From: Pseudovibrio sp. M1P-2-3 | GTDB lineage: Bacteria > Pseudomonadota > Alphaproteobacteria > Rhizobiales > Stappiaceae | Length of the DNA: 64,000 bases | Direction of reading: 5' to 3' | Assembly (NCBI RefSeq): GCF_031501865.1 | Contig: NZ_JARRCW010000001.1 | Span: forward strand, 3,059,001-3,123,000 | Shown: positions 1 through 64,000 of the stretch, piece by piece | How the letters are laid out: each line of letters starts with the position of its first letter | Numbering within the stretch: the first letter of the stretch is position 1 | Translations under genes and position numbers: made by a program | Notes under the pieces: generated by a model | Seen by the model: the letters and a program-made list of their open reading frames with translations, nothing else | Databases searched by the model: none | Told to the model about the DNA's origin: nothing

Positions 1-1
1 T

Positions 2-2191
2 GCATCCACGCCCAAGGCACTGGACGAAAAACGGGATCAATACGTAGCTGGGGGCTTTTCGCGGCGCATGCTTGCGCTGGATGCCTTGCTGGACCACTCC
101 TTGTGGCGTTTTATTCAAAAAGTCAGTGGCGCAGCCCGCACCTACTCCAACTTCATGCGCAGGTTCAAGGTCTCCGGCTTTGGCCGTGCACTGGTGGAGC
201 TTTCCTCAGAAGGGCTCACCTATGGCCTTGCGGGGTTTGTGGTGTTTCTGGCCTTCGCCCAGCCTGCCATGAAGATGACGCAGGTTTCCAACTGGCGCAC
301 CACCTCCGATTTCTCCGTCACATTTTTAGACAGATTCGGCAATGAAATGGGCAAGCGCGGCATTTTGCTCAATGACAAAGTGCCCTTGGCGGAAATTCCC
401 GACCACCTTATCAAAGCCACCCTTGCCACAGAAGACCGGCGCTTTTTTGACCATTTCGGCATTGATATTGTGGGTACAGCCCGCGCGATGATGGAGAATG
501 TGAAAGCCCGTTCGGTGGTGCAAGGGGGCTCGTCCATCACCCAGCAGCTGGCCAAGAACCTGTTTCTCACCAATGAGCGTAAGCTGATCCGCAAGATCAA
601 CGAGGCATATCTCGCCCTATGGATGGAGCAGACTCTCACCAAGCAGGAGATTTTGAAGCTCTATCTGGACCGCGCCTATATGGGCGGCGGCACCTTTGGC
701 GTGGCGGCTGCCTCGGAGTTTTATTTCGGCAAGGATGTGCGCCAGATCAATCTGGCAGAAGCGGCCATGCTGGCAGCGCTTTATAAAGCCCCTTCCAAAT
801 ACGCCCCGCACCGGAATCTGCCTGCCGCCCGCGCCCGCGCCAATGAGGTGCTTACCAACATTGTGGAGGCCGGTTTTATGAGCGAAGGGCAGGTAATCGC
901 CGCTCGCCGCAGTCCCGCTGTCGCCATCGACCGCAGTGTTGAAAACGCCCCCGATTACTACATGGACTGGGCCTTTGAAACTGTGCAGGAACTTGCCCAG
1001 CAATATCCAGAGCTCACACAGGACCGTGTGGTCACTGTTCTCACCACCTTGGACCCGACTTTCCAAAAGGAAGCGGCCGGTAGCATTGAAAGCGTGATGC
1101 GCCAGTATAGCAAAAGCTACAGGGTGGGCGAGGCTGCGCTGGTTTCCATGACAACCGAAGGAGCAGTCCGCGCCATGGTGGGCGGGCGCGATTATGATGA
1201 GAGCCAGTTCAACAGGGCGACGCAGGCCCTGCGCCAGCCCGGCTCCTCTTTCAAGCCCTTTGTCTATATCACCGCCTTCATGAACGGCTACAACAAGGAA
1301 AGCGTGGTGCGCGATGCGCCCATCAACATTGGTGGCTGGAGACCGCGCAATTATGGCCGCTCCTATCGCGGTCCTGTGACCTTGAAAACCGCCCTCACCA
1401 AATCCATCAACACGGTTCCGGTGCGTCTGGCCCAAGCCATCGGGCGGGAAAAAATTGCAGCAACTGCTTACGCCATGGGTATTCAGACAGAGCTGAAAAA
1501 CCACCGCACCATGCCCCTTGGTGTGTTCGAGGTGACAGTTCTGGATATGGCAGCATCCTACGGAGCCTTTTCGACAGGCGGCTACAAGGTGGAACCCTAT
1601 GCGGTGGTTGAAATGCGAAACTCCAAAGGCGAGCTTATTTATGACCGCCGGAAAAAAGCACCAGAACGTCTTCGCGTCCTTCCTTTTGAGCAGGTTGCGG
1701 AAATGAACGAGATACTGGTAAATGTTGTGGAACGGGGCACCGGCAGACGGGCGAGACTGGACGGCATAACGGCTGCGGGTAAAACTGGAACCTCTCAAGC
1801 CCACAGGGATGGCTGGTTTGTGGGCTACACGGGCAATCTGATCACCTCCGTCTGGTATGGCAATGACAACTTCACGCCAACCAGAAAGATCACCGGCGGC
1901 AGCTTGCCTGCCATGACATGGGGCAAGTATATGAAAGCGGCGCATCAGGGGTTGGAAATCAAACCCATGCCGGGAATCGACGGAGAAGGCTTTGTTCCAA
2001 CAATTGCCCTTTCGGCTAATGAGGACGACAGGGGGCCGAAGACGCCAGAGCTTTTAAACAAAAATTCGCAGGTTTTGCTGGAGGCCATTGGCAAGCGCTT
2101 GAAGCAAATAACCAAAGAGCCTTCCAAAACAACGGATCTGCAAGTAAGACTTACGCAACCAGGTGGGGAGCCTGAAATTATTACCCGATGA
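2..2191 (+). CDS. Class A penicillin-binding protein (PBP1A type), 5' end probably outside window
   Basis: Bifunctional enzyme that polymerises and cross-links peptidoglycan on the outer face of the inner membrane. Counting from the first in-window ATG (position 68), a membrane helix lies at about 48-68. The GT51 glycosyltransferase motif EDRRFFDHFG is at 122-131 with catalytic E122, followed by GGSSITQQLAKN at 153-164. The transpeptidase nucleophile is S393 in GSSFKPF (S393, K396), followed by TKSINT and a KTGTS box. The frame is open back to base 2 and the upstream codons read like protein, so the real start is probably outside the window; if not, it is 68. The stop overlaps the next start (ATGA), suggesting one operon to 3503. 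Confidence 0.93.
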   Translation, partial: ASTPKALDEKRDQYVAGGFSRRMLALDALLDHSLWRFIQKVSGAARTYSNFMRRFKVSGFGRALVELSSEGLTYGLAGFVVFLAFAQPAMKMTQVSNWRTTSDFSVTFLDRFGNEMGKRGILLNDKVPLAEIPDHLIKATLATEDRRFFDHFGIDIVGTARAMMENVKARSVVQGGSSITQQLAKNLFLTNERKLIRKINEAYLALWMEQTLTKQEILKLYLDRAYMGGGTFGVAAASEFYFGKDVRQINLAEAAMLAALYKAPSKYAPHRNLPAARARANEVLTNIVEAGFMSEGQVIAARRSPAVAIDRSVENAPDYYMDWAFETVQELAQQYPELTQDRVVTVLTTLDPTFQKEAAGSIESVMRQYSKSYRVGEAALVSMTTEGAVRAMVGGRDYDESQFNRATQALRQPGSSFKPFVYITAFMNGYNKESVVRDAPINIGGWRPRNYGRSYRGPVTLKTALTKSINTVPVRLAQAIGREKIAATAYAMGIQTELKNHRTMPLGVFEVTVLDMAASYGAFSTGGYKVEPYAVVEMRNSKGELIYDRRKKAPERLRVLPFEQVAEMNEILVNVVERGTGRRARLDGITAAGKTGTSQAHRDGWFVGYTGNLITSVWYGNDNFTPTRKITGGSLPAMTWGKYMKAAHQGLEIKPMPGIDGEGFVPTIALSANEDDRGPKTPELLNKNSQVLLEAIGKRLKQITKEPSKTTDLQVRLTQPGGEPEIITR

Positions 2192-2889
2192 ATTATCAAC
2201 CTAAAATGCCCCGCTCCGCTCTGGAAAATCTTGAAGCGGCGCCCATTTATGATCCGGAAACCAGCTGGCAGAAACCTTGGCCGCGTGTCTCAAGTCTGCT
2301 TTACAAAGCCCCTTACCTGACTTTCGGGCCGTTCCTGCTGTTTCTCACCATTGCAATTGTCTTGGGCGTGGGCAGCGCTTACTTCTCGCTCAACCGCTCC
2401 TCCCCCTTTGATGCCCTGGAAAGCGGCGTGTGGGTGGCCCACCCCAAAGCCGGAACTCCAACGGCAGATCCTTACAGCGCCGCAATTTATGCCCGCACCC
2501 TGCGCGTTCCCCTTGGCAATGGCGAGGGCATTGCCTTTTATGCGGTGGTGGACAATCTTGGCAAAGTGCTGGATCCAGCCTGCGATTACATCATTTCCGG
2601 AAAAACACCTCCTTCACGCCTGTGGACCCTCACGGCGCTGGATAACAACCTGAGGCTTCTTGCGACCGATGCAGGGCGCGCCCACTTAACAAGTCAGGAC
2701 ATTATCTGGCGGCAAGATGGCAGCTTCTCCATCAATGTTGCGCCCTTTGCCCGTCCGGGAAACTGGCTTCCCTCCGGCACCGCCAACGGACTTGTGTTCG
2801 CCCTGCGCCTTTATGATACGCCGCTCACCAGCAGCGCCGGCATCAACGCTCCGGTCATGCCCTCCATCATGAAAGGGGCCTGCCGATGA
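2188..2889 (+). CDS. DUF1214-type membrane-anchored protein
   Basis: A 233-residue protein with one membrane helix at about 47-68 and a periplasmic domain that I recognise as DUF1214-like (ILWKQDGS/NWLP-type motifs appear here as WRQDGS and NWLPSG near 170-196). The biochemical role of the family is not known. Its start overlaps the stop of the penicillin-binding protein and its stop overlaps the start of the DUF1254-like gene, both as ATGA, so the three are translationally coupled. DUF1254 and DUF1214 often occur as two domains of one protein or as neighbours, which supports the pairing. A role linked to cell envelope synthesis is inferred only from the neighbour. Confidence 0.75.
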   Translation: MNYQPKMPRSALENLEAAPIYDPETSWQKPWPRVSSLLYKAPYLTFGPFLLFLTIAIVLGVGSAYFSLNRSSPFDALESGVWVAHPKAGTPTADPYSAAIYARTLRVPLGNGEGIAFYAVVDNLGKVLDPACDYIISGKTPPSRLWTLTALDNNLRLLATDAGRAHLTSQDIIWRQDGSFSINVAPFARPGNWLPSGTANGLVFALRLYDTPLTSSAGINAPVMPSIMKGACR

Positions 2890-3503
2890 AAGCAAAACTA
2901 CTGGAATACCGCTATCACCTGCGCCGCTATCTAAAACGCATGCTGGTCATCCCCTCTCCCCGCTGGTTTTTATGGGGCATAGGCGGCGTGCTGCTTGCGG
3001 GCGTCATCCATATTCTCATTGTGCTTAATGTGCCCGTGCAAGTGCCCTACAGCACCTATGAAACGGTGGCAAAGCTTGGACCGGACCGCATGTTCAACCT
3101 GCTGCCGCCCGTTTTGCCGCGCACCGAGCCCCTGCCCGATCTAGATCCGGCCCTGCGCTACGCCATTTGCCGTTTTGAGATGAAGGACGGCCCAGTGCGC
3201 CTGTCGGCAGACCTTGCCAGCCCGTTCTGGTCGATCGCCCTGTTCAACGCCAAAGGGCAAACCATTTACAGCCTGAATGACAGAACCGCCGATGAAGACG
3301 GCCTGACCATGCTGCTCATCACCAAGGAGCAACTGTCCATCCTGCGGGAAAACCCACCAAGGGACCTTGAGGAAATGATTGTGGTTGAAACCACAATCGA
3401 TAAAGGCTACGCCCTGCTGCGCGCCTTCCAACCCACCCGCGCCCACGCCCCACGCATCCTGAAATCCCTAGACGACGCAGAATGCTCCAGTCAGGGTATT
3501 TAG
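2886..3503 (+). CDS. DUF1254-type membrane-anchored protein
   Basis: A 205-residue protein with one membrane helix at about 27-48 and an extracytoplasmic domain matching the short DUF1254-like partner that accompanies DUF1214 proteins in this bacterial group (PLPDLDPALRYAICRF near 82-97). Function is unknown. It overlaps the preceding gene by four bases and is the last gene of the putative operon. Its stop codon TAG forms the first bases of a palindromic repeat (3501-3544) that could act as a transcription terminator, and an IS481-type element has inserted in the end of that repeat, so downstream transcription from this operon would run into an insertion sequence in the opposite orientation. 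Confidence 0.72.
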   Translation: MKAKLLEYRYHLRRYLKRMLVIPSPRWFLWGIGGVLLAGVIHILIVLNVPVQVPYSTYETVAKLGPDRMFNLLPPVLPRTEPLPDLDPALRYAICRFEMKDGPVRLSADLASPFWSIALFNAKGQTIYSLNDRTADEDGLTMLLITKEQLSILRENPPRDLEEMIVVETTIDKGYALLRAFQPTRAHAPRILKSLDDAECSSQGI

Positions 3504-3544
3504 AGTACAGAGCGTGAATGCGAATGAACGCGATGTACTCTAAA
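3501..3544. repeat. Half copy of palindromic repeat family A
   Basis: The arms AGAGTACA and TGTACTCT frame an imperfect inner stem (GCGT/ACGC). The same segment recurs at 11224-11266, where it is followed by the second half of the repeat. Here only this half is present. It overlaps the stop codon of the upstream gene and its final bases are the left target duplication of the IS481-type element, so it was the insertion target. It could fold as a terminator for the upstream operon, but there is no clear T tract. Confidence 0.75.
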
Positions 3545-4529
3545 TGTTTAGTCCCGCGAGCAGATGGTGTGGTTGTTTTATAAATCTGTCCGGCTCTTGT
3601 GTCCATTGTCTGGTAATATAGTCGAAGGGTGTTAGGCCCCGAAGAGCCTTGAGGCGCTTGGCGAAGTTATAGGCCTGAATAAATGTGTCCAGATGGGCTC
3701 TTAGTTCGTTGTGTGTGCGGTAATAGTAGCGCCGAACGGTTGCTTCTTTAAGGGTTCTGTTCATGCGCTCGACCTGGCCATTTGTCCACGGATGGGCTGG
3801 TTTGGTAAGCCGGTGGTCAATGTCATTTTGGGCACAAGCCAGAACAAATGCATGAGCACGAAACAACTGGCCTGTTGTGAGCAAATGTTGAACCTCACTG
3901 GCGTTCCAGCTGTACCCTTTGGGGTCAGTGAACTGGGTGCCGTTATCGGTCAGCACGGTATGGATCTTGTAGGGAACCGCTTCAATAAGGGCCCGCAGAA
4001 AGGTACTGGCAATCCTTCTGGTGGCTTTTTCAAAGTGTTTGACAAAGGCGAACTTTGAGGTTCGGTCAATGGCAACGAACAAATAGAGCTTGCCTTCTTG
4101 CGTACGAACCTCAGCAATATCAAGATGAAAGTAACCAATTGGATAGGCTTTGAAGCGTTTCTTGTTCGCTTTCATATCCGGTGGTGGCAGGCGCGAAATC
4201 CCATGGCGCTGGAATAAGCGATGCAGGGACGAGCGGGTCAGACGCGGGATCGTTTCCTGCAGGGCGTAAAGGCAGTCATCGAGTGGCAATAAAGAGTGCT
4301 TGCGAAAAGCGACACACGCCGCTTCTTCTGCCACGCTCAGGACTGTGGAGCGGGGATTCTTCCGCCCCATAGGTTGATCTTCCACGCTATTGCGATGTTT
4401 CCACTTCATCACCGTTTTGGGATTGATGTTATAACGCCGGCTCAACTCTTTGATGGTTGCATCCGATTTTTGTATGGCTGATCGAACCGCGTGAGTGGTC
4501 GTGGCGCTGCCGTGTAATACCTGTCCCAT
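3540..4529 (-). CDS. IS481-family DDE transposase
   Basis: Integrase-core transposase with an N-terminal helix-turn-helix (IKELSRRYNINPKTVMKW), a linker, and an RNase H-like catalytic domain whose acidic residues lie in YFHLDIAEV, VLTDNGTQF and NGQVERMNRTLKE. The start at 4529 is chosen because a strong ribosome binding site, GGGAGGA, lies just upstream; a longer frame from 4592 would begin inside the target duplication. The last sense codon uses one base of the element and two of the flank, and the stop codon TAG is supplied entirely by the target duplication (3540-3542), so the protein's end depends on where the element lands. Confidence 0.9.
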   Translation of the reverse strand: MGQVLHGSATTTHAVRSAIQKSDATIKELSRRYNINPKTVMKWKHRNSVEDQPMGRKNPRSTVLSVAEEAACVAFRKHSLLPLDDCLYALQETIPRLTRSSLHRLFQRHGISRLPPPDMKANKKRFKAYPIGYFHLDIAEVRTQEGKLYLFVAIDRTSKFAFVKHFEKATRRIASTFLRALIEAVPYKIHTVLTDNGTQFTDPKGYSWNASEVQHLLTTGQLFRAHAFVLACAQNDIDHRLTKPAHPWTNGQVERMNRTLKEATVRRYYYRTHNELRAHLDTFIQAYNFAKRLKALRGLTPFDYITRQWTQEPDRFIKQPHHLLAGLNI

Positions 4530-4591
4530 AAGTCCTCCCGAAATGATGAAGTCAATGTTAAACCGATTCCATCTGCTCGCGGGACTTAACA
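3545..4591. mobile_element. IS481-family insertion sequence, complete
   Basis: The element is bounded by 23-bp terminal inverted repeats at 3545-3567 and 4569-4591 that differ at a single base; each outer end starts TGTT and carries AGTCCCGCGAGCAGATGG. It is flanked by the 6-bp direct repeat TCTAAA at 3539-3544 and 4592-4597, which is a target duplication. It holds one transposase gene on the minus strand. The intact repeats, duplication and reading frame suggest recent insertion. The family is assigned from the transposase. Confidence 0.9.
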
Positions 4592-4597
4592 TCTAAA

Positions 4598-5068
4598 GGA
4601 AAACGCGTAGTAACTCTCCCTCAGTACAACAATCTATTGCACTGAGGCTATGGGGCAGCCCTTACCCCATGGTTCCAGCTGAACCTAGAAGATGAACTAA
4701 TATTAACTTTTAAACTAATTCTAAAGAGTATAACTAAATACAAGTAATAATATTACATTACACATTATTACTACTGCATTAAATGAAGTAATATTCTACA
4801 AATTTATCTTCAAAATCGCATCATAGACTAACCAATAACGTTAATTCTCTTGAGCGCTTGAGTTGAGATGCACTTAATTTAGAGCACGTCGCGTTTATTT
4901 TCATGCACGCTCAGCGCTCTAACTTCTTTATTTTTGGGCGAATTCTTGTCGTTTGAATGAATTCAATCAAACGGAACACGCCCTAAGTAACAACCTAGAA
5001 CTTACAAACCCCGTCCAAACACACGAGCGGTACACGAAACACAACTCCAACAAATCAAGGGCTGTATC
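4598..5068. other. Intergenic region upstream of the first chitin-synthase-like gene
   Basis: No gene seen. Bases 4690-4870 are strongly AT-rich and could hold the promoter of the following gene. A full copy of repeat family A lies at 4881-4984. A weak ribosome binding site (AAGGGCTG) precedes the ATG at 5069. Confidence 0.6.
4881..4984 (-). repeat. Palindromic repeat family A, full copy
   Basis: About 104 bases made of two hairpins: an outer one with AGAGC and GCTCT arms, and a second with CGTTTGAATGA and TCAATCAAACG arms, joined by an AT-rich spacer and GAATTCTTGTCG. It is diverged from the copies at 11161-11266 (opposite orientation) and 45516-45620 (same orientation) but aligns along its full length. 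No protein is encoded. Confidence 0.75.
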
Positions 5069-7006
5069 ATGCTTGAACAAAAACGAGTCGAAGAGCTAGT
5101 TCCCGCCCCGAATCTTGCCGCTAATCAGAACTTTCTGAAAGGTCAGCACAGTCACCTAGGGAGCTTTGATGTAGAGGCTTTTAACCATACAAGAACTTTT
5201 CCAATACGTACGCACACTATCAAAAATGAAGAGATCTTTGAGAAAAGTCCCGAACTGGCACCCACCAGTGCCCTTATCTGTGTTACCATGTATAATGAAC
5301 CTGCCGAACTATTCGAGCAGACACTGAGCGGCATGGTGGCATCCATAGCGTACCTTGCCACCACACCAGATTCTGCAAAACCAGAGAACATCGTTTTGAT
5401 GTTCATCGTCGATGGCGTGGAAAAACTTCACCCTTCAACGCGTAACGCTATGCTCAGACACAGGTTATTGCCTAAAAATGAAGCTCCCTATCCAGATGAT
5501 GGCGCGCTAACCCTATATGAAAGCACTCTTTCAACCTGCAACAATGAAGTCCACATTCCCGTCTTTATAGCCTTGAAGCACAGCAATGGAGGCAAGCTGG
5601 ACAGCCACCGTTGGGTTTTAAAATCTATAGCCCCCGGTCTCAATCCACTTTGCTGGATGCAAATTGATGTAGGCAACGTACCAAACTACCAAACCCTATC
5701 TGAAGTAGTAAATATCTTTGAGCAGGACCCATCTGTTGCCGCAGTAGCACCACGCATTGAGCTGGAACCTGTTGGCAGTATTTTAAATCCGCTTTATGCC
5801 TATCAGCATGCCTACTTTCTTTTATCACACATGATCAGACTGCCTGCGCTGGATGTCATGGGATACATAGATATTATACCGGGGCAAATGTCGGCAACGC
5901 GTTGGGAAACATTCAATCTACCGACGGAAACTGGCGTAACTGTTGCTGATCGTTATTTGGAAGGCCTGCAAGCAAGCACTCCCTATGAAATTATCCGTTT
6001 TCTAGCAGAGGACGCAGTCGTGGGGTTTGAGCTGATATGTGCTGAAAAGAGCAATTTAAGGCTGGTGACCACGTACAGCGCAGTTTCTCAGGTCGAACCA
6101 TGCGAAACACTTATGACGTTGCTCAAGCAGCGGCGGCGATGGATCAATGGCGGTACCCTGTCAAAACTCTATCAGACTTCAAACCTGAAACGTTATTGGC
6201 GCTCTTCAGATGCCAGCGTTAGCAGAAAATTACGTGTATCCCTCGCAACTGTCTGGACAACTTTTATCAGCTTTTTGTCCTTGGCAATTGGCCCAGCCAT
6301 GGCCATTGGCATGATCGCACTTGATAGGTCAACTGCTGAAGCATTTCCCACATCCGAAGTATTACCCTTACTCTCAGTGGTGAACGTTGCAGCAATTTTA
6401 TTTGCTCTGCCTGCGGCCATAGCAGCAACACCACTTATAAAACGATTATCACCTCAGCACGTACAAGTCCTCTTATCATCTGCCATTCTAGGCAACCTGC
6501 TACTTCTTGGCATGAGTGCATACAGGCTCGGCTTCTGGCCAATGCTGGTTGCGGCGCTGCCCCTTGTTTTAATTTTCATTTGTGTAGGTGCTTTGTTAGG
6601 TAAACGTACCCTGCGAGTTGTGACACGGTCTGTATGGTCCTACCTATTTCTTATTCTACCCATCAATATGATGTTGCAAGTATATGCAATTTTCAATTTG
6701 CATGATGCATCTTGGGGAACAAAAGGAATTAACAATCTGCAGTCAAACATCTCCGGCGCCAACCCTTCCATTGTCACCGCTCGCTTAAAGCGCTTTCGCA
6801 ATCTGGCGCTTCTTGGGTATGCGTCCATATCAGGCCTATTGGCCTTAATGTTCATTTACGCTCCAACGGTAACAATGCCCGCTTTGATACTGATAGGTGT
6901 CCTGCAAATACTAGCATACCTACCGTCTATTGTTAAAGCCGCAGGGGAGAGTCCAAAACCGCAGAAAATTAACAATTTCAAGGATGATAAGTTAAAGGCG
7001 ACCTAA
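5069..7006 (+). CDS. Chitin-synthase-like family 2 glycosyltransferase, copy 1
   Basis: A 645-residue processive glycosyltransferase predicted to extend a beta-1,4-linked N-acetylglucosamine chain from UDP-GlcNAc at the inner membrane. It carries a run of signatures of eukaryotic chitin synthases in the right order: CVTMYNE at 71-77, VDG with D115, KHSNGGKLDSHRW at 170-182, QIDVG with D200, DIIPGQMSATRW at 268-279 (counterpart of the LPGA switch region), LAEDA at 312-316, QRRRW at 354-358, and NLHDASWGTKG at 543-553 between C-terminal membrane helices. About six helices follow residue 385. The SWGTKG motif and NGGKLDSHRW separate it from NodC, hyaluronan and cellulose synthases. Substrate is inferred from motifs. 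A close paralogue follows at 7735. Confidence 0.85.
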   Translation: MLEQKRVEELVPAPNLAANQNFLKGQHSHLGSFDVEAFNHTRTFPIRTHTIKNEEIFEKSPELAPTSALICVTMYNEPAELFEQTLSGMVASIAYLATTPDSAKPENIVLMFIVDGVEKLHPSTRNAMLRHRLLPKNEAPYPDDGALTLYESTLSTCNNEVHIPVFIALKHSNGGKLDSHRWVLKSIAPGLNPLCWMQIDVGNVPNYQTLSEVVNIFEQDPSVAAVAPRIELEPVGSILNPLYAYQHAYFLLSHMIRLPALDVMGYIDIIPGQMSATRWETFNLPTETGVTVADRYLEGLQASTPYEIIRFLAEDAVVGFELICAEKSNLRLVTTYSAVSQVEPCETLMTLLKQRRRWINGGTLSKLYQTSNLKRYWRSSDASVSRKLRVSLATVWTTFISFLSLAIGPAMAIGMIALDRSTAEAFPTSEVLPLLSVVNVAAILFALPAAIAATPLIKRLSPQHVQVLLSSAILGNLLLLGMSAYRLGFWPMLVAALPLVLIFICVGALLGKRTLRVVTRSVWSYLFLILPINMMLQVYAIFNLHDASWGTKGINNLQSNISGANPSIVTARLKRFRNLALLGYASISGLLALMFIYAPTVTMPALILIGVLQILAYLPSIVKAAGESPKPQKINNFKDDKLKAT

Positions 7007-7056
7007 ATGAACGAAAGCGTGGGATAGGCGCATATATTCCGCCCGCGCAGGTTACG

Positions 7057-7095
7057 CGTATCGCCGCAAAGTGGATGCCACTTCTCGGCGATACG
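7057..7095. repeat. Palindromic repeat family B
   Basis: A hairpin with perfect 10-base arms CGTATCGCCG (7057-7066) and CGGCGATACG (7086-7095) and an inner AGTGG/CCACT stem. Related GATAC/AGTGG-type palindromes occur near 46845-46877 and 52711-52734. The relic IS110 end begins two bases after the right arm. Confidence 0.7.
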
Positions 7096-7097
7096 CT

Positions 7098-7264
7098 TGT
7101 CTGATGCCTTTTCTGTGCCTTCAGTAACTATGGAGCACGGCCCACCCTACTGCGGCGGGAGGGCCACAGCAGAGGTCAGATCAGTAAAGACGGGACCGTA
7201 AGGGATCGTTCTAGAGTGGGTTCGACCACCATCTTTGCAAAAACATTCTTTTTGCACTGCAGCA
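7098..7264 (+). mobile_element. Orphan left end of an IS110-family element (relic)
   Basis: This segment aligns base by base with the non-coding left end of the intact IS110 element at 45621-45785: both start TTGTCT-ATGC after a CT dinucleotide, and share GTGCCTTC, CGGGAGGGC and TAGAGT in the same order. Homology fades near 7245-7264 and no transposase or right end follows. It keeps the part corresponding to the target-binding half of the bridge RNA; the part corresponding to the donor-binding half is not recognisable. It is probably the remnant of an old insertion. Confidence 0.72.
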
Positions 7265-7734
7265 TAAAAACAGAACCAAAAATCAATTCGCTAATATATA
7301 CTTCAACTTACAAAGTAATAACAGCGTCAAGCACTAAAGACATTTAAGAGTAAAATTACATAACTTTCACTTTAATTCTTGCTTTTCAGGCGTATATTTT
7401 GAGACAAATCTAATGTGCAGTGCAGCAAGAAAGAAGATAACGAAGTAACATCACAAAACACCTTGAGGTTTACTTTCAAGAATTTATGTCGTTTTGGGAG
7501 AGTTAAGCTCATAACGGCATAAGCACGATGCTTCCGGCTTGATATAACGCTTCACAACACATAACCCTCGAAGTAGCAAGGTTATTTCAATGAAACCCGC
7601 TGCTTCCCAATGTGGCTTCAGCTTCCTTCGTAATGAAACAAAAGAAGTATTTCTAGCCGCCCACCCAAAACATTCTGTCCCGTGTTCAGCACATGGGGCT
7701 CACTGTGGAATCTAACAAGTGAGGGAACATCACC

Positions 7735-9705
7735 ATGCTTGAAAAGACACAGCCCCAAAAAACTCGTGGAAATACCTCCAATCAGGATTTCTCTAGTATC
7801 ACAAGTAACAGGAACCTTCTCAAAGGTCAGTTCAGTCGGCTCGGAAGCTTCGATGTGGAAGTCAAAGAAGAGACAAAGGCGACCTTGTTACGTACACAAA
7901 CCCTTGCCAATGAAGAGATCCCCTACAAAGATCCTGATATTGGTGATGTTAGCGTTCTGGCTTGTGTAACTATGTATAACGAGCCCTCTAATTTATTTGA
8001 ACAGACATTAGAGGGGATGGTAGCGTCTATTTCCTATCTCGGCACTTCTCCGGCAACTCCCAAGCCAGAAAATATCATTTTGGTTTTCGTCGTGGATGGT
8101 GCCTCCAAACTTGCACCGTCAACGCGTAGCTTCATGAAGGAACGCGGCCTTCTACCTGAAGACGAAGAAATATACCCCGATGATGGGGGAATGACTTTGT
8201 ACGAAAGTGTCATTTCGCACAAAGACACCTCCAAAAATATATGGGTATCTGTCGCGCTGAAGCATAGTAATGGTGGCAAACTGGACAGCCACCGCTGGAT
8301 TTTGCGCTCTTTAGCTCCGGGTTTTTCCCCCCTGTGCTGGGTTCAAGTTGATGTGGGCTGCGTGCCCAGCCATGAAGCCCTCGAAGAAATTAGTGAGCAA
8401 TTTACTCAGGATCCCACCATCGCCGCGGTTATTCCGCGTGTAGAGGTGGAACCTGTCGGGAGCATGCTGGATCCCCTTTATGCCTATCAGCATATTTATT
8501 TCTTACTGTCCTACATGGTCAGGCTCCCCGCACTGGACGTGATGGGCAGCATTGATCTTGTACCGGGGCAAATGTCGGCCATGCGCTGGGAACTGTTCAA
8601 TCAACACACAGAGGATGGGCACACAGTTGCGGACCGGTACCTGGAAGGTCTTTATGCCACCAGCCCCTATGATATCATTCGCTTCACAGCAGAGGACGCC
8701 TTGATCGGCTTTGAGCTGTTGTGTGCCGAAAGGAGTGACTTACGGCTGGAAACCACATACAGCGCCATGTCACAGGTCGAGCCCTGCGAAGACCTCATGA
8801 CACTGCTCAAACAGCGCCGACGCTGGATTAACGGGGGCATCCTGTCAAAATTCTATCAAGTTTCCCATCTGCCCCGGTATTGGCGCGCATCCCATGCCAA
8901 GCTGGATAGAAAGCTGCGTGTGACCCTAACCACCTTATGGATGACGTTTACAAGCGTTCTGGGACTGGTCGTTGGTCCGGCTCTGATCGCTGGTTTAGTG
9001 TCATTTGATATATTAACAGCAGAATCCTTCCCCACTGCAATTGCCGACCCCATACTTCTGGCAGTTGGGCTTGCCGCCCTGCTTCTTGCCCTTCCCGCGG
9101 TGGCAGCAGCAACGCCCTACATAAAACGCCTCACCCCCCGGCAGGTACGGGTGCTTATGAGTGCGGCCACCCTTGGGAATTTCGCTCTTATTGCTTTTAG
9201 CGCATTTAAGCTCGGATTGTACACGATGCTGCTTACGACAATGCCAATGGTTTTAATATTCGTTGGAATTGGTCTTTTGCTGGGTAAGCGCACTTTATTT
9301 GTGGTCCTGCGCTCCGTCTGGTCCTACCTGTTTGTGCTCCTGCCCTTCAATATTATGTTGCAAGTCTACTCGGTTTTCAATTTGCATGACGCATCTTGGG
9401 GAACCAAAGGCATAGACAAACTACAGGCAAAAAAAATAAAAGTGCATCCCTCTGTAGTGGCAAGTCGCCTCAAGCGCTTCAGAAATATCATGCTCTTAGG
9501 CTACACACTGACAACAATATTGTTTGCCTCCCTCATCGTGGTTGCACCACATGCAGTCATTCCCCTTCTAGCATTGGCGGGAGTGCTCCAAATCCTGTCC
9601 TATCTGCCTGCAGTGACAAAGGCTGTCAAAAATAGCCCCACACAGAAAACGGAGCGCGTTGTCCAGCCAGAAGTAGTGGTAGGAGAAGCCGCAGGAGAAG
9701 CTTGA
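7735..9705 (+). CDS. Chitin-synthase-like family 2 glycosyltransferase, copy 2
   Basis: A 656-residue paralogue of the enzyme encoded at 5069, collinear over nearly its full length. Motifs are CVTMYNE at 77-83, VDG with D121, KHSNGGKLDSHRW at 176-188, QVDVG with D206, DLVPGQMSAMRW at 274-285, AEDA at 319-322, QRRRW at 360-364 and NLHDASWGTKG at 549-559. Six or so membrane helices occupy the C-terminal third. The acidic and QxxRW residues needed for catalysis are all kept, so both copies look active. It is followed by a small ORF and an MFS-like protein in the same direction. The two copies may make different chain lengths or respond to different signals; that is inference. The C-terminal tail (GEAAGEA) is unrelated to copy 1. 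Confidence 0.85.
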   Translation: MLEKTQPQKTRGNTSNQDFSSITSNRNLLKGQFSRLGSFDVEVKEETKATLLRTQTLANEEIPYKDPDIGDVSVLACVTMYNEPSNLFEQTLEGMVASISYLGTSPATPKPENIILVFVVDGASKLAPSTRSFMKERGLLPEDEEIYPDDGGMTLYESVISHKDTSKNIWVSVALKHSNGGKLDSHRWILRSLAPGFSPLCWVQVDVGCVPSHEALEEISEQFTQDPTIAAVIPRVEVEPVGSMLDPLYAYQHIYFLLSYMVRLPALDVMGSIDLVPGQMSAMRWELFNQHTEDGHTVADRYLEGLYATSPYDIIRFTAEDALIGFELLCAERSDLRLETTYSAMSQVEPCEDLMTLLKQRRRWINGGILSKFYQVSHLPRYWRASHAKLDRKLRVTLTTLWMTFTSVLGLVVGPALIAGLVSFDILTAESFPTAIADPILLAVGLAALLLALPAVAAATPYIKRLTPRQVRVLMSAATLGNFALIAFSAFKLGLYTMLLTTMPMVLIFVGIGLLLGKRTLFVVLRSVWSYLFVLLPFNIMLQVYSVFNLHDASWGTKGIDKLQAKKIKVHPSVVASRLKRFRNIMLLGYTLTTILFASLIVVAPHAVIPLLALAGVLQILSYLPAVTKAVKNSPTQKTERVVQPEVVVGEAAGEA

Positions 9706-9837
9706 AACAAGGCAAGGAACGTGAGGTGGTGGCTCCGGCTTTCGGGTTGAGGTACACGAAAAAACAATAGCTTACATCGGTGAAGTGTTTCAATGAAACA
9801 TCTCACTGATCTAAGTCTTTTATAGGAAGGCAAGGCA

Positions 9838-10077
9838 ATGAGTGAGTACCGGATAGACAAAATCTTGGAGTACGAAAAGCATAGGGGGATCTTCAAGCCA
9901 ATATGTGCGATGCTCGACCAACTCTCAAAAACAACCCCTATTCTCCATTGCGGAAAACAAGATATTTTTAAGGGTCTTGAGCACAATCCAGCGGCCCATC
10001 AAGGAAATGGACGTGAAAGTGAAACATACCCATCATGGCCTTTAGAGGACCAGCTCCTCCTGCAGCCACCCTCTTAA
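9838..10077 (+). CDS. Small hypothetical protein
   Basis: A 79-residue predicted protein that I do not recognise. It has a plausible ribosome binding site (AGGAAGGCAAGG) directly before the ATG, lies in the same direction as the synthase and the following membrane protein, and ends 10 bases before that protein's start. It has no signal peptide or membrane helix and is mostly polar, with two cysteines. Its position suggests membership of the same transcription unit, but it could be a chance frame. Confidence 0.4.
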   Translation: MSEYRIDKILEYEKHRGIFKPICAMLDQLSKTTPILHCGKQDIFKGLEHNPAAHQGNGRESETYPSWPLEDQLLLQPPS

Positions 10078-10087
10078 AGAAATCCGA

Positions 10088-11146
10088 ATGAAATTCTCCA
10101 TTAATTTTGTTCTAATTCGCATCATCACAGCGGTTGCCCTGTTTGCGGCACTGGGTAAGGCGAATGAGTGGATGGACACAACCACCAACACCTTACTTGC
10201 CTTGGGCTACAGTATCGAGCTGATTTTCCTTCCCATTACCCTTCTTCTGCTAGGCTCCAGAGCCTTGATCTGGGCTTTGGCTGTAATGGCTGCGGGGGCA
10301 GCCCTGTTCATTATCACAGACAAGCCGTTTGTTCCCATGGTTGCGGCCTGCCTCTTCGCCTATGGAGCCGCAGTCAGCGGGTACCTCATTACAAATGTAG
10401 CCGCTCAAAGTAAGCACGGCGCTGCCAGAAACCTCATGTCTGTCAACGCGGGTGCCCTTGTGGGCGGGGTGATCATAATGTTTCCCTTTCTCACCCCAGT
10501 GCTTTTCTTCTGGAGCGCCTCAGGTATCGTGCTTATCTGTCTGCTTATAGCACTCCCATACCCCATCCACATTCCGGAAATTCATACAAAAGTGTTTGAC
10601 GGGCAAAAGCTCTCCACCGTTCTCGCCTGGGTTCTGATTGGCATAACAATGGGCATGATCATTTTTGGTACATTTTCCGTTCTTCCCCAAAACCTATTGG
10701 AAACGCATGCGACACTCCCAAGCTGGTACGGATTTATGATCATTTTAAACTGCTTTGTTATCGTGGTCGCCCAAATGCCAATTCTAAAGTTCATCGAGAC
10801 AGCCGGACGCTACCGCATGCCTGCCATTTTCGGGCTGATCTTCATGACATTTGGCCTGTATATTCTTATGGATTTCATACCCATATACTCATTCCTCGGC
10901 GCGGCAGTCTGGATGATTTTGGTCTCCCTTGGAGAGTGCACCCTTGGTCATCTTGACTACTATTCTACCCGCCAAAAAGTACTGTTTGTAAAGGAAATCA
11001 GTATTGGCTTTGGCTCTGGCCTCACTGTCCTGCTCATGCGCACCCTACCTGATGCCTATAATTCAACGCTCATCGCGGTTCTGGGCATCTCGTTCACCCT
11101 TATCTGGTGGGCACTCACACACCGCCAGCTACGCCACTACGATTAG
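10088..11146 (+). CDS. Multi-pass membrane protein, MFS-like
   Basis: A 352-residue, almost entirely hydrophobic protein with about ten to eleven predicted membrane helices and short polar loops, similar in layout to a shortened major facilitator superfamily carrier (twelve helices are usual). The only long polar loop is around residues 158-175 (PIHIPEIHTKVFDGQK), as expected between two halves. I see no family-specific motif that gives a substrate. It directly follows the second chitin-synthase-like gene and the small ORF, so a role in moving the polysaccharide or its fragments is possible but unproven. The start is supported by close spacing to the upstream ORF. Confidence 0.7.
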   Translation: MKFSINFVLIRIITAVALFAALGKANEWMDTTTNTLLALGYSIELIFLPITLLLLGSRALIWALAVMAAGAALFIITDKPFVPMVAACLFAYGAAVSGYLITNVAAQSKHGAARNLMSVNAGALVGGVIIMFPFLTPVLFFWSASGIVLICLLIALPYPIHIPEIHTKVFDGQKLSTVLAWVLIGITMGMIIFGTFSVLPQNLLETHATLPSWYGFMIILNCFVIVVAQMPILKFIETAGRYRMPAIFGLIFMTFGLYILMDFIPIYSFLGAAVWMILVSLGECTLGHLDYYSTRQKVLFVKEISIGFGSGLTVLLMRTLPDAYNSTLIAVLGISFTLIWWALTHRQLRHYD

Positions 11147-11160
11147 GCAAGGCCCTGCAC

Positions 11161-11266
11161 TAGAGCGCGTTCCGTTTGATTGAGTTCAATCAAACGACAA
11201 GAATTCGCTCAAAATAAATAAGTTAGAGTACAGAGCGTGAATGCGAATGAACGCGATGTACTCTAG
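11161..11266 (+). repeat. Palindromic repeat family A, full copy (reference copy)
   Basis: Two hairpins in tandem. The first has perfect 11-base arms CGTTTGATTGA and TCAATCAAACG around a 2-base loop (11173-11196). The second has arms AGAGTACA and TGTACTCT (11224-11263). They are joined by GACAAGAATTCGCTC and an AT-rich spacer. It sits between two convergent genes and may also serve as a terminator. Full copies also lie at 4881-4984 and 45516-45620, and a half copy at 3501-3544. Confidence 0.85.
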
Positions 11267-11355
11267 ATCTGCAGGGCCGGCAGGCCTTCAAGCCATGCCG
11301 AAAGTGAGCGGGTGTTCACGGCAGACCCGTTCAGCTCCCCCTCTCCTCTTGTTTT

Positions 11356-12096
11356 TTACTGCGCAACAACCGGCACCGGATTACCAGCGGGGCGAACCAC
11401 CACGTTGGAGCTATTGGGCACCCGGTCATAAAGGTCGATCACGTCTTGATTAAGCATGCGAATGCAGCCGCTGGAAATGGACTTGCCGATAGACCAATCC
11501 TCGTTGGTTCCGTGAATGCGGTAGAGCGTGTCACGGCCATTTGCGAAAAGGTAAAGTGCCCGTGCGCCCAGCGGGTTGCCAAGCCCCGGGTCCATACCAC
11601 CTTGGTATTTCACAAGAGAGGGGTCCCTGCCGATCATGTCTTTGGTTGGCGTCCAGCGCGGCCACTGGCGTTTGTATTGCACGACAGCCTCTCCGTTCCA
11701 CTCCAGACCGGCCTTGCCAACACCCACTCCGTAACGCAATGCCGTCCCATCACCGCGCACCAGATATAAAAAGTGGTTTGCAGGATCCACCACCAAGGTT
11801 CCCGCATGTTCAGGCCCTTGATAGGGCACGATCTGCCGCAGGTATTTCCGGTCGCTTATCTGAGTCAAGTCTATGGCAGGAAGCGGAAATTTCTCGTCGG
11901 GCCGCGGGCCGTAGATACTCAGGTAGTATGGGTCTTCCCGCCAGTTTGTCACAGGCGGCTTCGATGCGCCGCCACTCCACTGAGGAATGGTCTGGCACCC
12001 CGCCAGAAGGGCAGCTGTTGAAGCGGCCAAAAAGCCCCTGCGCGTAAGAGAAGTCTTTGTCGAGGTGAGTTCACCCCGGTTCCCACTAGGTTTCAT
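11356..12096 (-). CDS. L,D-transpeptidase (YkuD domain), exported lipoprotein
   Basis: Enzyme that forms 3-3 cross-links in peptidoglycan or links outer-membrane proteins to it. The catalytic region is HGTNEDWSIGKS followed by SSGCIRM, with the nucleophilic cysteine in GCIRM and the histidine in HGTN, near the C terminus as usual. The start at 12096 gives a short n-region, a twin-arginine-like TRRGFLAAS and a lipobox LLAGC, so export followed by lipidation is likely; frames starting further upstream read like non-coding DNA. The gene stands alone between a repeat and a metallo-beta-lactamase-fold gene in the same direction. Together with the penicillin-binding protein and the peptidoglycan-binding protein it adds to the envelope functions of this region. 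Confidence 0.9.
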   Translation of the reverse strand: MKPSGNRGELTSTKTSLTRRGFLAASTAALLAGCQTIPQWSGGASKPPVTNWREDPYYLSIYGPRPDEKFPLPAIDLTQISDRKYLRQIVPYQGPEHAGTLVVDPANHFLYLVRGDGTALRYGVGVGKAGLEWNGEAVVQYKRQWPRWTPTKDMIGRDPSLVKYQGGMDPGLGNPLGARALYLFANGRDTLYRIHGTNEDWSIGKSISSGCIRMLNQDVIDLYDRVPNSSNVVVRPAGNPVPVVAQ

Positions 12097-12309
12097 AGAG
12101 CAAATATCCCGAGTTTCCTTGACGCCTCTTCCAGTGGACACACCCCTTTTGCGCCCGCCCGCCAGAAAAGATCGGCTTTCACCGCCTCTAGCGCTCAAAC
12201 ATGACAGGATCGGGACTGGCTTATGACACAATCATGGCCATCCCTCACACATTTGTCAGGGGACAAACAACTTCTTGATTTGGATAGGAAAAGTTGTGAA
12301 GTGTCCGTT

Positions 12310-13029
12310 TCACACCGTTTTGCGCAGCAGCGTTTCGGCGTGGCGTTTGACCTCTTGGGATGACAAAGGCCCTCCATGGCCCAGATAAAACGTCTCCATA
12401 CCGCAGTCCAGCAAACATAGCAGTTCTTTAGCCACCCGTTCCGTATCTTCCTCAAACGGCGGCTGCATGGCTTTATCCTTGCGCACGATCCCACCCAGCA
12501 GAATGCCAGAGGAAACCAGATCACCCGCAAGCACCTTCCGGTTGCTCAAAATCACGGAGAGAGAGCCTTGCGTATGACCGGGTGTGTGGAACACAGTTCC
12601 ATCCAAGCCAAACTCCGTCAACGCAAACCTATCATCATTTTGTAGCAAAATATCGGGAGTAAAGCTGGCGTAGGGTGTCTGCGGTCTGCCGGTTTTAAGA
12701 AGTAATTTTCCAAAGAGCCCTGTCGGGCAATAGACCATGGGCTTCTCGCGCAAGTAGTAGGGAAGATCAACTGCGTGCGCCAGCACCGGCGCCTGACACA
12801 GCTCCTGCAACTTCTTTGCATTGCCTGCATGGTCCCCGTGGGCATGGGTGACGATTATCAGGTCGACATCTTTATAGGAAAGGCCTTGTCTCTTGAGAAA
12901 GAGACCAATTTTCTTATGGGAGTTGGGCAACCCCGTATCCACCAGAACAATACTTTCACTGCTGACAATCACAAAGGCATTAATTATACTCATGGGTAAA
13001 ATGGGAACTTTTATGACATGCGGTGCCAT
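12310..13029 (-). CDS. Metallo-beta-lactamase-fold hydrolase
   Basis: A 239-residue two-metal hydrolase. The zinc-binding motif THAHGDHAG is at 61-69, followed by HTPGHTQGS, AGD and LGHGG in the order typical of the superfamily (close to glyoxalase II or lactonase-like members). There is no signal peptide, so it acts in the cytosol. Substrate cannot be read from the sequence. It lies in the same direction as the PmpAB genes upstream, 99 bases away. In related bacteria a persulfide dioxygenase of the same fold often accompanies PmpAB, but this protein is shorter and I see no specific reason to call it that. Confidence 0.85.
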   Translation of the reverse strand: MAPHVIKVPILPMSIINAFVIVSSESIVLVDTGLPNSHKKIGLFLKRQGLSYKDVDLIIVTHAHGDHAGNAKKLQELCQAPVLAHAVDLPYYLREKPMVYCPTGLFGKLLLKTGRPQTPYASFTPDILLQNDDRFALTEFGLDGTVFHTPGHTQGSLSVILSNRKVLAGDLVSSGILLGGIVRKDKAMQPPFEEDTERVAKELLCLLDCGMETFYLGHGGPLSSQEVKRHAETLLRKTV

Positions 13030-13128
13030 AATGCTGCATCCTTTCCATCGCTTCCCACCTTACCCGCTTGAAGCCCTAGACTAATGCCACTTCATATTTG
13101 GCAGGCCCTGCAACTTTTTAGTAAAACC

Positions 13129-13533
13129 CTAAACAGACCTTGCAAGACGCATGCCTGCCAGCATGCAAACTACAAACACTGCCGCCTCCACAGTAAATAG
13201 GCCTAGAGATGTTATTGCCGGCCCCGGACACAAACCGCCAACCCCCCAGCCAATGCCGAAAATTGCCGAGCCAGCAACTAGCCGCCAGTCAGCGTCTATT
13301 TTTGAAGGCAGCTTGAAGCCTTCAGACGCCACCGGCTTGTCCATTTTTCTTGCCAACCAGAAAAAAGGCAGAGCCACCCCGATGCCGCCTGCCATTACAA
13401 AGGCAAGACTGGGATCCCAAGCGCCAGTTAAATCAAGAAAGTTCTGCACTTTGGAAGGGTTTGCCATGCCAGACACCAAAAGCCCGGCGCCAAACAACAG
13501 GCCGGAAAGGAACCCGATGATCATTCTTGTCAT
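13129..13533 (-). CDS. pmpB: YeeE/YedE-type sulfur transporter half, PmpB-like (DUF6691)
   Basis: A 134-residue membrane protein with about four helices and the conserved cysteine motif GGLCPGPAI (C102), matching the second half of split YeeE/YedE proteins that carry thiosulfate or other sulfur species across the inner membrane. It starts four bases after the stop of the partner gene, so the two are cotranscribed and probably form a complex equivalent to one fused transporter. The symbol follows the naming of such pairs in plant-associated Proteobacteria; the transported molecule here is inferred. Confidence 0.85.
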   Translation of the reverse strand: MTRMIIGFLSGLLFGAGLLVSGMANPSKVQNFLDLTGAWDPSLAFVMAGGIGVALPFFWLARKMDKPVASEGFKLPSKIDADWRLVAGSAIFGIGWGVGGLCPGPAITSLGLFTVEAAVFVVCMLAGMRLARSV

Positions 13534-13536
13534 AGC

Positions 13537-13980
13537 TTACACTCCCACCACATGACGCAGAACCCAGACACTGGCAAATCCGGTCAGCATGAACGTGCCA
13601 ACCGCCACAGCAGAACGCAAGGAAAGGCGAGACAAACCGCAAATACCATGCCCGCTGGTGCACCCACTTCCCAGAACCGTGCCAAACCCGACCAGCAAGC
13701 CAGCTAAAGCCAACAAAGGCAGTCCCGCTGTGAATTGCTGGTTAAGCGGCTCCGCCCACCCAGCCCCCATGAACACTAGGGGTGCAGCAACAAGCCCCAC
13801 AATAATGGCCAAGTTCATAAACCGATCAGCGGAAGCACCGCTTGCAGGCAGCACGCGGTTCACAATGCCGCTCACACCAAAAATTTTCCCATTCAGCACA
13901 AACAAAAGCGCGGATGAAAGGCCAATCATCCCCCCTCCCACCAAAGCGCTCAGCGGTGTAAATTCCGTTTCAACAATCAT
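13537..13980 (-). CDS. pmpA: YeeE/YedE-type sulfur transporter half, PmpA-like
   Basis: A 147-residue protein with about four membrane helices and the motif GSGCTSGHGICG at 104-115, whose two cysteines (C107, C114) are the conserved sulfur-relay residues of YeeE/YedE transporters. It is the first gene of the pair with PmpB. Its promoter region holds an AT-rich inverted repeat at 14003-14022 of the kind bound by ArsR-type sulfur sensors such as BigR, which commonly control pmpAB. No BigR gene adjoins it; the nearest ArsR-type gene is at 14962. Confidence 0.86.
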   Translation of the reverse strand: MIVETEFTPLSALVGGGMIGLSSALLFVLNGKIFGVSGIVNRVLPASGASADRFMNLAIIVGLVAAPLVFMGAGWAEPLNQQFTAGLPLLALAGLLVGFGTVLGSGCTSGHGICGLSRLSLRSAVAVGTFMLTGFASVWVLRHVVGV

Positions 13981-14002
13981 CCTATCAGGTACTCCTCAAT
14001 AA

Positions 14003-14022
14003 ATATTAGATGTACCTAATAT
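14003..14022. promoter_or_regulatory. Inverted repeat upstream of pmpAB, candidate operator
   Basis: Perfect 7-base arms ATATTAG (14003-14009) and CTAATAT (14016-14022) separated by six bases, located 23 bases before the pmpA start codon. Its size and AT-rich arms fit an ArsR-family winged-helix operator. The regulator is not proven. Confidence 0.55.
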
Positions 14023-14099
14023 AAGAATTTACTAATGTAAAGGTAAACCCGACCAGCCTCTCCATATGCTCAAGGGAGCCGCTCGCTCGAAGCGGAAGC

Positions 14100-14912
14100 C
14101 TAACATATTGTTTTCATTACAGCTGCGACTATCACCTCAGGCCGATCTTCTTGCACCAAATGCCCAGCATGTGCGATAGGAATGCAATCACGGGCGCTAA
14201 TCATTCCAGCCAAGCTCACTCCTTTGTCAAAGGGTATCCACACATCCTCTTGCCCCCAAAGGACAGTGACAGGGCAATCCATCTGCGCATACAGGCCTTG
14301 CACTTCATCCGTATATTTTTGATCCATTTGCGCAATCTGACGATAAAAAGCAGACTGACCAACAGGTCCTGTCCACGGAGCACAGTAGATTTCAAGCGCT
14401 TCTGGAGTAAGTTTGGTGTAAGCGGCCGTTTGCAGATAGGCCTGCAACAAAGCCCGGTGCATATAATCTGGCATTCCGGAAAACGCAGCTTCATGTTGCC
14501 GAACATGCTGCACAAACGGAGAGCCCCACGGCGCGAGTGCTACCACATCAAAAATTGTCAGAGAACCATAGCGCAGGCCGTTCAAATAGTAGGCACGAAG
14601 CGCTGTTGCACCTCCAAAATCATGAGCAAGAATATCAGGTCTGACCAAGCCCCATTCTTGAAAAAGAGCCGCGAGCACTCTGTTTTGGACAGCTAGAGAC
14701 ACATCCTGCTCCGCGCGCATCTCCGATTGTCCGTAGCCCACCAAGTCAAAATAATAGACCTTCCTGCAGTCTGTAAACTGCGGAATGATCCGGCGCCAAA
14801 CTTGAGAGGAGAAGGGCGTACCATGAAGCACCACAAGTGGCGGACCTTCCCCACAACTCCCCCAGCGGACGGCATTCCCTTCAATCACAGTTGTATTTGG
14901 AAGTTCAAGCAT
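14100..14912 (-). CDS. Alpha/beta hydrolase with aspartate nucleophile elbow (dehalogenase or epoxide hydrolase type)
   Basis: A 270-residue alpha/beta-hydrolase-fold enzyme with an oxyanion motif HGTP at 30-33, a nucleophile elbow AHDFGG in which D98 stands where esterases have serine, an acid in LWGQEDVWIP, and the catalytic histidine in AHAGHLVQEDRP. An aspartate nucleophile is the mark of haloalkane dehalogenases and epoxide hydrolases, so one of these is the most likely activity. It is transcribed divergently from an ArsR-type regulator at 14962, with a palindrome between them, so it is probably controlled by that regulator. No signal peptide is seen. Confidence 0.85.
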   Translation of the reverse strand: MLELPNTTVIEGNAVRWGSCGEGPPLVVLHGTPFSSQVWRRIIPQFTDCRKVYYFDLVGYGQSEMRAEQDVSLAVQNRVLAALFQEWGLVRPDILAHDFGGATALRAYYLNGLRYGSLTIFDVVALAPWGSPFVQHVRQHEAAFSGMPDYMHRALLQAYLQTAAYTKLTPEALEIYCAPWTGPVGQSAFYRQIAQMDQKYTDEVQGLYAQMDCPVTVLWGQEDVWIPFDKGVSLAGMISARDCIPIAHAGHLVQEDRPEVIVAAVMKTIC

Positions 14913-14930
14913 TTTGGTGACTCATATTTA

Positions 14931-14944
14931 CATTTAGCTAAATG
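14931..14944. promoter_or_regulatory. Perfect palindrome between hydrolase and ArsR-type gene, candidate operator
   Basis: CATTTAGCTAAATG is a perfect 14-base palindrome in the 49-base gap between the divergent start codons at 14912 and 14962. This is where an autoregulating ArsR-type repressor that also controls its neighbour would bind. Confidence 0.6.
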
Positions 14945-14961
14945 ACTATATAATAAAAAAT

Positions 14962-15267
14962 ATGGATAGATCAATACAAATCAAAGCCATCGCCAGCGAG
15001 CCAAGACTAACAGTGCTACGGTTGCTGTCAGAGCCGCAAAAACACTTTTCTCACCAATGGTCGGCCGATCCCGTGGAATTTGGAGTGTGCATGACCTTCA
15101 TTGCAGACGCACTGGGCGTGGCTCAGCCAACAGCAAGCAGGCATTTGGATATCTTGAAGCAGGCAAACTTTATAAACGTCCGCAAACACCTCAAATGGTC
15201 GTACTGCAAGAAAGACGAGAGGAGCATTGAGGAGTTCTTAGGCTGGTTGGGAAAGGAAGTCCTATAG
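14962..15267 (+). CDS. ArsR-family winged-helix transcriptional regulator
   Basis: A 101-residue DNA-binding protein with the ArsR helix-turn-helix IADALGVAQPTASRHLDILKQ at about 47-67 followed by a wing. Cysteines at 43 and 82 could sense an electrophile, metal or sulfur species, but the classical metal-binding ELCVCDL box is absent: the equivalent segment is EFGVCMTF. It is divergent from the alpha/beta hydrolase and shares a palindromic intergenic region with it, the usual arrangement for a local repressor. The inducer might be a substrate of the hydrolase; this is inference. Confidence 0.85.
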   Translation: MDRSIQIKAIASEPRLTVLRLLSEPQKHFSHQWSADPVEFGVCMTFIADALGVAQPTASRHLDILKQANFINVRKHLKWSYCKKDERSIEEFLGWLGKEVL

Positions 15268-15448
15268 GGTTCAAGAGGTTTGCCGCGCCTGCCCCCCCCC
15301 TCTCACACATGCTAGCTCCAAACATCCACTAGAAAATTTAGATCCGCTTTTAAGTCCAAATGGACCCTATCGATCAATCTGCCAATAACTGGATGCGCCT
15401 ATAGTCCCTCCCGCAGCGCAAATTCAACACTGTTCTGGGAGAATAAAA

Positions 15449-16558
15449 ATGCCGAAGAAATTCAAGATTCTGTCATTTTGTGGCGGTGGAATCCGTGGTC
15501 TTATTTCGGCTCAGCTTTTGGTGCGTCTAAATAAATATTACATGGAGACGCTCAAGAGCGAAGAAAGCCTCAGCCAAGCGGGTTGCCTGCTTGCGGGCAC
15601 CTCCACCGGCTCCATCATCTCCAACTTTCTGGCAAGCGGGCTGGATCCTGAGGAAGTCAGGGACTTCTACGAATTCGTCATGCCAGTGATGATGTCCAAA
15701 AAGAATACAGATCCTTCCAAGCCCGAATACGGAACCGCAGACATTATCAACTTCATCACCGAACACTTCCCCCAGTTAGACATTGGCAAGAAGTTTGGGG
15801 ATCTTCCTGCGGGCAAACACGCGCTCATGACCAGTTTTACGGTGAGCAAAGACACTCCGCAAAGCAGCGGCGACATGCCCACATGGGGGCCGGTTCTGTT
15901 CCACAATATGAAAACCGGAGGTGACAACCACCGCTGGTGCGGCACACCCGATGTCTCCATGCTCTACGCGTCCATGTGCTCCGGCGCTATGCCCGGCATG
16001 ATGGGCTCCATGGATATTCCCGAAAGCAAGTTCTTCGGTATGGTGGACGGAGCCTTCCTCCATCACGACCCTACTTTTGCGGCCATCTCAACAGCCATCG
16101 CCAGCGGCATCAGTCTTGAGGACATCACGGTTATCGACTTCGGCACCGGTTTAATGCCCCAGTTTATCAACGATGCGGACGCCACCAAGAACTGGGGAAC
16201 CAAACAGTTTATGGAGCATCAGGAAGTCCCGGCCGCCAACATGCAGCCCCTGTTCGTGAACTGGCCCCAGCAATCCCCGCTCATGAACATGTGCCTGAAC
16301 GGAACATCAACGGACATGGTCCCCAGCCTCTCCCAAATGATGCTGGGTGATCGCTATGTCTACCTGAATCCGGACCTTGCCAAACCCATTGCCGAAGATG
16401 ACACAAAACCTCAGGCAATCGTGGAAATGCTGAAGGCCGCGAACTCCCTCGACCTAAGCAAGGCCGAGGACCTTCTACTGAACTGCTGGTGCGATAGCCC
16501 CATTCAAATGGCACAGGACGCCCAAACAACCCAAAGCGGCATCAGCCGCCCGAATTAA
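15449..16558 (+). CDS. Patatin-like phospholipase
   Basis: A 369-residue cytosolic lipid acyl hydrolase with the phosphate-binding loop GGGIRG at 12-17, the nucleophile elbow GTSTGS at 50-55 (S52) and the catalytic dyad aspartate in VDGA (D200). All residues of the patatin Ser-Asp dyad are present. It has a ribosome binding site (GGGAGAA) eight bases before the ATG. Neighbours are unrelated and no nucleotidyltransferase gene is close, so it stands as a lone lipase; it may remodel membranes or act as a toxin or effector, but nothing in the sequence decides that. Confidence 0.88.
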   Translation: MPKKFKILSFCGGGIRGLISAQLLVRLNKYYMETLKSEESLSQAGCLLAGTSTGSIISNFLASGLDPEEVRDFYEFVMPVMMSKKNTDPSKPEYGTADIINFITEHFPQLDIGKKFGDLPAGKHALMTSFTVSKDTPQSSGDMPTWGPVLFHNMKTGGDNHRWCGTPDVSMLYASMCSGAMPGMMGSMDIPESKFFGMVDGAFLHHDPTFAAISTAIASGISLEDITVIDFGTGLMPQFINDADATKNWGTKQFMEHQEVPAANMQPLFVNWPQQSPLMNMCLNGTSTDMVPSLSQMMLGDRYVYLNPDLAKPIAEDDTKPQAIVEMLKAANSLDLSKAEDLLLNCWCDSPIQMAQDAQTTQSGISRPN

Positions 16559-17028
16559 CTTATCTAGCGCGTTCCGTGTTTCTATTAAAACGCAAACTGC
16601 TTTAAAATGCTCAGCTGTCCGGATCTGAGTCCGGTTTACCGGCCAGCTCTGACCGGTGCTTTGAGAAGATGGAGTGGATGCGCTTGCTCACGCCCTCACG
16701 CCAGTGTTCCCGGCGAATTCCTGGGAAAATATGGATCTGAGCAGAAGGAGCGTCGCAGCTATACTCTACTCCACGTCGCTTTCTGGTTGCCTGTGTTTGA
16801 GCAATAGAAAAGTCTAGGACAGAACCCATAACGTCAACTCCGAATGCGGAATAACCTTAACTCCGAAAATCTGAACTGTCATATTAAAGGGGCAAGAGGG
16901 TTAATCCGCTGTAAATCACAGGAATATAAGTTGCCTTTCACTCAAATAAACCGGCTTAAAGCCAAGGAAACTCCTTAGCTTCAGGAGTTCTCAACACAGC
17001 ACATGCACAGCAGTATTTGAGTGTGTGC
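16559..17028. other. Intergenic region after patatin gene
   Basis: No convincing gene. The first 60 bases include degenerate pieces of the palindromic repeats (GCGCGTTCCGT and CTGCTTTAA). A 72-codon frame on the minus strand at 16611-16829 has no recognisable homology. The remainder is unstructured to my reading. Confidence 0.5.
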
Positions 17029-17376
17029 CTATTCCCCCTCCCCAACAAGGCTCAGGAAATGACGGGCCTGCTTATCTTCCACTTCCACCACCCAAAAATC
17101 AGGGTCCATGCGCGCTTCCCGTTCCAAGCGCTCATCAACTTGCTCGCGCGTACATGCATGGAACAGGCATTCGAACTCCCGATCTTCCGGCTTGCGCTCC
17201 TCAAAGAAAGACTGCGGGGCTGGGCCATAAAAATCAAAAGTTCCGTCCAGCCGGTCAATGCAGATAAATATAGCACCGGCTTCCAGCGCCCCCTTGCGGC
17301 GCACTCCGGCAAATAGTCCGGCACCAAAAATTTTGCGTGTGTAGGCCGAAACCCAGAATTCGGAGGTTAAACGCAT
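17029..17376 (-). CDS. DUF1491 family protein
   Basis: A 115-residue cytosolic protein beginning MRLTSEFWVSAY, with the family's hallmark segments GAGLFAGVRRKGALEAG, FICIDR and FYGPAP. DUF1491 proteins are common in Alphaproteobacteria and have no established function. It lies about 100 bases upstream of nothing in its own direction; the peptidoglycan-binding protein gene lies behind it in the same direction, and in related genomes the two are neighbours, so they may be cotranscribed. Confidence 0.88.
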   Translation of the reverse strand: MRLTSEFWVSAYTRKIFGAGLFAGVRRKGALEAGAIFICIDRLDGTFDFYGPAPQSFFEERKPEDREFECLFHACTREQVDERLEREARMDPDFWVVEVEDKQARHFLSLVGEGE

Positions 17377-17483
17377 GCTATTCCTGTTCTTGTTTTAAAG
17401 CGCATCTGCGAAAAGTGAGCACCTGTATTCAGGCCAGATGAGTGCACCGGCTGCAGGGCAAAGGCGCAAGGATTTTCAACTGT

Positions 17484-18287
17484 TCAAAGGGCCTCAACGC
17501 CGCTCAGCGTTTTGAGTTTACGAATAAACCGATCTTCAACCTGTCCGGTTATGATCAACCCATGATCACGCTGGAACTTACGCACGGCAGCCGCTGTTTC
17601 GCCGCCATTTATCCCATCAATCTCTAACGGTCCATACCCCAAGTCCGCTAGCGCTTTTTGTATGTTCTTTACCCGTACGGTAGTGGGGGGAACGGCACGA
17701 GCTGAGTTCTGCTCCCGAGCGGCTTCCAGCACCTGCTCGATAGTGCCGGATGCGGCGCGGCTGCTTTGCTTATTGGGGGCCAGCCGCGGAATTGGTGTTT
17801 GCTCCATCGCCTCGAAATTCACGTTGCTGTCCATGGTCAGGCGCGCCAGCAAAGCCTCGTTAATTCTGCCGCTTTCGTTTAACTTGCGGCTGCGCTGATA
17901 GGCACGTACCGCCTGCTGGGTGGCAGGACCCTCCATCCCGTCAATAGAGCCTGTATACATGGCCAGACGCCGCAGCTCCCGCTGTACATCCTTCACCAGC
18001 GTCAGGCGCTGGGGGTCTGTGGTTGCGGCCACCAGTTCAGGAATGTCTTCACGGTAAAACCGTTCGCGCGTTTCAAACAAGGGCGCGGGATGTTTACCGT
18101 TTTGGAAAAACGCGGCATTTGCAACAATCAATCCACCGGTAAGCACCATCATGATGGAGACCGTAGAACGGAACGATTTTGACATTGGCCGATGTGTCCT
18201 GTCCGGTTCATACTCGACAAACGCACTCTCGTCCTCGTAAATGTCTTCTTTTTCCAAATCCGGACGTGCAGATTTGCGACGCGCCAT
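17484..18287 (-). CDS. Membrane-anchored protein with two peptidoglycan-binding domains
   Basis: From the chosen start (MARRKSARP) the protein has 267 residues: an acidic cytosolic stretch, one membrane helix at about 40-58, and two PG_binding_1-type three-helix domains in the periplasm, around 95-145 (AMYTGSIDGMEGPATQQAVRAYQ) in the first and about 205-265 in the second (LGYGPLEIDGINGGETAAAV). It probably tethers a complex to the cell wall. A start at 18314 adds nine residues but has no ribosome binding site, whereas GGAG lies upstream of 18287. It is followed by the DUF1491 gene in the same direction. Confidence 0.82.
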   Translation of the reverse strand: MARRKSARPDLEKEDIYEDESAFVEYEPDRTHRPMSKSFRSTVSIMMVLTGGLIVANAAFFQNGKHPAPLFETRERFYREDIPELVAATTDPQRLTLVKDVQRELRRLAMYTGSIDGMEGPATQQAVRAYQRSRKLNESGRINEALLARLTMDSNVNFEAMEQTPIPRLAPNKQSSRAASGTIEQVLEAAREQNSARAVPPTTVRVKNIQKALADLGYGPLEIDGINGGETAAAVRKFQRDHGLIITGQVEDRFIRKLKTLSGVEAL

Positions 18288-18314
18288 ATACTCGCTACTC
18301 CATTCACGCGACAT

Positions 18315-18907
18315 GTTTAAAACTGGCCCCGAGAATCCTTTGAATTTACTTTCCCGTCAACCACTTCAGCAGCTAAAGACCAACCAATCCCAATCTTTTA
18401 TAGGGTGCCCCACCGGCACAACACGGGAGATCTTTTCCAACACAGGCCCCACCATTATAATCGCCGATAACCTGAATCTCACCCTGATTCCCCGAATATA
18501 AGAAAAGCCTAGTTCAACCTGCTTTCAAAAAAGTTCATAACCGCCCTTCCCTAACATAGAGGGCTGGATTGAAGCTTGTGGGAACCATTTGTGGAACTGG
18601 GTAGTCGAAATGCCAAGAAAGTTCACTCTGGTTTATGAAAGTTCACTCTGGTTTATGGATGTATAAACCAGAGTTCCCTTGCGCTCTTTCGAAGAAAGAT
18701 GCATCACATGGCAAGCATCCACAAAAAATAAATACATAAACAGAAATAAGCACACACACAAAAAAAACAAATTATTTAAATTGAAAACAAATATATTAAC
18801 AATTCCAATATAACAAAATAAATTTATAGAATAACAAACCATAAAACACATAGAAATAATATATTATTACGGATCATCCAATTATTACTGTAAAGGAGTC
18901 GATAAAA
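18315..18907. other. AT-rich intergenic region with a repeat-hairpin cluster
   Basis: No gene seen. It contains a tandem duplication and hairpin at 18617-18674, and from 18700 to 18890 a very AT-rich stretch that may hold the promoter of the small exported protein at 18908. The mRNA start is preceded by the strong ribosome binding site AAAGGAG. Confidence 0.6.
18617..18674. repeat. 20-base tandem repeat followed by inverted copy
   Basis: GAAAGTTCACTCTGGTTTAT occurs twice head to tail (18617-18636 and 18637-18656). It is followed after a 6-base gap by the reverse complement of its last 12 bases (18663-18674), so either copy can pair with the inverted copy to form a 12-base-pair stem. Two mutually exclusive hairpins are possible. 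Confidence 0.85.
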
Positions 18908-19159
18908 ATGAAAAATATTCTCCTTGCTTCTATATTTTCACTCGCGTTGATTATAGGATTCGCTGGCTTACCGCAGTCGGCTAATGCCTACGATTACTGT
19001 CAGGAACCTGGCTATGTGGCAGATAACCCGGGAGCTTGTGGCGGAGGTACTGGAGATGCACCAGTATTACCAATTGCCGCGGGAATTGGCGGTCTGGCTG
19101 TTTTGGCTGGTGGCCTTTTCATTGCGCTGCGCAGGCGCAAAGGCTCCAATAAGTCCTGA
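18908..19159 (+). CDS. Small exported protein with C-terminal sorting-like tail
   Basis: An 83-residue protein with a cleavable signal peptide (residues 1-27, ending QSANA), a very short mature segment containing two cysteines (YDYCQEPGY and GACGGG), and a C-terminal hydrophobic helix at 55-74 ended by RRRK. This layout, a short motif then a helix then an arginine cluster, is that of sortase or exosortase substrates, though the motif itself (APVLP) does not match a type I can name. It could also simply be a single-helix membrane protein. Its ribosome binding site AAAGGAG is strong. No sorting enzyme is in the window. Confidence 0.7.
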   Translation: MKNILLASIFSLALIIGFAGLPQSANAYDYCQEPGYVADNPGACGGGTGDAPVLPIAAGIGGLAVLAGGLFIALRRRKGSNKS

Positions 19160-19616
19160 TGGACGCATAAGAATAGCACTACTAACCCCTTTAAACATCA
19201 GATTGGGAGCAGAACCACGCCACTTGAGGTATGCCCTCAATAGCGTGCGCTATGCTCCCAATCTGATCATCAAAGTGGACAGATATGTAAACTCGCGCCC
19301 TGTAAAAGTCGCAGTGCCCCGCCAGAAAACTTCCCAGTGAACAGATAGAAGTGCGTCCAGCCACAGCCGTATATGAATGCACCGCACATTCCTACTCAAA
19401 ACGCTTACCCCCCCCAGCCACTATGGTAAATACAACAATAATAATTATGAGGAAGTTGCCTTAATTTAACAAAATTTGCGTAGTTCTTAGAGATATTTAA
19501 ATCAATTAGTGTTTCACTTACACTGGTGACATTTATATAAAACAAGCTATGTAAGACCAAGTAAGCGTTGCAACCTGGGTGGAAAAGCAACCAAAGAAGA
19601 CTAAACGGGGCAGACG
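19160..19616. other. Intergenic region with a 71-base hairpin
   Basis: No gene seen. It contains the long hairpin 19197-19267 described separately. Bases 19420-19600 are AT-rich and probably include the promoter of the DUF5330 gene. Confidence 0.6.
19197..19267. repeat. Long three-tier hairpin, possible RNA or mobile palindrome
   Basis: Perfect 15-base arms ATCAGATTGGGAGCA (19197-19211) and its complement (19253-19267) enclose a second stem CACGC/GCGTG and a third TTGAGG/CCTCAA with a 5-base loop. No T tract follows on either strand, so it is not a simple intrinsic terminator. It lies 38 bases after the small exported protein. Confidence 0.75.
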
Positions 19617-20162
19617 ATGTATTTCCTCTTAAAGGTGGCCTTTTGGCTCTCCCTTATTTTGCTCATAGTGCCAATTGGCATCGGCAGCGATGATGAGGCA
19701 CCTTCTATTAATGTTGTGCAAGCCTTTGTTGCGGCCCGTTCTGCCATATCCGACATGAGTGGATTTTGCGATCGCAACCCCGACACTTGCGAGACCGGAA
19801 GCTCCGTGGCTACCCTCATCGGCCTGAAAGCCAAACAGGCTGCGCGGTTGACCTATGACTATCTGGTTGAAGATGAGGCAACGCCTGATGTTGAGGCACC
19901 ACAGCAGCATGTTACACCTGTCAACGTCAACAAGGCCTCAAGAGCAACGCTTGCCGCGAGCGAGCCCGAACCAAGCATGACAGGCACCCTCACCAGTACG
20001 GATAAGGAAATACCATGGGGACTGGAGGCAGTTGCCGCAGTCGGCTCATCACTTTTGTCCGGCGGGCAAGATGATATAGACATCGCCCCCATCGGCACCT
20101 CAAGCCTGCCTTCCCCACACATAAGCGGCATCCCCTTCCCGAGGCCAGACCCAAGGCTGTAA
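19617..20162 (+). CDS. DUF5330 domain protein
   Basis: A 181-residue protein with an N-terminal membrane helix (about 5-22) and a conserved domain at about 30-85 with FCDRNPDTCETG, two cysteines that may form a disulfide in the periplasm, followed by a low-complexity tail rich in Pro, Ser and Asp. I recognise the pattern as DUF5330, of unknown function, common in Hyphomicrobiales and usually beside sufE, as here (SufE at 20849 with one cupin gene between). The acidic, divergent C-terminal tail has no recognisable domain. Confidence 0.82.
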   Translation: MYFLLKVAFWLSLILLIVPIGIGSDDEAPSINVVQAFVAARSAISDMSGFCDRNPDTCETGSSVATLIGLKAKQAARLTYDYLVEDEATPDVEAPQQHVTPVNVNKASRATLAASEPEPSMTGTLTSTDKEIPWGLEAVAAVGSSLLSGGQDDIDIAPIGTSSLPSPHISGIPFPRPDPRL

Positions 20163-20297
20163 CGCCCTCAACAAAGGGCAGACAACCCGCCACCATTAAA
20201 ACAACTCACTACTCTAACCCATTATTTACTCGTATCTTTATCCCAATACCGGTATCCAGTTTTCAAAGGTACACTCTAGGATAAACAGAATTACCCC

Positions 20298-20681
20298 ATG
20301 GAAAACACACAGGAACTCGATGAAAGCCCACTTGGCACACCAAAGCATTTGAAGCGAGATGACTGGGCAACTCGGGACGCGTTTTGGTTCGGCCGCGTAG
20401 AGGGCCAAGAGTTGGGAACAAATACCACCATACTCTTTTTCTCAACCGATAAGATCGGCGACGGACCTCCACTGCACGTCCACACCTATGACGAACTTTT
20501 TATTATCAGATCAGGCAGAGCCCTTTTCACTGTTGGAGAGGAAAAGTTCACTGCTGAAAAAGGCGATGTGGTATTTGGTCCAGCAAATATTCCGCACAAA
20601 TTTGAGAATTTGGGGCCAGATCCATTTGAAACGACAGACATCCATCTAAGTGATCGTTTCGAGCAGGTAGATCTTGAGTAA
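20298..20681 (+). CDS. Cupin domain protein
   Basis: A 127-residue single cupin barrel with the two metal-binding motifs: HVHTYDE (H60, H62, E66) and PANIPHKFEN (H100). It is a small cytosolic protein of the type used as dioxygenase, isomerase or ligand-binding domain; no substrate can be assigned. It follows DUF5330 and precedes SufE but gaps of 136 and 168 bases, and a hairpin after its stop, suggest its own transcript. Confidence 0.88.
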   Translation: MENTQELDESPLGTPKHLKRDDWATRDAFWFGRVEGQELGTNTTILFFSTDKIGDGPPLHVHTYDELFIIRSGRALFTVGEEKFTAEKGDVVFGPANIPHKFENLGPDPFETTDIHLSDRFEQVDLE

Positions 20682-20698
20682 ACCACCGTTAAAGAGAA

Positions 20699-20717
20699 GA
20701 GCACCTTAAAGGTGCTC
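20699..20717 (+). terminator. Hairpin downstream of cupin gene
   Basis: GAGCACC and GGTGCTC form a perfect 7-base-pair stem around a TTAAA loop, 18 bases after the stop codon. There is no T tract, so termination would be weak or factor-dependent. Confidence 0.5.
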
Positions 20718-20848
20718 CCCACTTAGTATTTTGTAGGCCTTTAACGCCCATTTTCAAGTGCACCAACAGATTTTGCGGGCTGCCATATTGCCTGCACACC
20801 TTGATCAGCTATACAAATGCACCGGAATTACTTTGGAGATATATTTAA

Positions 20849-21277
20849 ATGACAAGCTCTATCCAGGAGATCATCGAGGGTTTCGAGTTTCTTGACGATT
20901 GGGAAGACCGTTATCGCTATGTGATCGAGCTTGGTAAGGAACTGGAACCGCTCAGCGATGACGAGCGGATTGATGCCAACAAGGTTCAGGGCTGCGTTTC
21001 GCAAGTTTGGCTGTCCCGTCGCGAGGAAAAGCGCGCGGATGGCGCAGTGATCTTGCATTATAAAGGCGATAGTGATGCCCATATTGTGCGCGGGCTTGTG
21101 GCAATCGTTCTCTCCCAGTTCTCCGGTATGCCTGCTAAAGACATACCAGATACGGACATTGAAGCCGTGTTCAGGAAAATCGGACTGCAAGAAAACCTCA
21201 CCCCTCAACGCTCCAATGGACTGCGGTCCATGGTGGAGCGCATCAAAAACGATGCCCGCCGGGTGATGGCAAGCTAA
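20849..21277 (+). CDS. sufE: SufE family Fe-S assembly sulfurtransferase
   Basis: A 142-residue protein that accepts persulfide sulfur from the cysteine desulfurase SufS and passes it to the SufBCD scaffold in the cytosol. The active-site cysteine is C49 in VQGCVSQVWL, and the fold-wide pattern (EGFEFLDDWEDRYRYVIELG at the start, MPAKDIP and RSNGLRSMVERI later) matches the family at normal length. A ribosome binding site GGAG lies ten bases before the ATG. It converges on the CaiB-type gene, whose stop lies 11 bases away on the other strand. Confidence 0.93.
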   Translation: MTSSIQEIIEGFEFLDDWEDRYRYVIELGKELEPLSDDERIDANKVQGCVSQVWLSRREEKRADGAVILHYKGDSDAHIVRGLVAIVLSQFSGMPAKDIPDTDIEAVFRKIGLQENLTPQRSNGLRSMVERIKNDARRVMAS

Positions 21278-21287
21278 CCTGCGCTTT

Positions 21288-22487
21288 TTAAGTTATTCCG
21301 CTTTCTATAAGGTAAGTGATCTCTGCTTCAGAAAAGCCAGCTTCCCGCAAAATCCTTTGGGTGTCAGCGCCCAAAGGAGGGCCGGAGTGACTTTCCGGAA
21401 GGCCGGTTGTCTTGATAGGGGTACTTAGAACCTTAAAGGGAGTACCATCGGCAACTTGAAGGGTTTCCACGCGTCCGGTTTCCTCAAGATCTGGGTCATC
21501 CATTGCCTCGCGCGGGGTTTTTATGGGTGCACATGGAATCGTACTCCCGAACAGCTCCAGCCAATCTTGCGTACTTCGTGTTTTTAGTGTGGCCTCCAAT
21601 GTATTCACGAGGGCGTCGCTATTGGTGAAGCGTTTTGGAAAGTCTGAAAAGCGGGGATCCTCCAGCAAGTCAGGGCGCTCAATGAGATTGCACAGCAAGG
21701 GCCAGAACTTTTCCTTATTGCACATAATGTAAATCCAGTTGTCCCCTGTTTGAAAGAGCTGACAAGGAACAAGGGAAGGATGGGCAGAGCGAGGAAGACG
21801 GCTTGGAGTAATGGGGCTATTGAGAGCCCATACTCCCAGATATGAAAAGTTGGAGAGAGCGGTATCAAATAGCGTCACGTCTATATCGCGGCCCTTTCCT
21901 GTACTTCTGGCTCCCATTACTCCTGCAAGAAGGCCAAGAGCCATGTAAGTGCCGGTCATGTAGTCAACCATAGAAAGCCCGACCCGAGTTGGGGGCGTAT
22001 CCGGCTCGCCGCACATATGAAAAAAGCCGGTACGTGCCTGCATAAGATAGTCGTAGCCCGGCCAGCTTGCCTTGGGCCCAGTACGCCCATAGCCGGAGCA
22101 GTGGGCACAAACAATGGCCGGGTTCACGTCTGACAGTGCCGTATAGGTTATGCCCAGTTTATGAGGAACATCACCGCGCAGATTATTCGCGACCCCGTCA
22201 ACCCCTTTCACCAGCTTGTGTAAGACTTTGCGCCCCTCTGGATTTGTAAAATCAAGACAGAGGCTTTTCTTATTGCGGTTTACAGCTTGAAAAAAGAGAC
22301 TGGAATCGCTTTGCGTCGCATCTCCAGCGAAATAGGGACCAAGGGTGCGGGCATAATCACCACCACTACGACGGTTTTCAATCTTGATAACCTCCGCACC
22401 AAGGTCGGAAAGCAACTGTGTTCCAAAGGGGCCAGCTGCATATTGCTCAATAGCCAGTATCCGTAGTCCAGCAAGGGGAGCTGTCAT
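21288..22487 (-). CDS. Family III CoA-transferase (CaiB/BaiF)
   Basis: A 399-residue CoA-transferase that moves CoA between acids through an aspartyl-CoA intermediate; the catalytic aspartate is D175 in SMVDYMTG and the N-terminal GLRILAIEQYAAGPFGTQLLSDLGAEVIKIE region is typical. It is the last gene of a tight cluster with a MaoC-type hydratase and a CitE-type lyase. CoA transfer, hydration and lyase cleavage in one operon fits breakdown of a branched C5 dicarboxylic acid such as itaconate, mesaconate or citramalate to acetyl-CoA and pyruvate or glyoxylate. The exact substrate is inferred from this set and is not visible in the protein. Confidence 0.9.
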   Translation of the reverse strand: MTAPLAGLRILAIEQYAAGPFGTQLLSDLGAEVIKIENRRSGGDYARTLGPYFAGDATQSDSSLFFQAVNRNKKSLCLDFTNPEGRKVLHKLVKGVDGVANNLRGDVPHKLGITYTALSDVNPAIVCAHCSGYGRTGPKASWPGYDYLMQARTGFFHMCGEPDTPPTRVGLSMVDYMTGTYMALGLLAGVMGARSTGKGRDIDVTLFDTALSNFSYLGVWALNSPITPSRLPRSAHPSLVPCQLFQTGDNWIYIMCNKEKFWPLLCNLIERPDLLEDPRFSDFPKRFTNSDALVNTLEATLKTRSTQDWLELFGSTIPCAPIKTPREAMDDPDLEETGRVETLQVADGTPFKVLSTPIKTTGLPESHSGPPLGADTQRILREAGFSEAEITYLIESGIT

Positions 22488-22488
22488 A

Positions 22489-23025
22489 TCAATTGCCCTC
22501 TTTCCGCATTTTATCGGTTACGGCGTGGCCGCGTTTCGTTGCAAAGAAACTGCGGGTAATGTGCATGACATACTCTCCAGACTGTTTTTTGCCTGAATGA
22601 CACACACGCACGACACCAGCGGTTGGCCGGGATCGGCTCTCGCGCTTTCCAAGCACTTTGGTTTCAGCATACAGGGTATCCCCCACAAATACGGGAGCTG
22701 GGATTTTAACCTCTTCAAACCCCAGATTGGCGATCGCTTTCTGGCTGGATGAGCTGACACACATGCCCGCAACGAGAGAAAGCGTGAATGTTGAATTTAC
22801 CAGAGGTTTCCCGAATTCCGAGGCCGCCGCATAATTATGGTCAAAATGCAAAGGATGTGTGTTCATTGTCAAAAGAGTGAACCATACATTGTCTGCCTCG
22901 GTTATGGTTCTACCGGGCCAATGCTCGTAGATATCACCAGCCTCAAAGTCTTCGTAGTAAAGGCCGGGGTCTTCACGAAAACGCTGCTCTCCAACTTTAG
23001 TCATTCCCGGCAGGTGGCGGGTCAT
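22489..23025 (-). CDS. MaoC-type (R)-hydratase
   Basis: A 178-residue hot-dog-fold enoyl-CoA hydratase with the hydratase signature GRTITEADNVWFTLLTMNTHPLHFDHNYA at about 38-66, including the conserved Asp and His. Resembles mesaconyl-CoA or itaconyl-CoA hydratases in length and in keeping the THPLHFD segment. It ends one base before the CaiB-type start and its start overlaps the 3' end of the lyase gene by 29 bases; an internal ATG at 23004 would still overlap. Strong coupling with both neighbours supports a shared pathway. Confidence 0.9.
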   Translation of the reverse strand: MTRHLPGMTKVGEQRFREDPGLYYEDFEAGDIYEHWPGRTITEADNVWFTLLTMNTHPLHFDHNYAAASEFGKPLVNSTFTLSLVAGMCVSSSSQKAIANLGFEEVKIPAPVFVGDTLYAETKVLGKRESRSRPTAGVVRVCHSGKKQSGEYVMHITRSFFATKRGHAVTDKMRKEGN

Positions 23026-23869
23026 TGCCCTCTCCTTTCAGTTGGCTATTGGCAAGAATGCGGCGGGCTTGTGCCAGAACCGGCGCATCGACCATTTGAG
23101 TGCCGACCACAAAAGCACCTGTCCCGCCGTTTATATGGGCTGCGTGGATCACTTGCTTGGCCCAGCCCACTTCCTGCGCGGTCGGCGCGAACGCATGGTG
23201 GATTGGTTTTATCTGGGCGGGGTGAATGGCAATTTTTCCATCAAACCCAATCTGTCGGGCAAGGGTCGCTTCCTTTCGAACGGCCTTTTGGTCTTTAAGG
23301 GCAAGGCAAACGCCATCCAGCACGGGAATCCTCGCACAACTGGCAGCATTGACGATGCGCCCTCTCGCCCAGCTCAACGCCTGCTTACCCATTGTCCCAC
23401 CGGTTTCAGCCATATGATCAGCTGAGCCATAGGCCGTGAGCAGGCGTGGGCCCGAACCTTTTAAAATCCGTGCAGCTTGCTCCACCCCATGGGCGGTTTC
23501 CAAAGACGCAAGTACCAAGGGGTCTTGACTGTGCGATGTGGCAAGAGCACGCAGTTGAGCTATCTCTTTTGCGCTTTCAACCTTGGGTAAAATCAGCATG
23601 CTTGGCCAGTTTGATACGCCAAGCAGCATGGTCATGTCTGCTATCCCCTCAGGGGAGCTGAGTGTATTGATCCGCAAGGCCAGTTGCTGCAAGCTTGAAG
23701 CGCTGGATACTGTCAAAAGCTCTTGCACGGCCGCACGGGCTGCGCTTTTGTTTTTCTGCGCAACACCATCTTCCAAATCCAGCGAAACCCAATCAGCACC
23801 GCTGTCGCGGGCCGTGGCCAGCCGGTCAATTCTACTTGCAGGTGTAAAGAGGATTGATCGAAACCTCAT
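22997..23869 (-). CDS. HpcH/HpaI/CitE-family CoA ester lyase
   Basis: A 290-residue TIM-barrel lyase of the CitE group that cleaves beta-hydroxyacyl-CoA such as (S)-citramalyl-CoA or malyl-CoA. The Mg-binding and CoA-binding signatures are RSILFTPAS at the start, LDLEDGV at 30-36 and ILPKVESAKE near 130-140, followed by a GFDGKIAIHPAQ segment that is diagnostic of the family. It is the first gene of the cluster with MaoC and CaiB. The pathway is most likely a C5-dicarboxyl-CoA route. This complements the methylmalonyl-CoA mutase genes at the other end of the window only by theme, not by linkage. Confidence 0.9.
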   Translation of the reverse strand: MRFRSILFTPASRIDRLATARDSGADWVSLDLEDGVAQKNKSAARAAVQELLTVSSASSLQQLALRINTLSSPEGIADMTMLLGVSNWPSMLILPKVESAKEIAQLRALATSHSQDPLVLASLETAHGVEQAARILKGSGPRLLTAYGSADHMAETGGTMGKQALSWARGRIVNAASCARIPVLDGVCLALKDQKAVRKEATLARQIGFDGKIAIHPAQIKPIHHAFAPTAQEVGWAKQVIHAAHINGGTGAFVVGTQMVDAPVLAQARRILANSQLKGEGNDPPPAGND

Positions 23870-24299
23870 GGGCTTCCCTCCACACGTCTTCGCACAACCT
23901 TGAGAGTGGGTACAGGTCAGGACACATTTTCAGGTTTACTTTACACCACGTCTTCTTTTGTGGCGAAATATATCCGTCCATATGCTTGATTATCTCTTGG
24001 CATATTGCGGATTACAACGTTTTTTGAAGCATATTGGAGCTTGAGCTTGGAAAAGTGATCGGTAACCTGCTCCAGTTTTTTAGCGGGCTGCATACTAGTG
24101 GAGCCAGTGTTACAAAATCCGTACACACGGCAATACACAGTGTGTACGCTTGATCGTTCTGATTTTGCTTCGCGGATGCAAGAAAATGCAATTTAAAACA
24201 TTGTCTTTTCAAAAACTTGCGCGCAGTGCGAATGCAGAAATTGTGCCGCTTGAACACTAAACAAGCGGCCAGTGTTTATGGGCGCAGGTATAACACCAT
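23870..24299. other. Intergenic region between CitE-type lyase and DUF6456 gene
   Basis: No gene I can support. Short frames on both strands lack ribosome binding sites and homology. It separates the promoter of the lyase operon from the 3' end of the DUF6456 gene. Confidence 0.5.
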
Positions 24300-25046
24300 T
24301 CACTCATCCATTGGCGAACAGGCAGGCGCTTTACTGTAGCGGCTATGGCGCTCGGCAACTTCCCCGCTTGGCGGATTATAGTGGTTTGCAAGCCGCTCAA
24401 GCCCCAAGCACAGCACCACCTTTGCACTGCGTTCGGGCCACAGGCGTTCCCGCTCCACCTGCCCCAATCCTTTCAAGTAGCAGCATACATCCACCAAGAC
24501 CCCGGCAAGCTCCGGCCCCACACTGTCCAGCGCCTGAAAGACCCGCCGCCGCGCATCCAGCGCGTTGCGGCTTTGCTCCTGCTCGCCTCCAGTGCCAGCA
24601 TCCACACGCTCCACCCGCCAGTTGGAACGCACCGCGCCCAATAAGCCGGCAAAGGTATAGTCCTTACGCAAGCACTCCCCTGCATCCAGCTGGCGCAGTG
24701 TCACAAGCGGTGAACCATCTTTGTTTTTGCGGCGCGAGAGCCACACCAAGGGGCTCTCCTTCTCGTTAAAACCAGCCGTTGCTTGCGCGCCTTTGGGCAT
24801 ATCGCCCCCCTTTCCCCCTTCACTGAGTTTACGGCGCAGCCATGCGCGCCCCTTCTCCGTCACATGGCAAATGCCCTGAGTTTTCTCCCGCACCAGCCCT
24901 AGCATGATTGCTTCACGCACAAGCCACGCCTCCACCGAGCCGGAGGCAGAGCCACCGTCTCTGGCTCGTTTTAAAAGAATGCGCAACAACTTCATGAGCT
25001 CCTCATTGGTAACTGTGGTACTCCTGCGGGTGGGATTAACGGCCAT
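24300..25046 (-). CDS. DUF6456 domain protein
   Basis: A 248-residue cytosolic protein whose second half (about 95-248) is the DUF6456 domain, recognisable by SPLVWLSRRKNKDG, LDAGECLRKDYTFAGL and VLCLGLERLANHY. The N-terminal part may be a winged helix (VREAIMLGLVREKTQGICHVTEKGRAWLRR). Function is unknown; it is a conserved alphaproteobacterial protein. Its start overlaps the end of the DnaA-domain-like gene by 11 bases, so the two are translationally coupled and probably act together, perhaps in DNA binding. Confidence 0.85.
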   Translation of the reverse strand: MAVNPTRRSTTVTNEELMKLLRILLKRARDGGSASGSVEAWLVREAIMLGLVREKTQGICHVTEKGRAWLRRKLSEGGKGGDMPKGAQATAGFNEKESPLVWLSRRKNKDGSPLVTLRQLDAGECLRKDYTFAGLLGAVRSNWRVERVDAGTGGEQEQSRNALDARRRVFQALDSVGPELAGVLVDVCCYLKGLGQVERERLWPERSAKVVLCLGLERLANHYNPPSGEVAERHSRYSKAPACSPMDE

Positions 25047-25473
25047 GCTTCCCCCCTTTCAACAGTGGCAAGGCCAAGACACCAGCCATTTCAATGGCGC
25101 ACTTGATTTCCTCCTCAATAGTTGTCAAAGCCCCGTCAAACGCCGGATCATCCCGCAATTCTTCAATAACCCGCAGGGCATGGCGGGCCGTGGTCCGCTC
25201 CCGCTTCACAGAGGATGCCGCACTATTCTGGCTAAAACCTGCCGCCACATTCAGAAGATACATTGTCGCCTGACGGGCTCTGGCCACATTCGCCGCACAG
25301 CGATTTGGTGCAAAAAGGGTAGTTGGCATCACCCCGTAGGCAAGAGACACCCGCCCCGCCACCATCATCACCAAAGCCTCCTGAACCCGCGGACTATCCA
25401 CGTTCACACTCGGCAGCCCTTCCCCGCTGCCCACCTTTACTGGAACACTCTTAGTTACTTTTGTATTCACCAT
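25036..25473 (-). CDS. DnaA domain IV-like helix-turn-helix protein
   Basis: A 145-residue protein whose central part resembles the DNA-binding domain IV of the replication initiator DnaA: ARQATMYLLNVAAGFSQNSAA followed by VKRERTTARHALRVIEELRDDP keeps the helix-turn-helix pattern and RERTT-xx-HA signature that reads the DnaA box. There is no AAA+ ATPase domain, so it cannot start replication by itself; it might compete for DnaA boxes or act as a transcription factor. It is coupled to the DUF6456 gene. Such pairs are conserved in Hyphomicrobiales. Confidence 0.8.
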   Translation of the reverse strand: MVNTKVTKSVPVKVGSGEGLPSVNVDSPRVQEALVMMVAGRVSLAYGVMPTTLFAPNRCAANVARARQATMYLLNVAAGFSQNSAASSVKRERTTARHALRVIEELRDDPAFDGALTTIEEEIKCAIEMAGVLALPLLKGGKHGR

Positions 25474-25822
25474 TGTCTTCCCACCTATCCATTAAAGGAG
25501 ATCAGTGCTCATGCGCTGACCCACTGATATTTGGCGGGAGATTGATGAGGGGGGATAACTTACTGAGCCCTCCCTGCGGGCTCCTTGGGCTTTTCACGCC
25601 TAAAAGCTAGAGTAGGTAACCTGCTCTCCTGTGCATTTAAAACGGATAACAAGCAAAAGCAGGCGCAAAAGTGCAAAAAACAAAAGGGGATAGAAACCCT
25701 CACGAAGACACGCAGGGACATAAGCACTTCCCCCAGACGTCCCCTTGAAACAAGCTTAAACAATGAAAAATCTATACTGGCTTGCCCGCCAGTCTTCCCC
25801 TTTAAAAAAGGGCATAAAAAAA
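25474..25822. other. Intergenic region upstream of the DnaA-IV-like gene
   Basis: About 350 bases without a gene. A short hairpin GAGCCC/GGGCTC lies at 25565-25583. The region must hold the promoter for the minus-strand pair 24300-25473 and the terminator of mucR at its far end. Confidence 0.5.
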
Positions 25823-25847
25823 GCCGCGAACGGTTAACGTTCGCGGC
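25816..25847 (-). terminator. Intrinsic terminator of mucR
   Basis: Arms GCCGCGAACG (25823-25832) and CGTTCGCGGC (25838-25847) form a perfect 10-base-pair stem with a 5-base loop. Read on the minus strand it is followed by a run of six T (25816-25821). It lies 28 bases after the mucR stop. Confidence 0.9.
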
Positions 25848-25874
25848 AACCAAATTCCCAAGAGGAAACTTGAA

Positions 25875-26297
25875 TTACTTTGCGGCAGCGCGTTTGCGTT
25901 GCTGACCCAGACCCATTTTCTTGGCCAGCTCAGAACGGGCTGCTGCGTAGTGAGGTGCAACCATTGGGTAGTCTGGCGCAAGGCCCCACTTTTCGCGGTA
26001 TTCTTCTGGCGTCATATCGTAATGTGTACGCAGGTGACGCTTCAAAGATTTAAACTTCTTACCGTCTTCCAAACAAATAATATAATCGTTTGTCACGGAT
26101 CTCTTAACAGAGACAGCAGGCTTCAATGGCTCTGCTTCAGGTTCTTTCAATGCGCCGCTTGTTTTTTGCAAGGCTGCATAAACATCTGTAATCAGCACAG
26201 GTAAATCCGCAGAGGCTACAATGTTATTGCTCACGTAAGCAGAAACAATGTCAGCTGCCAGATCAATCAAGGTATTGTCTGCAGGATTCTCGCTCAT
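25875..26297 (-). CDS. mucR: MucR/Ros family zinc-finger transcriptional regulator
   Basis: A 140-residue regulator with the prokaryotic zinc finger [18 protein letters not shown] at about 76-93, in which ligands follow the C-x2-D-x9-H-x3-H form common to MucR proteins, followed by [12 protein letters not shown] and a basic tail QQRKRAAAK. MucR proteins bind AT-rich promoters, repress exopolysaccharide, motility and virulence genes in Hyphomicrobiales and often their own gene. The AT-rich 600-base region upstream (26298-26880) suits autoregulation. MucR may also act on the AT-rich promoters of the accessory genes in this window, which is inference. Confidence 0.95.
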
Positions 26298-26880
26298 TTT
26301 TCACCTGTTTGTTTTACTAGTTCACTTGGTAAACACGCTTCTGCTCAGAGCTTTTGTGCGGCTCTTCTTGCGAACTGGGAGGTATCCCAAGAATTCCACC
26401 GCAACATTAACTGCTAAACCTAAGCAAATACGTTAGAGCTTCTTATAATGATGCAGTTTTAAGATAACAAGAAGAAATATACAATAAACATGATCTATAC
26501 TAATGTTTTTTGCTTAATATGCATGGACATCAGCTTACTATCATCAAAAAGTAGAAGTAGTAGAAAAAAAATTCAAGGTTCAGGTCAAGTAAATATGCAT
26601 TAATGTCTGCCCTTAAGGACTACCTTAGCGTCATCACTTAGACTTACACTTAATCCTCACCTTACTGGAAGCAGGTAAGAAAAAAGAATATATAAAAGAA
26701 AATGCTTTACTGACAAAAATAGAAGATGCAATAAAAAAAGCCTACTCTAGGGAAATATGGCACAATTCTCCCCAGCTATTTTACTTAGGTTTATGTACTG
26801 CATGAAACATTACTACGTACCTTTACTACTAACATCTTGAGATGAAAGCGGCAAAGATACGCGTAAAAACAATAAGTTAA
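26298..26880. other. AT-rich intergenic region upstream of mucR
   Basis: No gene seen in about 580 bases. The DNA is strongly AT-rich with many short T and A runs, the kind of target MucR/Ros proteins bind. It also contains the distal end of the pha operon terminator. Confidence 0.55.
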
Positions 26881-26912
26881 TACAAACACCCGAGCTTTAC
26901 GGGGAGTTTGTA
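26881..26912 (-). terminator. Hairpin ending the pha operon
   Basis: Arms TACAAAC (26881-26887) and GTTTGTA (26906-26912) with an inner CCCG/CGGG stem lie two bases after the phaG stop. The base composition beyond it on the minus strand is AT-rich but without a clean T run. Confidence 0.65.
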
Positions 26913-26914
26913 TT

Positions 26915-27286
26915 TTATTCGCCTTTGCTGAATTTTTCTTGCGCTTCATACAGCGCATCTTGCTTTGTTTCAGGACACGGCCGGTACCCCACCATGTGGG
27001 AGGCGCGGGCGATCAGGTGGGCTGCAACGGGGGCTGTCAGCAAAAAGAAAACAAAGCCTGCAACAGCACGGGTAATCACATCCAGTTCCATCACATGCAA
27101 CCCAAGGGCAAGTAAAAACAGCCCCGAGCCCAGCGTACCGGCTTTTGAGGCGGCGTGTGCACGCATATAAACATCTTTAAAGCGCACAATGCCAATAGCC
27201 CCCGCCAGCGCAAACACTCCTGCCACAATAACCACAAGCCCAACCACTATATTCACAATAGCCATTGTCATTGGGACTTCTCCCAT
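26915..27286 (-). CDS. phaG: Pha/Mrp cation/proton antiporter subunit G
   Basis: A 123-residue membrane protein with three helices and the MnhG signature [27 protein letters not shown] at about 28-54. It is part of the multi-subunit Na+(K+)/H+ antiporter complex in the inner membrane. It is the last gene of the phaABCDEFG operon and starts by overlapping phaF; internal ATGs at 27271 and 27265 are alternative starts. A hairpin follows its stop. Confidence 0.93.
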
Positions 27287-27624
27287 TTCTTCTGGGTTGC
27301 TTTCACTTCCTGCATGATCACCGGATCAGCCGCCCTGCCCCTGTTGAGAATAAACCTTGCAAAGGCAACTGTTGCCAAAAAGCCCACAAGACCGAGAGCC
27401 ACCGCGATATCAACATACAGCGGATATCCAGACTTGATGCCGATCACAGCAATAAGCCCAATGGCCACCGCCACCAGCATATCCAGCCCCACCACTCTGT
27501 CGGGCAATGTGGGGCCGCGGATAATCTGGTAGGTGATCAATAAAAACGACACCGATAAGAACCCCATGGCGATCCGCACTGCGATATAAAGAAAGTCTGC
27601 GGAAAACTGCTCAAAGCCGTTCAT
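27268..27624 (-). CDS. phaF: Pha/Mrp cation/proton antiporter subunit F
   Basis: A 118-residue three-helix membrane protein with the MnhF signature [15 protein letters not shown] at about 36-50 and IALGLVGF-type segment in the last helix. Small accessory subunit of the Mrp antiporter, required for assembly. Its start codon overlaps the stop of phaE (ATGA) and its end overlaps phaG. Confidence 0.93.
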
Positions 27625-28100
27625 CGAAAAGCCTCCATAATCATCCGCTCGAAACCCTCTTTAATTTCACGAACTGTTTCTTCAGGGTCAGGAACATCAA
27701 TACAATGGACATAGAGTGTCTTGCGATCCTCTGAAATATCCATGCTCAAAGTTCCCGGCGTCAGGGTAATCATGTTCGCCAGCAACGTAATTTCGTAGTC
27801 ACGGGTCACTGTCAGGGGAACGGCGATGATTCCCGGGTTCAGGTTCATGCGCGGACGCAGCGTAATCAAAAGCACACGCGTTGCGGCAAGCACCAGTTCC
27901 CAAAGAAACGCCAGAATCAAAATAACCACGCTGAGCGAGCGGCGCATATAGCGCTGAAACCCGACTCGATTGCGGATAATGAACAGGGCCATGGTCGCCA
28001 GCAAAAACCCGAATATCAGGTTGGGAAGGCCGAATGAGCCGGTAATCGCGCCCCATGCCACAGCCATCAAAAGGTTGACGAGAAACAGATCACTTTTCAT
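27621..28100 (-). CDS. phaE: Pha/Mrp cation/proton antiporter subunit E
   Basis: A 159-residue membrane protein with two to three N-terminal helices and a cytosolic domain with [30 protein letters not shown] near 108-137, the conserved core of MrpE. It belongs to the antiporter complex. It overlaps phaD at its start and phaF at its end by four bases each, consistent with translational coupling along the operon. Confidence 0.94.
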
Positions 28101-29686
28101 GAGCCACCTCCAAACACAGCACCGATATAACTTGACGGGTTCATGAGGCTCATAGCGCCTTTATGGGCTGCATCCATCAAGAACTCGGGCTGCAGGCCAA
28201 TCAGGACCACAAGAGAGGTCAAGGCCAGCAGCGACACAAGCACGCTCAAAGGCATGGCCGAAGCCAGCACCGCACTTCCGTCCTTATTGAGTACAAGCGT
28301 ACCATCGGGCGTTCCCTCCGGTCCGCCGCGCCAGAAACAGAATATCCAGACCCGGCCGACAGTAATTGCCTGTAAAACGCTGGTCACCAGAATGGTTGCA
28401 GCCAGCCAGCCCTGCCCGTTTTCAAGCGAGCCTTCCACCAGCAGCACTTTGGGCCAGAAACCGGAAAACGGCGGCAAACCGGCACCAGCAAGCAAAAGCA
28501 CCAGTGCAATGGCCGCAAGAAGCGGGCTTTTGCTGTAAAGCCCGCCAAGTTCGCGCAAGGAATAGGAACCGCCAAGCACCTTCATATAGCCCACCAGAAG
28601 GAACAGGGAGGTCATGGCAAAGATGGAATGCACTGCATAAAAAATGCTACCTGCCACCGCCACTTGCGAGCCAACTGCAAGACCGGCCAGCATGGACCCT
28701 ACACCCGCAATCACCATATAGGCGAAAATCCGGCGTACATCTGTTTGGGCCAGCGCCCCAAATGCGCCCGACAGCATGGTGACAATAGCAATAACTGTTA
28801 TCAGCGGTGTCAGCCATTCACGTCCCTCCGGCAAAATGAGCAGCATTACCCGCAAGAGTGCGTAAACACCTACCTTGGTCAAAAGACCGGCAAACACGGC
28901 GGCCACCACAATGCGCGGCGTATGGTAGGAGGCGGGCAGCCAGAAGTTCACCGGAAACGCCGCCGCCTTCATGGCAAAGGCGAAGAAATACATGCCAGAC
29001 AGCACAAGGATCGGTGTAACGCTTGGCAGCTCCTTCACCTTTTGCGCAATATCGGCCATGTTCAAGGTGCCCACTAAACCATAAAGAAGGCCGGTTGTGA
29101 GCAAGAACAAGGTTGTCGCCACAAGGTTCAAAAGGGTGTATTTTACCGCCCCGTCCAACTGTGGCTTTTCGTTGCCAAGCACAATCATGCCAAAAGACGA
29201 GATCAGCATCACCTCAAACCACACATACAGGTTGAAGATATCGCCGGTTAAAAACGACCCGCTCACACCGCAAAGCAGCATGATCAAAAAGGGATAGAAG
29301 CCATAGCGCCGCTCCTGCTCCGCAACGGAGCTGGTTGCATAAATGGCAACGCATAAAGCAACAATCGATGCGGCAAGGGCAAAGACAACCCCCATGGCAT
29401 CAGCGGTAAACGCAATGCCAAACGGTGGCAGCCAGCTTCCCATCACCATGGCAATGGGGCCGCCGCGCAGCACATGGTCCAAAAGCGCCATATTGGACAC
29501 AACCACGAGAAGGATTGTAGTAATGCCGATAACCGGCTGAAGTCTTGTTTTGGAGCGCAGCATCAAAGCGATGGAGCCCCCCAACATGGTCAGCAGCGTC
29601 GGAGCCACCAGCAGCCAGTCACTCAAGGCCACCGGAGATTGAACCATGGCTGCCGCCATATCTACAGCAGTTTTACTTGCAGCCAT
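28097..29686 (-). CDS. phaD: Pha/Mrp cation/proton antiporter subunit D
   Basis: A 529-residue protein with about fourteen helices, homologous to NuoN/NuoM proton-pumping subunits of complex I (Proton_antipo_M domain). Conserved features are the glutamate in FNLYVWFEVMLISSFGM near 145-160 and lysines in AMKAAAFPVNFWLPASY near 238-255. It forms one of two ion-translocating channels of the complex with PhaA. It lies three bases after phaC and overlaps phaE. Confidence 0.95.
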   Translation of the reverse strand: MAASKTAVDMAAAMVQSPVALSDWLLVAPTLLTMLGGSIALMLRSKTRLQPVIGITTILLVVVSNMALLDHVLRGGPIAMVMGSWLPPFGIAFTADAMGVVFALAASIVALCVAIYATSSVAEQERRYGFYPFLIMLLCGVSGSFLTGDIFNLYVWFEVMLISSFGMIVLGNEKPQLDGAVKYTLLNLVATTLFLLTTGLLYGLVGTLNMADIAQKVKELPSVTPILVLSGMYFFAFAMKAAAFPVNFWLPASYHTPRIVVAAVFAGLLTKVGVYALLRVMLLILPEGREWLTPLITVIAIVTMLSGAFGALAQTDVRRIFAYMVIAGVGSMLAGLAVGSQVAVAGSIFYAVHSIFAMTSLFLLVGYMKVLGGSYSLRELGGLYSKSPLLAAIALVLLLAGAGLPPFSGFWPKVLLVEGSLENGQGWLAATILVTSVLQAITVGRVWIFCFWRGGPEGTPDGTLVLNKDGSAVLASAMPLSVLVSLLALTSLVVLIGLQPEFLMDAAHKGAMSLMNPSSYIGAVFGGGS

Positions 29687-29689
29687 TCC

Positions 29690-30070
29690 CTAGTACCCCA
29701 ATGGTGGCTTGGCCTCGCCCTTGGGCTCGGCGACACGCATTTCAAGAACATCATCGGTTCCAAGTTCCTGATAGGCGCGGTAGCCCAAAACCAGAAAGAA
29801 CGCGAGAAAACTAAAAGAGATCACAATGGCGGTGAGCACCAAAGCCTGCGGCAGCGGGTTGGCCGCCGCCTCCAGCGGTTTATAAAGCCCCTCAGGTATC
29901 ACCGGCGGCACATCCCGTGTCAGCCGTCCGGCTGTAAAAATCAACAGGTTCACCGCATTGCCTAAAATGGCAACACCCATAAGAACACGCACCAGTTTGT
30001 GCGAGAGCATCAGGTAAATGGCTGTGGTGAAAAACAGCCCGATCAGAAGTGCAAAAACAGTTTCCATCAA
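29690..30070 (-). CDS. phaC: Pha/Mrp cation/proton antiporter subunit C
   Basis: A 126-residue three-helix protein homologous to NuoK, with [26 protein letters not shown] at about 20-45 and [17 protein letters not shown] at about 74-90. Structural subunit of the Mrp antiporter. It overlaps phaB at its start by four bases. The symbol follows the pha naming used in rhizobia and should not be confused with polyhydroxyalkanoate synthase, which has the same symbol. Confidence 0.94.
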
Positions 30071-30486
30071 TCAAACTCCCTTTCTTCAAGGGACAGCGCT
30101 ATGGAGGTGATGGAGCCAACCACCACAAGATAAACCCCGATATCAAAGAGTAGCGGCGTGCTAAGCGAGATTTCCTCACCAAACATGGAAAAGCTCAGCC
30201 ATTGGCTGGTCATGGTTGGCTCGAGAAAAAACAGGCTGGGCAGCGTGGAAAGGGCTGCAAGAAACAGCCCGAGCGCCGCAACGGACACAGGGTGCACCAC
30301 CAGCGCCCGGCGCACCGCGTCTACCCCGCAGGCAATGCCGTAGATAGCAAATGCGGAAACGGCAATCAAACCGCCAATAAACCCTCCACCCGGTTCGTTG
30401 TGCCCGCGCAATAGCACGAACACCGAAAACAGGACCATGAGCGCTGCAAGATAAGGAGCAATGGTTCGAAAGATAATAGTATTCAT
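30067..30486 (-). CDS. phaB: Pha/Mrp cation/proton antiporter subunit B
   Basis: From the start at 30486 ([17 protein letters not shown]) the protein has 139 residues, four helices and the MnhB signature [16 protein letters not shown] near 25-40. The frame continues upstream into phaA, but the sequence there is the end of phaA in another frame. It begins four bases after the phaA stop. MrpB-type subunit of the antiporter complex. Confidence 0.93.
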
Positions 30487-30490
30487 CACA

Positions 30491-32878
30491 CTAGTCCTTG
30501 GGCTGACTTTGAGCGGCTGGCACCTGCGAACCTGAGCTTGACACACTCTTGCCAATCCGACTTCCCGGTCTCAAGCCAATCAGCGCCAGAACACCAAGGC
30601 CCGTGACCATGACAACTGCAATTTCACCCAATGTATCGAAACCGCGGAAGTCAACAAGGATCACATTCACAATGTTACGGCCATGGGCAATGGTACGGCT
30701 GTACTCGGTAAAGAACACGGAAAGTGTGTCATCAAAGGGATGCTGCACAATAGAAATGAGAACCAGTGAAATTCCCGCGCCAACCACCACCGAAATGGCG
30801 GCGTCAAATGCCATAGCCCCGTAGGAGCGGGCATCACGCGGAGACAGGTTGAGCCGTGTCATAACCAAGGTCAGAATAACCACGGTCAATGTCTCCACCA
30901 TGAACTGGGTAAAGGACAGATCCGGTGCGCCGAACAAAAGATAGATGATCGCCACAGCAAAGCCGGATATCCCTAAAGACACCAGAGCAATCAAACGGTT
31001 CTTGGCAAAAACAACGGCCCCAAGCCCGATCACGGCGATGATCAAGAACGCCCATTCATAGTAACGAAGCAGATCAAATCCCCTAATTACCGGCCAATCT
31101 CCCAAAATTGCAGTTGGAATAAAGATCATGAGCGCAAGGGCAAGGAAGGTCATGCGCATATAGGAGACCATATTGCCGTTTTGCACCAAACGGGTGAACG
31201 CAGTAGCTCCCAAAACCAGCGCGTTGATGAACTGGTCGAAGCCTTTGTCCGGCCCCCAGCCAATGGCCTTAATCGTGCTATCCACCCAGCCGCGAACGGT
31301 CTCCAGCTTCCAGAAGAACACAAGACCAAGAAGTATGGTGATGACAGAAAGCGCCAGCGCTATATTCAGGTGCTTAGGGATAAGATAAAGCTGTGAGGTG
31401 TATTCGATCCCCAGTACCGAGGTGATCATGGGATTCACAAACAAATGGCCCGCCTGCACCGCAAACAGCCCACCCATCAAGCCGCCGACTGCCAGCAGGA
31501 ACGGTCCGGCATAAAGCAAAATGGGGCCTTCATGGGCAGGTTTTGGTGTGTGCTTCAACTCACCAATAAACGGCTTCAAGGCAACGGCCCCGGCAAGCGC
31601 AAACATCATGGCATTGCCCAGCACTGCCACAATCGCCCATGCAATTCCGGCGGCGGGGTAGTTCCACGCCCCGTCATAAAGCATTTCCTTGGCAATAAAG
31701 CCAAGGAACGGCGGAAGCCCGGCCATGGAAAGACCAGCAAGAACAGCGGCTAGGAAGGTGATGGGCATGGCCCTGCCCAGTCCGCCAAGGCGGGTGAGAT
31801 CACGGGTACCTGCTTCATGGTCCACGGTTCCGGCCACCATAAACAGACCGCCCTTGAACATGGAGTGTGCAAACAGGTAGAGCACCGCCCCTTTGATGGC
31901 CATTGTGTCCGATGTGCCTGTGAGCATCACCAGAAGTCCGAGAGAGGACACGGTGGTATAGGCCAGAATAAGCTTCAGGTCCGTCTGCCGCATTCCCAAA
32001 ATCGCGCCCACCAGCATGGTCACACCGCCGAACAAAGGCAGCACCGTTGTCCAAATAACAGTATCTCCCAGCACCGGATTAAACCGCATAAGCAGGTAAA
32101 CTCCGGCCTTCACCATGGTCGCCGAGTGCAAGTAAGCAGAAACCGGCGTTGGTGCTTCCATGGCATTGGGAAGCCAGAAGTGGAACGGGAATTGAGCGGA
32201 TTTCGTAAACGCGCCGCCGCAAATAAGAATGAAGATCGGCAGATACAAAGAGCTGTCGCGCAGCAGATCACCCGATTGCAGCACCTGACTGAGCTCCATA
32301 TTCCCCGTCACCATATAGATGAGGATGAGGCCCGCCAGCAGCGCCATACCGCCGCTTCCTGTCACCACCAGCGCCTGAATGGCCGCGCGGCGCGAGGCTG
32401 CACGCAAATGGTCGAACCCGATCAACAGGAACGAGGTGATGGAAGTCAGCTCCCAATAAACGAAGAGCGTGAAAATGTTGTCGGCCAGAACAACCCCGAG
32501 CATGGCCCCCATAAACAGGAAGAGAAACAGGAAAAAGCGCCCTTGTTGCGGGTGCCCCTTCAAATATCCGCCTGCATAAAGGGTCACGAGCGTGCCGATA
32601 CCGGAAATCAGTAGGGCAAACAGCGTGGACAGCCCGTCGATATAGTAGGAAAATGTCACTCCGTAGGTGGGTACCCATTCCCAAGCCCCCGTAAAAGTCT
32701 GCCCGTTGGAGACTTGGGGAACGAAGCTCAGAAAGTGTAGAAAAATCAAGGCCGGAACAAGAGCCAGCACCCAAGCGGCGTTATGTTTGAAACGCTTCAC
32801 TAAAGGGGGGCCAAAAACTCCGGCAATAAAAGGGGCAAGCATAGCCCAGAATGTCGCTTCAACTCCTGAAAGCGGCAT
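30491..32878 (-). CDS. phaA: Pha/Mrp cation/proton antiporter subunit A
   Basis: From the start at 32878 ([11 protein letters not shown]) the protein has 795 residues, about twenty helices, and is the largest subunit: an N-terminal NuoL-like Proton_antipo_M domain with the conserved [17 protein letters not shown] glutamate near 137-153 and the [16 protein letters not shown] lysine segment, followed by a NuoJ-like domain (MrpA C-terminal, DUF4040 with [10 protein letters not shown]). A ribosome binding site GGAG precedes this start; the longer frame from 33001 has no such support. First gene of phaABCDEFG, which gives pH homeostasis and K+ or Na+ tolerance, as expected in seawater. Confidence 0.95.
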
Positions 32879-33146
32879 ATGGCACTCCGTAATGGTTTCA
32901 CTCTCAATGTACAGGGAGCAGGCGAATCGTATAAACAACTGGCTATCTGCCCATTTGGTTACAGACATAGGGGCTACACCTTGAAAGGGCAAGCGGACCA
33001 CTTGCGATTTTCGCTCGAACCCTATGCATTGTCTGTGTTATTTATAGGCATCCTCCCCTTTGGGGGATATCCCTATTCCAAGCCCCTACGCACTTGTTTT
33101 TCGCTGTGGGCCAACCAAGACAAGGCCCAAGGAGAAACAAGGCCCC

Positions 33147-33581
33147 ATGAATAACCCGAAAGACAAAATGAACACTCAGGCAGATAAATTGAAGCTCTCA
33201 CAAGACGAGTGGCGTGAACGCCTAAGCCCCGAGCAGTTTCATGTGCTGCGCGAACACGGCACCGAACGCGCTTTCACAGGCCCCTTCTGGGATACTTTTG
33301 AAACAGGGGTCTATTCGTGTGTTGCTTGCGAAAATAAGCTATTTGCATCAAACAGTAAATTCGATGCAGGCTGCGGCTGGCCAAGTTTTCTGGCAACCGT
33401 CAGCCCTGATGCGGTGCGCGAGCTGCAAGACACCTCCCACGGTATGGTGCGCACGGAAATTCGCTGCGGCAAATGTGATGGTCACTTGGGCCATGTGTTC
33501 CCTGACGGCCCCAAGCCCACAGGCCTGCGCTACTGCATGAACGGCACCGCCATGCACTTCACCCCCTCCAGCAAGGGTTAA
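33147..33581 (+). CDS. msrB: Peptide-methionine (R)-S-oxide reductase
   Basis: A 144-residue repair enzyme that reduces methionine-R-sulfoxide in proteins. Zinc is held by two CxxC pairs (C58/C61 in CVACENK, C107/C110 in CGKCDGH) and the catalytic cysteine is C130 in [11 protein letters not shown]. The start at 33147 follows the ribosome binding site AAGGAGAAA; a longer frame from 33060 reads like upstream DNA. No signal peptide, so it acts in the cytosol. It is divergent from the pha operon across about 270 bases. Confidence 0.94.
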
Positions 33582-33728
33582 AAAAGGCGCGGAACAGCAA
33601 AACACACCGCCCCTGAGACACTGTGTAGCGGGGGCAGGCTGTTGAAACCTCTTGTGAAACGCGAAACACTCCCAAGGCTTCGTTGTTTTACATTTGTTTT
33701 GACCGGCGCCCCTTAAAAAGGAACAGGA

Positions 33729-34082
33729 ATGACCAAAGACAAGGACCTGCTGTTTTTACTAGAGCCCGGTTTTGTAAATCCCGCCTATCCAAATCAAAGA
33801 TTTTATTGCTGGCAGTGCGCCTTGATTGAAGGGGTGCTCATGTCCTTCCCCCAGCTTGGCGAGCATCTGGAAGTCATCCGCATTAACTGGCCAAAGCCGC
33901 GCCAGCAGCTCATTGATCTGGTGGGAGAAAAAAACCAGAAGGCCCCGCTCATGGTGCTGCGCGAAGGCGAAACGTCTGCCTACCGCAACGGCATCTACAA
34001 CGGCCGCGCCTTCATCAACGACAAACACAACATCCTCGCCGCTCTGGCAGAACGCCACGCCTTCCCCCACGCGCACCCTTGA
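33729..34082 (+). CDS. DUF3088 thioredoxin-fold-like protein
   Basis: A 117-residue cytosolic protein that matches DUF3088, with FLLEPGF at the start, a CWQC pair at C27/C30 (family members carry CxxC here, as in thioredoxin-like proteins), and PLMVLREGE later. Family function is unknown, possibly redox. It has a ribosome binding site AGGAACAGGA directly before the ATG. Confidence 0.85.
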   Translation: MTKDKDLLFLLEPGFVNPAYPNQRFYCWQCALIEGVLMSFPQLGEHLEVIRINWPKPRQQLIDLVGEKNQKAPLMVLREGETSAYRNGIYNGRAFINDKHNILAALAERHAFPHAHP

Positions 34083-34329
34083 GGCATGAACCGGCCTTGC
34101 ATGGGGCAAATCGGGCCGGACAACCTGCCCTCCCAAAACCCGCAGGGCTGCTGGACCGGATCAAGTCCGGAGTGACACCCTCAGTTTTTAAGAGGGTCTC
34201 CCATAAACAGCCCCCTTCCAACCTCACGTCCGCGCTCATCCCTGCCTCCCCTCCTCCGTCATCCCGCGCTTGATGCGGGATCCAGAAAGGTAGTTCGACG
34301 CAAAGAAACCTATCAATGTTTGGTGCCAA
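34083..34329. repeat. Fragments of genomic palindromes after DUF3088 gene
   Basis: Contains CCGGATCAAGTCCGG (palindromic) and TCCCGCGCTTGATGCGGGAT (hairpin with CCCGC/GCGGG arms), short intergenic elements that are widespread in this bacterial order. No gene is seen. Confidence 0.55.
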
Positions 34330-35343
34330 TCACAGCGGCATGTACTCTGGCTTTTGGTCTACTACTTCCATCGTTTGCCACTGATCATAAGAAAAGAAAG
34401 CTTTTTGTTCAGTAGTTACTTCGGAACCGGTAAAATCTGAACCGAAGAACGAAGTACCCTCTAGTTTCGCTTCTTTGAAATCAGCCTCGCCCATCTTGGT
34501 GCATACGAACATAGCACCTTTCAAATCAGCACTGCGAACAACCGCCCTATTTAGATTAGCGCATACAAAAGTAGCTTTATGTAGATTTGCGGACGCTAGA
34601 TCCATACCAAACATATAGGCGCTTTTGAAATCAATAGACTGCAAATTTGCACCCTCAGACGAAATCCTAGATAGGTTCGATCTAGATAAATCCGGCTTCC
34701 ACTCACCTTCAAGATCAGTATTTCGCAAACTTGTAAAGGCTTTGAACGCCTCAACAACATCGCTGCTGGGTAAAGCACGATAAATAACATACTCCTCACT
34801 AGGATCGTCACTAAGTATCCTACCTTCCACCTTCCCCTTATCCTCCTCCCGCCTCTGCTCCGCACTCTTGTCGCGGATGAAGGCGCAGAGCAGTTTTTGC
34901 ACCGGCAGGTAGTAGGTGTCGGGGTCCGCCTTGGCCACCTCAGTCAGCGCGAAGATACCGGCTTCGCGTACAGACAGGCGCTCTTCGCCCAGCATGCTAG
35001 CGGCTTTTTGGAAGCGTTCGGCGTATTGGCCTTTTTGGGCGATGTCCGTTTGCCGGTGGGTGTTGAGGCTGCGCCAACCAAGAAATATCAGGGAAAAGAA
35101 ACCAAAGAAAAGCGTAATGATCCCCGCAAAGGTCAGGCTCACATTGCGCAGGATGGTGGACTTGTCTGGGAGCGAGGATACTTGTGTACCGCTGATGGCA
35201 GGTTCGGCCCAATAGGCAAACGAAAACATGCTGCCTGTAGAGAGAACCCCAAGCAGAAGGAGCGCACCAACGATGCCCCCCATCACAAGGCAGAAGACCA
35301 CGACAACCCAGCTGTTCCATCTATGATCTGCAATTTTAGGCAA
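34330..35343 (-). CDS. Membrane-anchored pentapeptide-repeat protein
   Basis: A 337-residue protein with two membrane helices (about 10-35 and 65-90), a central region of unknown fold (100-205) and a C-terminal pentapeptide-repeat domain (about 215-315) with runs such as SNLSR, ANLQS, ANLHK, ANLNR, ADLKG, ADFKE and AKLEG. The repeats fold into a right-handed beta helix used for protein binding. The helix-helix-domain order resembles other membrane-linked pentapeptide proteins of unknown function. It precedes an unknown exported protein gene in the same orientation, 115 bases away. Confidence 0.85.
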   Translation of the reverse strand: MPKIADHRWNSWVVVVFCLVMGGIVGALLLLGVLSTGSMFSFAYWAEPAISGTQVSSLPDKSTILRNVSLTFAGIITLFFGFFSLIFLGWRSLNTHRQTDIAQKGQYAERFQKAASMLGEERLSVREAGIFALTEVAKADPDTYYLPVQKLLCAFIRDKSAEQRREEDKGKVEGRILSDDPSEEYVIYRALPSSDVVEAFKAFTSLRNTDLEGEWKPDLSRSNLSRISSEGANLQSIDFKSAYMFGMDLASANLHKATFVCANLNRAVVRSADLKGAMFVCTKMGEADFKEAKLEGTSFFGSDFTGSEVTTEQKAFFSYDQWQTMEVVDQKPEYMPL

Positions 35344-35457
35344 TTTCCCAGAGCCCCCAACAGCTACCTTAAGTAACAGTGATTCATAGGCTAATAGTTA
35401 TGCGATACCCTTCAAAAGGCAACGGGCATATATGGTTTACCCGTCTTAAACCGAGAA

Positions 35458-35973
35458 TTACTGGGAAAAGCAGTTCTCCAAAAACTGGTTTGCTGTGCCA
35501 GTCATATCTTCTGGATCAACTATACTACGCTCAAAGACGCCCGAGAACATGGTCGAGTGAGTAAATTCCAGTATTTTTTCTGCACCAACAAGGGCTTGAG
35601 TAATTTGTAAATCCAATACAGCTTTTGAGTAAGGCCCATCATCCAGAAACTCCACAGTGGCCTCCAATTGAAACTGCTCTTTTCCATCCACCTCTATTAA
35701 AAGCGACCTTTGTCTAGGGGCGCGCATATCCAAACCGTCATTACTAAACTCATATTCGGTCTTTAAGGGGAACAACATAATAGCCTCCCCACGCTTGCAT
35801 GTTATGGATCCAGCGCGTTGTACAGTGCCGTTGTTTGGCTCAATACCGAACAAAAGCAACAGGTGCATGTCCCCATCACGATCAGGATTTTTCATCTTGC
35901 TATGAAAAATAGCAGCGCTCAACGGTACACTGAGCATAAGGGGAGTCGACAGAGCAATGAGAACCCTAAACAA
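35458..35973 (-). CDS. Exported protein of unknown function
   Basis: A 171-residue protein with a signal peptide (MFRVLIALSTPLMLSVPLSAA, cleavage after about residue 20) and a mature part rich in beta-strand-like segments with cysteines only at SITCKRG and ENCFSQ, which could pair. I do not recognise a domain. It lies upstream of the pentapeptide-repeat gene in the same direction, so the two may be one unit. Confidence 0.6.
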   Translation of the reverse strand: MFRVLIALSTPLMLSVPLSAAIFHSKMKNPDRDGDMHLLLLFGIEPNNGTVQRAGSITCKRGEAIMLFPLKTEYEFSNDGLDMRAPRQRSLLIEVDGKEQFQLEATVEFLDDGPYSKAVLDLQITQALVGAEKILEFTHSTMFSGVFERSIVDPEDMTGTANQFLENCFSQ

Positions 35974-36176
35974 TCAAACTTCTCTTACATAAGATCCAAG
36001 CTTAGCCATTGGGCCACGATAGTCTTTCCGCTCCATACTGACTGTAATCTTACCACCAAAATCAAATGGAAATAAGCGCTTCCCCTTAGCATTCAACCAG
36101 CATATTCCAACGGGCACCCCAGACAATTAACCCCATGAATCTAAATACTTATTTCTCTCGTGTCATAAACAGCTAA

Positions 36177-38579
36177 TTGATCAATCCATTGCGTAGTTAT
36201 TTCATGGAAGCAATTCTCCTAATCATTGCGAGTGTTGAAATGATACTTGAAGCTATTGACAGTAAGACACGCCAGAGCACTTTGAAGTACTCCATTCTCC
36301 CCTTGTTCTGCTTGAGCTTGTCTGTCCCCCTGCAACAGGCAGGCGCAACCGAGACAAACATCTCGGATGCTCAAACCACCACGCAGATTATGTTCGATCA
36401 GGATCAGCTCAATATTTTCCCCGAGGGCTCTATCTCCGTATTCTGGAACCCGGCAGTCTTCGTGTGGGGAGATGGGAATACTCTGGTCAACGATGGGATT
36501 TTGTCCAGCGTCCTTAGCCACGCCGTCTATATTTACGGCGACAACAACACACTGGGCAGCAATGGCAGCATCTATGCTGGAGGGCGTGGGTTTTATACTC
36601 TAGGTTCAAACAATATCATCAACAACTACAATGAAATGGACACCGGTTCTGACGCTTTCTATCTGCAAGGGGATGGCAACACGGTTGCAAGTTCCGGCCC
36701 CATCAGTGCCGGTGGCTACGGCATATGGATTTATGGCGCTTCAAACAGCTTCACCAACTATGACATGTTAACCACCGGCTATGATGGGGCGCGGCTTGAG
36801 GGGGAGCAGAATTTCTTCGAAAACTCGGGGGATATTGAGGCGGCTTGGCGCGGGGTATACTTGCTGGGCGTTGATGACACAGCCCTTAACAGCGGCACCA
36901 TCACCGCGCTCACCAACGGCATACAGATGGAAGGAACCAACGGCACTGTCATAAACTCCGGCACCTTGAGTGCCGGTGCGTACGGCGCCCTTATGACAGG
37001 GGACAACAACTGGTTTGAAAACTCCGGCCTACTCGTCACCGGCATAGACGGCGTGGCTGGAGCCGAAGGCTATGATGGCGCATGGCTTGTGGGAGAAAAC
37101 AATAGCTTCATCAATTCAGGCAGCCTTCATGCCAACTGGCGCGGCGTCAGTATCTGGGGAGATGGAGGAACTGCCGTCAACACAGGTGAAATTTTTGCTA
37201 ATAGCTTTGGCATCGAGCTGCTAGGCAGCAACAGCAGTGCAGAAAACTTTGGGCGTATTGAAGCGGGCTGGAGCGGTTTCAGCATCACAGGAGACAACCA
37301 TACCAGCCTTAATTCGGGAACAATTCTTTCCCAAGGGGATGGTGTTATCATTGAAGGAAATGGCAATACCTTCGACAATGGGGGTACGGTCTTCGTGGAT
37401 AATTTCTCCGAGCGGTGGGCCGTTGGCGTGGAAGGACGCGGCAACTCCGTTTCTTTGCTTAATGGCACATTGGTGCAAGGGAAAATCGAATTCATAAAAA
37501 CCGGTGATAGCGCCAGCCCCAACAATACCCTGTTCATCGACGATGGCTATGACGCCATCTTCACCATTTCCGGCGATATGGAAGGGCTGGACATTGAAGA
37601 CAACAGCCAGCAGCTTTACATAGTGGATGATAAGGTCATCTCTTTTGGAGCCAGCGGCTTCACCCAGCCTCTGCAGCGCGAGGCCACCACCGACCTTATC
37701 AATGATCTGACCCGTTCCTTGCACCAAACCACCACCTTGCGAACCGTGCAGGCCAAGAACAGGGGGTACTGGACAAGTTCCAGCATCATGGGGCAGGTGA
37801 ATAATTCCAGCGACCCCTCCTCCTATGTTCTGGGCGTGTTCACTGCAGGGGCCGATTGGGTGGTGGACCAAACTCAACTTCTCGGAGTTTACGGCGGCTA
37901 TGCCTATGGCCGTCTGGACGGATCCGATGATGATTGGGATACGGATATTAAAACCGGATATCTGGGCGGATACTATACCGGCACCATAGGCACCACCTAT
38001 TTAACCTTGGACCTTCTGGGCGGGGCAAGCTGGAGCGATGCGCAGGGATTGAGCTATCTGGACAACACTGTACGCGGCGGCATCAACACAAGTGATCAGG
38101 GCGGGGACACCATCACCGACGGCTTTTTCTCCCCTGCAATCACCGTCAGCCAGCCCTACCTGCACAACGGCGCCTACATCATTCCAAGCCTCACCGGCAG
38201 CTACACCTTTTCGCGGCAAGGCTCTTTTGACGCCAGCGGACTGGATTTTGACAGCGCTTCCGCCCACCAGATCTCCTTAAGAACACAACTCTCCGTAGAC
38301 TGGGAGGGAACCGATTACCTTGGCAGCTGGCGGGTGAACGTGCACGGAGGGCTGGACCTCTATCACAATTGGGGAGAGGACCTGAAGGCGCGTGTCGGCG
38401 GTAGCAAGTTCACGCTGGCCGACTATGACAATGACACAGGCGTTCGCCCCTTCGTTGGCGCCGACGTCACTTACGATCTGGGAGAAACCGGCAAAATCAC
38501 AATCGGCACCAATATGGCCTATGACAGCGAGGACGCCATCAACGTGGAAGGCCGTGTGGGCGTCTTGTGGACGTTCTAA
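36177..38579 (+). CDS. Autotransporter adhesin-like protein
   Basis: An 800-residue type Va secreted surface protein. After an N-terminal signal region ending LQQAGA near residue 60, the passenger (about 65-480) is made of short repeats on the pattern NSGTI or NSGSL followed by a Gly-rich strand, which build a beta helix. The last 280 residues are an autotransporter beta barrel ending GRVGVLWTF, with the aromatic last residue needed for outer-membrane insertion. The start is uncertain: the frame opens with TTG at 36177, and ATGs at 36204 and 36240 give a shorter, more usual signal peptide. It lies 457 bases upstream of the first RTX gene. Confidence 0.88.
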   Translation: MINPLRSYFMEAILLIIASVEMILEAIDSKTRQSTLKYSILPLFCLSLSVPLQQAGATETNISDAQTTTQIMFDQDQLNIFPEGSISVFWNPAVFVWGDGNTLVNDGILSSVLSHAVYIYGDNNTLGSNGSIYAGGRGFYTLGSNNIINNYNEMDTGSDAFYLQGDGNTVASSGPISAGGYGIWIYGASNSFTNYDMLTTGYDGARLEGEQNFFENSGDIEAAWRGVYLLGVDDTALNSGTITALTNGIQMEGTNGTVINSGTLSAGAYGALMTGDNNWFENSGLLVTGIDGVAGAEGYDGAWLVGENNSFINSGSLHANWRGVSIWGDGGTAVNTGEIFANSFGIELLGSNSSAENFGRIEAGWSGFSITGDNHTSLNSGTILSQGDGVIIEGNGNTFDNGGTVFVDNFSERWAVGVEGRGNSVSLLNGTLVQGKIEFIKTGDSASPNNTLFIDDGYDAIFTISGDMEGLDIEDNSQQLYIVDDKVISFGASGFTQPLQREATTDLINDLTRSLHQTTTLRTVQAKNRGYWTSSSIMGQVNNSSDPSSYVLGVFTAGADWVVDQTQLLGVYGGYAYGRLDGSDDDWDTDIKTGYLGGYYTGTIGTTYLTLDLLGGASWSDAQGLSYLDNTVRGGINTSDQGGDTITDGFFSPAITVSQPYLHNGAYIIPSLTGSYTFSRQGSFDASGLDFDSASAHQISLRTQLSVDWEGTDYLGSWRVNVHGGLDLYHNWGEDLKARVGGSKFTLADYDNDTGVRPFVGADVTYDLGETGKITIGTNMAYDSEDAINVEGRVGVLWTF

Positions 38580-39036
38580 AACGCTCCGGGGCCAACCTCT
38601 CAAAACATCTAGGGAAAGAGCGAACAGGCAGACCGCTGCAATTCGCTTTTTCTCTCTATTTGAAACCGCAAAGTAATATTACATAAAAATCATAGAACTA
38701 CTCTCAAAAGAGTACGTTTACAGAATACATCTTTAATTAAATTTCATATTTCAATTTCGAAATTTGAGATCACCACCTGCAACGTTACTTTCCCTCCTCC
38801 CCCATCATCCTGATAAGACAATACTAATATTCAGGGACTTCCTGTCACTTCTCACCGGTCTCACACGCACGTGAGTGATCGGCACTTCTAGTTGATTTGA
38901 AAGTTAAAGCTGGCACCAGTACCTCGGTAACTATGTTTTTGAAAGCAACCTTCGAAAACCGAGTTCAGCGAAAAGGTCTTTCACAGAAGTAGAAGCAGAG
39001 GCAGGCCCCTCATTTAGAGAACAAAGGAAAGTCCCA
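38580..39036. other. Intergenic region between autotransporter and first RTX gene
   Basis: No gene seen. Bases 38670-38770 are AT-rich. The ribosome binding site AAAGGAAAG is found just before the ATG at 39037, and the promoter of the RTX gene is expected here. Confidence 0.5.
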
Positions 39037-40962
39037 ATGGTTACGAATACCTACAAAGGTAATAACAACGACAATAGTGAAACTTGGAAAGGCTCGCACG
39101 CGGACAGAAACGACACTATTAATTACTATGTTTACGGGTACGGAGGAGATGACACCTTCAAGTTCACATGGACCAAGTCTCACGATTCAGCCCGTTTCCA
39201 ATCCCTGCACGCCTACATGGGAACCGGCGATGACTTCATTAAGGTCGATCTGGAAGATAAAGTAGAGTATAGCAACTCTCTTGAAATGGATATCGACGGC
39301 GAACAGGGAAACGATACTATCAATGTCTCCAATGTTCCCAACAAAGGCAGCAACTCCAATATCATTTTGCGCGGAGGCTCCGGAGATGACACCATCTACG
39401 GTACACAAGGCGCGGACACCATCTACGGCGACTATGAAACCTCAGATACGCCACCCATAGCTGAAGTCTCAGTTAAAGACGGCAAGGAAATCCCTGATTA
39501 TACGGATACCGCCTACAACGCGAACCTTTCCTATAACGATTTCATTCAAGCCGGCAATGGCGATGACCTTGTCTACGCAGGATTTGGCGACGATGTAGTC
39601 TACGGCGAGGCAGGCGATGACACCATCCATGGCGGTGACGGCGATGATATGATTTTTGGCGGTGTCGGCAGTGATACTATCTACGGCGGCGATGGCAACG
39701 ACTACATTCATGTGGGCGAAAGAACCGGCTCGGATGTTGATACGGTCTATGGCGGTGCTGGTGCCGACACCATCATCACCGGAGGCATGAAAGCCGAATA
39801 TCTTTACGGTGAAGACGGGCAACCCTTTGACTGGGGAGAATGGGGGGCAGAAAAAGGCGCGGAAACCGGTCTGGAAATCGCCCAAATGGGACTGGAAATG
39901 GTTGGCATGGCCAACCCCATGTTAGGAGTTATGTTCGGCGTAGCTGGCAGCTTTGCTACCCAAGCGCTGTCAAACGCCATTTCCGGTGACGGTGACAACA
40001 CCTATACGGTGACCGATTCCAGTGACTATGTCTCCATGAAGGACTTCAATCCGCTTGAAGACCAGTTCATCTACACCGCTACTTTGACTGACGGCGATAC
40101 CCTTGGTTACTTCAAAGGCATGGTTAACGAAAGCCGCGGCACCTACGAGTTGTGGAGTGATGTGACCCAGCAGGGCAATGGCGGCTTGATCGCCCAGATG
40201 CATTTTGACCATGACTTGATTGATTATCTGCAGGAAACGTCGGGTACCGGCGCTTCTGAAACAACCATTGCCAAAGATCTTGCAGCCGGTGTCATGAATA
40301 CCGGGTTCTCGGTCACCTATCATGAGGGCCACTACCACGATGACGAAGGCGATAGGATCAGTGACGACGCCCTGTCTCAGGTTGTGAATACCGACCCCGA
40401 CACCGGCGCGGATATTACCTTGCAAGACAGCCTTGACGGCATGGGACTGGAAGATGGTCAGACTATGTTGATGACCGGAGCCTACTCCGGCCAGTTCATG
40501 ATTGGTCAGGAAGTAGAAGAAGCTGGCGACCTGTATATGGTCGGCACCAACTACGGCGATGCCATGTATGCCAAAAATCCGGTCACCCATGACACGGATG
40601 CCAAAGGCTTCATGTACGGCTTTGGCGGCGATGACGTGATTGAAGGCGGCGACGCCAAAGATCATATCTTCGGCGGCGAAGGCGATGATACCATGACCGG
40701 ATATGGCGGTAATGATGTGTTTGTGTTCGAGACCAATGCCGGCAACGACACCATCACCGACTTCACCGTTGGCGAGGATACCATCAGGTTCTATGGGGAT
40801 GACTACCCGGACCTGGCCTATGATGATCTGACAATCACACAAGTCGAGGATGACACAACCACATCCGGTTACAGCACCACAGTTGAATACGGAGATAACC
40901 AGATCACTTTGGAAAACGTTGCCGCAAGCGACCTGTCTCAAAGTGACTTCATGTTTGGTTAA
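39037..40962 (+). CDS. RTX calcium-binding repeat protein 1
   Basis: A 641-residue protein, very acidic, without a signal peptide, as expected for type I secretion. It has an N-terminal conserved domain (1-110), GGxGxDx nonapeptide repeats at about 113-250 (for example GGDGDDMIFGGVGSDTIYGGDGND) that bind calcium after export, a non-repeat central part with a hydrophobic stretch around 285-312 (EMVGMANPMLGVMFGVAG), a domain of unknown fold, and a second short repeat block before a C-terminal beta-rich tail (YGDNQITLENV) that serves as the secretion signal. No ABC exporter lies in the window. Function could be adhesion or toxin-like; not assigned. Confidence 0.88.
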   Translation: MVTNTYKGNNNDNSETWKGSHADRNDTINYYVYGYGGDDTFKFTWTKSHDSARFQSLHAYMGTGDDFIKVDLEDKVEYSNSLEMDIDGEQGNDTINVSNVPNKGSNSNIILRGGSGDDTIYGTQGADTIYGDYETSDTPPIAEVSVKDGKEIPDYTDTAYNANLSYNDFIQAGNGDDLVYAGFGDDVVYGEAGDDTIHGGDGDDMIFGGVGSDTIYGGDGNDYIHVGERTGSDVDTVYGGAGADTIITGGMKAEYLYGEDGQPFDWGEWGAEKGAETGLEIAQMGLEMVGMANPMLGVMFGVAGSFATQALSNAISGDGDNTYTVTDSSDYVSMKDFNPLEDQFIYTATLTDGDTLGYFKGMVNESRGTYELWSDVTQQGNGGLIAQMHFDHDLIDYLQETSGTGASETTIAKDLAAGVMNTGFSVTYHEGHYHDDEGDRISDDALSQVVNTDPDTGADITLQDSLDGMGLEDGQTMLMTGAYSGQFMIGQEVEEAGDLYMVGTNYGDAMYAKNPVTHDTDAKGFMYGFGGDDVIEGGDAKDHIFGGEGDDTMTGYGGNDVFVFETNAGNDTITDFTVGEDTIRFYGDDYPDLAYDDLTITQVEDDTTTSGYSTTVEYGDNQITLENVAASDLSQSDFMFG

Positions 40963-40974
40963 TGTGGCTCAATA

Positions 40975-41038
40975 GCTTCCCGCCCGAATAATAAATGGGG
41001 CGGGAAGCTCCTGCCCAAATACTATTCGGGCAGGTTTT
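40975..41038 (+). terminator. Tandem hairpins downstream of RTX gene 1
   Basis: Arms GCTTCCCGCCC (40975-40985) and GGGCGGGAAGC (40998-41008) form an 11-base-pair stem, followed by CCTGCCC (41010-41016) and GGGCAGG (41028-41034) with a T run at 41035-41038. The second is a standard intrinsic terminator. Confidence 0.85.
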
Positions 41039-41320
41039 CAAATACAGAACCAAAGCGAACACACCAAGAACCATGACAAACAGGAACCGAGTGTACAAAT
41101 TGGCAAAAGGGATTGGATCAAAGATTGGCTAAAATCTCTGAGAAGCTTCTTGGGTTAAGTCAATAGCACGTTAAATTGCCACGCAAATCAGCGAGCTATT
41201 CCATGGTCCTCTTGCAAATTTTCACCCCAGCCTTCTTTAGGAACAAGTCCAAAACGAGGCTGTGCGCTCCGTATTACTTTTGAAAATTTGGCCAGCCTAA
41301 GGCCAGGAAAGGGGAAGCAG
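41039..41320. other. Intergenic region before RTX gene 2
   Basis: No gene seen. Contains the promoter region of the second RTX gene. The ribosome binding site GGAAAGGGGAAG precedes the ATG at 41321. Confidence 0.45.
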
Positions 41321-43243
41321 ATGAGTACCGGAACATACAAAGGCAACGACAACGACAACTCCGAAGTCTGGAAAGGTTCTCACGCAGACCGTAACAACAC
41401 CATCAACTATTATGTCTATGGTTATGGTGGCAATGACAGTTTCAAGTTCACGTGGACCAAATCACACGACAGTGCCCGTTTCCAATCCCTCCACGCCTAC
41501 TTGGGCACCGGAGATGATTATCTACAGGTCAATTTGGAGGACAAGGAAGAGTACAGCAACTCACTGGAAATGGACATAGATGGTGAGCAGGGGGACGACT
41601 TTATCGAGGTTTCGAACGTCAAAGATAAAGGGGGAAATTCCCATATTATCCTGCGCGGAGGCTCTGGAAATGACACCATCTATGGAACCAAAGGCGCTGA
41701 TACCATCTATGGAGACTATGAAACTTCCGATAGTCCCCCCATTGCAGAAGTCTCCGTAAAATCAGGTAAGGAAATTCCCGATTACACCGATACCCCTTAC
41801 GACCCCGCCCTTTCCTATGATGATGTCATTATTGCAGGCCGCGGAGACGATTTGATCTACGCCGGCTTTGGCAATGATGTCGTTATCGGCGATGATGGGG
41901 ATGATACCATATACGGTGGTGACGGGGATGATTATATCAGTGGAGGCAACGGATCCGATACTATTTACGGAGAGGCAGGCAATGATTTCATCAACGTTGG
42001 TGATCGCACCGGATCTGACATTGACACTGTCTATGGCGGGGAAGGAGCCGACACCATTATTTCCGGAGGCATGACGGAACAGTATTCACTCAACGCTCCT
42101 ATGGAGTTTGACTGGCAGTCCTGGGGAATTGAGCGGGGCGGCGTAGGTGCCGTTCAGATGACGGAGCTCGTTCTCTCCACAGCTGGTGTTGCCAACCCTG
42201 GCTATGCTATTGCCATAGGAGCACTGGGATCTTATGCAACCCGTGTTCTGCTCAACTCTATCTCCAAGCAGGACTTTAAATCCCAAGTGATCAAGGACAG
42301 CAGTGACTATGTGCGCGTCGCTGATTTTGATCCGCGGGAGGATACGTTCATCTACGCAGCAACCATGTCCGATCACAACGGCCTGGGCTACTTCAAAGGG
42401 GATGTCAATCTTTCAGATGGATCCTATGAGCTTTGGACGGATGTAACCCAGCAAAGCAATGGCGGACTGCTGGCACAACTGCAATATGACACAGACTTGA
42501 TCTCCTACATTCAGCAGAGTTCCGGCTCTGGAGCGGCAAATACGGTTATTGCCAAGGATCTGTCTTATGGATTGATTGCCACTAACTTTAAAGTCACATA
42601 TTCCAACGGGACCTATTACGACAGCGACAGCAATGAACTGTCCAACGATCTGCTTGGCACTGTTGTTGGGATCGATCCGGACACGGAAGGGGATTTGACA
42701 CTTAAAGAGTCCCTAGATGACATAGACATGAAAGACGGTCAGACCATCTTGATGACAGGTGCCTACGGAAATCTGCTTCTGGAAGGCCAACAGATCAAGG
42801 AAGCCGGAGATTTATTTCTGGCCGGCTCAAACTTTTCCGACATAATATATGCCAAGAACCATCTAGCTTCCAACACGGTTGCCACCGCCTTTATGTACGG
42901 GTTTGATGGTGACGACCTGCTCTATGGCGGTGATCAAGCAGACATGATCTTCGCAGGCGAAGGCAATGACACTATGACAGGAAACGCAGGTGCAGACACC
43001 TTTGTTTTTGAAGCCAATGCCGGATTTGACACGATCAGCGATTTCACGGTTGGCGAGGACATAATAAGGTTCTATGGTAAGGATTATCCTGACCTAACTT
43101 ACGATGACCTTTCAATCACTCAGATTGATGACGATGCATCCCATACCGGTTTCAGCACGATTATCGCCTATGATGACAACCAGATTACGTTGACGGGCGT
43201 GGCCGCAGCCATCATCACCCAAGATGATTTCCAGTTCTCATAG
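41321..43243 (+). CDS. RTX calcium-binding repeat protein 2
   Basis: A 640-residue paralogue of the protein encoded at 39037, with the same order of parts: N-terminal conserved domain, GGxGxD repeats at about 115-245, a hydrophobic central segment, and a C-terminal repeat and secretion region (DNQITLTGVAAAI). The central and C-terminal parts are clearly more diverged than those of RTX gene 3, with many substitutions in every segment. The start at 41321 is chosen because a ribosome binding site precedes it; a longer frame from 41288 covers upstream DNA. It is followed by three small exported protein genes. Confidence 0.87.
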   Translation: MSTGTYKGNDNDNSEVWKGSHADRNNTINYYVYGYGGNDSFKFTWTKSHDSARFQSLHAYLGTGDDYLQVNLEDKEEYSNSLEMDIDGEQGDDFIEVSNVKDKGGNSHIILRGGSGNDTIYGTKGADTIYGDYETSDSPPIAEVSVKSGKEIPDYTDTPYDPALSYDDVIIAGRGDDLIYAGFGNDVVIGDDGDDTIYGGDGDDYISGGNGSDTIYGEAGNDFINVGDRTGSDIDTVYGGEGADTIISGGMTEQYSLNAPMEFDWQSWGIERGGVGAVQMTELVLSTAGVANPGYAIAIGALGSYATRVLLNSISKQDFKSQVIKDSSDYVRVADFDPREDTFIYAATMSDHNGLGYFKGDVNLSDGSYELWTDVTQQSNGGLLAQLQYDTDLISYIQQSSGSGAANTVIAKDLSYGLIATNFKVTYSNGTYYDSDSNELSNDLLGTVVGIDPDTEGDLTLKESLDDIDMKDGQTILMTGAYGNLLLEGQQIKEAGDLFLAGSNFSDIIYAKNHLASNTVATAFMYGFDGDDLLYGGDQADMIFAGEGNDTMTGNAGADTFVFEANAGFDTISDFTVGEDIIRFYGKDYPDLTYDDLSITQIDDDASHTGFSTIIAYDDNQITLTGVAAAIITQDDFQFS

Positions 43244-43663
43244 GACGTGAAAAATCACTCGAAGCCACGCAAGTCAATTCACCCGCCCCGGTTCAAGAGA
43301 TCAGGGCACATATTAACCATAAAAGGGAAGTATACCCAATGGCTACTCTACCTCCTCTCCCCCCTCCCCGCATTTTGTAACTCTGGAACGGGTTTCAAAG
43401 CAGACACATGACAGAACTGCTTAAAAAAGGCGCGGAGTGGCTTGGACACGTGCTGGTCCACCTTCACCAATCTGCTCCGTGCTCTGGTAAAAGTGATATT
43501 GTTAAGTGAACTGGTTATTTCAGGAGAAAACACGACCTCGTCCCGTTCGCCCACAGAAGGTGCAGGAAAGTCTTTTCTAACTAAGCGAGTAGAATTTCGT
43601 TGAGACAGGCCCTCGTGCCTGTCTAGTCTTTTGAGACCCGAAATAGATACGAGGATATCGTTT
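43244..43663. other. Intergenic region before the two-cysteine protein genes
   Basis: No gene supported. Two segments resemble the upstream parts of the next paralogues: AGGCGCGGAG near 43428 recurs near 44898, and the segment around 43565-43591 (with TTTTCTAACTA then GCGAG) recurs near 44268-44294. These were duplicated together with the genes. Confidence 0.5.
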
Positions 43664-44134
43664 ATGGTGCCGTTTGTGAGTTTGGTCACTATAGGGGTGC
43701 TGCTTGCCCTGAATACTCCCGTTCATGCGCAAAAATCGACCAAGGGAGAGTTTTCTGTGGCACTGGGAGACATATTTGCAGTTCATAAGAATGGAACTCC
43801 CTTACCTGACCTGGATCCGGCCTGCAAAAATAAGTACTTTATGATCTGGGGAAGAACAGCAACAGCAAGCTATGAAGTCAGCCCAGCCAAAAGCTCTGCC
43901 CAGATAACCTTGTTGAATATAACAACACAACTATCTCCGGTGGGGCATCATGGGCATTACAACTTCATTTCTGATGATACTAAAACGAACAAAGAAGATG
44001 GTAGTATTTATAAAACAATCATCCAAATGGACCTGCAAGCAGTTAATCGATATATTTCAGTGGTCGCAAAACTGGATTCCACTACACATTGTATCTTGAC
44101 TAACGAGCCGTCTTTCTGGGAGCCAAGCTCATAA
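43664..44134 (+). CDS. Exported two-cysteine protein, paralogue 1
   Basis: From the ATG at 43664, 156 residues with a signal peptide (MVPFVSLVTIGVLLALNTPVHAQ) and a mature domain of about 130 residues. It shares with the two following proteins a conserved pattern: GEFS-AL then an AV-KNG segment, a Cys in DPACKNKY, a central NITTQLSPV segment, an MD segment, ISVVAKLD, and a final THCILTN with the second Cys. The two cysteines probably form a disulfide. The family is not known to me. A longer frame from 43631 exists, but the shorter has a ribosome binding site (GAGG). Confidence 0.62.
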   Translation: MVPFVSLVTIGVLLALNTPVHAQKSTKGEFSVALGDIFAVHKNGTPLPDLDPACKNKYFMIWGRTATASYEVSPAKSSAQITLLNITTQLSPVGHHGHYNFISDDTKTNKEDGSIYKTIIQMDLQAVNRYISVVAKLDSTTHCILTNEPSFWEPSS

Positions 44135-44367
44135 CGCTCCCCACGGCGCACTCATAGGGTTCCCCCATACTCCTCAATGTCTCCACTTGTGTGAGTACGC
44201 TAGAGGTGCCGGAAAACAACCGGCCACTTGTAAAGATTGAAAACGCATCACACTCTAGAAGAACCATGGGAAGCCTTTTCTAACTATGCGAGCAAGTTTA
44301 CATGGAGGTAGGCACAACTTTTACTTAAGCTTCGTCAAAACCCAGAAAAGAGGCTCGGGAGCTGCCC
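44135..44367. other. Intergenic spacer with duplicated leader
   Basis: Contains the leader segment TTTTCTAACTA then TGCGAG near 44276-44292, which copies that before paralogue 1. A small unsupported frame is present. Confidence 0.4.
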
Positions 44368-44850
44368 ATGAAAAGTCTTTTAAGTATCGTTGGTGCTGGA
44401 GCACTGCTTTTTCTAGTCCCCACGTTGGGGGCAACCGAAACACCAGATTCTGGACGCTTCACCGCTCCCATGGATCTTGTTTATGCCGTACAAGAAGATG
44501 GAGAAGCGGCACCAGATCAGGACCAATCCTGCGAAGAAAAGTATGCTGACATAATTGGGAAAGTCGCCTCTGCCGCATATGAAATCAACCAGAAAGCAGA
44601 AATGGCGGAAGTCAAATTTCTTGGTGTGACAACCAAGCTTTACCCCATCAGGGTAAAGGGACGGGATGACTTCGTCTCCGATCAAATCAGTTTTAAGCTT
44701 GCCAGCAACGGGATCTACCGAAAATTCTTGCATATGAACGTTGACGCAAGTCATCAGGGCATTTCGGTCATGGCAGCTCTTGATAAGACAACCAACTGCG
44801 TGATCACGAACCGTACCGCCAAAGAAACCAGCCCCGCAGAAAACGAGTAG
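44368..44850 (+). CDS. Exported two-cysteine protein, paralogue 2
   Basis: A 160-residue protein with a signal peptide ending near VPTLGA (about residue 22), the conserved Cys in QSCEEKY, FLGVTTKLYP in the centre, HMNVD, ISVMAALD and the last Cys in TNCVITN. It is closer to paralogue 3 than to paralogue 1 (FLGV-TKLYP, HMN-D and CVITN are shared). The C-terminal tail is Glu/Pro-rich. Probable ribosome binding site: AAGAGGCTCGGGAG. No domain is recognised. Confidence 0.65.
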   Translation: MKSLLSIVGAGALLFLVPTLGATETPDSGRFTAPMDLVYAVQEDGEAAPDQDQSCEEKYADIIGKVASAAYEINQKAEMAEVKFLGVTTKLYPIRVKGRDDFVSDQISFKLASNGIYRKFLHMNVDASHQGISVMAALDKTTNCVITNRTAKETSPAENE

Positions 44851-44975
44851 GTTTCAAAGAAGGGTTAAGGAGCTTTTACTTACAGAGTTTCTCCAAGGCG
44901 CGGAGAGTGGTTTTCAAATAATGATCCACACAGACACCTGTTTGACATCAACAACAAGAGGCAAGGAAACTGCCC

Positions 44976-45437
44976 ATGAACAACCTCAGGAAACTAGCTG
45001 CCATGGGGGCGTTGTTTGCCCTGTCCAACCCCGCGTTCGCAATGGAACCTGCAACGGGAGAGTTCTCCCTTAAGCTGGGAACTGTTTTTGCCGTTTCCAA
45101 AAGCGGTCAGCCTGCAATGGCCTTCGACAAGGCCTGCAAGGAAAAGTTTGCGAACATGGTCGGACAGGAGGCACAGGCCAAATACCAGATAGATCCTCAG
45201 GTCATGGAAGCACAACTAACTTTTCTTGGTGTTCCCACCAAGCTCTACCCCATGGGCATTCAGGGACGCCATGACTATATCTCTGGGGATGTGGCGGAGC
45301 CTCTTGTCAAGAAAGGGGTCTTTCGTGAGATCCTGCACATGAATATGGACTTTACGACCAAAGACATTTCAGTAATGACAGCACTGGATCAGAAAATTAA
45401 CTGCGTAATTACTAACCGGCATCCTGAACAGCGGTGA
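44976..45437 (+). CDS. Exported two-cysteine protein, paralogue 3
   Basis: A 153-residue protein with a signal peptide (MNNLRKLAAMGALFALSNPAFA) and a mature domain homologous to the two preceding proteins: conserved Cys in KACKEKF, FLGVPTKLYPM, HMNMDF, ISVMTALD and the final Cys in INCVITN. It is preceded by GAGGCAAGGAAA as ribosome binding site. The three paralogues together follow an RTX gene and share orientation with it, so they are likely to be periplasmic or surface partners of the RTX proteins; this is inference. Confidence 0.65.
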   Translation: MNNLRKLAAMGALFALSNPAFAMEPATGEFSLKLGTVFAVSKSGQPAMAFDKACKEKFANMVGQEAQAKYQIDPQVMEAQLTFLGVPTKLYPMGIQGRHDYISGDVAEPLVKKGVFREILHMNMDFTTKDISVMTALDQKINCVITNRHPEQR

Positions 45438-45620
45438 AGTTCCACAGATGTCCATCGTTTTTGACTGCCTTGTGAAAGTGCGACCCGAAGCATTATAGGT
45501 TTCAAGCCACGAACCCTTTAAAGCACATCGCGTTCATTCGCATTCACGCTGTGCACTCTAACTTATTTATTTTGAGCGAATTCTTGTCGTTTGATTGAAC
45601 CCAATCATACGGAACGCGCT
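45438..45620. other. Intergenic region before the IS110 element
   Basis: Mostly a full copy of repeat family A (45516-45620), truncated or interrupted on its right by the IS110 element. No gene seen. Confidence 0.5.
45516..45620 (-). repeat. Palindromic repeat family A, full copy interrupted by IS110
   Basis: Aligns with the copy at 11161-11266 in reverse orientation: hairpin CGCGTTCATTCGCATTCACGC then the AT-rich spacer, GAGCGAATTCTTGTCG, an imperfect TTTGATTGAA/CCAATCATA palindrome and GGAACGCGCT. In the other copy the sequence continues CTCTAG; here the IS110 element begins, so its target site is inside or at the edge of this repeat. Confidence 0.78.
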
Positions 45621-45690
45621 TGTCTTATGCTTTTTTAGTGCCTTCTGCGAATATAGGCCAATGGCCACCGTATTGAGTCGGGAGGGCAGT

Positions 45691-45826
45691 GGCGGTGGTC
45701 GGATCGGGACGCGCTAGGTCACAAGGGACCGTTTTAGAGTATGATCGGCCACCGTCTTCGCAACAGGCCTGAACGGATACGCAGCAGCCCAAAGCTCTGC
45801 ACGACAAGCATAGGATACTTGCGAAG
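45691..45826 (+). ncRNA. Candidate IS110 bridge RNA with readable guides
   Basis: Two folded units are visible. First: outer stem 45691-45705 with 45743-45757, inner hairpin GGTC/GACC near 45717-45729, and an internal loop with ACGCGCT (45709-45715) on the 5' side and TTTTAGAGT (45732-45740) on the 3' side. ACGCGCT equals the left flank 45614-45620; TTTTAGAGT is complementary to the right flank ACTCTAAA (46774-46781). Second: outer stem CTTCGCAA (45756-45763)/TTGCGAAG (45819-45826), inner hairpin GCAG/CTGC, ACGGATAC (45773-45780) equal to the right element end (46768-46775), GACAAG (45803-45808) complementary to the left end CTTGTC (45619-45624). This is the layout of target- and donor-binding loops. 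Confidence 0.75.
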
Positions 45827-46762
45827 ATGTCTGAGGTTACCATTGGTGTCGATATTTCGAAAGACCATCTTGATGTGTACTGCCTGCCGGATGAGCAGAG
45901 CAAGCAGTTTACCAATACAGCTGCAGGGTACAGACAGTTAAAAAGCTGGCTGAAAGGCCTGCCTGTCGCTCGAATTATTTTTGAACCCACAGGTTCTTAT
46001 CACGGCGCTTTTGAGTTGGCATTGTCGGGTTCCTATCCTCTGAGCAAAGTTAACCCATGGCAAGCACGCCGGTTTGCACAGGCCAAAGGCAAGAGGGCGA
46101 AGACGGACCGGATTGATGCGCGCCTGCTGGCCCAAATGGGGCACGATTTCCAGTTGGAACCAGACAAGCCAGTCGATGCAAGCCTATGTCATCTCAAAGA
46201 GATACGCGTTGCACGTCAAGCTCTTGTAAAAGAAGCCACGCAACTGGAGAACCGGTTGAAAACACAACGGGTGAACCTGGTTCGCAAACAGACACAGCAA
46301 CGCCTGAAACTCGTGCGAAAGCAATTGGAGGCCCTTAACGCCGAAACTCAAAAGCAAATTGAGCAGAGCCCTCAAAGGGCGCGGGCAGCAAAGATTTTAC
46401 ACTCTATTCCCGGGCTGGGACAGGTCGCCGTCGCGGCGCTGGTGATTGAAATGCCAGAGCTTGGACAATTATCCCGTAAACAGGCCGCTGCTCTGGCGGG
46501 GCTGGCCCCCATGACCCGCCAGTCAGGACGCTGGCGGGGCGCTGCTTTTATTCAAGCAGGGCGCAAGCCGGTACGCGATGCACTCTACATGCCTGCCGTT
46601 GTTGCCAGCCGTTATAATCCAGACCTGAAAGCCAAATACAACCAGATGCGAGCGGCTGGTAAGCCTCCCAAAATCGCCATAATAGCTCTCATGCGTAAGC
46701 TAATCGAACTGGCAAACGCTCTCATAAAAGCGGACCGGCAATGGCAACCAAAAACGGCTTGA
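45827..46762 (+). CDS. IS110-family transposase (bridge-RNA-guided recombinase)
   Basis: A 311-residue recombinase with an N-terminal RuvC-like DEDD domain (D9 in GVDISKD, E53 in FEPTGSY, D94 and D97 in KTDRIDARLL) and a C-terminal domain carrying the nucleophile S233 in MTRQSGRWRG, preceded by SIPGLGQVAVAAL. All catalytic residues are present and the gene is intact, so the element may be active. The start codon immediately follows the 3' strand of the last predicted bridge RNA stem, so the RNA and mRNA share this boundary. It uses RNA from its own left end to choose target and donor DNA. Confidence 0.93.
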   Translation: MSEVTIGVDISKDHLDVYCLPDEQSKQFTNTAAGYRQLKSWLKGLPVARIIFEPTGSYHGAFELALSGSYPLSKVNPWQARRFAQAKGKRAKTDRIDARLLAQMGHDFQLEPDKPVDASLCHLKEIRVARQALVKEATQLENRLKTQRVNLVRKQTQQRLKLVRKQLEALNAETQKQIEQSPQRARAAKILHSIPGLGQVAVAALVIEMPELGQLSRKQAAALAGLAPMTRQSGRWRGAAFIQAGRKPVRDALYMPAVVASRYNPDLKAKYNQMRAAGKPPKIAIIALMRKLIELANALIKADRQWQPKTA

Positions 46763-46777
46763 CCAAGACGGATACTC

Positions 46778-46817
46778 TAAAGCAGTGAGACGATTTATTG
46801 AAACCGTGCACTGCTTT
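46778..46817. repeat. Palindromic repeat family C
   Basis: Nested arms AAAGCAGTG and CACTGCTTT-like, with an inner ACGATTT/AAACCGT stem around ATTG. A similar nested palindrome with AAAGCGCT and AGCGCTTT arms lies at 52773-52811. It directly follows the IS110 right end. Confidence 0.65.
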
Positions 46818-46844
46818 AACTTTTTGTTTAGCCGCATGTCTTTG

Positions 46845-46877
46845 ACCGAAAGCCGGTATCCACTTTTCGGAGATACG
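46845..46877. repeat. Palindromic repeat family B, diverged copy
   Basis: Contains CCGAAA and TTTTCGG arms with GCCGGTATCCAC between and GATACGC to the right, the same elements as in the copy at 7057-7095. It ends just before the stop codon of RTX gene 3 and may terminate its transcript. Confidence 0.55.
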
Positions 46878-46879
46878 CT

Positions 46880-48871
46880 TTAGGAGAAAACGAAATCACT
46901 TTCAGAAAGTGAGCCTGAAGTAACGTCTTCCAAAGTGATCTGGTTATCTCCGTATTCAACTGTGGTGCTGTAACCGGATGTGGTTGTGTCATCCTCGACT
47001 TGTGTGATTGTCAGATCATCATAGGCCAGGTCCGGGTAGTCATCGCCATAGAACCTGATGGTATCCTCACCAACGGTGAAGTCGGTTACGGTGTCGTTGC
47101 CGGCATTGGCCTCGAATACGAAGGTGTCAGCATCACCGTATCCGGTCATGGTATCATCGCCTTCGCCGCCGAAGATATGATCTTTGGCGTCGCCGCCTTC
47201 AATCACGTCATCGCCGCCAAAACCATACATGTAACCTTTGGCTTGAGTATCATGAGTAACCGGATTTTTGGCATACATGGCATCGCCGTAGTTGGTACCT
47301 ACCATGTAAAGGTCTCCGGCTTCTTCCACTTCCTGACCAATCATGAACTGGCCGGAGTAGGCTCCGGTCATCAACATAGTCTGACCATCTTCCAGTCCCA
47401 TGCCGTCAAGGCTGTCTTGCAAGGTAATATCCGCGCCGGTGTCGGGGTCGGTATTCACAACCTGAGACAGGGCGTCGTCACTGATCCTATCGCCTTCGTC
47501 ATCGTGGTAGTGGCCCTCATGATAGGTGACCGAGAACCCGGTATTCATGACACCGGCTGCAAGATCTTTGGCAATGGTTGTTTCAGAAGCGCCGGTAGCC
47601 GATGTTTCCTGCAGATAATCAATCAAGTCATGGTCAAAATGCATCTGGGCAATCAAGCCGCCATTGCCCTGCTGGGTCACATCACTCCACAGCTCATAAG
47701 TGCCGCGGCTTTCGTTAATCATGCCTTTGAAGTAGCCAAGGGTATCGCCGTCAGTCAAAGTAGCGGTGTAGATGAACTGGTCTTCAAGCGGATTGAAGTC
47801 CTTCATGGAGACATAGTCACTGGAATCGGTCACCGTATAGGTGTTGTCACCGTCGCCGGAAAGGGCGTTTGACAGCGCTTGGGTTGCAAAGCTGCCAGCT
47901 ACGCCGAACATAACTCCTAACATGGGGTTGGCCATGCCGACCATTTCCAATCCCATTTGAGCGATTTCCAGACCGGTTTCCGCACCCTTTTCCGCACTAA
48001 ATCCCCCCCAGTCATATGGCTGTCCATCTTCACCGTAAAGATAATCGGCCTTCATGCCGCCGGTGATGATGGTATCAGCCCCTGCACCGCCATAGACCGT
48101 ATCAATATCCGAGCCGGTTCTGTCGCCCACATGAATGTAGTCGTTGCCATCGCCGCCGTAGATAGTGTCACTGCCGACACCGCCGAAAATCATATCATCG
48201 CCGTCACCGCCATAGATGGTGTCATCGCCTTTGTCACCGTAGATAGTATCATTGCCAACGCCCCCGTAGAGCGTGTCATCTCCCTTCCCACCGTAGATAA
48301 GATCGTCACCAAACCCGCCATAGACCAGATCATCTCCAGCGCCTGCGTCTATGAAATCGTTATAAGAGAGGGATGAATCGTATGCAGTGTCTATATAGTT
48401 AGGAATATCCATCCCGCTTTTGACGGATATTTCTCCAAGCGCAGGTGTGTCGGAGGTTTCATAGTCGCCGTAGATTGTGTCAGCACCTTTTGTGCCATCA
48501 ATAGTATCGTCACCGGAGCCGCCGCGTAAAATGATGGTCGAATTGTTGCCTTTATCCGAGACCGCAGAAACATCGATGATATCGTCACCTTGCTCTCCAT
48601 CGATATCCATATCCAAGGAAGCACTGTAATTGCTCGGGTCACTCAGATCGACTTCTATATAATCGTTTCCCTCTCCCATATAGGCATGAAGAGATTGAAA
48701 ATCTGCTGCCATTGACCCACTTGGTGCCATCATCCAGGAGAATTTGAAGTAGTCATCTCCTCCATACCCATAAGCATAGTAATTGAGGGTGCTATACTTA
48801 TATCCGTCTGTTCCCGTCCACTCGTTGAAGTCGTCTTTATTATCGTTGCCTTTATAAACTTTGGTAGCCAT
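46880..48871 (-). CDS. RTX calcium-binding repeat protein 3
   Basis: A 663-residue RTX protein on the opposite strand. From about its GGDGDDMIFGG repeat to the C terminus (46880 to about 48200) the DNA is almost identical to RTX gene 1 (about 39640-40960) in inverted orientation, whereas the N-terminal domain (first 110 residues) is clearly diverged and the repeat block is about two units longer. It has the same acidic composition, no signal peptide and C-terminal secretion region (YGDNQITLEDV). Ribosome binding site AAAGGA precedes the ATG at 48871. Confidence 0.88.
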   Translation of the reverse strand: MATKVYKGNDNKDDFNEWTGTDGYKYSTLNYYAYGYGGDDYFKFSWMMAPSGSMAADFQSLHAYMGEGNDYIEVDLSDPSNYSASLDMDIDGEQGDDIIDVSAVSDKGNNSTIILRGGSGDDTIDGTKGADTIYGDYETSDTPALGEISVKSGMDIPNYIDTAYDSSLSYNDFIDAGAGDDLVYGGFGDDLIYGGKGDDTLYGGVGNDTIYGDKGDDTIYGGDGDDMIFGGVGSDTIYGGDGNDYIHVGDRTGSDIDTVYGGAGADTIITGGMKADYLYGEDGQPYDWGGFSAEKGAETGLEIAQMGLEMVGMANPMLGVMFGVAGSFATQALSNALSGDGDNTYTVTDSSDYVSMKDFNPLEDQFIYTATLTDGDTLGYFKGMINESRGTYELWSDVTQQGNGGLIAQMHFDHDLIDYLQETSATGASETTIAKDLAAGVMNTGFSVTYHEGHYHDDEGDRISDDALSQVVNTDPDTGADITLQDSLDGMGLEDGQTMLMTGAYSGQFMIGQEVEEAGDLYMVGTNYGDAMYAKNPVTHDTQAKGYMYGFGGDDVIEGGDAKDHIFGGEGDDTMTGYGDADTFVFEANAGNDTVTDFTVGEDTIRFYGDDYPDLAYDDLTITQVEDDTTTSGYSTTVEYGDNQITLEDVTSGSLSESDFVFS

Positions 48872-49499
48872 GGTTCTGTCCTTTCTGTTATTCTTTTAAA
48901 GACAATGCCGGGGCAAAAGCCCGCAGGCTTGCACAACTTTCCCGTACTTTCACTGGGGAAAGCTGCTCGGGCTAAGCCATTTTTTTTGGATGAGGACCAA
49001 TTTTCCTCTGGGATAATCCATAGATAATGAGGGGGAGAGGACCGATCAAATAACATAAACAAGGACCACTCTCACGCGGGTGTGACAGGTCCGTGAACAC
49101 AGATGGGTAGCGCAATAAATTTACTTTAAATTTTGAAGTCTTAGTATCTTAGCTAGTCAATAGTTTTTGAAGTAACTAAGATTTTCACCCCTAAAGATTA
49201 CTAATAATTAAAGGTGTCGACATGCATCACATATTACTAAAATTGAGTTTTATGACCTAACAGTAAGTACTGGGCAGCCGCGAGGGGCCATAATTCGGAT
49301 AAAAGGAAAAGCAAACTCGCGCGCGCCCGCAATAGGTCGCCGGTGTGTATTCGTCAGATCCTCCTTTTGAAAGGCTTTAAAATCCACTTCCCCCTAAAAA
49401 GGATAGTTAAGTTTCCCATTGGGATAGCCTCCAGCGCTGGTAATTCGAGTGGAAACATCCTAAATTTCATTTCAAAGACAACAAACCACGGGAATCCCA
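48872..49499. other. Intergenic region between RTX gene 3 and oligopeptidase gene
   Basis: About 630 bases with no gene. It must contain the divergent promoters of RTX gene 3 and the peptidase gene; bases 49110-49260 are AT-rich. No repeat of the palindromic families is seen. Confidence 0.5.
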
Positions 49500-51596
49500 A
49501 TGAGTTCTGAAAGAGCCCCCTTTGCCGAGAAGCGTCCTGAAGTTCTAACCCAGCACGGGATCGAGCGAACGGACAACTATGCCTGGCTGCGTGCGGACAA
49601 CTGGCAAGAGGTCATGAAGGATCCCGGTGTACTGGCCGAGGATATTCGCTCTTACCTGACAGCGGAGAACGATTACACCAACGCGCAGATGGCCGATACG
49701 CAGGAGCTGCAAGAGGTTTTATTTGCGGAAATGAAGGGCCGCATCAAAGAGGATGACAGCTCTGTCCCCTCTCGCGATGGCCCTTATGCCTATGGCCTGC
49801 GCTATGTTGAAGGCGGTCAGCATCCCAAGTTTTATAGAACCGATGCACAAAGCAGCGATGCATCTGAGGAAATTTTGCTCGATGGAGACAAAGAGGCCGA
49901 AGGCAAGGCCTATTTCCGCATAGCCGGAGCCTCCCATTCAGACGACCACACCCGCTTGGCATGGGCAGCAGACGACAAGGGATCTGAATATTTCGGCCTG
50001 CGCATTCGCGATATTGCCAGCGGAAAAGATCTGGGAGAGATCATCCCCGATACCAGCGGCGGCGGCGTCTGGTCTGCCTGCGGCACCTATATGTTCTATG
50101 TACAGATGGATTCCAACCATCGCCCCTCAAAGCTGTTCCGCCACAAAATTGGTACGCCCATCAGCGAGGATGTACTGGTCTATGAAGAAAAAGATGCGGG
50201 TTTCTTCATGGGTGTTGGCCGCAGCCAGTCGGGCCGTTACATCACCATAGACATTCATGACCATGAAACCTCCGAGGTTCACCTAATTGATGCCAGCGCA
50301 CCTCTCAGCGACCCGATCCTCATAGCCCAGCGTGAAACCGGTGTGGAGTATTCCGTAGATGATACGGGTGATACCCTCCTCATCCTCACCAACGCTGACA
50401 ACGCCGAGGACTTCCGAATTGCTCAGGTCTCCTTGAAAGAGCAACTTGAAAAGTCAGGCCGTGAAGACTGGGCCGATCTTGTCCCCCACCGTTCGGGATG
50501 CCTTATCCTGTCCATGACCGCCTACCGCAACCACATGGTGCGTCTAGAACGCGAAGACGGCCTGCCACGCATTGTGGTGCACCGCTTGAGCGACGGACAA
50601 GAGCACTCCATCGCATTCGACGAGGAAGCTTACAGCCTTGGCCTGTCCGGCGGTTACGAGTTCGACACAACCTTGATCCGGTTCACCTACTCCTCCATGA
50701 CAACCCCGTCGCAAACGTTCGACTATGACATGGAAAGCCGCAAGCGTGACCTGCGCAAAACTCAGGAAGTGCCTTCCGGCCACAACATTGAGGATTATGT
50801 CACCCGCCGCCTTCATGCCCCCTCCCATGATGGCGCTCTAGTGCCCATCACGGTATTGCATCACAAATCCACCACGCTGGACGGATCAGCACCGTGCCTT
50901 CTTTATGGATACGGCTCCTACGGCATTTCAATTCCGGCAAGTTTTTCCACTAACGCCCTGTCACTGGTTGACCGTGGTTTCGTCTATGCCATCGCCCACA
51001 TTCGCGGCGGCAAGGAAAAAGGGTTTGCGTGGTACAAAGCCGGTCGGCGAGAGTACAAAAAGAACACATTTTCGGACTTCATTGCCGCAAGTGTCCATTT
51101 GGTGGAAAAATCCTATACAAATCATGGCGCTATCGTGGCTCAAGGTGGCTCTGCCGGTGGCATGCTCATGGGGGCGGTTGCCAATATGGCCCCACAGAAC
51201 TTTGCGGGGATAATTGCAGAGGTTCCTTTCGTGGATGTGCTCACCACAATGCTCGATGACACTCTCCCGCTGACCCCGCCGGAATGGCCGGAATGGGGTA
51301 ATCCTATCACCAGCAAAGACGCTTACAGCTACATTGCCAGCTACTCGCCGATAGACAATGTAACCGTGCAGGACTACCCGAAAATTTTCGCTCTGGGCGG
51401 CCTCACAGACCCACGCGTCACCTACTGGGAGCCCGCCAAATGGGTAGCCAAATTGCGGGAAAAGGCCAAAGGGGATAACCTCATCATGCTGCGCACCAAT
51501 ATGGACGCAGGACACGGCGGAGCTTCCGGCAGATTTGATCGTTTGAAGGAAGTCGCTCTGGTTTATTCCTTCGCACTTCAAAAAGCAGTCAGCTAA
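49500..51596 (+). CDS. ptrB: Oligopeptidase B (S9A family serine peptidase)
   Basis: A 698-residue cytosolic peptidase with an N-terminal beta-propeller (about 70-410) that gates access and a C-terminal alpha/beta hydrolase domain with the nucleophile S551 in QGGSAGGML and the catalytic histidine in DAGHGGASGR near 668-677. This pattern and length match oligopeptidase B, which cleaves short peptides after Arg or Lys. It is a single-gene unit with its own terminator. The symbol is by homology; prolyl oligopeptidase is the alternative but the AHIRGGKEKGFAWYKAGR segment fits oligopeptidase B better. Confidence 0.9.
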   Translation: MSSERAPFAEKRPEVLTQHGIERTDNYAWLRADNWQEVMKDPGVLAEDIRSYLTAENDYTNAQMADTQELQEVLFAEMKGRIKEDDSSVPSRDGPYAYGLRYVEGGQHPKFYRTDAQSSDASEEILLDGDKEAEGKAYFRIAGASHSDDHTRLAWAADDKGSEYFGLRIRDIASGKDLGEIIPDTSGGGVWSACGTYMFYVQMDSNHRPSKLFRHKIGTPISEDVLVYEEKDAGFFMGVGRSQSGRYITIDIHDHETSEVHLIDASAPLSDPILIAQRETGVEYSVDDTGDTLLILTNADNAEDFRIAQVSLKEQLEKSGREDWADLVPHRSGCLILSMTAYRNHMVRLEREDGLPRIVVHRLSDGQEHSIAFDEEAYSLGLSGGYEFDTTLIRFTYSSMTTPSQTFDYDMESRKRDLRKTQEVPSGHNIEDYVTRRLHAPSHDGALVPITVLHHKSTTLDGSAPCLLYGYGSYGISIPASFSTNALSLVDRGFVYAIAHIRGGKEKGFAWYKAGRREYKKNTFSDFIAASVHLVEKSYTNHGAIVAQGGSAGGMLMGAVANMAPQNFAGIIAEVPFVDVLTTMLDDTLPLTPPEWPEWGNPITSKDAYSYIASYSPIDNVTVQDYPKIFALGGLTDPRVTYWEPAKWVAKLREKAKGDNLIMLRTNMDAGHGGASGRFDRLKEVALVYSFALQKAVS

Positions 51597-51916
51597 TAAA
51601 GCCAGCCTAAATAACTGTAGTATCTAAGATTATTAACGGAGGTGCATAGAGTGCCTCCGGTTTTTATTTGGCTCACCATTTGAGCTCCCCCCGACATTTA
51701 TGGAAAATTGTTTGAAAGTTTGCCTTAACCGTGATGCAAACTGCTGCTCTCCTGTTAGGGAGTTTCTTTTCCTTTCTCCTGTAGAACTAAATCAAACAGA
51801 ACAAAGAGCCGGAGGCGAAAACCGCCGGAGGTTCCCGCCCCTTTCGCAGGTAAAAAAAACAAGACCAAGGCTTGTGGGAGGGGTGGGACTTATTAACCGG
51901 CCTCGGGGGAGTTAAA
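51597..51916. other. Intergenic region after oligopeptidase gene
   Basis: Contains the terminator at 51637-51665 and about 250 bases without a gene. GCCGGAGGCG/CGCCGGAGG near 51810 forms a small inverted structure. The ribosome binding site GGGGGA precedes the ATG at 51917. Confidence 0.5.
51637..51665 (+). terminator. Intrinsic terminator of oligopeptidase gene
   Basis: Arms CGGAGG (51637-51642) and CCTCCG (51654-51659) with a run of five T after them, 41 bases after the stop codon. Confidence 0.85.
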
Positions 51917-52279
51917 ATGCGGATCTTCTTTGCCATTTGCTTGGCCGCCTCGTTTCTATTTCCAGCTTTCACAGCAAAAGCTGAGCTTGTTCAAAACGCT
52001 CGCTACCCTTTCAACTTCCTTATTCCCAATGACATGCATTCTCGCCCTAAAGTGAGCGGCACTCAATACGATTGTAAAATTCGAATTGCTGAAGATGGAA
52101 AACCAAATGTATATCAAGCATTTGTAAGTGGCCGCTTCTATGATCCCTCCCGCCCCATTTCCAGCGTAGCCTGCTTTCAGTCCGCTAATATGTGCCAAAG
52201 ATACCTGTATTTCATGCGCGGATATCTAGACTACACACTCTCAGCCACTTGCCAGAGAGGCTATGCCAGCCTGTTCTAA
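51917..52279 (+). CDS. Small exported four-cysteine protein, paralogue 1
   Basis: A 120-residue protein with a signal peptide (MRIFFAICLAASFLFPAFTAKA) and a mature domain with four cysteines, in GTQYDCKI, ACFQ, NMCQRYLYFM and ATCQRG. The same four-cysteine pattern, with GTQYDC, a MC-x6-YLYFM-type segment, GYLD and a last Cys, is found in the next gene. The family is not known to me; two disulfide bonds are likely in the periplasm. Ribosome binding site GGGGGA supports the start. Confidence 0.7.
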   Translation: MRIFFAICLAASFLFPAFTAKAELVQNARYPFNFLIPNDMHSRPKVSGTQYDCKIRIAEDGKPNVYQAFVSGRFYDPSRPISSVACFQSANMCQRYLYFMRGYLDYTLSATCQRGYASLF

Positions 52280-52336
52280 TCGGCCAGATAATCCCTAGCT
52301 GCTATAAAAAACGCTCTCATCTGCGAGATAATAAAA

Positions 52337-52702
52337 ATGATAGGAAATCGCGGTTTCGCATTACTGTGCGGGATACTGGTCGTTGCTGCCTGTGCCCGCC
52401 CCCCCAGTACAAACTACCTTGAACAACGGCTTATTCCCGTAAGAGGGCATGTAATTCCAAGAGTAAACGGAACTCAATATGATTGCCGAATAGCCTCTTC
52501 CGAGCTTGGACCGGAAAATGTCTGGCAGGCAAATGTCGCCGGGCGTGTTCTAACGGCAGAGCCTTCCTATATGGTCTCCACAGAGGCTTGCTTTTCCTCT
52601 CAAGGCATGTGCGAAGCCTTTTTGTACCTGATGAACGGATATCTGGACCAGATTATTACATCCCGCTGCCATTTAGGCCGCCAAAGACCTCTTTTTGGAT
52701 AG
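52337..52702 (+). CDS. Small four-cysteine lipoprotein, paralogue 2
   Basis: A 121-residue lipoprotein: the signal ends in VVAAC, a lipobox whose cysteine (residue 19) becomes lipidated. The mature domain shares with the preceding protein GTQYDC, EACFSSQGMCEAFLYLMNGYLD and a last Cys in SRCHLG. So one paralogue is predicted soluble and the other lipid-anchored, which may mean a pair acting at the outer membrane. It starts 57 bases after the first; function unknown. Confidence 0.72.
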   Translation: MIGNRGFALLCGILVVAACARPPSTNYLEQRLIPVRGHVIPRVNGTQYDCRIASSELGPENVWQANVAGRVLTAEPSYMVSTEACFSSQGMCEAFLYLMNGYLDQIITSRCHLGRQRPLFG

Positions 52703-52710
52703 AGGCACGC

Positions 52711-52811
52711 GAATGTATCGCCGAAAAGCGATACCAGTTCTCGAGTAACAATACGTGTTTATGCAATAGGTTAAAGCGCTAAGATGTTTCAGTAAAACAT
52801 CTCAGCGCTTT
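52711..52811. repeat. Palindromic repeats of families B and C
   Basis: A family B palindrome with GTATCGC (52715-52721) and GCGATAC (52728-52734), then a family C nested palindrome with arms AAAGCGCT (52773-52780) and AGCGCTTT (52804-52811) and an inner AGATGTTT/AAACATCT stem. Together they are like the flanks of the IS110 element, unoccupied here. Confidence 0.7.
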
Positions 52812-52836
52812 AGAATAGTATCTCTTTTAAAGACAC

Positions 52837-52864
52837 AAAAAAGGCGACCATTGGGCCGCCTTTT
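52837..52864. terminator. Bidirectional intrinsic terminator downstream of sodB
   Basis: Arms AAAAGGCG (52839-52846) and CGCCTTTT (52857-52864), with A and T runs on both sides, so it can end transcription from both strands. It lies 27 bases after the sodB stop. Confidence 0.88.
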
Positions 52865-52890
52865 CATAACCTCTAGTAAAGAGCTGTCTA

Positions 52891-53490
52891 TTAAAGTGCT
52901 TTAGAAAGAAGCTCTTCAACGTATTCCCAGTTCACCAGATTATCGACGAATGCTTCCAAATACTTTGGACGCGCATTACGGTAATCGATGTAGTAGGAGT
53001 GCTCCCAAACATCACAACCCAGAACAGGAATACCACCATGCACCAACGGGTTTTCGCCGTTTGGTGTTTTCATCACTTCCAACTTGCCATCTTTAACCGC
53101 AAGCCATGCCCAACCAGAACCAAACTGCGTAAGGCCAGCGTTAATGAAATCAGCACGGAACTTGTCAAAGCCGCCCAAGTCCTCATCAATTTTCTTGGCA
53201 ACAAGACCTGGAAGGGATTTACCGCCACCATTTGGCTTCATCCATTTCCAGAAGTGCAAGTGGTTCAGGTGCTGGCCAGCATTGTTAAACAGGCCAGGGT
53301 TTTTGCCATAGCTCTCTTTTACAATCTCTTCGAGGGTTTTGCCCTCAAGACCAGAGCCTTCCAGCAACTTGTTACCATTGGTTACATATGCTTGATGATG
53401 CTTATCATGGTGAAATTCAAGAGTTTCGGCGGACATATATGGTGCCAGCGCGTCATAGGCATATGGCAGATCTTCAAGAGTAAAAGACAT
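52891..53490 (-). CDS. sodB: Iron/manganese superoxide dismutase
   Basis: A 199-residue enzyme that dismutates superoxide, with metal ligands in FHHDKHHQAYV (H27), AGQHLNHLHFW (H77), and CDVWEHSYYIDYRN (Asp and His near 158-163). Gln 73 in AGQHLNH is the position that favours iron in FeSOD, so iron or cambialistic use is likely. The start at 53490 follows the strong ribosome binding site AGGAGGG; a longer frame to 53568 lacks one. No signal peptide. A bidirectional terminator follows. Confidence 0.93.
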   Translation of the reverse strand: MSFTLEDLPYAYDALAPYMSAETLEFHHDKHHQAYVTNGNKLLEGSGLEGKTLEEIVKESYGKNPGLFNNAGQHLNHLHFWKWMKPNGGGKSLPGLVAKKIDEDLGGFDKFRADFINAGLTQFGSGWAWLAVKDGKLEVMKTPNGENPLVHGGIPVLGCDVWEHSYYIDYRNARPKYLEAFVDNLVNWEYVEELLSKAL

Positions 53491-54073
53491 TTTGGCCCTC
53501 CTAAGGGAGTATAGAAATGGGGTTGTTGCACGGTAAATCCAGTCTTTTCCCTGCAACGTATGGTGCAAGATAGGTGTGTTTGCCTATAGCTGCAATGCCC
53601 TTTTTGCCAATTTACAAATATTTTTCTTACTTTTTAGTTCCAAGAGATTTAAGTTCCAGTAAAACCCGAGCTTTAGCGACTGTAAACATCCCCTCCCCCA
53701 AGACCTTAAAGCACTTCAAAAATTACGTTTTTTCTTTCCACCACAGCCAGTCTGACCTCGGCATCTTTGCCAGTTCTTAGAGGTCGAACCTCGCCAATTC
53801 GCAGTCCCAGCCCCTTTCCTTAACAACCTTTTAGGAATTAGAGTCTCCAAATCACTACCTAATTCTAATGGATTTACCAGCAGAGGGTCATAGGTAATTA
53901 CGCAGGCGGTTAGAAAGGAGAAGAAGCCTCACCTGTCATCGTCTGAAAAGGGGGATAACGGCCTTCCACCGCTCACTCAGAGCATGTATCCGAAAGGAAA
54001 TACCGGTAGACACGCCCTATGGCTAAAAGACTGCAGGCCCTCTCATCATCTTGTCCTAATGCACTGAGAGTAA
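53491..54073. other. Intergenic region between sodB and ilvE-type gene
   Basis: About 580 bases without a gene. A degenerate family B palindrome (GTATCCGAAAGG and ATACCGGTAGAC) is at about 53987-54015. Nothing else is recognised. Confidence 0.5.
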
Positions 54074-54946
54074 TCAGTATCTCTCAGCTTTCTCATGGGC
54101 AAACTCCCAATAGAGCGAGCGTGCTAGATTGGTTATCTCCCCCACTTTCAACACTCGGTCATCCAGCCGGTTCACTGGACCTACTTTCGCATAGTTTCCA
54201 GTAGAGAAAATCTCGTCGGCTCCATAAAAATCGTCATAGCTCAACGTTGCCTCATGAACCTTTATGTTCTGCTCTGTCAGTAGTTTAATGATGCGCTGGC
54301 GCGTAATTCCGTTCAAAAATGTTCCATTCCAAAATGGTGTAAATACTTCACCGTCTTTCACCATAAAGACGTTGGCTGTGGTCAGCTCCGCAATGTTGCC
54401 AAGCATGTCCTTCACCAGCGCATTATCAAAACCGCGTCCCGTCGCCTCCACAGCGGCTCTGGCATTATTTGGATAAAGACAACCCGCCTTCGCATTTACA
54501 GGCATGATCTCCATTGTTGGTCTTCGAAATGGAGAGAGTGTCAGGCTCGAACTTTTGTCTTTCGGGGGGAGCGGAGCTTCGAATAAGCACAACAAAAACC
54601 GAGTGGAATCAGGGTCAGGGTTTATAACCTGCGAACCATCTGCCTCCGCCCAATACATAGGGCGGATATAAACCGCCTCATCCCCTCCAAACTTACGCAT
54701 CCCTTCACGCGAGAGCTCAACGATTTCCTCGGTTCGCATGGTTGGTTTCATACCCAAGGCCACGGCTGAATCGTTTACTCTACTGCTATGAAGCGCAATG
54801 TCCGGCATCATACCATCGAACCCTCTAGCCCCGTCAAAGACGCTGGAACCCAACCAACTCGCATGGGTTCTAGGTCCCCAAAGAGAAGGATTTCCTTCCA
54901 GCCACTGTCCATCAAACCACGTCCAGGTTTTGGAATACTCCGCCAT
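54074..54946 (-). CDS. ilvE: Branched-chain amino acid aminotransferase
   Basis: A 290-residue class IV PLP-dependent aminotransferase that interconverts Leu, Ile or Val and their keto acids with glutamate. Typical segments are WLGSSVFDGARGF, RPMYWAE, NAKAGCLYPNNARA with the PLP-binding lysine, DNALVKDMLGNIAELTTANVF and FLNGITRQRII. The start at 54946 is supported by GGGAGG; a start six codons earlier is possible. It stands alone. The symbol is by family; other class IV enzymes such as D-amino acid aminotransferase are less likely. Confidence 0.88.
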   Translation of the reverse strand: MAEYSKTWTWFDGQWLEGNPSLWGPRTHASWLGSSVFDGARGFDGMMPDIALHSSRVNDSAVALGMKPTMRTEEIVELSREGMRKFGGDEAVYIRPMYWAEADGSQVINPDPDSTRFLLCLFEAPLPPKDKSSSLTLSPFRRPTMEIMPVNAKAGCLYPNNARAAVEATGRGFDNALVKDMLGNIAELTTANVFMVKDGEVFTPFWNGTFLNGITRQRIIKLLTEQNIKVHEATLSYDDFYGADEIFSTGNYAKVGPVNRLDDRVLKVGEITNLARSLYWEFAHEKAERY

Positions 54947-55423
54947 ACTGCCTCCCAAGCTCATACTTATTGTGTTTATTGTTTTTACTCTATTGGGCAG
55001 ATTTCAAAATGAAACGGCGCTTTGGTCAACCTATTCAGTCGATAAAGAAAATTTCCGCAATAAATTGACTTATATCATAAAATGTTCACAATCTGTTCCG
55101 TTAAATCTACAGAATTTAGCAAGTTTATACCGAGACTAAAATAATTTTTGTAAATTCAACGGGAGACAAATAAAAAACTACGGATAAAGTCCACCGATTC
55201 TCACGCACCTTTTAACCTAACCGTCCCCTCATCCCGCTGAGAGTTCTGTAACTTTTGGTAGTCCATGACCAATTTTCCCTCAATTATTGAGCTAAATCAG
55301 CTTGCTAAAGGAAATTATTGTGCAACTATTATCTTTGAGCACCTAAAATGGGCTGCAACGACTTGACCAGAAATGAGCCAGAGGTTTTAAGCCTGCCTGT
55401 TTAAACTCTGTCTGGAGATAACC
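54947..55423. other. Intergenic region before haloacid dehalogenase gene
   Basis: About 480 bases, AT-rich in part, without a gene. Carries the divergent promoters of the aminotransferase and the dehalogenase-like gene. Confidence 0.5.
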
Positions 55424-56086
55424 ATGCACCACTCCGTTTATGTATTCGATGCTTATGGCACACTATTTGATGTGCATGCAGCAGTAAGACGGCATGCACC
55501 CGAGATGGGACCGGACGCCGCACGGTTTTCTTCCATTTGGAGAGAAAAGCAACTGGAATATTCTTGGGTTAGAGCCCTTATGGGTCAATATAAAAACTTT
55601 TGGCAACTAACTGAAGAGGCGCTGGACACCGCTTTTGCACTCGTACCAAGCGCTGATAAGTCCCAACGTCAGACGCTTTTAGATTCCTATTGGAAACTGG
55701 ACTGTTACCCCGAGGTCCCACACGTTCTCAAAACTTTGAAAGAAAATGGGGCGCGCCTCGCCATTCTTTCAAATGGTTCTCCGCAAATGCTGGAGGCTGC
55801 AGCAAATGCCGCTGGTATCTCTGATTATCTGGATGAAATTTTCTCTGTAGATACCATTCGTACCTACAAAGCTTCTCCTGACGTTTACGAAATGGTTACA
55901 ACGCATTTCCGTCTCTACCCGGAAGCCGTCTCCTTCCAGTCCTCCAACAGGTGGGATGTGGCTGGCGCTACTAAATTTGGAATGAGAACAGTCTGGATTA
56001 ACAGAAGCCAAATGCCGGATGAATACGCAGACCTTCCTCCCAAAGCAGTTCTTCACAATCTGGAAGGTCTGCCAAGGCTTACATGA
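55424..56086 (+). CDS. (S)-2-haloacid dehalogenase, HAD type II
   Basis: A 220-residue HAD-superfamily hydrolase with the aspartate nucleophile D9 in VFDAYGTLFDV, a cap domain (about 20-100), motif II ILSNGSPQML near 108-117, lysine in YKASP and acidic loop SSNRWDVAGA near 168-177. The SSN-x-WD motif is specific for type II haloacid dehalogenases, which hydrolyse L-2-haloacids. Related to halogenated compounds common in marine settings; the alpha/beta hydrolase at 14100 may act on similar chemistry, without linkage. Confidence 0.9.
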   Translation: MHHSVYVFDAYGTLFDVHAAVRRHAPEMGPDAARFSSIWREKQLEYSWVRALMGQYKNFWQLTEEALDTAFALVPSADKSQRQTLLDSYWKLDCYPEVPHVLKTLKENGARLAILSNGSPQMLEAAANAAGISDYLDEIFSVDTIRTYKASPDVYEMVTTHFRLYPEAVSFQSSNRWDVAGATKFGMRTVWINRSQMPDEYADLPPKAVLHNLEGLPRLT

Positions 56087-56153
56087 ATTCTTAGAAGTAT
56101 AATGGGGTAATATTATCCCAACTCTTCAAAGCATTAGAGAGATAAAGGAGAAA

Positions 56154-56735
56154 TCAGGTTTCCCCTTTTTTGATCCATTTGTGCACCTTCGGAGGTACAT
56201 AATCTCTAAATCGATCCAGCAGCCGAGTTGGATCAGTTTCTACAATCAGAATTTCTCGCATTTCCGGCTTAATCAGCTCTGCTTGAACCATTTGATCCAG
56301 AAAGGCAATCAAATGATCGTAGTAGCCAGCAATGTTCAGGAGCCCGCTTGGCTTGTTGTGATACCCGAGCTGCGCCCAAGTCCACATTTCAAACATTTCT
56401 TCCATGGTACCCGCACCACCAGGTAACGAGATAAATGCGTCTGATAAGTCATTCATCAGCGCTTTTCTCTCATGCATTGAGCCAACAATATGCAGTTTGC
56501 TCAATCCAGTATGAGCAATCTCTTTCTCCGAAAGCGCTTCAGGCAAAACACCAATAACCTGTCCATCTTCGCTCAAGGCTCCATCGGCTACCAAACCCAT
56601 CAACCCGACATTTGCTCCGCCATACACAAGTGTTTGCCCTGACTTGGCAATTGATCTACCTGTTTCAAAAGCAATTTCACCAAATTCCTTGCGAAGACCA
56701 AAACTGGACGCGCAGTAAACACAAACTGCAGACAT
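56154..56735 (-). CDS. LOG-family nucleotide hydrolase (TIGR00730)
   Basis: A 193-residue Rossmann-like protein with GGANVGLMGLVADGAL near 44-59 and PGGAGTMEEMFEMW near 99-112, the active-site motif of LOG enzymes that release base from nucleoside 5'-monophosphates (cytokinin riboside phosphate or AMP/GMP). The start at 56735 (MSAVCVYCASSFG) is the usual beginning in the family. Its biological role in bacteria is nucleotide salvage or stress related; not specified here. Confidence 0.9.
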   Translation of the reverse strand: MSAVCVYCASSFGLRKEFGEIAFETGRSIAKSGQTLVYGGANVGLMGLVADGALSEDGQVIGVLPEALSEKEIAHTGLSKLHIVGSMHERKALMNDLSDAFISLPGGAGTMEEMFEMWTWAQLGYHNKPSGLLNIAGYYDHLIAFLDQMVQAELIKPEMREILIVETDPTRLLDRFRDYVPPKVHKWIKKGET

Positions 56736-56818
56736 AACTTCACCATTCCCAAAAGAACAAAAGAGACTATGTGCTGGAAACACTCTCTTTCCAGCACATC
56801 TAGTTAGGCGCGTTTAGA

Positions 56819-58210
56819 CTAGCCTTTTGACAGCTCATGGAAAACACGGATCCACGAACGGATACCGCGATAATAGCTATTGAGCTCATATTTTTCATTG
56901 GGAGAATGAATTTGGTCTTCATCAAGTCCAAAGCCAATGAGAAGAGAGTCCATATTCAGAATTCGTTTGAAACTACCAACAATTGGAATAGACCCACCAC
57001 AGCCAACCAAAGCTGCCTCTTTACCCCATTCATCTTGAAGGGCTTTTTGACCTTTAAGCAAAACAGGTGAGTCAAAATCCATGCGTAAAGCACGGTCCCC
57101 ACCATGTGGGTGTAAGACAAGCTCAAAGTCTTCAGGGGTCTTAGATTTCAAATAGTCATGGAACGATTGGCGAACTTTTTCTGGGTCCTGATCCCCAACA
57201 AGGCGGAACGACACTTTGGCATGGGCTTCTGATGGGATTACCGTCTTAAATCCTTCACCAGTGTAGCCCCCCCACAATCCGTTCACATCGCAAGTTGGAC
57301 GTGTCCAAACCTGCTCCAATGTTGTTCGGTCCTTTTCTCCTCCGGCAGTTTTAAGTCCAATCCCGCCAAGGAATTCCTCCTCGGAGAACTTCAGGTTCTC
57401 CCACATCTTTTTAACGGTGTCTGGCGTCTCAACAACGCCCTCATAAAACCCCGGTAACGTGACCCGACCCGTTTCATCTCGTAGGCCAGCAATCATATCA
57501 CTCAGCACGTGCAAAGGATTCCTCGCAGCACCGCCGTACATTCCAGAGTGCAGATCCTTGTCCGGTCCGCGAAGCGTTATTTCTTCGCCAACCAAGCCTC
57601 GCAACATAACAGAGATCGCAGGGGTCGTTTTGTCCCACATACTTGTATCGCACACCAGCGCTAAGTCGACGGACAGTTCTTCCTTGTTTTCATCTAGGAA
57701 GGGCTCCAGAGAAGGAGAGCCACTCTCCTCTTCTCCTTCCAGCATAACACTGAAAGGCAACGGCAAATCACCGGTTTCTTCGATCCAGGCGCGCGCCGCT
57801 TCAACAATTGTCATCAACTGACCTTTGTCATCATTAGCACCGCGCGCTACGATCATTTTTGAGCCGTCTTCACGCTCTACAATTTGAGGATCAAATGGAT
57901 CAGCATGCCACAAATCAATTGGGTCCACGGGTTGAACATCATAATGCCCATAGAACAATACGTGCGGTCCTGATGTGTTCTCTCCAGTACGGTGACCAAC
58001 AACCATAGGGTGGCCTGTTGTGTCGCGAACTTCAGAGGGAATACCAATTTCCGAAAGCTCTTTTGCCATCCAGTTTGCCGCTGTACGGCAATCATCTTTG
58101 TAATCCGGATCTGTAGAAATACTCTTGATCCGTATAAGTTCAAAAAGTCGCTTCAAGCTAGCTTCAAAATTTCTATCTGCACGTTCTAGAACTTTATCAA
58201 CTTGGCTCAT
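56819..58210 (-). CDS. M20 family metallopeptidase (dipeptidase type)
   Basis: A 463-residue zinc dipeptidase. Zinc ligands are in LFYGHYDVQPVD (His and Asp near 88-98), ARGANDDKGQ (Asp) and MLEGEEESGSPSLEP (catalytic Glu and ligand Glu). A dimerisation domain interrupts the catalytic domain at about 205-345. The ARGANDDKGQ and VDPIDLWHADPFDP segments match the carnosinase/CNDP-type subgroup of broad dipeptidases. No signal peptide. Single-gene unit. Confidence 0.9.
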   Translation of the reverse strand: MSQVDKVLERADRNFEASLKRLFELIRIKSISTDPDYKDDCRTAANWMAKELSEIGIPSEVRDTTGHPMVVGHRTGENTSGPHVLFYGHYDVQPVDPIDLWHADPFDPQIVEREDGSKMIVARGANDDKGQLMTIVEAARAWIEETGDLPLPFSVMLEGEEESGSPSLEPFLDENKEELSVDLALVCDTSMWDKTTPAISVMLRGLVGEEITLRGPDKDLHSGMYGGAARNPLHVLSDMIAGLRDETGRVTLPGFYEGVVETPDTVKKMWENLKFSEEEFLGGIGLKTAGGEKDRTTLEQVWTRPTCDVNGLWGGYTGEGFKTVIPSEAHAKVSFRLVGDQDPEKVRQSFHDYLKSKTPEDFELVLHPHGGDRALRMDFDSPVLLKGQKALQDEWGKEAALVGCGGSIPIVGSFKRILNMDSLLIGFGLDEDQIHSPNEKYELNSYYRGIRSWIRVFHELSKG

Positions 58211-58631
58211 AAGTCTCTCACAATCTTAATCATTGAATTTTGTTGCTGCCTAGCAAGCCAACCATAAGCTCCAAAGCTTGAAAGACGAAGCACGTGGCTT
58301 TATTCGGCAACACTTTAGTCGCAAATATCACGTGAAATCAGTCTTGATCACTTTTTTTTATTGCAATTTGCTCGCAGGAGCATTTATCCACCACTACGAG
58401 CGAAACACACCATAAGGGATTGCTTTAATTCCATATTAAATCACGATACCTTAACTAGGTATTCAAACATCAACGAACTCTATGCCTCGCTTGTAAATAT
58501 AGTCATACGGGCATAATTTATAAATTATAGTTTGAGAACTTTGGATTGCTTAGATTTTACAAACTGGCTTAAAAGTACAATAGAGAGATAGCCAGTGGCA
58601 ATCCCGATACTCAACGCTTATGGAGAATGAT
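58211..58631. other. Intergenic region between M20 peptidase and small helical protein
   Basis: About 420 bases, AT-rich, no gene seen. Divergent promoters expected. Confidence 0.5.
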
Positions 58632-59021
58632 ATGCATCGTTTGATTGATCGGATTGTAGAAAAGACCGGTCTGGAAGAGGAAAAAGCCAAGTCAGCAGTC
58701 GGTGTTATTCTCAACTTCATGGCCAAGAATAGCAGCAGAGAAGACATGGATACTCTCTTCGAGGCTTTTCCGATGGCAAAAGACTTTTTTGCTATTGAAG
58801 AATCTAAAGAAAGCTCGGGTCTGTTCGGCGGTTTGGCAAGTAAAATGTCAAGCACCGTAGGCGTCCTATCCGCTTTAAATGAAATGACAAGCCTTGGGCT
58901 GTCTATGGGACAGATACAGGCTGTTGCCAAGGAAACAATCAAATTTGCAAAAGAAAATGTTGACCCGTCAAAGGTTGACGCAATCATCGCAAAAATTCCA
59001 GGGTTAAGCCAGATAAGCTAA
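58632..59021 (+). CDS. Small helical protein of unknown function
   Basis: A 129-residue all-helical protein (chosen start ATGCATCG, preceded by GGAGA at good distance; an ATG twelve bases earlier is the alternative). It has an N-terminal segment VEKTGLEEEKAKSAVGVIL, a Gly-rich loop (SGLFGGLASKM) and a C-terminal helix pair (TSLGLSMGQIQAVAKETI). The layout reminds me of DUF2780-like or similar small bacterial proteins, but I cannot assign it. It stands alone, followed by a hairpin. Confidence 0.7.
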   Translation: MHRLIDRIVEKTGLEEEKAKSAVGVILNFMAKNSSREDMDTLFEAFPMAKDFFAIEESKESSGLFGGLASKMSSTVGVLSALNEMTSLGLSMGQIQAVAKETIKFAKENVDPSKVDAIIAKIPGLSQIS

Positions 59022-59095
59022 TCTCAGCCAACTACTGGCAGTACGAGTTAGTTGAATTACACAACCTACTCTTTCCGACTGAAAGACTGCTTGTG

Positions 59096-59125
59096 GTAGT
59101 GCCGACAACGAAGAGTTGGCACTAC
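59096..59125 (+). terminator. Hairpin after small helical protein
   Basis: Arms GTAGTGC (59096-59102) and GCACTAC (59119-59125) with an inner CAAC/GTTG stem. No T tract, so its role as a terminator is uncertain. Confidence 0.45.
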
Positions 59126-59209
59126 TTAGCACTCTACATGTTAACTTACCCCATCTTGGTACACATGGACTCCAAGCCGGTTCAGGCTGGATAAACTTCT
59201 CAAGCCCTA

Positions 59210-59911
59210 CTAAATCCTGATCTGTCCGTATCTTAGCGCTTCGACGACAGTATGTGTTTTATTGGAAGCGTTTAACTTTGCACTTGCATTTTGAAGGTGC
59301 GCGTGAACAGTTCTCTGGGATATTTCGAGATATTCAGCAATTTCATGGGCTGTTTTACCCAGTGCAGTAAGCTCGAGAACCCTTCTCTCTCGAGTTGACA
59401 GATCTCCTGGCCGTTGATCCGAAATTACGCCTAATTCAAACAGCCGCCTAAACGCAGCAGCCGATACAATCTCCAAGGAAGCCAGATCATAGGTTACTGC
59501 TGATATTCCATGTCCGGCACCAACCACCATGGCCTGAAACGGGTGTAAAGCATCAACCGGAATCACCATCACCTTGGCGCCTTCACCTATTGCAGAAAAC
59601 AGCTCTGAGTTATTGACGTCGCTTTCCCCTACATTCCAGAATATAGGCCTGCTGCCGGAAAGGCCAAGCATAAGAGCGTTATCGCCCGCACTCAAAGATG
59701 TTCTTTCAACTCCTCCATTGCGTTCATCAGGCCAACGAAATCGATGTACCAAGCTATCAATCGTACGGTTAGGCATTGGCAACCCAGTTATGAGGATGTG
59801 AGATGCACCCAACCTACGAAGATAGGATTCAACTATATCTAAAACAGGTTTAGCAGCTCGTGCCTCCGATATCGCCTGAACTTTGGCTTCAATATCTGCT
59901 GTATCGTTCAT
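59210..59911 (-). CDS. LuxR-family transcriptional regulator
   Basis: A 233-residue regulator with an N-terminal sensory domain of the autoinducer-binding type (about 1-150, with HRFRWPDE near 57-64) and a C-terminal LuxR/GerE helix-turn-helix (about 170-228: LSTRERRVLELTALGKTAHEIAEYL and SQRTVHAHLQNASAKL). The conserved residues of acyl-homoserine-lactone binding are only partly kept, so the ligand is uncertain. No luxI-type synthase is in the window, making this a solo. Start at 59911 is supported by an upstream GGAAGGCGAGG; a longer frame from 59965 is possible. Confidence 0.82.
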   Translation of the reverse strand: MNDTADIEAKVQAISEARAAKPVLDIVESYLRRLGASHILITGLPMPNRTIDSLVHRFRWPDERNGGVERTSLSAGDNALMLGLSGSRPIFWNVGESDVNNSELFSAIGEGAKVMVIPVDALHPFQAMVVGAGHGISAVTYDLASLEIVSAAAFRRLFELGVISDQRPGDLSTRERRVLELTALGKTAHEIAEYLEISQRTVHAHLQNASAKLNASNKTHTVVEALRYGQIRI

Positions 59912-60424
59912 CTTGCCTCGCCTTCCCGGTCCATAAGTTAGACGAAACTGGGTGAAAACACCCACCTACACTCTGACGTATAGAGTTCTCGTCCGAGACT
60001 TTTCGATCTTTTGGTGCCATAATAACTACCTAGATCTCTTCAGCCGATTGAGGAAACGGTGGAATCTGATTACCACCCCTGTTAGTATGAGAGGGGCATT
60101 TCTCAGTCCCAACACTTGTACCTCCGCCAAGAAAGATGAGCCGTCACAAACTCATGATGACTATCTCCCAAGGTCCTCCGAGTGTCTGAAAAGCAGTTGA
60201 TAGTTAGCAACTCTAGACAATAGTAACAGCCTTATGTGCCGTAGGGTCAATTACGACAAGTTTTAGATAATTAAGTCTATTGCAATTTCTACTTAACGAC
60301 ACAAAGCGGGAAAACCCTAGCCACAAGTACACTTGCAAACGAAGTTCTGTCTAAACAATAGTGCAATAGCATAGCTTGTAGGGTGATGCGGAAACTACGT
60401 ATAAGAGGAGTGGAAGGAAGAATT
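59912..60424. other. Intergenic region between LuxR gene and mutA
   Basis: About 510 bases with no gene. Divergent promoters for luxR-type and mutA genes lie here. A cobalamin riboswitch was looked for because the next genes use B12, but I see no recognisable one. Confidence 0.5.
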
Positions 60425-62428
60425 ATGGGACCTCATCATCTTGAAATTCCTAAAATATTTTTAGGAAACACCTACTCTGACTGGGAAGACGCCGCTCAAC
60501 GAGCTCTTAAAGGGAAGGCTGTATCAACCCTCGACACGAAGGGTGATACGGAAGGCATCATACGTGCGATCTATGAAAGCACTTCTCAACACCCTCCTCA
60601 GCAATTAAGGGATTTAGAAACCCCTTGGTCTATTACTCAACGCAGTGATCACCCTGATATAAGGGAGGCGAATAAACAGATTCTGGAGGATCTGGAAGGA
60701 GGCGCTTCTAGTATTGATTTGGTCCTGCCATCATCTCCCCAAGCTAGAGGACATGGTGTTCACCTAAATACCATTGATGATATAGCTCGTTTATTCGACG
60801 GTGTTCACTGTGACCTTATCGAAATTAGACTCGATAGCGGACGCTTGGGTAACGCTGCCACAGCGCTCTTTTTGGAGGCTTCCCGAAGAAAAGATGTATT
60901 GATTGGAAGCCCAAATTTGAATGGCCCCATTGATGTTATTGGACCTTGCGCCAGTACAGGCAAGCTGAATTTTAACGTTCACTCTGCTGAACAGCATCAA
61001 ATCAACTTCATCAAGACCTTGATAGAACAAGATATTGCAATTCGAGCTTTTAGGGCTGATGGCCGTATTTTCCATAATGGCGGAGCAACGCCAGCACAAG
61101 AACTTGGTATCGTACTCGCCAGCCTCGTATACTATATGCGCTTGGCAGAACAGGCAAATATTCCATCAAGTCAGCTACCTCAATTAGTGGGAGCTGTCCT
61201 TAGTGCAGATGCAGACCAGTTTACAACATTAACCAAGGCACGCGCTATGCGCTTGTTATGGTCCTCGCTTCTTAAGCACTCAGGTCTAGAGCAAGACCAC
61301 CTTAACTTACACATGGAATCTTCTTGGAGAATGATGACCAAATATGATCCATGGGTGAATATACTAAGGGGAACAGTGGCCGCACTCTCCGCAGGGATGG
61401 GAGGTGCAGACAGCGTCTGCACATTGCCATTTACTGCAGCTTTAGGCCTCCCAACATCTTTTGCACGAAGAGTTGCGCGCAACTCTCAGGTTATACTTCT
61501 TGAGGAAAGTCACATTGCTCAAGTAAGCGACCCAGCAGCAGGATCTGGTCTGGTTGAAACGAGAACAAAAGAGCTCGCGGATTCAGCTTGGAATTACTTC
61601 AAGCAAATTGAACAGGCGGGTGGCATTCTTGAAGCCCTAAAAACCGGTATGTTATCTAGAGTAATCCAGGAAGCCGACCAATTGGAGAGACAACGCATCT
61701 CCGTTGGCAAGCAGATAATCACAGGTACCAGCGCATTCCCGAATATTCATGAGAAACCTGTCGAAACTGTAGATGTTAAAAAAATGGTGTCACTTGAATA
61801 CCTTAAAGGTTCTTCAACGCTGGACCTTAAAATAGACGATGCAAACTTCAAGCGTCTAACTCAGGCATTCTCCGAGGGCCAAGGCTTAGATACTATTAAT
61901 CTCAATAGCTCAACAGACAGCGTAGAATTTTGCCCACCAATTCCTAGCTTCCGCATTGCTGAACCTTTTGAAATTTATAGACAAAAATCTGATATTTACA
62001 AAGCAAGAACAGGTAAAGCCCCAAAAGTATTTTTAGCAACGTTGGGCGGAGTTGCCGACCATACGGCTCGGGCTACTTATGCAGCTAACCTCTACGCTTC
62101 CGGTGGCATAGAGGCCACTCCAGCAGAACACTACTCTTCTTTAGACGCCATGATAGACAGCTTTAACGAGAGCGAAGCCCAACTGGCTTGTCTCTGCTCT
62201 TCATCTACAATTTACCAAGAACAGGCGAAGTCTGTTATTGAAGCGTTTGGCAAAACCGAAATTCTACGTTTAACTCTTGCAGGTAAGCCTTCTGAACTCG
62301 AAAGTACTGCTAACGCCTCCAAACTGAATGGGTTTATCTTTACTGGTTGTAATATTCTGGAGGAGCTAAAAGCCTGTTATACATTACTTGACAGATCCGA
62401 TGAATACAAATTGGAGGCACGGATATGA
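60425..62428 (+). CDS. mutA: Methylmalonyl-CoA mutase small subunit
   Basis: From the start at 60425 (MGPHHLEI, after GGAAGGAA) a 667-residue protein homologous to the catalytic subunit but without the cobalamin-binding histidine: the C-terminal domain has [29 protein letters not shown] where MutB-type proteins have the DxHxxG box. It is the structural partner of MutB. The enzyme isomerises (R)-methylmalonyl-CoA and succinyl-CoA, used in propionate and ethylmalonyl-CoA metabolism. The stop overlaps the mutB start by four bases (ATGA). An upstream ATG at 60383 has poor support. Confidence 0.92.
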
Positions 62429-64000
62429 GCCAGTTTCCTGACTTCTCACAGCTTGATCTAATAGATCAACCTTTACAGGCAAACAGTTCCCGTCCCTCTC
62501 ACTGGGAAACTCCAGAGGGGATTGCAATCAAGCCAGCCTATGGTCCTGAAGATACCTCCGATTTGCCGCAGTTACATACTTGGCCGGGCCTTGCACCCTT
62601 CATGCGCGGGCCATACCCAACCATGTACGTCCAGCGACCATGGACCATTCGCCAATATGCGGGCTTTTCTACTGCCGAAGACTCCAATGCGTTTTACCGA
62701 CGCAATTTAGCTGCTGGGCAAAAAGGCCTTTCGGTCGCGTTCGACTTGGCAACCCACCGTGGTTACGATAGCGATCACCCCCGGGTTGCCGGTGATGTTG
62801 GAATGGCAGGTGTAGCAATTGACAGCATCTATGACATGCGTACGCTCTTTGACCGGATTCCCCTTGATAAAATGAGCGTTTCCATGACCATGAACGGTGC
62901 TGTTCTGCCCGTGCTTGCGCTCTATATTGTGGCTGCTGAAGAGCAAGGCGTTTCCGCTGAACACCTATCCGGGACAATTCAGAACGATATCTTGAAGGAG
63001 TTTATGGTCAGGAATACCTATATCTATCCACCAGCTCCTTCTATGCGCATTATTTCGGATATCTTCAAATATACATCGAAGAACATGCCGAAATTCAATT
63101 CCATTTCAATCTCTGGCTATCATATGCAAGAAGCCGGTGCTACAGCAGACCTAGAGCTTGCATTTACGATTGCAGATGGCATCGAATATGCCCGCGCAGG
63201 TGTTGCTGCTGGCATGCATATTGACCAATTTGCTCCTCGACTTTCGTTCTTCTGGGCCATTGGAATGAACTTCTTTATGGAAGTCGCAAAGCTGCGAGCT
63301 GCTCGTTTGATCTGGGCAAAACTCATGCAGGAAAACTTCCAACCACAAAACCCAAAAAGTCTATCGCTACGTACACACTCGCAAACCTCAGGCTGGTCAC
63401 TCACAGCACAAGATGTGTTTAACAATGTAACGCGGACAACTGTTGAAGCTATGGCGGCAACACAAGGGCATACCCAATCATTGCACACCAACGCCTTAGA
63501 TGAAGCCCTAGCCCTTCCAACAGACTTTTCTGCACGTATTGCCCGAAATACCCAGTTATTCTTGCAGCAAGAAAGTGGAACTACCGCAACCATCGATCCA
63601 TGGGGTGGCTCCTATTATGTAGAGAGTCTGACGAATGATCTTGCAGCGAAAGCCCTTAAACATATTGAAGAAATTGAAAGCTTGGGCGGTATGGCCAAAG
63701 CGATTGAAAAGGGCATACCAAAACTAAGAATTGAAGAAGCTGCTGCAAAAACGCAGGCTCGCATTGATAGCGGAAACCAGAGTGTTATTGGCGTTAATAA
63801 ATTTCGCCCTAAAGAAGAAGAGCAGTTAGAAGTTCTGCACGTTGACAATGCAGAAGTACGTGCAAAACAAATTGAAAAGCTGAAACGCCTTCGTGAAGAG
63901 CGGAATGAAAAAGAGACACAAGCAGCACTAAAAGAATTGGAGAATGCTGCACGTAGCGGGAATGGCAACCTTCTGGACCTTTCAGTAAAAGCCGCGAGAG
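62425..64000 (+). CDS. mutB: Methylmalonyl-CoA mutase large subunit, 3' end outside window
   Basis: First 525 codons of the catalytic subunit; the window ends before the cobalamin-binding domain. Recognisable parts are [43 protein letters not shown] near 72-113, with the conserved Tyr and Arg of the acyl-CoA site, [37 protein letters not shown] and [12 protein letters not shown] with active-site His. Length and order match the family. The reading frame is open to the window end. It overlaps mutA, indicating one operon. Confidence 0.94.

Follow-up and report, generated by a model that had tools for sequence, protein, structure and literature searches.

Transposition of IS110-group insertion sequences is guided by bridge RNAs, and covariation between guides and targets has been described over thousands of elements (PMC11208160). 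Targeting of repeats by members of this group was documented earlier. In 2006, REP-targeting IS110 elements were mapped, with 7 of 7 copies of ISPpu9, 7 of 7 of ISPpu10, 6 of 6 of ISPa11 and 4 of 4 of ISRm19, the last from the alphaproteobacterium Sinorhizobium meliloti (PMC1525189). Natural re-direction of related elements has also been published, for ISEc11 and ISXne4, in work on seekRNA (PMC11187229).

Here, we describe an element from Pseudovibrio sp. M1P-2-3 (genome of 4.96 Mb, 8 contigs), found in a 64,000-nt stretch of DNA, hereafter the window (G000:C1:3059001-3123000). Like IS621 of E. coli, also of the IS110 group, it combines a homologous transposase with conserved catalytic residues, a CT core, a long left end with a predicted bridge RNA (5' stem-loop, target loop, donor loop), a junction promoter and a palindromic-repeat target (PMC11208160, PMC11208158). 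It differs from IS621 in its guides and host, targets the tip of a ~105-bp TA-flanked repeat and is known from sequence alone. Its copies lie in a dispersed palindromic repeat, like those of ISPpu9, ISPpu10, ISPa11 and ISRm19, whose mapping, however, predates bridge RNAs (PMC1525189). IS4321 and IS5075 are related-family elements that likewise aim at transposon tips, but they belong to another group (IS1111) and address another transposon family, whereas the tips used here look like IS630/MITE ends (PMC8269217). ISEc11 and ISXne4 share with the present case that related elements with different guides occur at different guide-matched targets; in contrast, the window element and a remnant, L012, address opposite tips of the same repeat within one genome (PMC11187229).

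The locus is read, with a probability of about 0.94, as an IS110-group insertion sequence that would form a circle, assemble a promoter at the circle junction and insert under bridge-RNA guidance into the tip of a dispersed repeat, by an IS621-like mechanism. This reading draws on the anatomy of the element, guide matches at most copies, guide-target covariation, covarying helices, catalytic residues and a junction promoter motif. The mechanism would be that of IS621, and repeat targeting by IS110 elements is already known.

Anatomy of the element and its predicted bridge RNA

The features of the locus, with the evidence for each, are listed below.

45521..45620 (+): target repeat, ~105 bp, interrupted by the element; its last C and TA lie at 46777-46779
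45612..45618 (+): left target arm GAACGCG, matched at 6 of 7 positions by the left target guide
45619..46774 (+): IS110-group element, 1,156 bp, including the left core CT and ending just ahead of the right core; boundaries common to the copies in the host genome
45619..45620 (+): left core CT (junction comparison)
45626..45631 (+): -10-like TATGCT, left half of the putative junction promoter (sequence)
45638..45826 (+): predicted bridge RNA, 5' end placed from the -10 (alignment of 34 left ends, covariation)
45657..45693 (+): 5' stem-loop, of which the window copy forms 8 of 12 pairs (covariation)
45691..45756 (+): target-binding loop with outer stem GGCGGTGG/CCACCGTC, GATC/GATC and upper stem GGTC/GACC (outer-stem covariation)
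45706..45715 (+): left target guide GGGACGCGCT (guide/flank test, word search)
45732..45740 (+): right target guide TTTTAGAGT (guide/flank test, word search)
45756..45826 (+): donor-binding loop, base stem CTTCGC/GCGAAG (base-stem covariation)
45773..45780 (+): left donor guide ACGGATAC, identical to the element's right end
45803..45808 (+): right donor guide GACAAG, complementary to the element's own first six bases
45827..46762 (+): IS110 transposase/recombinase, 311 aa, intact, DEDD (PF01548, E 2.7e-23; PF02371, E 1.1e-18)
46759..46764 (+): -35-like TTGACC overlapping the transposase stop codon; its 17-nt spacing to TATGCT arises only in the circle
46775..46776 (+): right core CT (junction comparison)
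46777..46781 (+): right target CTAAA, the stretch read by the right guide
Target sequence of the element: GGAACGCGCTCTAAA

The transposase has both domains of the IS110 group, the DEDD RuvC-like domain (PF01548) and the Tnp domain (PF02371), and is similar to the solved structures of IS621 (8wt6, E 9.5e-38) and ISCro4 (9t56, E 2e-35). In the alignment to chain A of 8wt6, its D9, E53, D94, D97 and S233, with positions counted by hand from the printed alignment, line up with D11, E60, D102, D105 and S241, the catalytic residues named for IS621 (PMC11208158). The group is further marked by two loops with guides that match target and donor, core included, and by a promoter reconstituted across the circle junction, present here at the level of sequence. 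The superfamily and the Pfam domains are common to the IS1111 group, but there the bridge RNA sits in a long right end; the predicted RNA of the window element lies in a 208-nt left end and the right end measures 12 nt, the reverse of the IS1111 layout (PMC11208160), so that membership in that group is extremely improbable.

The preliminary description of the locus had placed the element at 45619..46781. The left boundary stands, while the right one moves to 46774, followed by the core at 46775-46776, and the last five bases (CTAAA) are target DNA. Comparison of junctions bore out the proposed CT core at both boundaries. The four guide words named in that description each occur once and in order in the left end, at 45709 (ACGCGCT), 45732 (TTTTAGAGT), 45773 (ACGGATAC) and 45803 (GACAAG), and all have the partners claimed for them: ACGCGCT matches 45614-45620 directly at the left junction, TTTTAGAGT matches 46774-46781 (ACTCTAAA) at the right junction, ACGGATAC equals the right end and GACAAG complements the left end CTTGTC. 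The 3' stem of the RNA (TTGCGAAG) likewise stops directly before the ATG at 45827. An alternative way to write the left guide is GGGACGCGCT opposite GGAACGCGCT. That the element targets a dispersed repeat at its tip had been overlooked. When the left end was shuffled 20,000 times with dinucleotides preserved, ACGCGCT occurred in 424 shuffles, TTTAGAGT (8 of the 9 letters of TTTTAGAGT) in 82, ACGGATAC in 54 and GACAAG in 1,084, and none of the shuffles held three or more of the four words.

Folded singly, the window RNA reaches -69.2 kcal/mol (z -1.68), and 8 of 200 shuffles fold as well; this is only weakly better than shuffles, and the predicted structure rests on comparison with relatives. 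When strands were permuted between elements, pairing of the real 5' stem-loop exceeded that of the control (10.35 of 12 vs 8.11; 31 distinct; 0/20,000), even though the window copy's own stem forms only 8 of 12 pairs. The same was true of the target-loop outer stem (7.88 of 8 vs 6.76; 16 distinct; 0/20,000) and the donor-loop base stem (6.28 of 7 vs 5.72; 18 distinct; 4/20,000, with L012 and L104 left out). The order and layout of the predicted RNA agree with those of the IS621 bridge RNA (PMC11208158, PMC11208160). Consensus folding with RNAalifold on MAFFT alignments, one of them with 24 of the 34 left ends, was poor owing to a one-base offset of the target-loop stem in several of the rows, and helices were therefore tested by strand permutation. 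A search of the whole window with Rfam at the gathering score returned no matches, and at E<=10 the region 45500-46900 gave five sub-threshold matches, none to a bridge RNA family.

Several observations concern the neighbourhood. One of the sub-threshold matches, to the Brucella sRNA CI27 (30.6 bits, gathering 59.8, E 2e-4), covers 46744-46890 (-), which by eye is a palindromic repeat right of the element. Two similar proteins of ~650 aa with RTX-type glycine-aspartate repeats (by eye) converge around the element, at 41288-43243 (+) and 46880-48871 (-). Small ORFs of 167, 160 and 153 aa between 43631 and 45437 appear by eye to be tandem paralogues with signal peptides.

Guides and flanks in the host genome and in relatives

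The host genome carries 11 copies of the element at 99-100% identity, all with open frames. In one of them, L011, an insert of ~1.05 kb interrupts the left end after its first 16-17 nt; by eye, the start of this insert (L011/L018) resembles the IS630-like element beside L008. Among the ten copies without an interruption, only four columns vary, three of which set the window copy apart and one L004. Judging by these near-identical copies, the element has probably been active recently.

As in REP-targeting IS110 elements, most copies occupy one repeat position: 8 of the 11 left flanks read GGAACGCG-CT, at the same base and in the same orientation of the dispersed repeat, two read TATCGACACG-CT and one CAGCCCAGCG-CT. 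The left guide matches the flanks of L001 to L010 at 6, 6, 6, 6, 6, 6, 6, 5, 5 and 3 of 7 positions, and the right guide at 5, 6, 5, 0, 6, 5, 3, 4, 4 and 5 of 6. L011, whose interrupted left end was read by eye, has GGAACGCG-CT on the left (6 of 7) and CTCTAAAA on the right. The expectation that other copies lie at guide-matching sites thus holds for most of the ten further copies in this genome, nine of which score 3-6 of 6 on the right arm (L011 by eye). It fails for the left arm of L010 (3 of 7, little above chance) and the right arm of L004 (0 of 6). In L004, the right core is followed by TGTCTTTTCTG (CTTGTC...). This flank begins much like the left end of the element itself and could for that reason have been left behind by a previous insertion there. 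Four left-end remnants (L013, L014, L015 and L016) match the element for only 116, 90, 86 and 82 nt; their left junctions are like those of whole copies, and the match stops inside or just before the target loop.

A map of this kind might also arise without repeated guided insertion, if gene conversion or homologous recombination had carried an inserted element from one copy of the repeat to another, given that the repeat left of the element is common to eight copies. Right flanks, however, already differ by about the tenth base from the core, and the copies are spread over separate loci on a 4.6-Mb contig and on a second contig. Moreover, two copies sit at an IS630-like end and one at a site without a recognised repeat, all three beside CT-CTAA. 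Recombination as the source of the copies is thus highly unlikely, and guided insertion is the reading retained.

Relatives were drawn from searches of 16, 87, 397 and 385 genomes, 6 further loci and a plasmid sample of 18 records, taken from 40 listed of 2,411 with a match. Eleven loci were excluded because they were distant or had no complete left end (L036, L061-L063, L066, L068, L070, L072-L075). Five were dropped for want of a tblastn match (L064, L065, L067, L069, L071) and seven where the anchor failed (L077, L081, L085, L087, L088, L089, L091), while the own-genome loci L037-L060 stood outside the guide test. The 32 relatives obtained share 46-57% protein identity (best tblastn segment) with the window element, and their left ends align well with it and with the remnant L012. 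Guides were read from fixed alignment columns, with one element per distinct guide and two left-guide registers allowed alike in real and permuted pairs, and flanks were then permuted; the statistics ignore kinship between elements.

On the left, guides matched their own flanks at a mean of 5.10 of 7 positions vs 3.17 in permuted pairs (30 distinct guides; 0/50,000), and on the right at 4.81 of 6 vs 2.59 (21 distinct guides; 0/50,000). For example, the right guides of L080, L078 and L034 (reading CTTGATTA, CTCACAAA and CTACTGCA) stand against the flanks CTTGATTC, CTCACAGG and CTACTGCC, respectively, and the left guide of L086, GGAACTG, is identical to its flank. Left matches are weak (3 of 7) in L078, L095, L099, L104 and L108. 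An earlier anchor rule, which misplaced some guides, gave the same verdict (left 4.93 vs 3.12 of 7, 28 distinct; right 4.29 vs 2.31 of 6; 0/20,000 for both), and the alignment-based test is the one reported. A second anchor rule was not used, having misread the right guide in many rows by taking GGACC for GATC (right 3.45 vs 2.06).

This co-variation, far beyond permutation, supports the central claim of the preliminary description, that of an IS110 element whose guides can be decoded against its target and its own ends. It also bears on a rival idea, in which recognition of the repeat lies with the transposase protein and the left-end matches are inherited by-products. Near-constant targets within one lineage would give the same map in the host genome alone, but between relatives, guide words and flanks vary together on each side, and they do so even among the 18 distinct left guides whose right flank starts with CTCTA (5.33 vs 3.78 permuted; 0/50,000). 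Together with the RNA guidance demonstrated by IS621 biochemistry (PMC11208160), this leaves recognition by protein very improbable, and RNA-guided recognition remains the preferred reading.

Donor guides follow the ends of their own elements. In 30 of 33 elements, the right donor guide is complementary to the six bases at the element's start (misses: L032, L033 and L097), and in L031, L034 and L035 the pair has changed on both sides relative to the window, to CTTCTC with GAGAAG. The left donor guide ACGGATAC occurs in 32 of 33 rows of the anchor-rule table, a count that is not independent evidence because the rows were selected by an anchor inside it. The two left-guide registers lie one base apart, and by eye 14 of 17 second-register elements have no T opposite the core T, for which reason the core T may go unread in these elements.

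The target repeat, its two tips and IS630-like ends

A typical copy of the target repeat runs from TA and GAGCACATCGCG to GGAACGCGCTC and TA. At least 42 matches occur in the host genome, a lower bound because 40 of 87 candidates were scored. Unoccupied GGAACGCGCTCTAR sites number 34 (12 exact and 22 with one mismatch), compared with 7 for the reversed pattern; by their coordinates, at least two of the 22 lie in repeats occupied at the other side. Among 30 repeat loci examined, nine are occupied, by eight whole or interrupted copies and the remnant L014. Eight of these are evident in the table, and the ninth (L135, whose row shows the neighbouring repeat of the locus) was placed by coordinates. 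By eye, the left end of the repeat in the 30 rows, one of which repeats another, reads TAGAGC in 17, TAGAGT in 5, TAAAGC in 4 and otherwise in 4, while at the right end GGAACGCGCT, or a sequence close to it, precedes CTA in 18 of the 22 rows that are unoccupied.

The two copies at CGACACG-CT adjoin the end of an IS630-like element, which has DDE_3 in one frame (E 1.8e-30) and HTH_33 in another (E 3.5e-6). Its ends, GAGCGTGTCG and CGACACGCTC (the first also written TAGAGCGTGTCG), are followed by TA. Both kinds of target end in GCTC and then TA. The core CT is part of this GCTC, and what the right guide reads is the final C of the tip, the TA and the bases beyond. The target repeats may be miniature derivatives of IS630-type elements, though the likeness of their tips to the IS630-like ends is weak beyond GAGC.

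Within the clade, many targets look like TA-flanked tips (GCTC then TA) of IS630/MITE-type repeats, and CTCTA stands on the right flank in 22 of 33 elements. Inverted tips were searched for upstream of insertion sites in 42 rows, over two ranges with 200 shuffles each. L006, L007, L082, L092 and L109 gave 13-14 of 15 bases with 0/200 shuffles, and L003, L008, L009, L084 and L096 gave 1-6/200, some perhaps by chance given the many tests; nothing clear appeared in the remaining rows of the 42. These results thus fall short of extending the reading of targets as MITE tips to the whole clade. The pattern TAGAGCN{20,50}GCTCTA exceeded its control in G000 (19 vs 1), W02 (12 vs 1) and G663 (26 vs 8), and in the remaining 13 of the 16 records the control was equal or higher. 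Among the matches listed for G417 is the target sequence of L084 itself.

The opposite tip of the repeat is occupied by the remnant L012 (L012:1496-1695; C1:2393977-2394171), inserted at CGATGTA-CT. It is 83% identical to the element over 195 nt, the protein search found no transposase there, and it keeps both loops and all four guides, with GGATGTG as its left guide and the last donor-stem strand changed. The window guide matches 6 of 7 positions at the right tip (GAACGCG) vs 4 of 7 at the usual left tip (CGATGTG), and the L012 guide 6 of 7 at the usual left tip, 5 of 7 at its own flank and 4 of 7 at the right tip. Since the scores favour opposite tips, guide and addressed tip differ together within one genome, as read from a single guide pair. 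L012 is also a possible guide in trans. Two remnants without target guides, L015 and L017, lie at the left tip as well.

A bolder and unproven reading, which we regard as possible but rather doubtful, is that the whole alphaproteobacterial clade is specialised on the TA-flanked tips (GCTC then TA) of IS630/mariner-type elements and of the miniatures derived from them. In this view, the right guide would be mostly fixed on C-TA-R, that is, the last tip base and the TA duplication, and the left guide would track the tip that is common in the host. Remnants like L012, which lack a transposase, could then still act in trans, their different guide directing the recombinase already present in the genome to the opposite tip. 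In a literature search with subscription journals largely outside its scope, none of the titles listed dealt with a tip-specialist IS110 clade.

Putative junction promoter and proposed transposition cycle

Promoters across the circle junction have already been published for IS110-type elements (PMC11208160). In the window element, TTGACC-17-TATGCT exists only across the circular junction, which suggests that integrated copies would be mostly silent until excision. At 17-nt spacing, the -35 hexamer averages 4.37 of 6 in the circle vs 1.23 when integrated (35 distinct combinations), and the best of 16-18 nt gives 4.37 vs 2.17; the -10 scores 4.2 of 6.

By analogy with IS621, from which the circular form, RNA expression, binding and strand exchange are inferred, the element would excise as a circle that joins its right and left ends and would thereby assemble the promoter. 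Transcription of the left end from this promoter would yield the bridge RNA, to which the transposase would bind. The first loop is predicted to pair with the target, the left guide reading ...ACGCG-CT and the right guide CT-CTAAAA, and the second loop with the element's own joined ends (ACGGATA-CT-TGTC), whereupon the recombinase would exchange strands at the shared CT. As the guides spell the right tip of the ~105-bp repeat, the element would have spread mainly into copies of that repeat.

In summary, this is a natural, multicopy and readable case of probable RNA-guided insertion, with 11 copies of one guide set and 12 exact empty sites in the same genome, and the relatives supply matched guide-target pairs. 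Together, these allow the tolerance, drift and retargeting of guides to be tested in nature. The case also offers compact recombinases (311 aa) that have a donor code in common and differ in their target guides.
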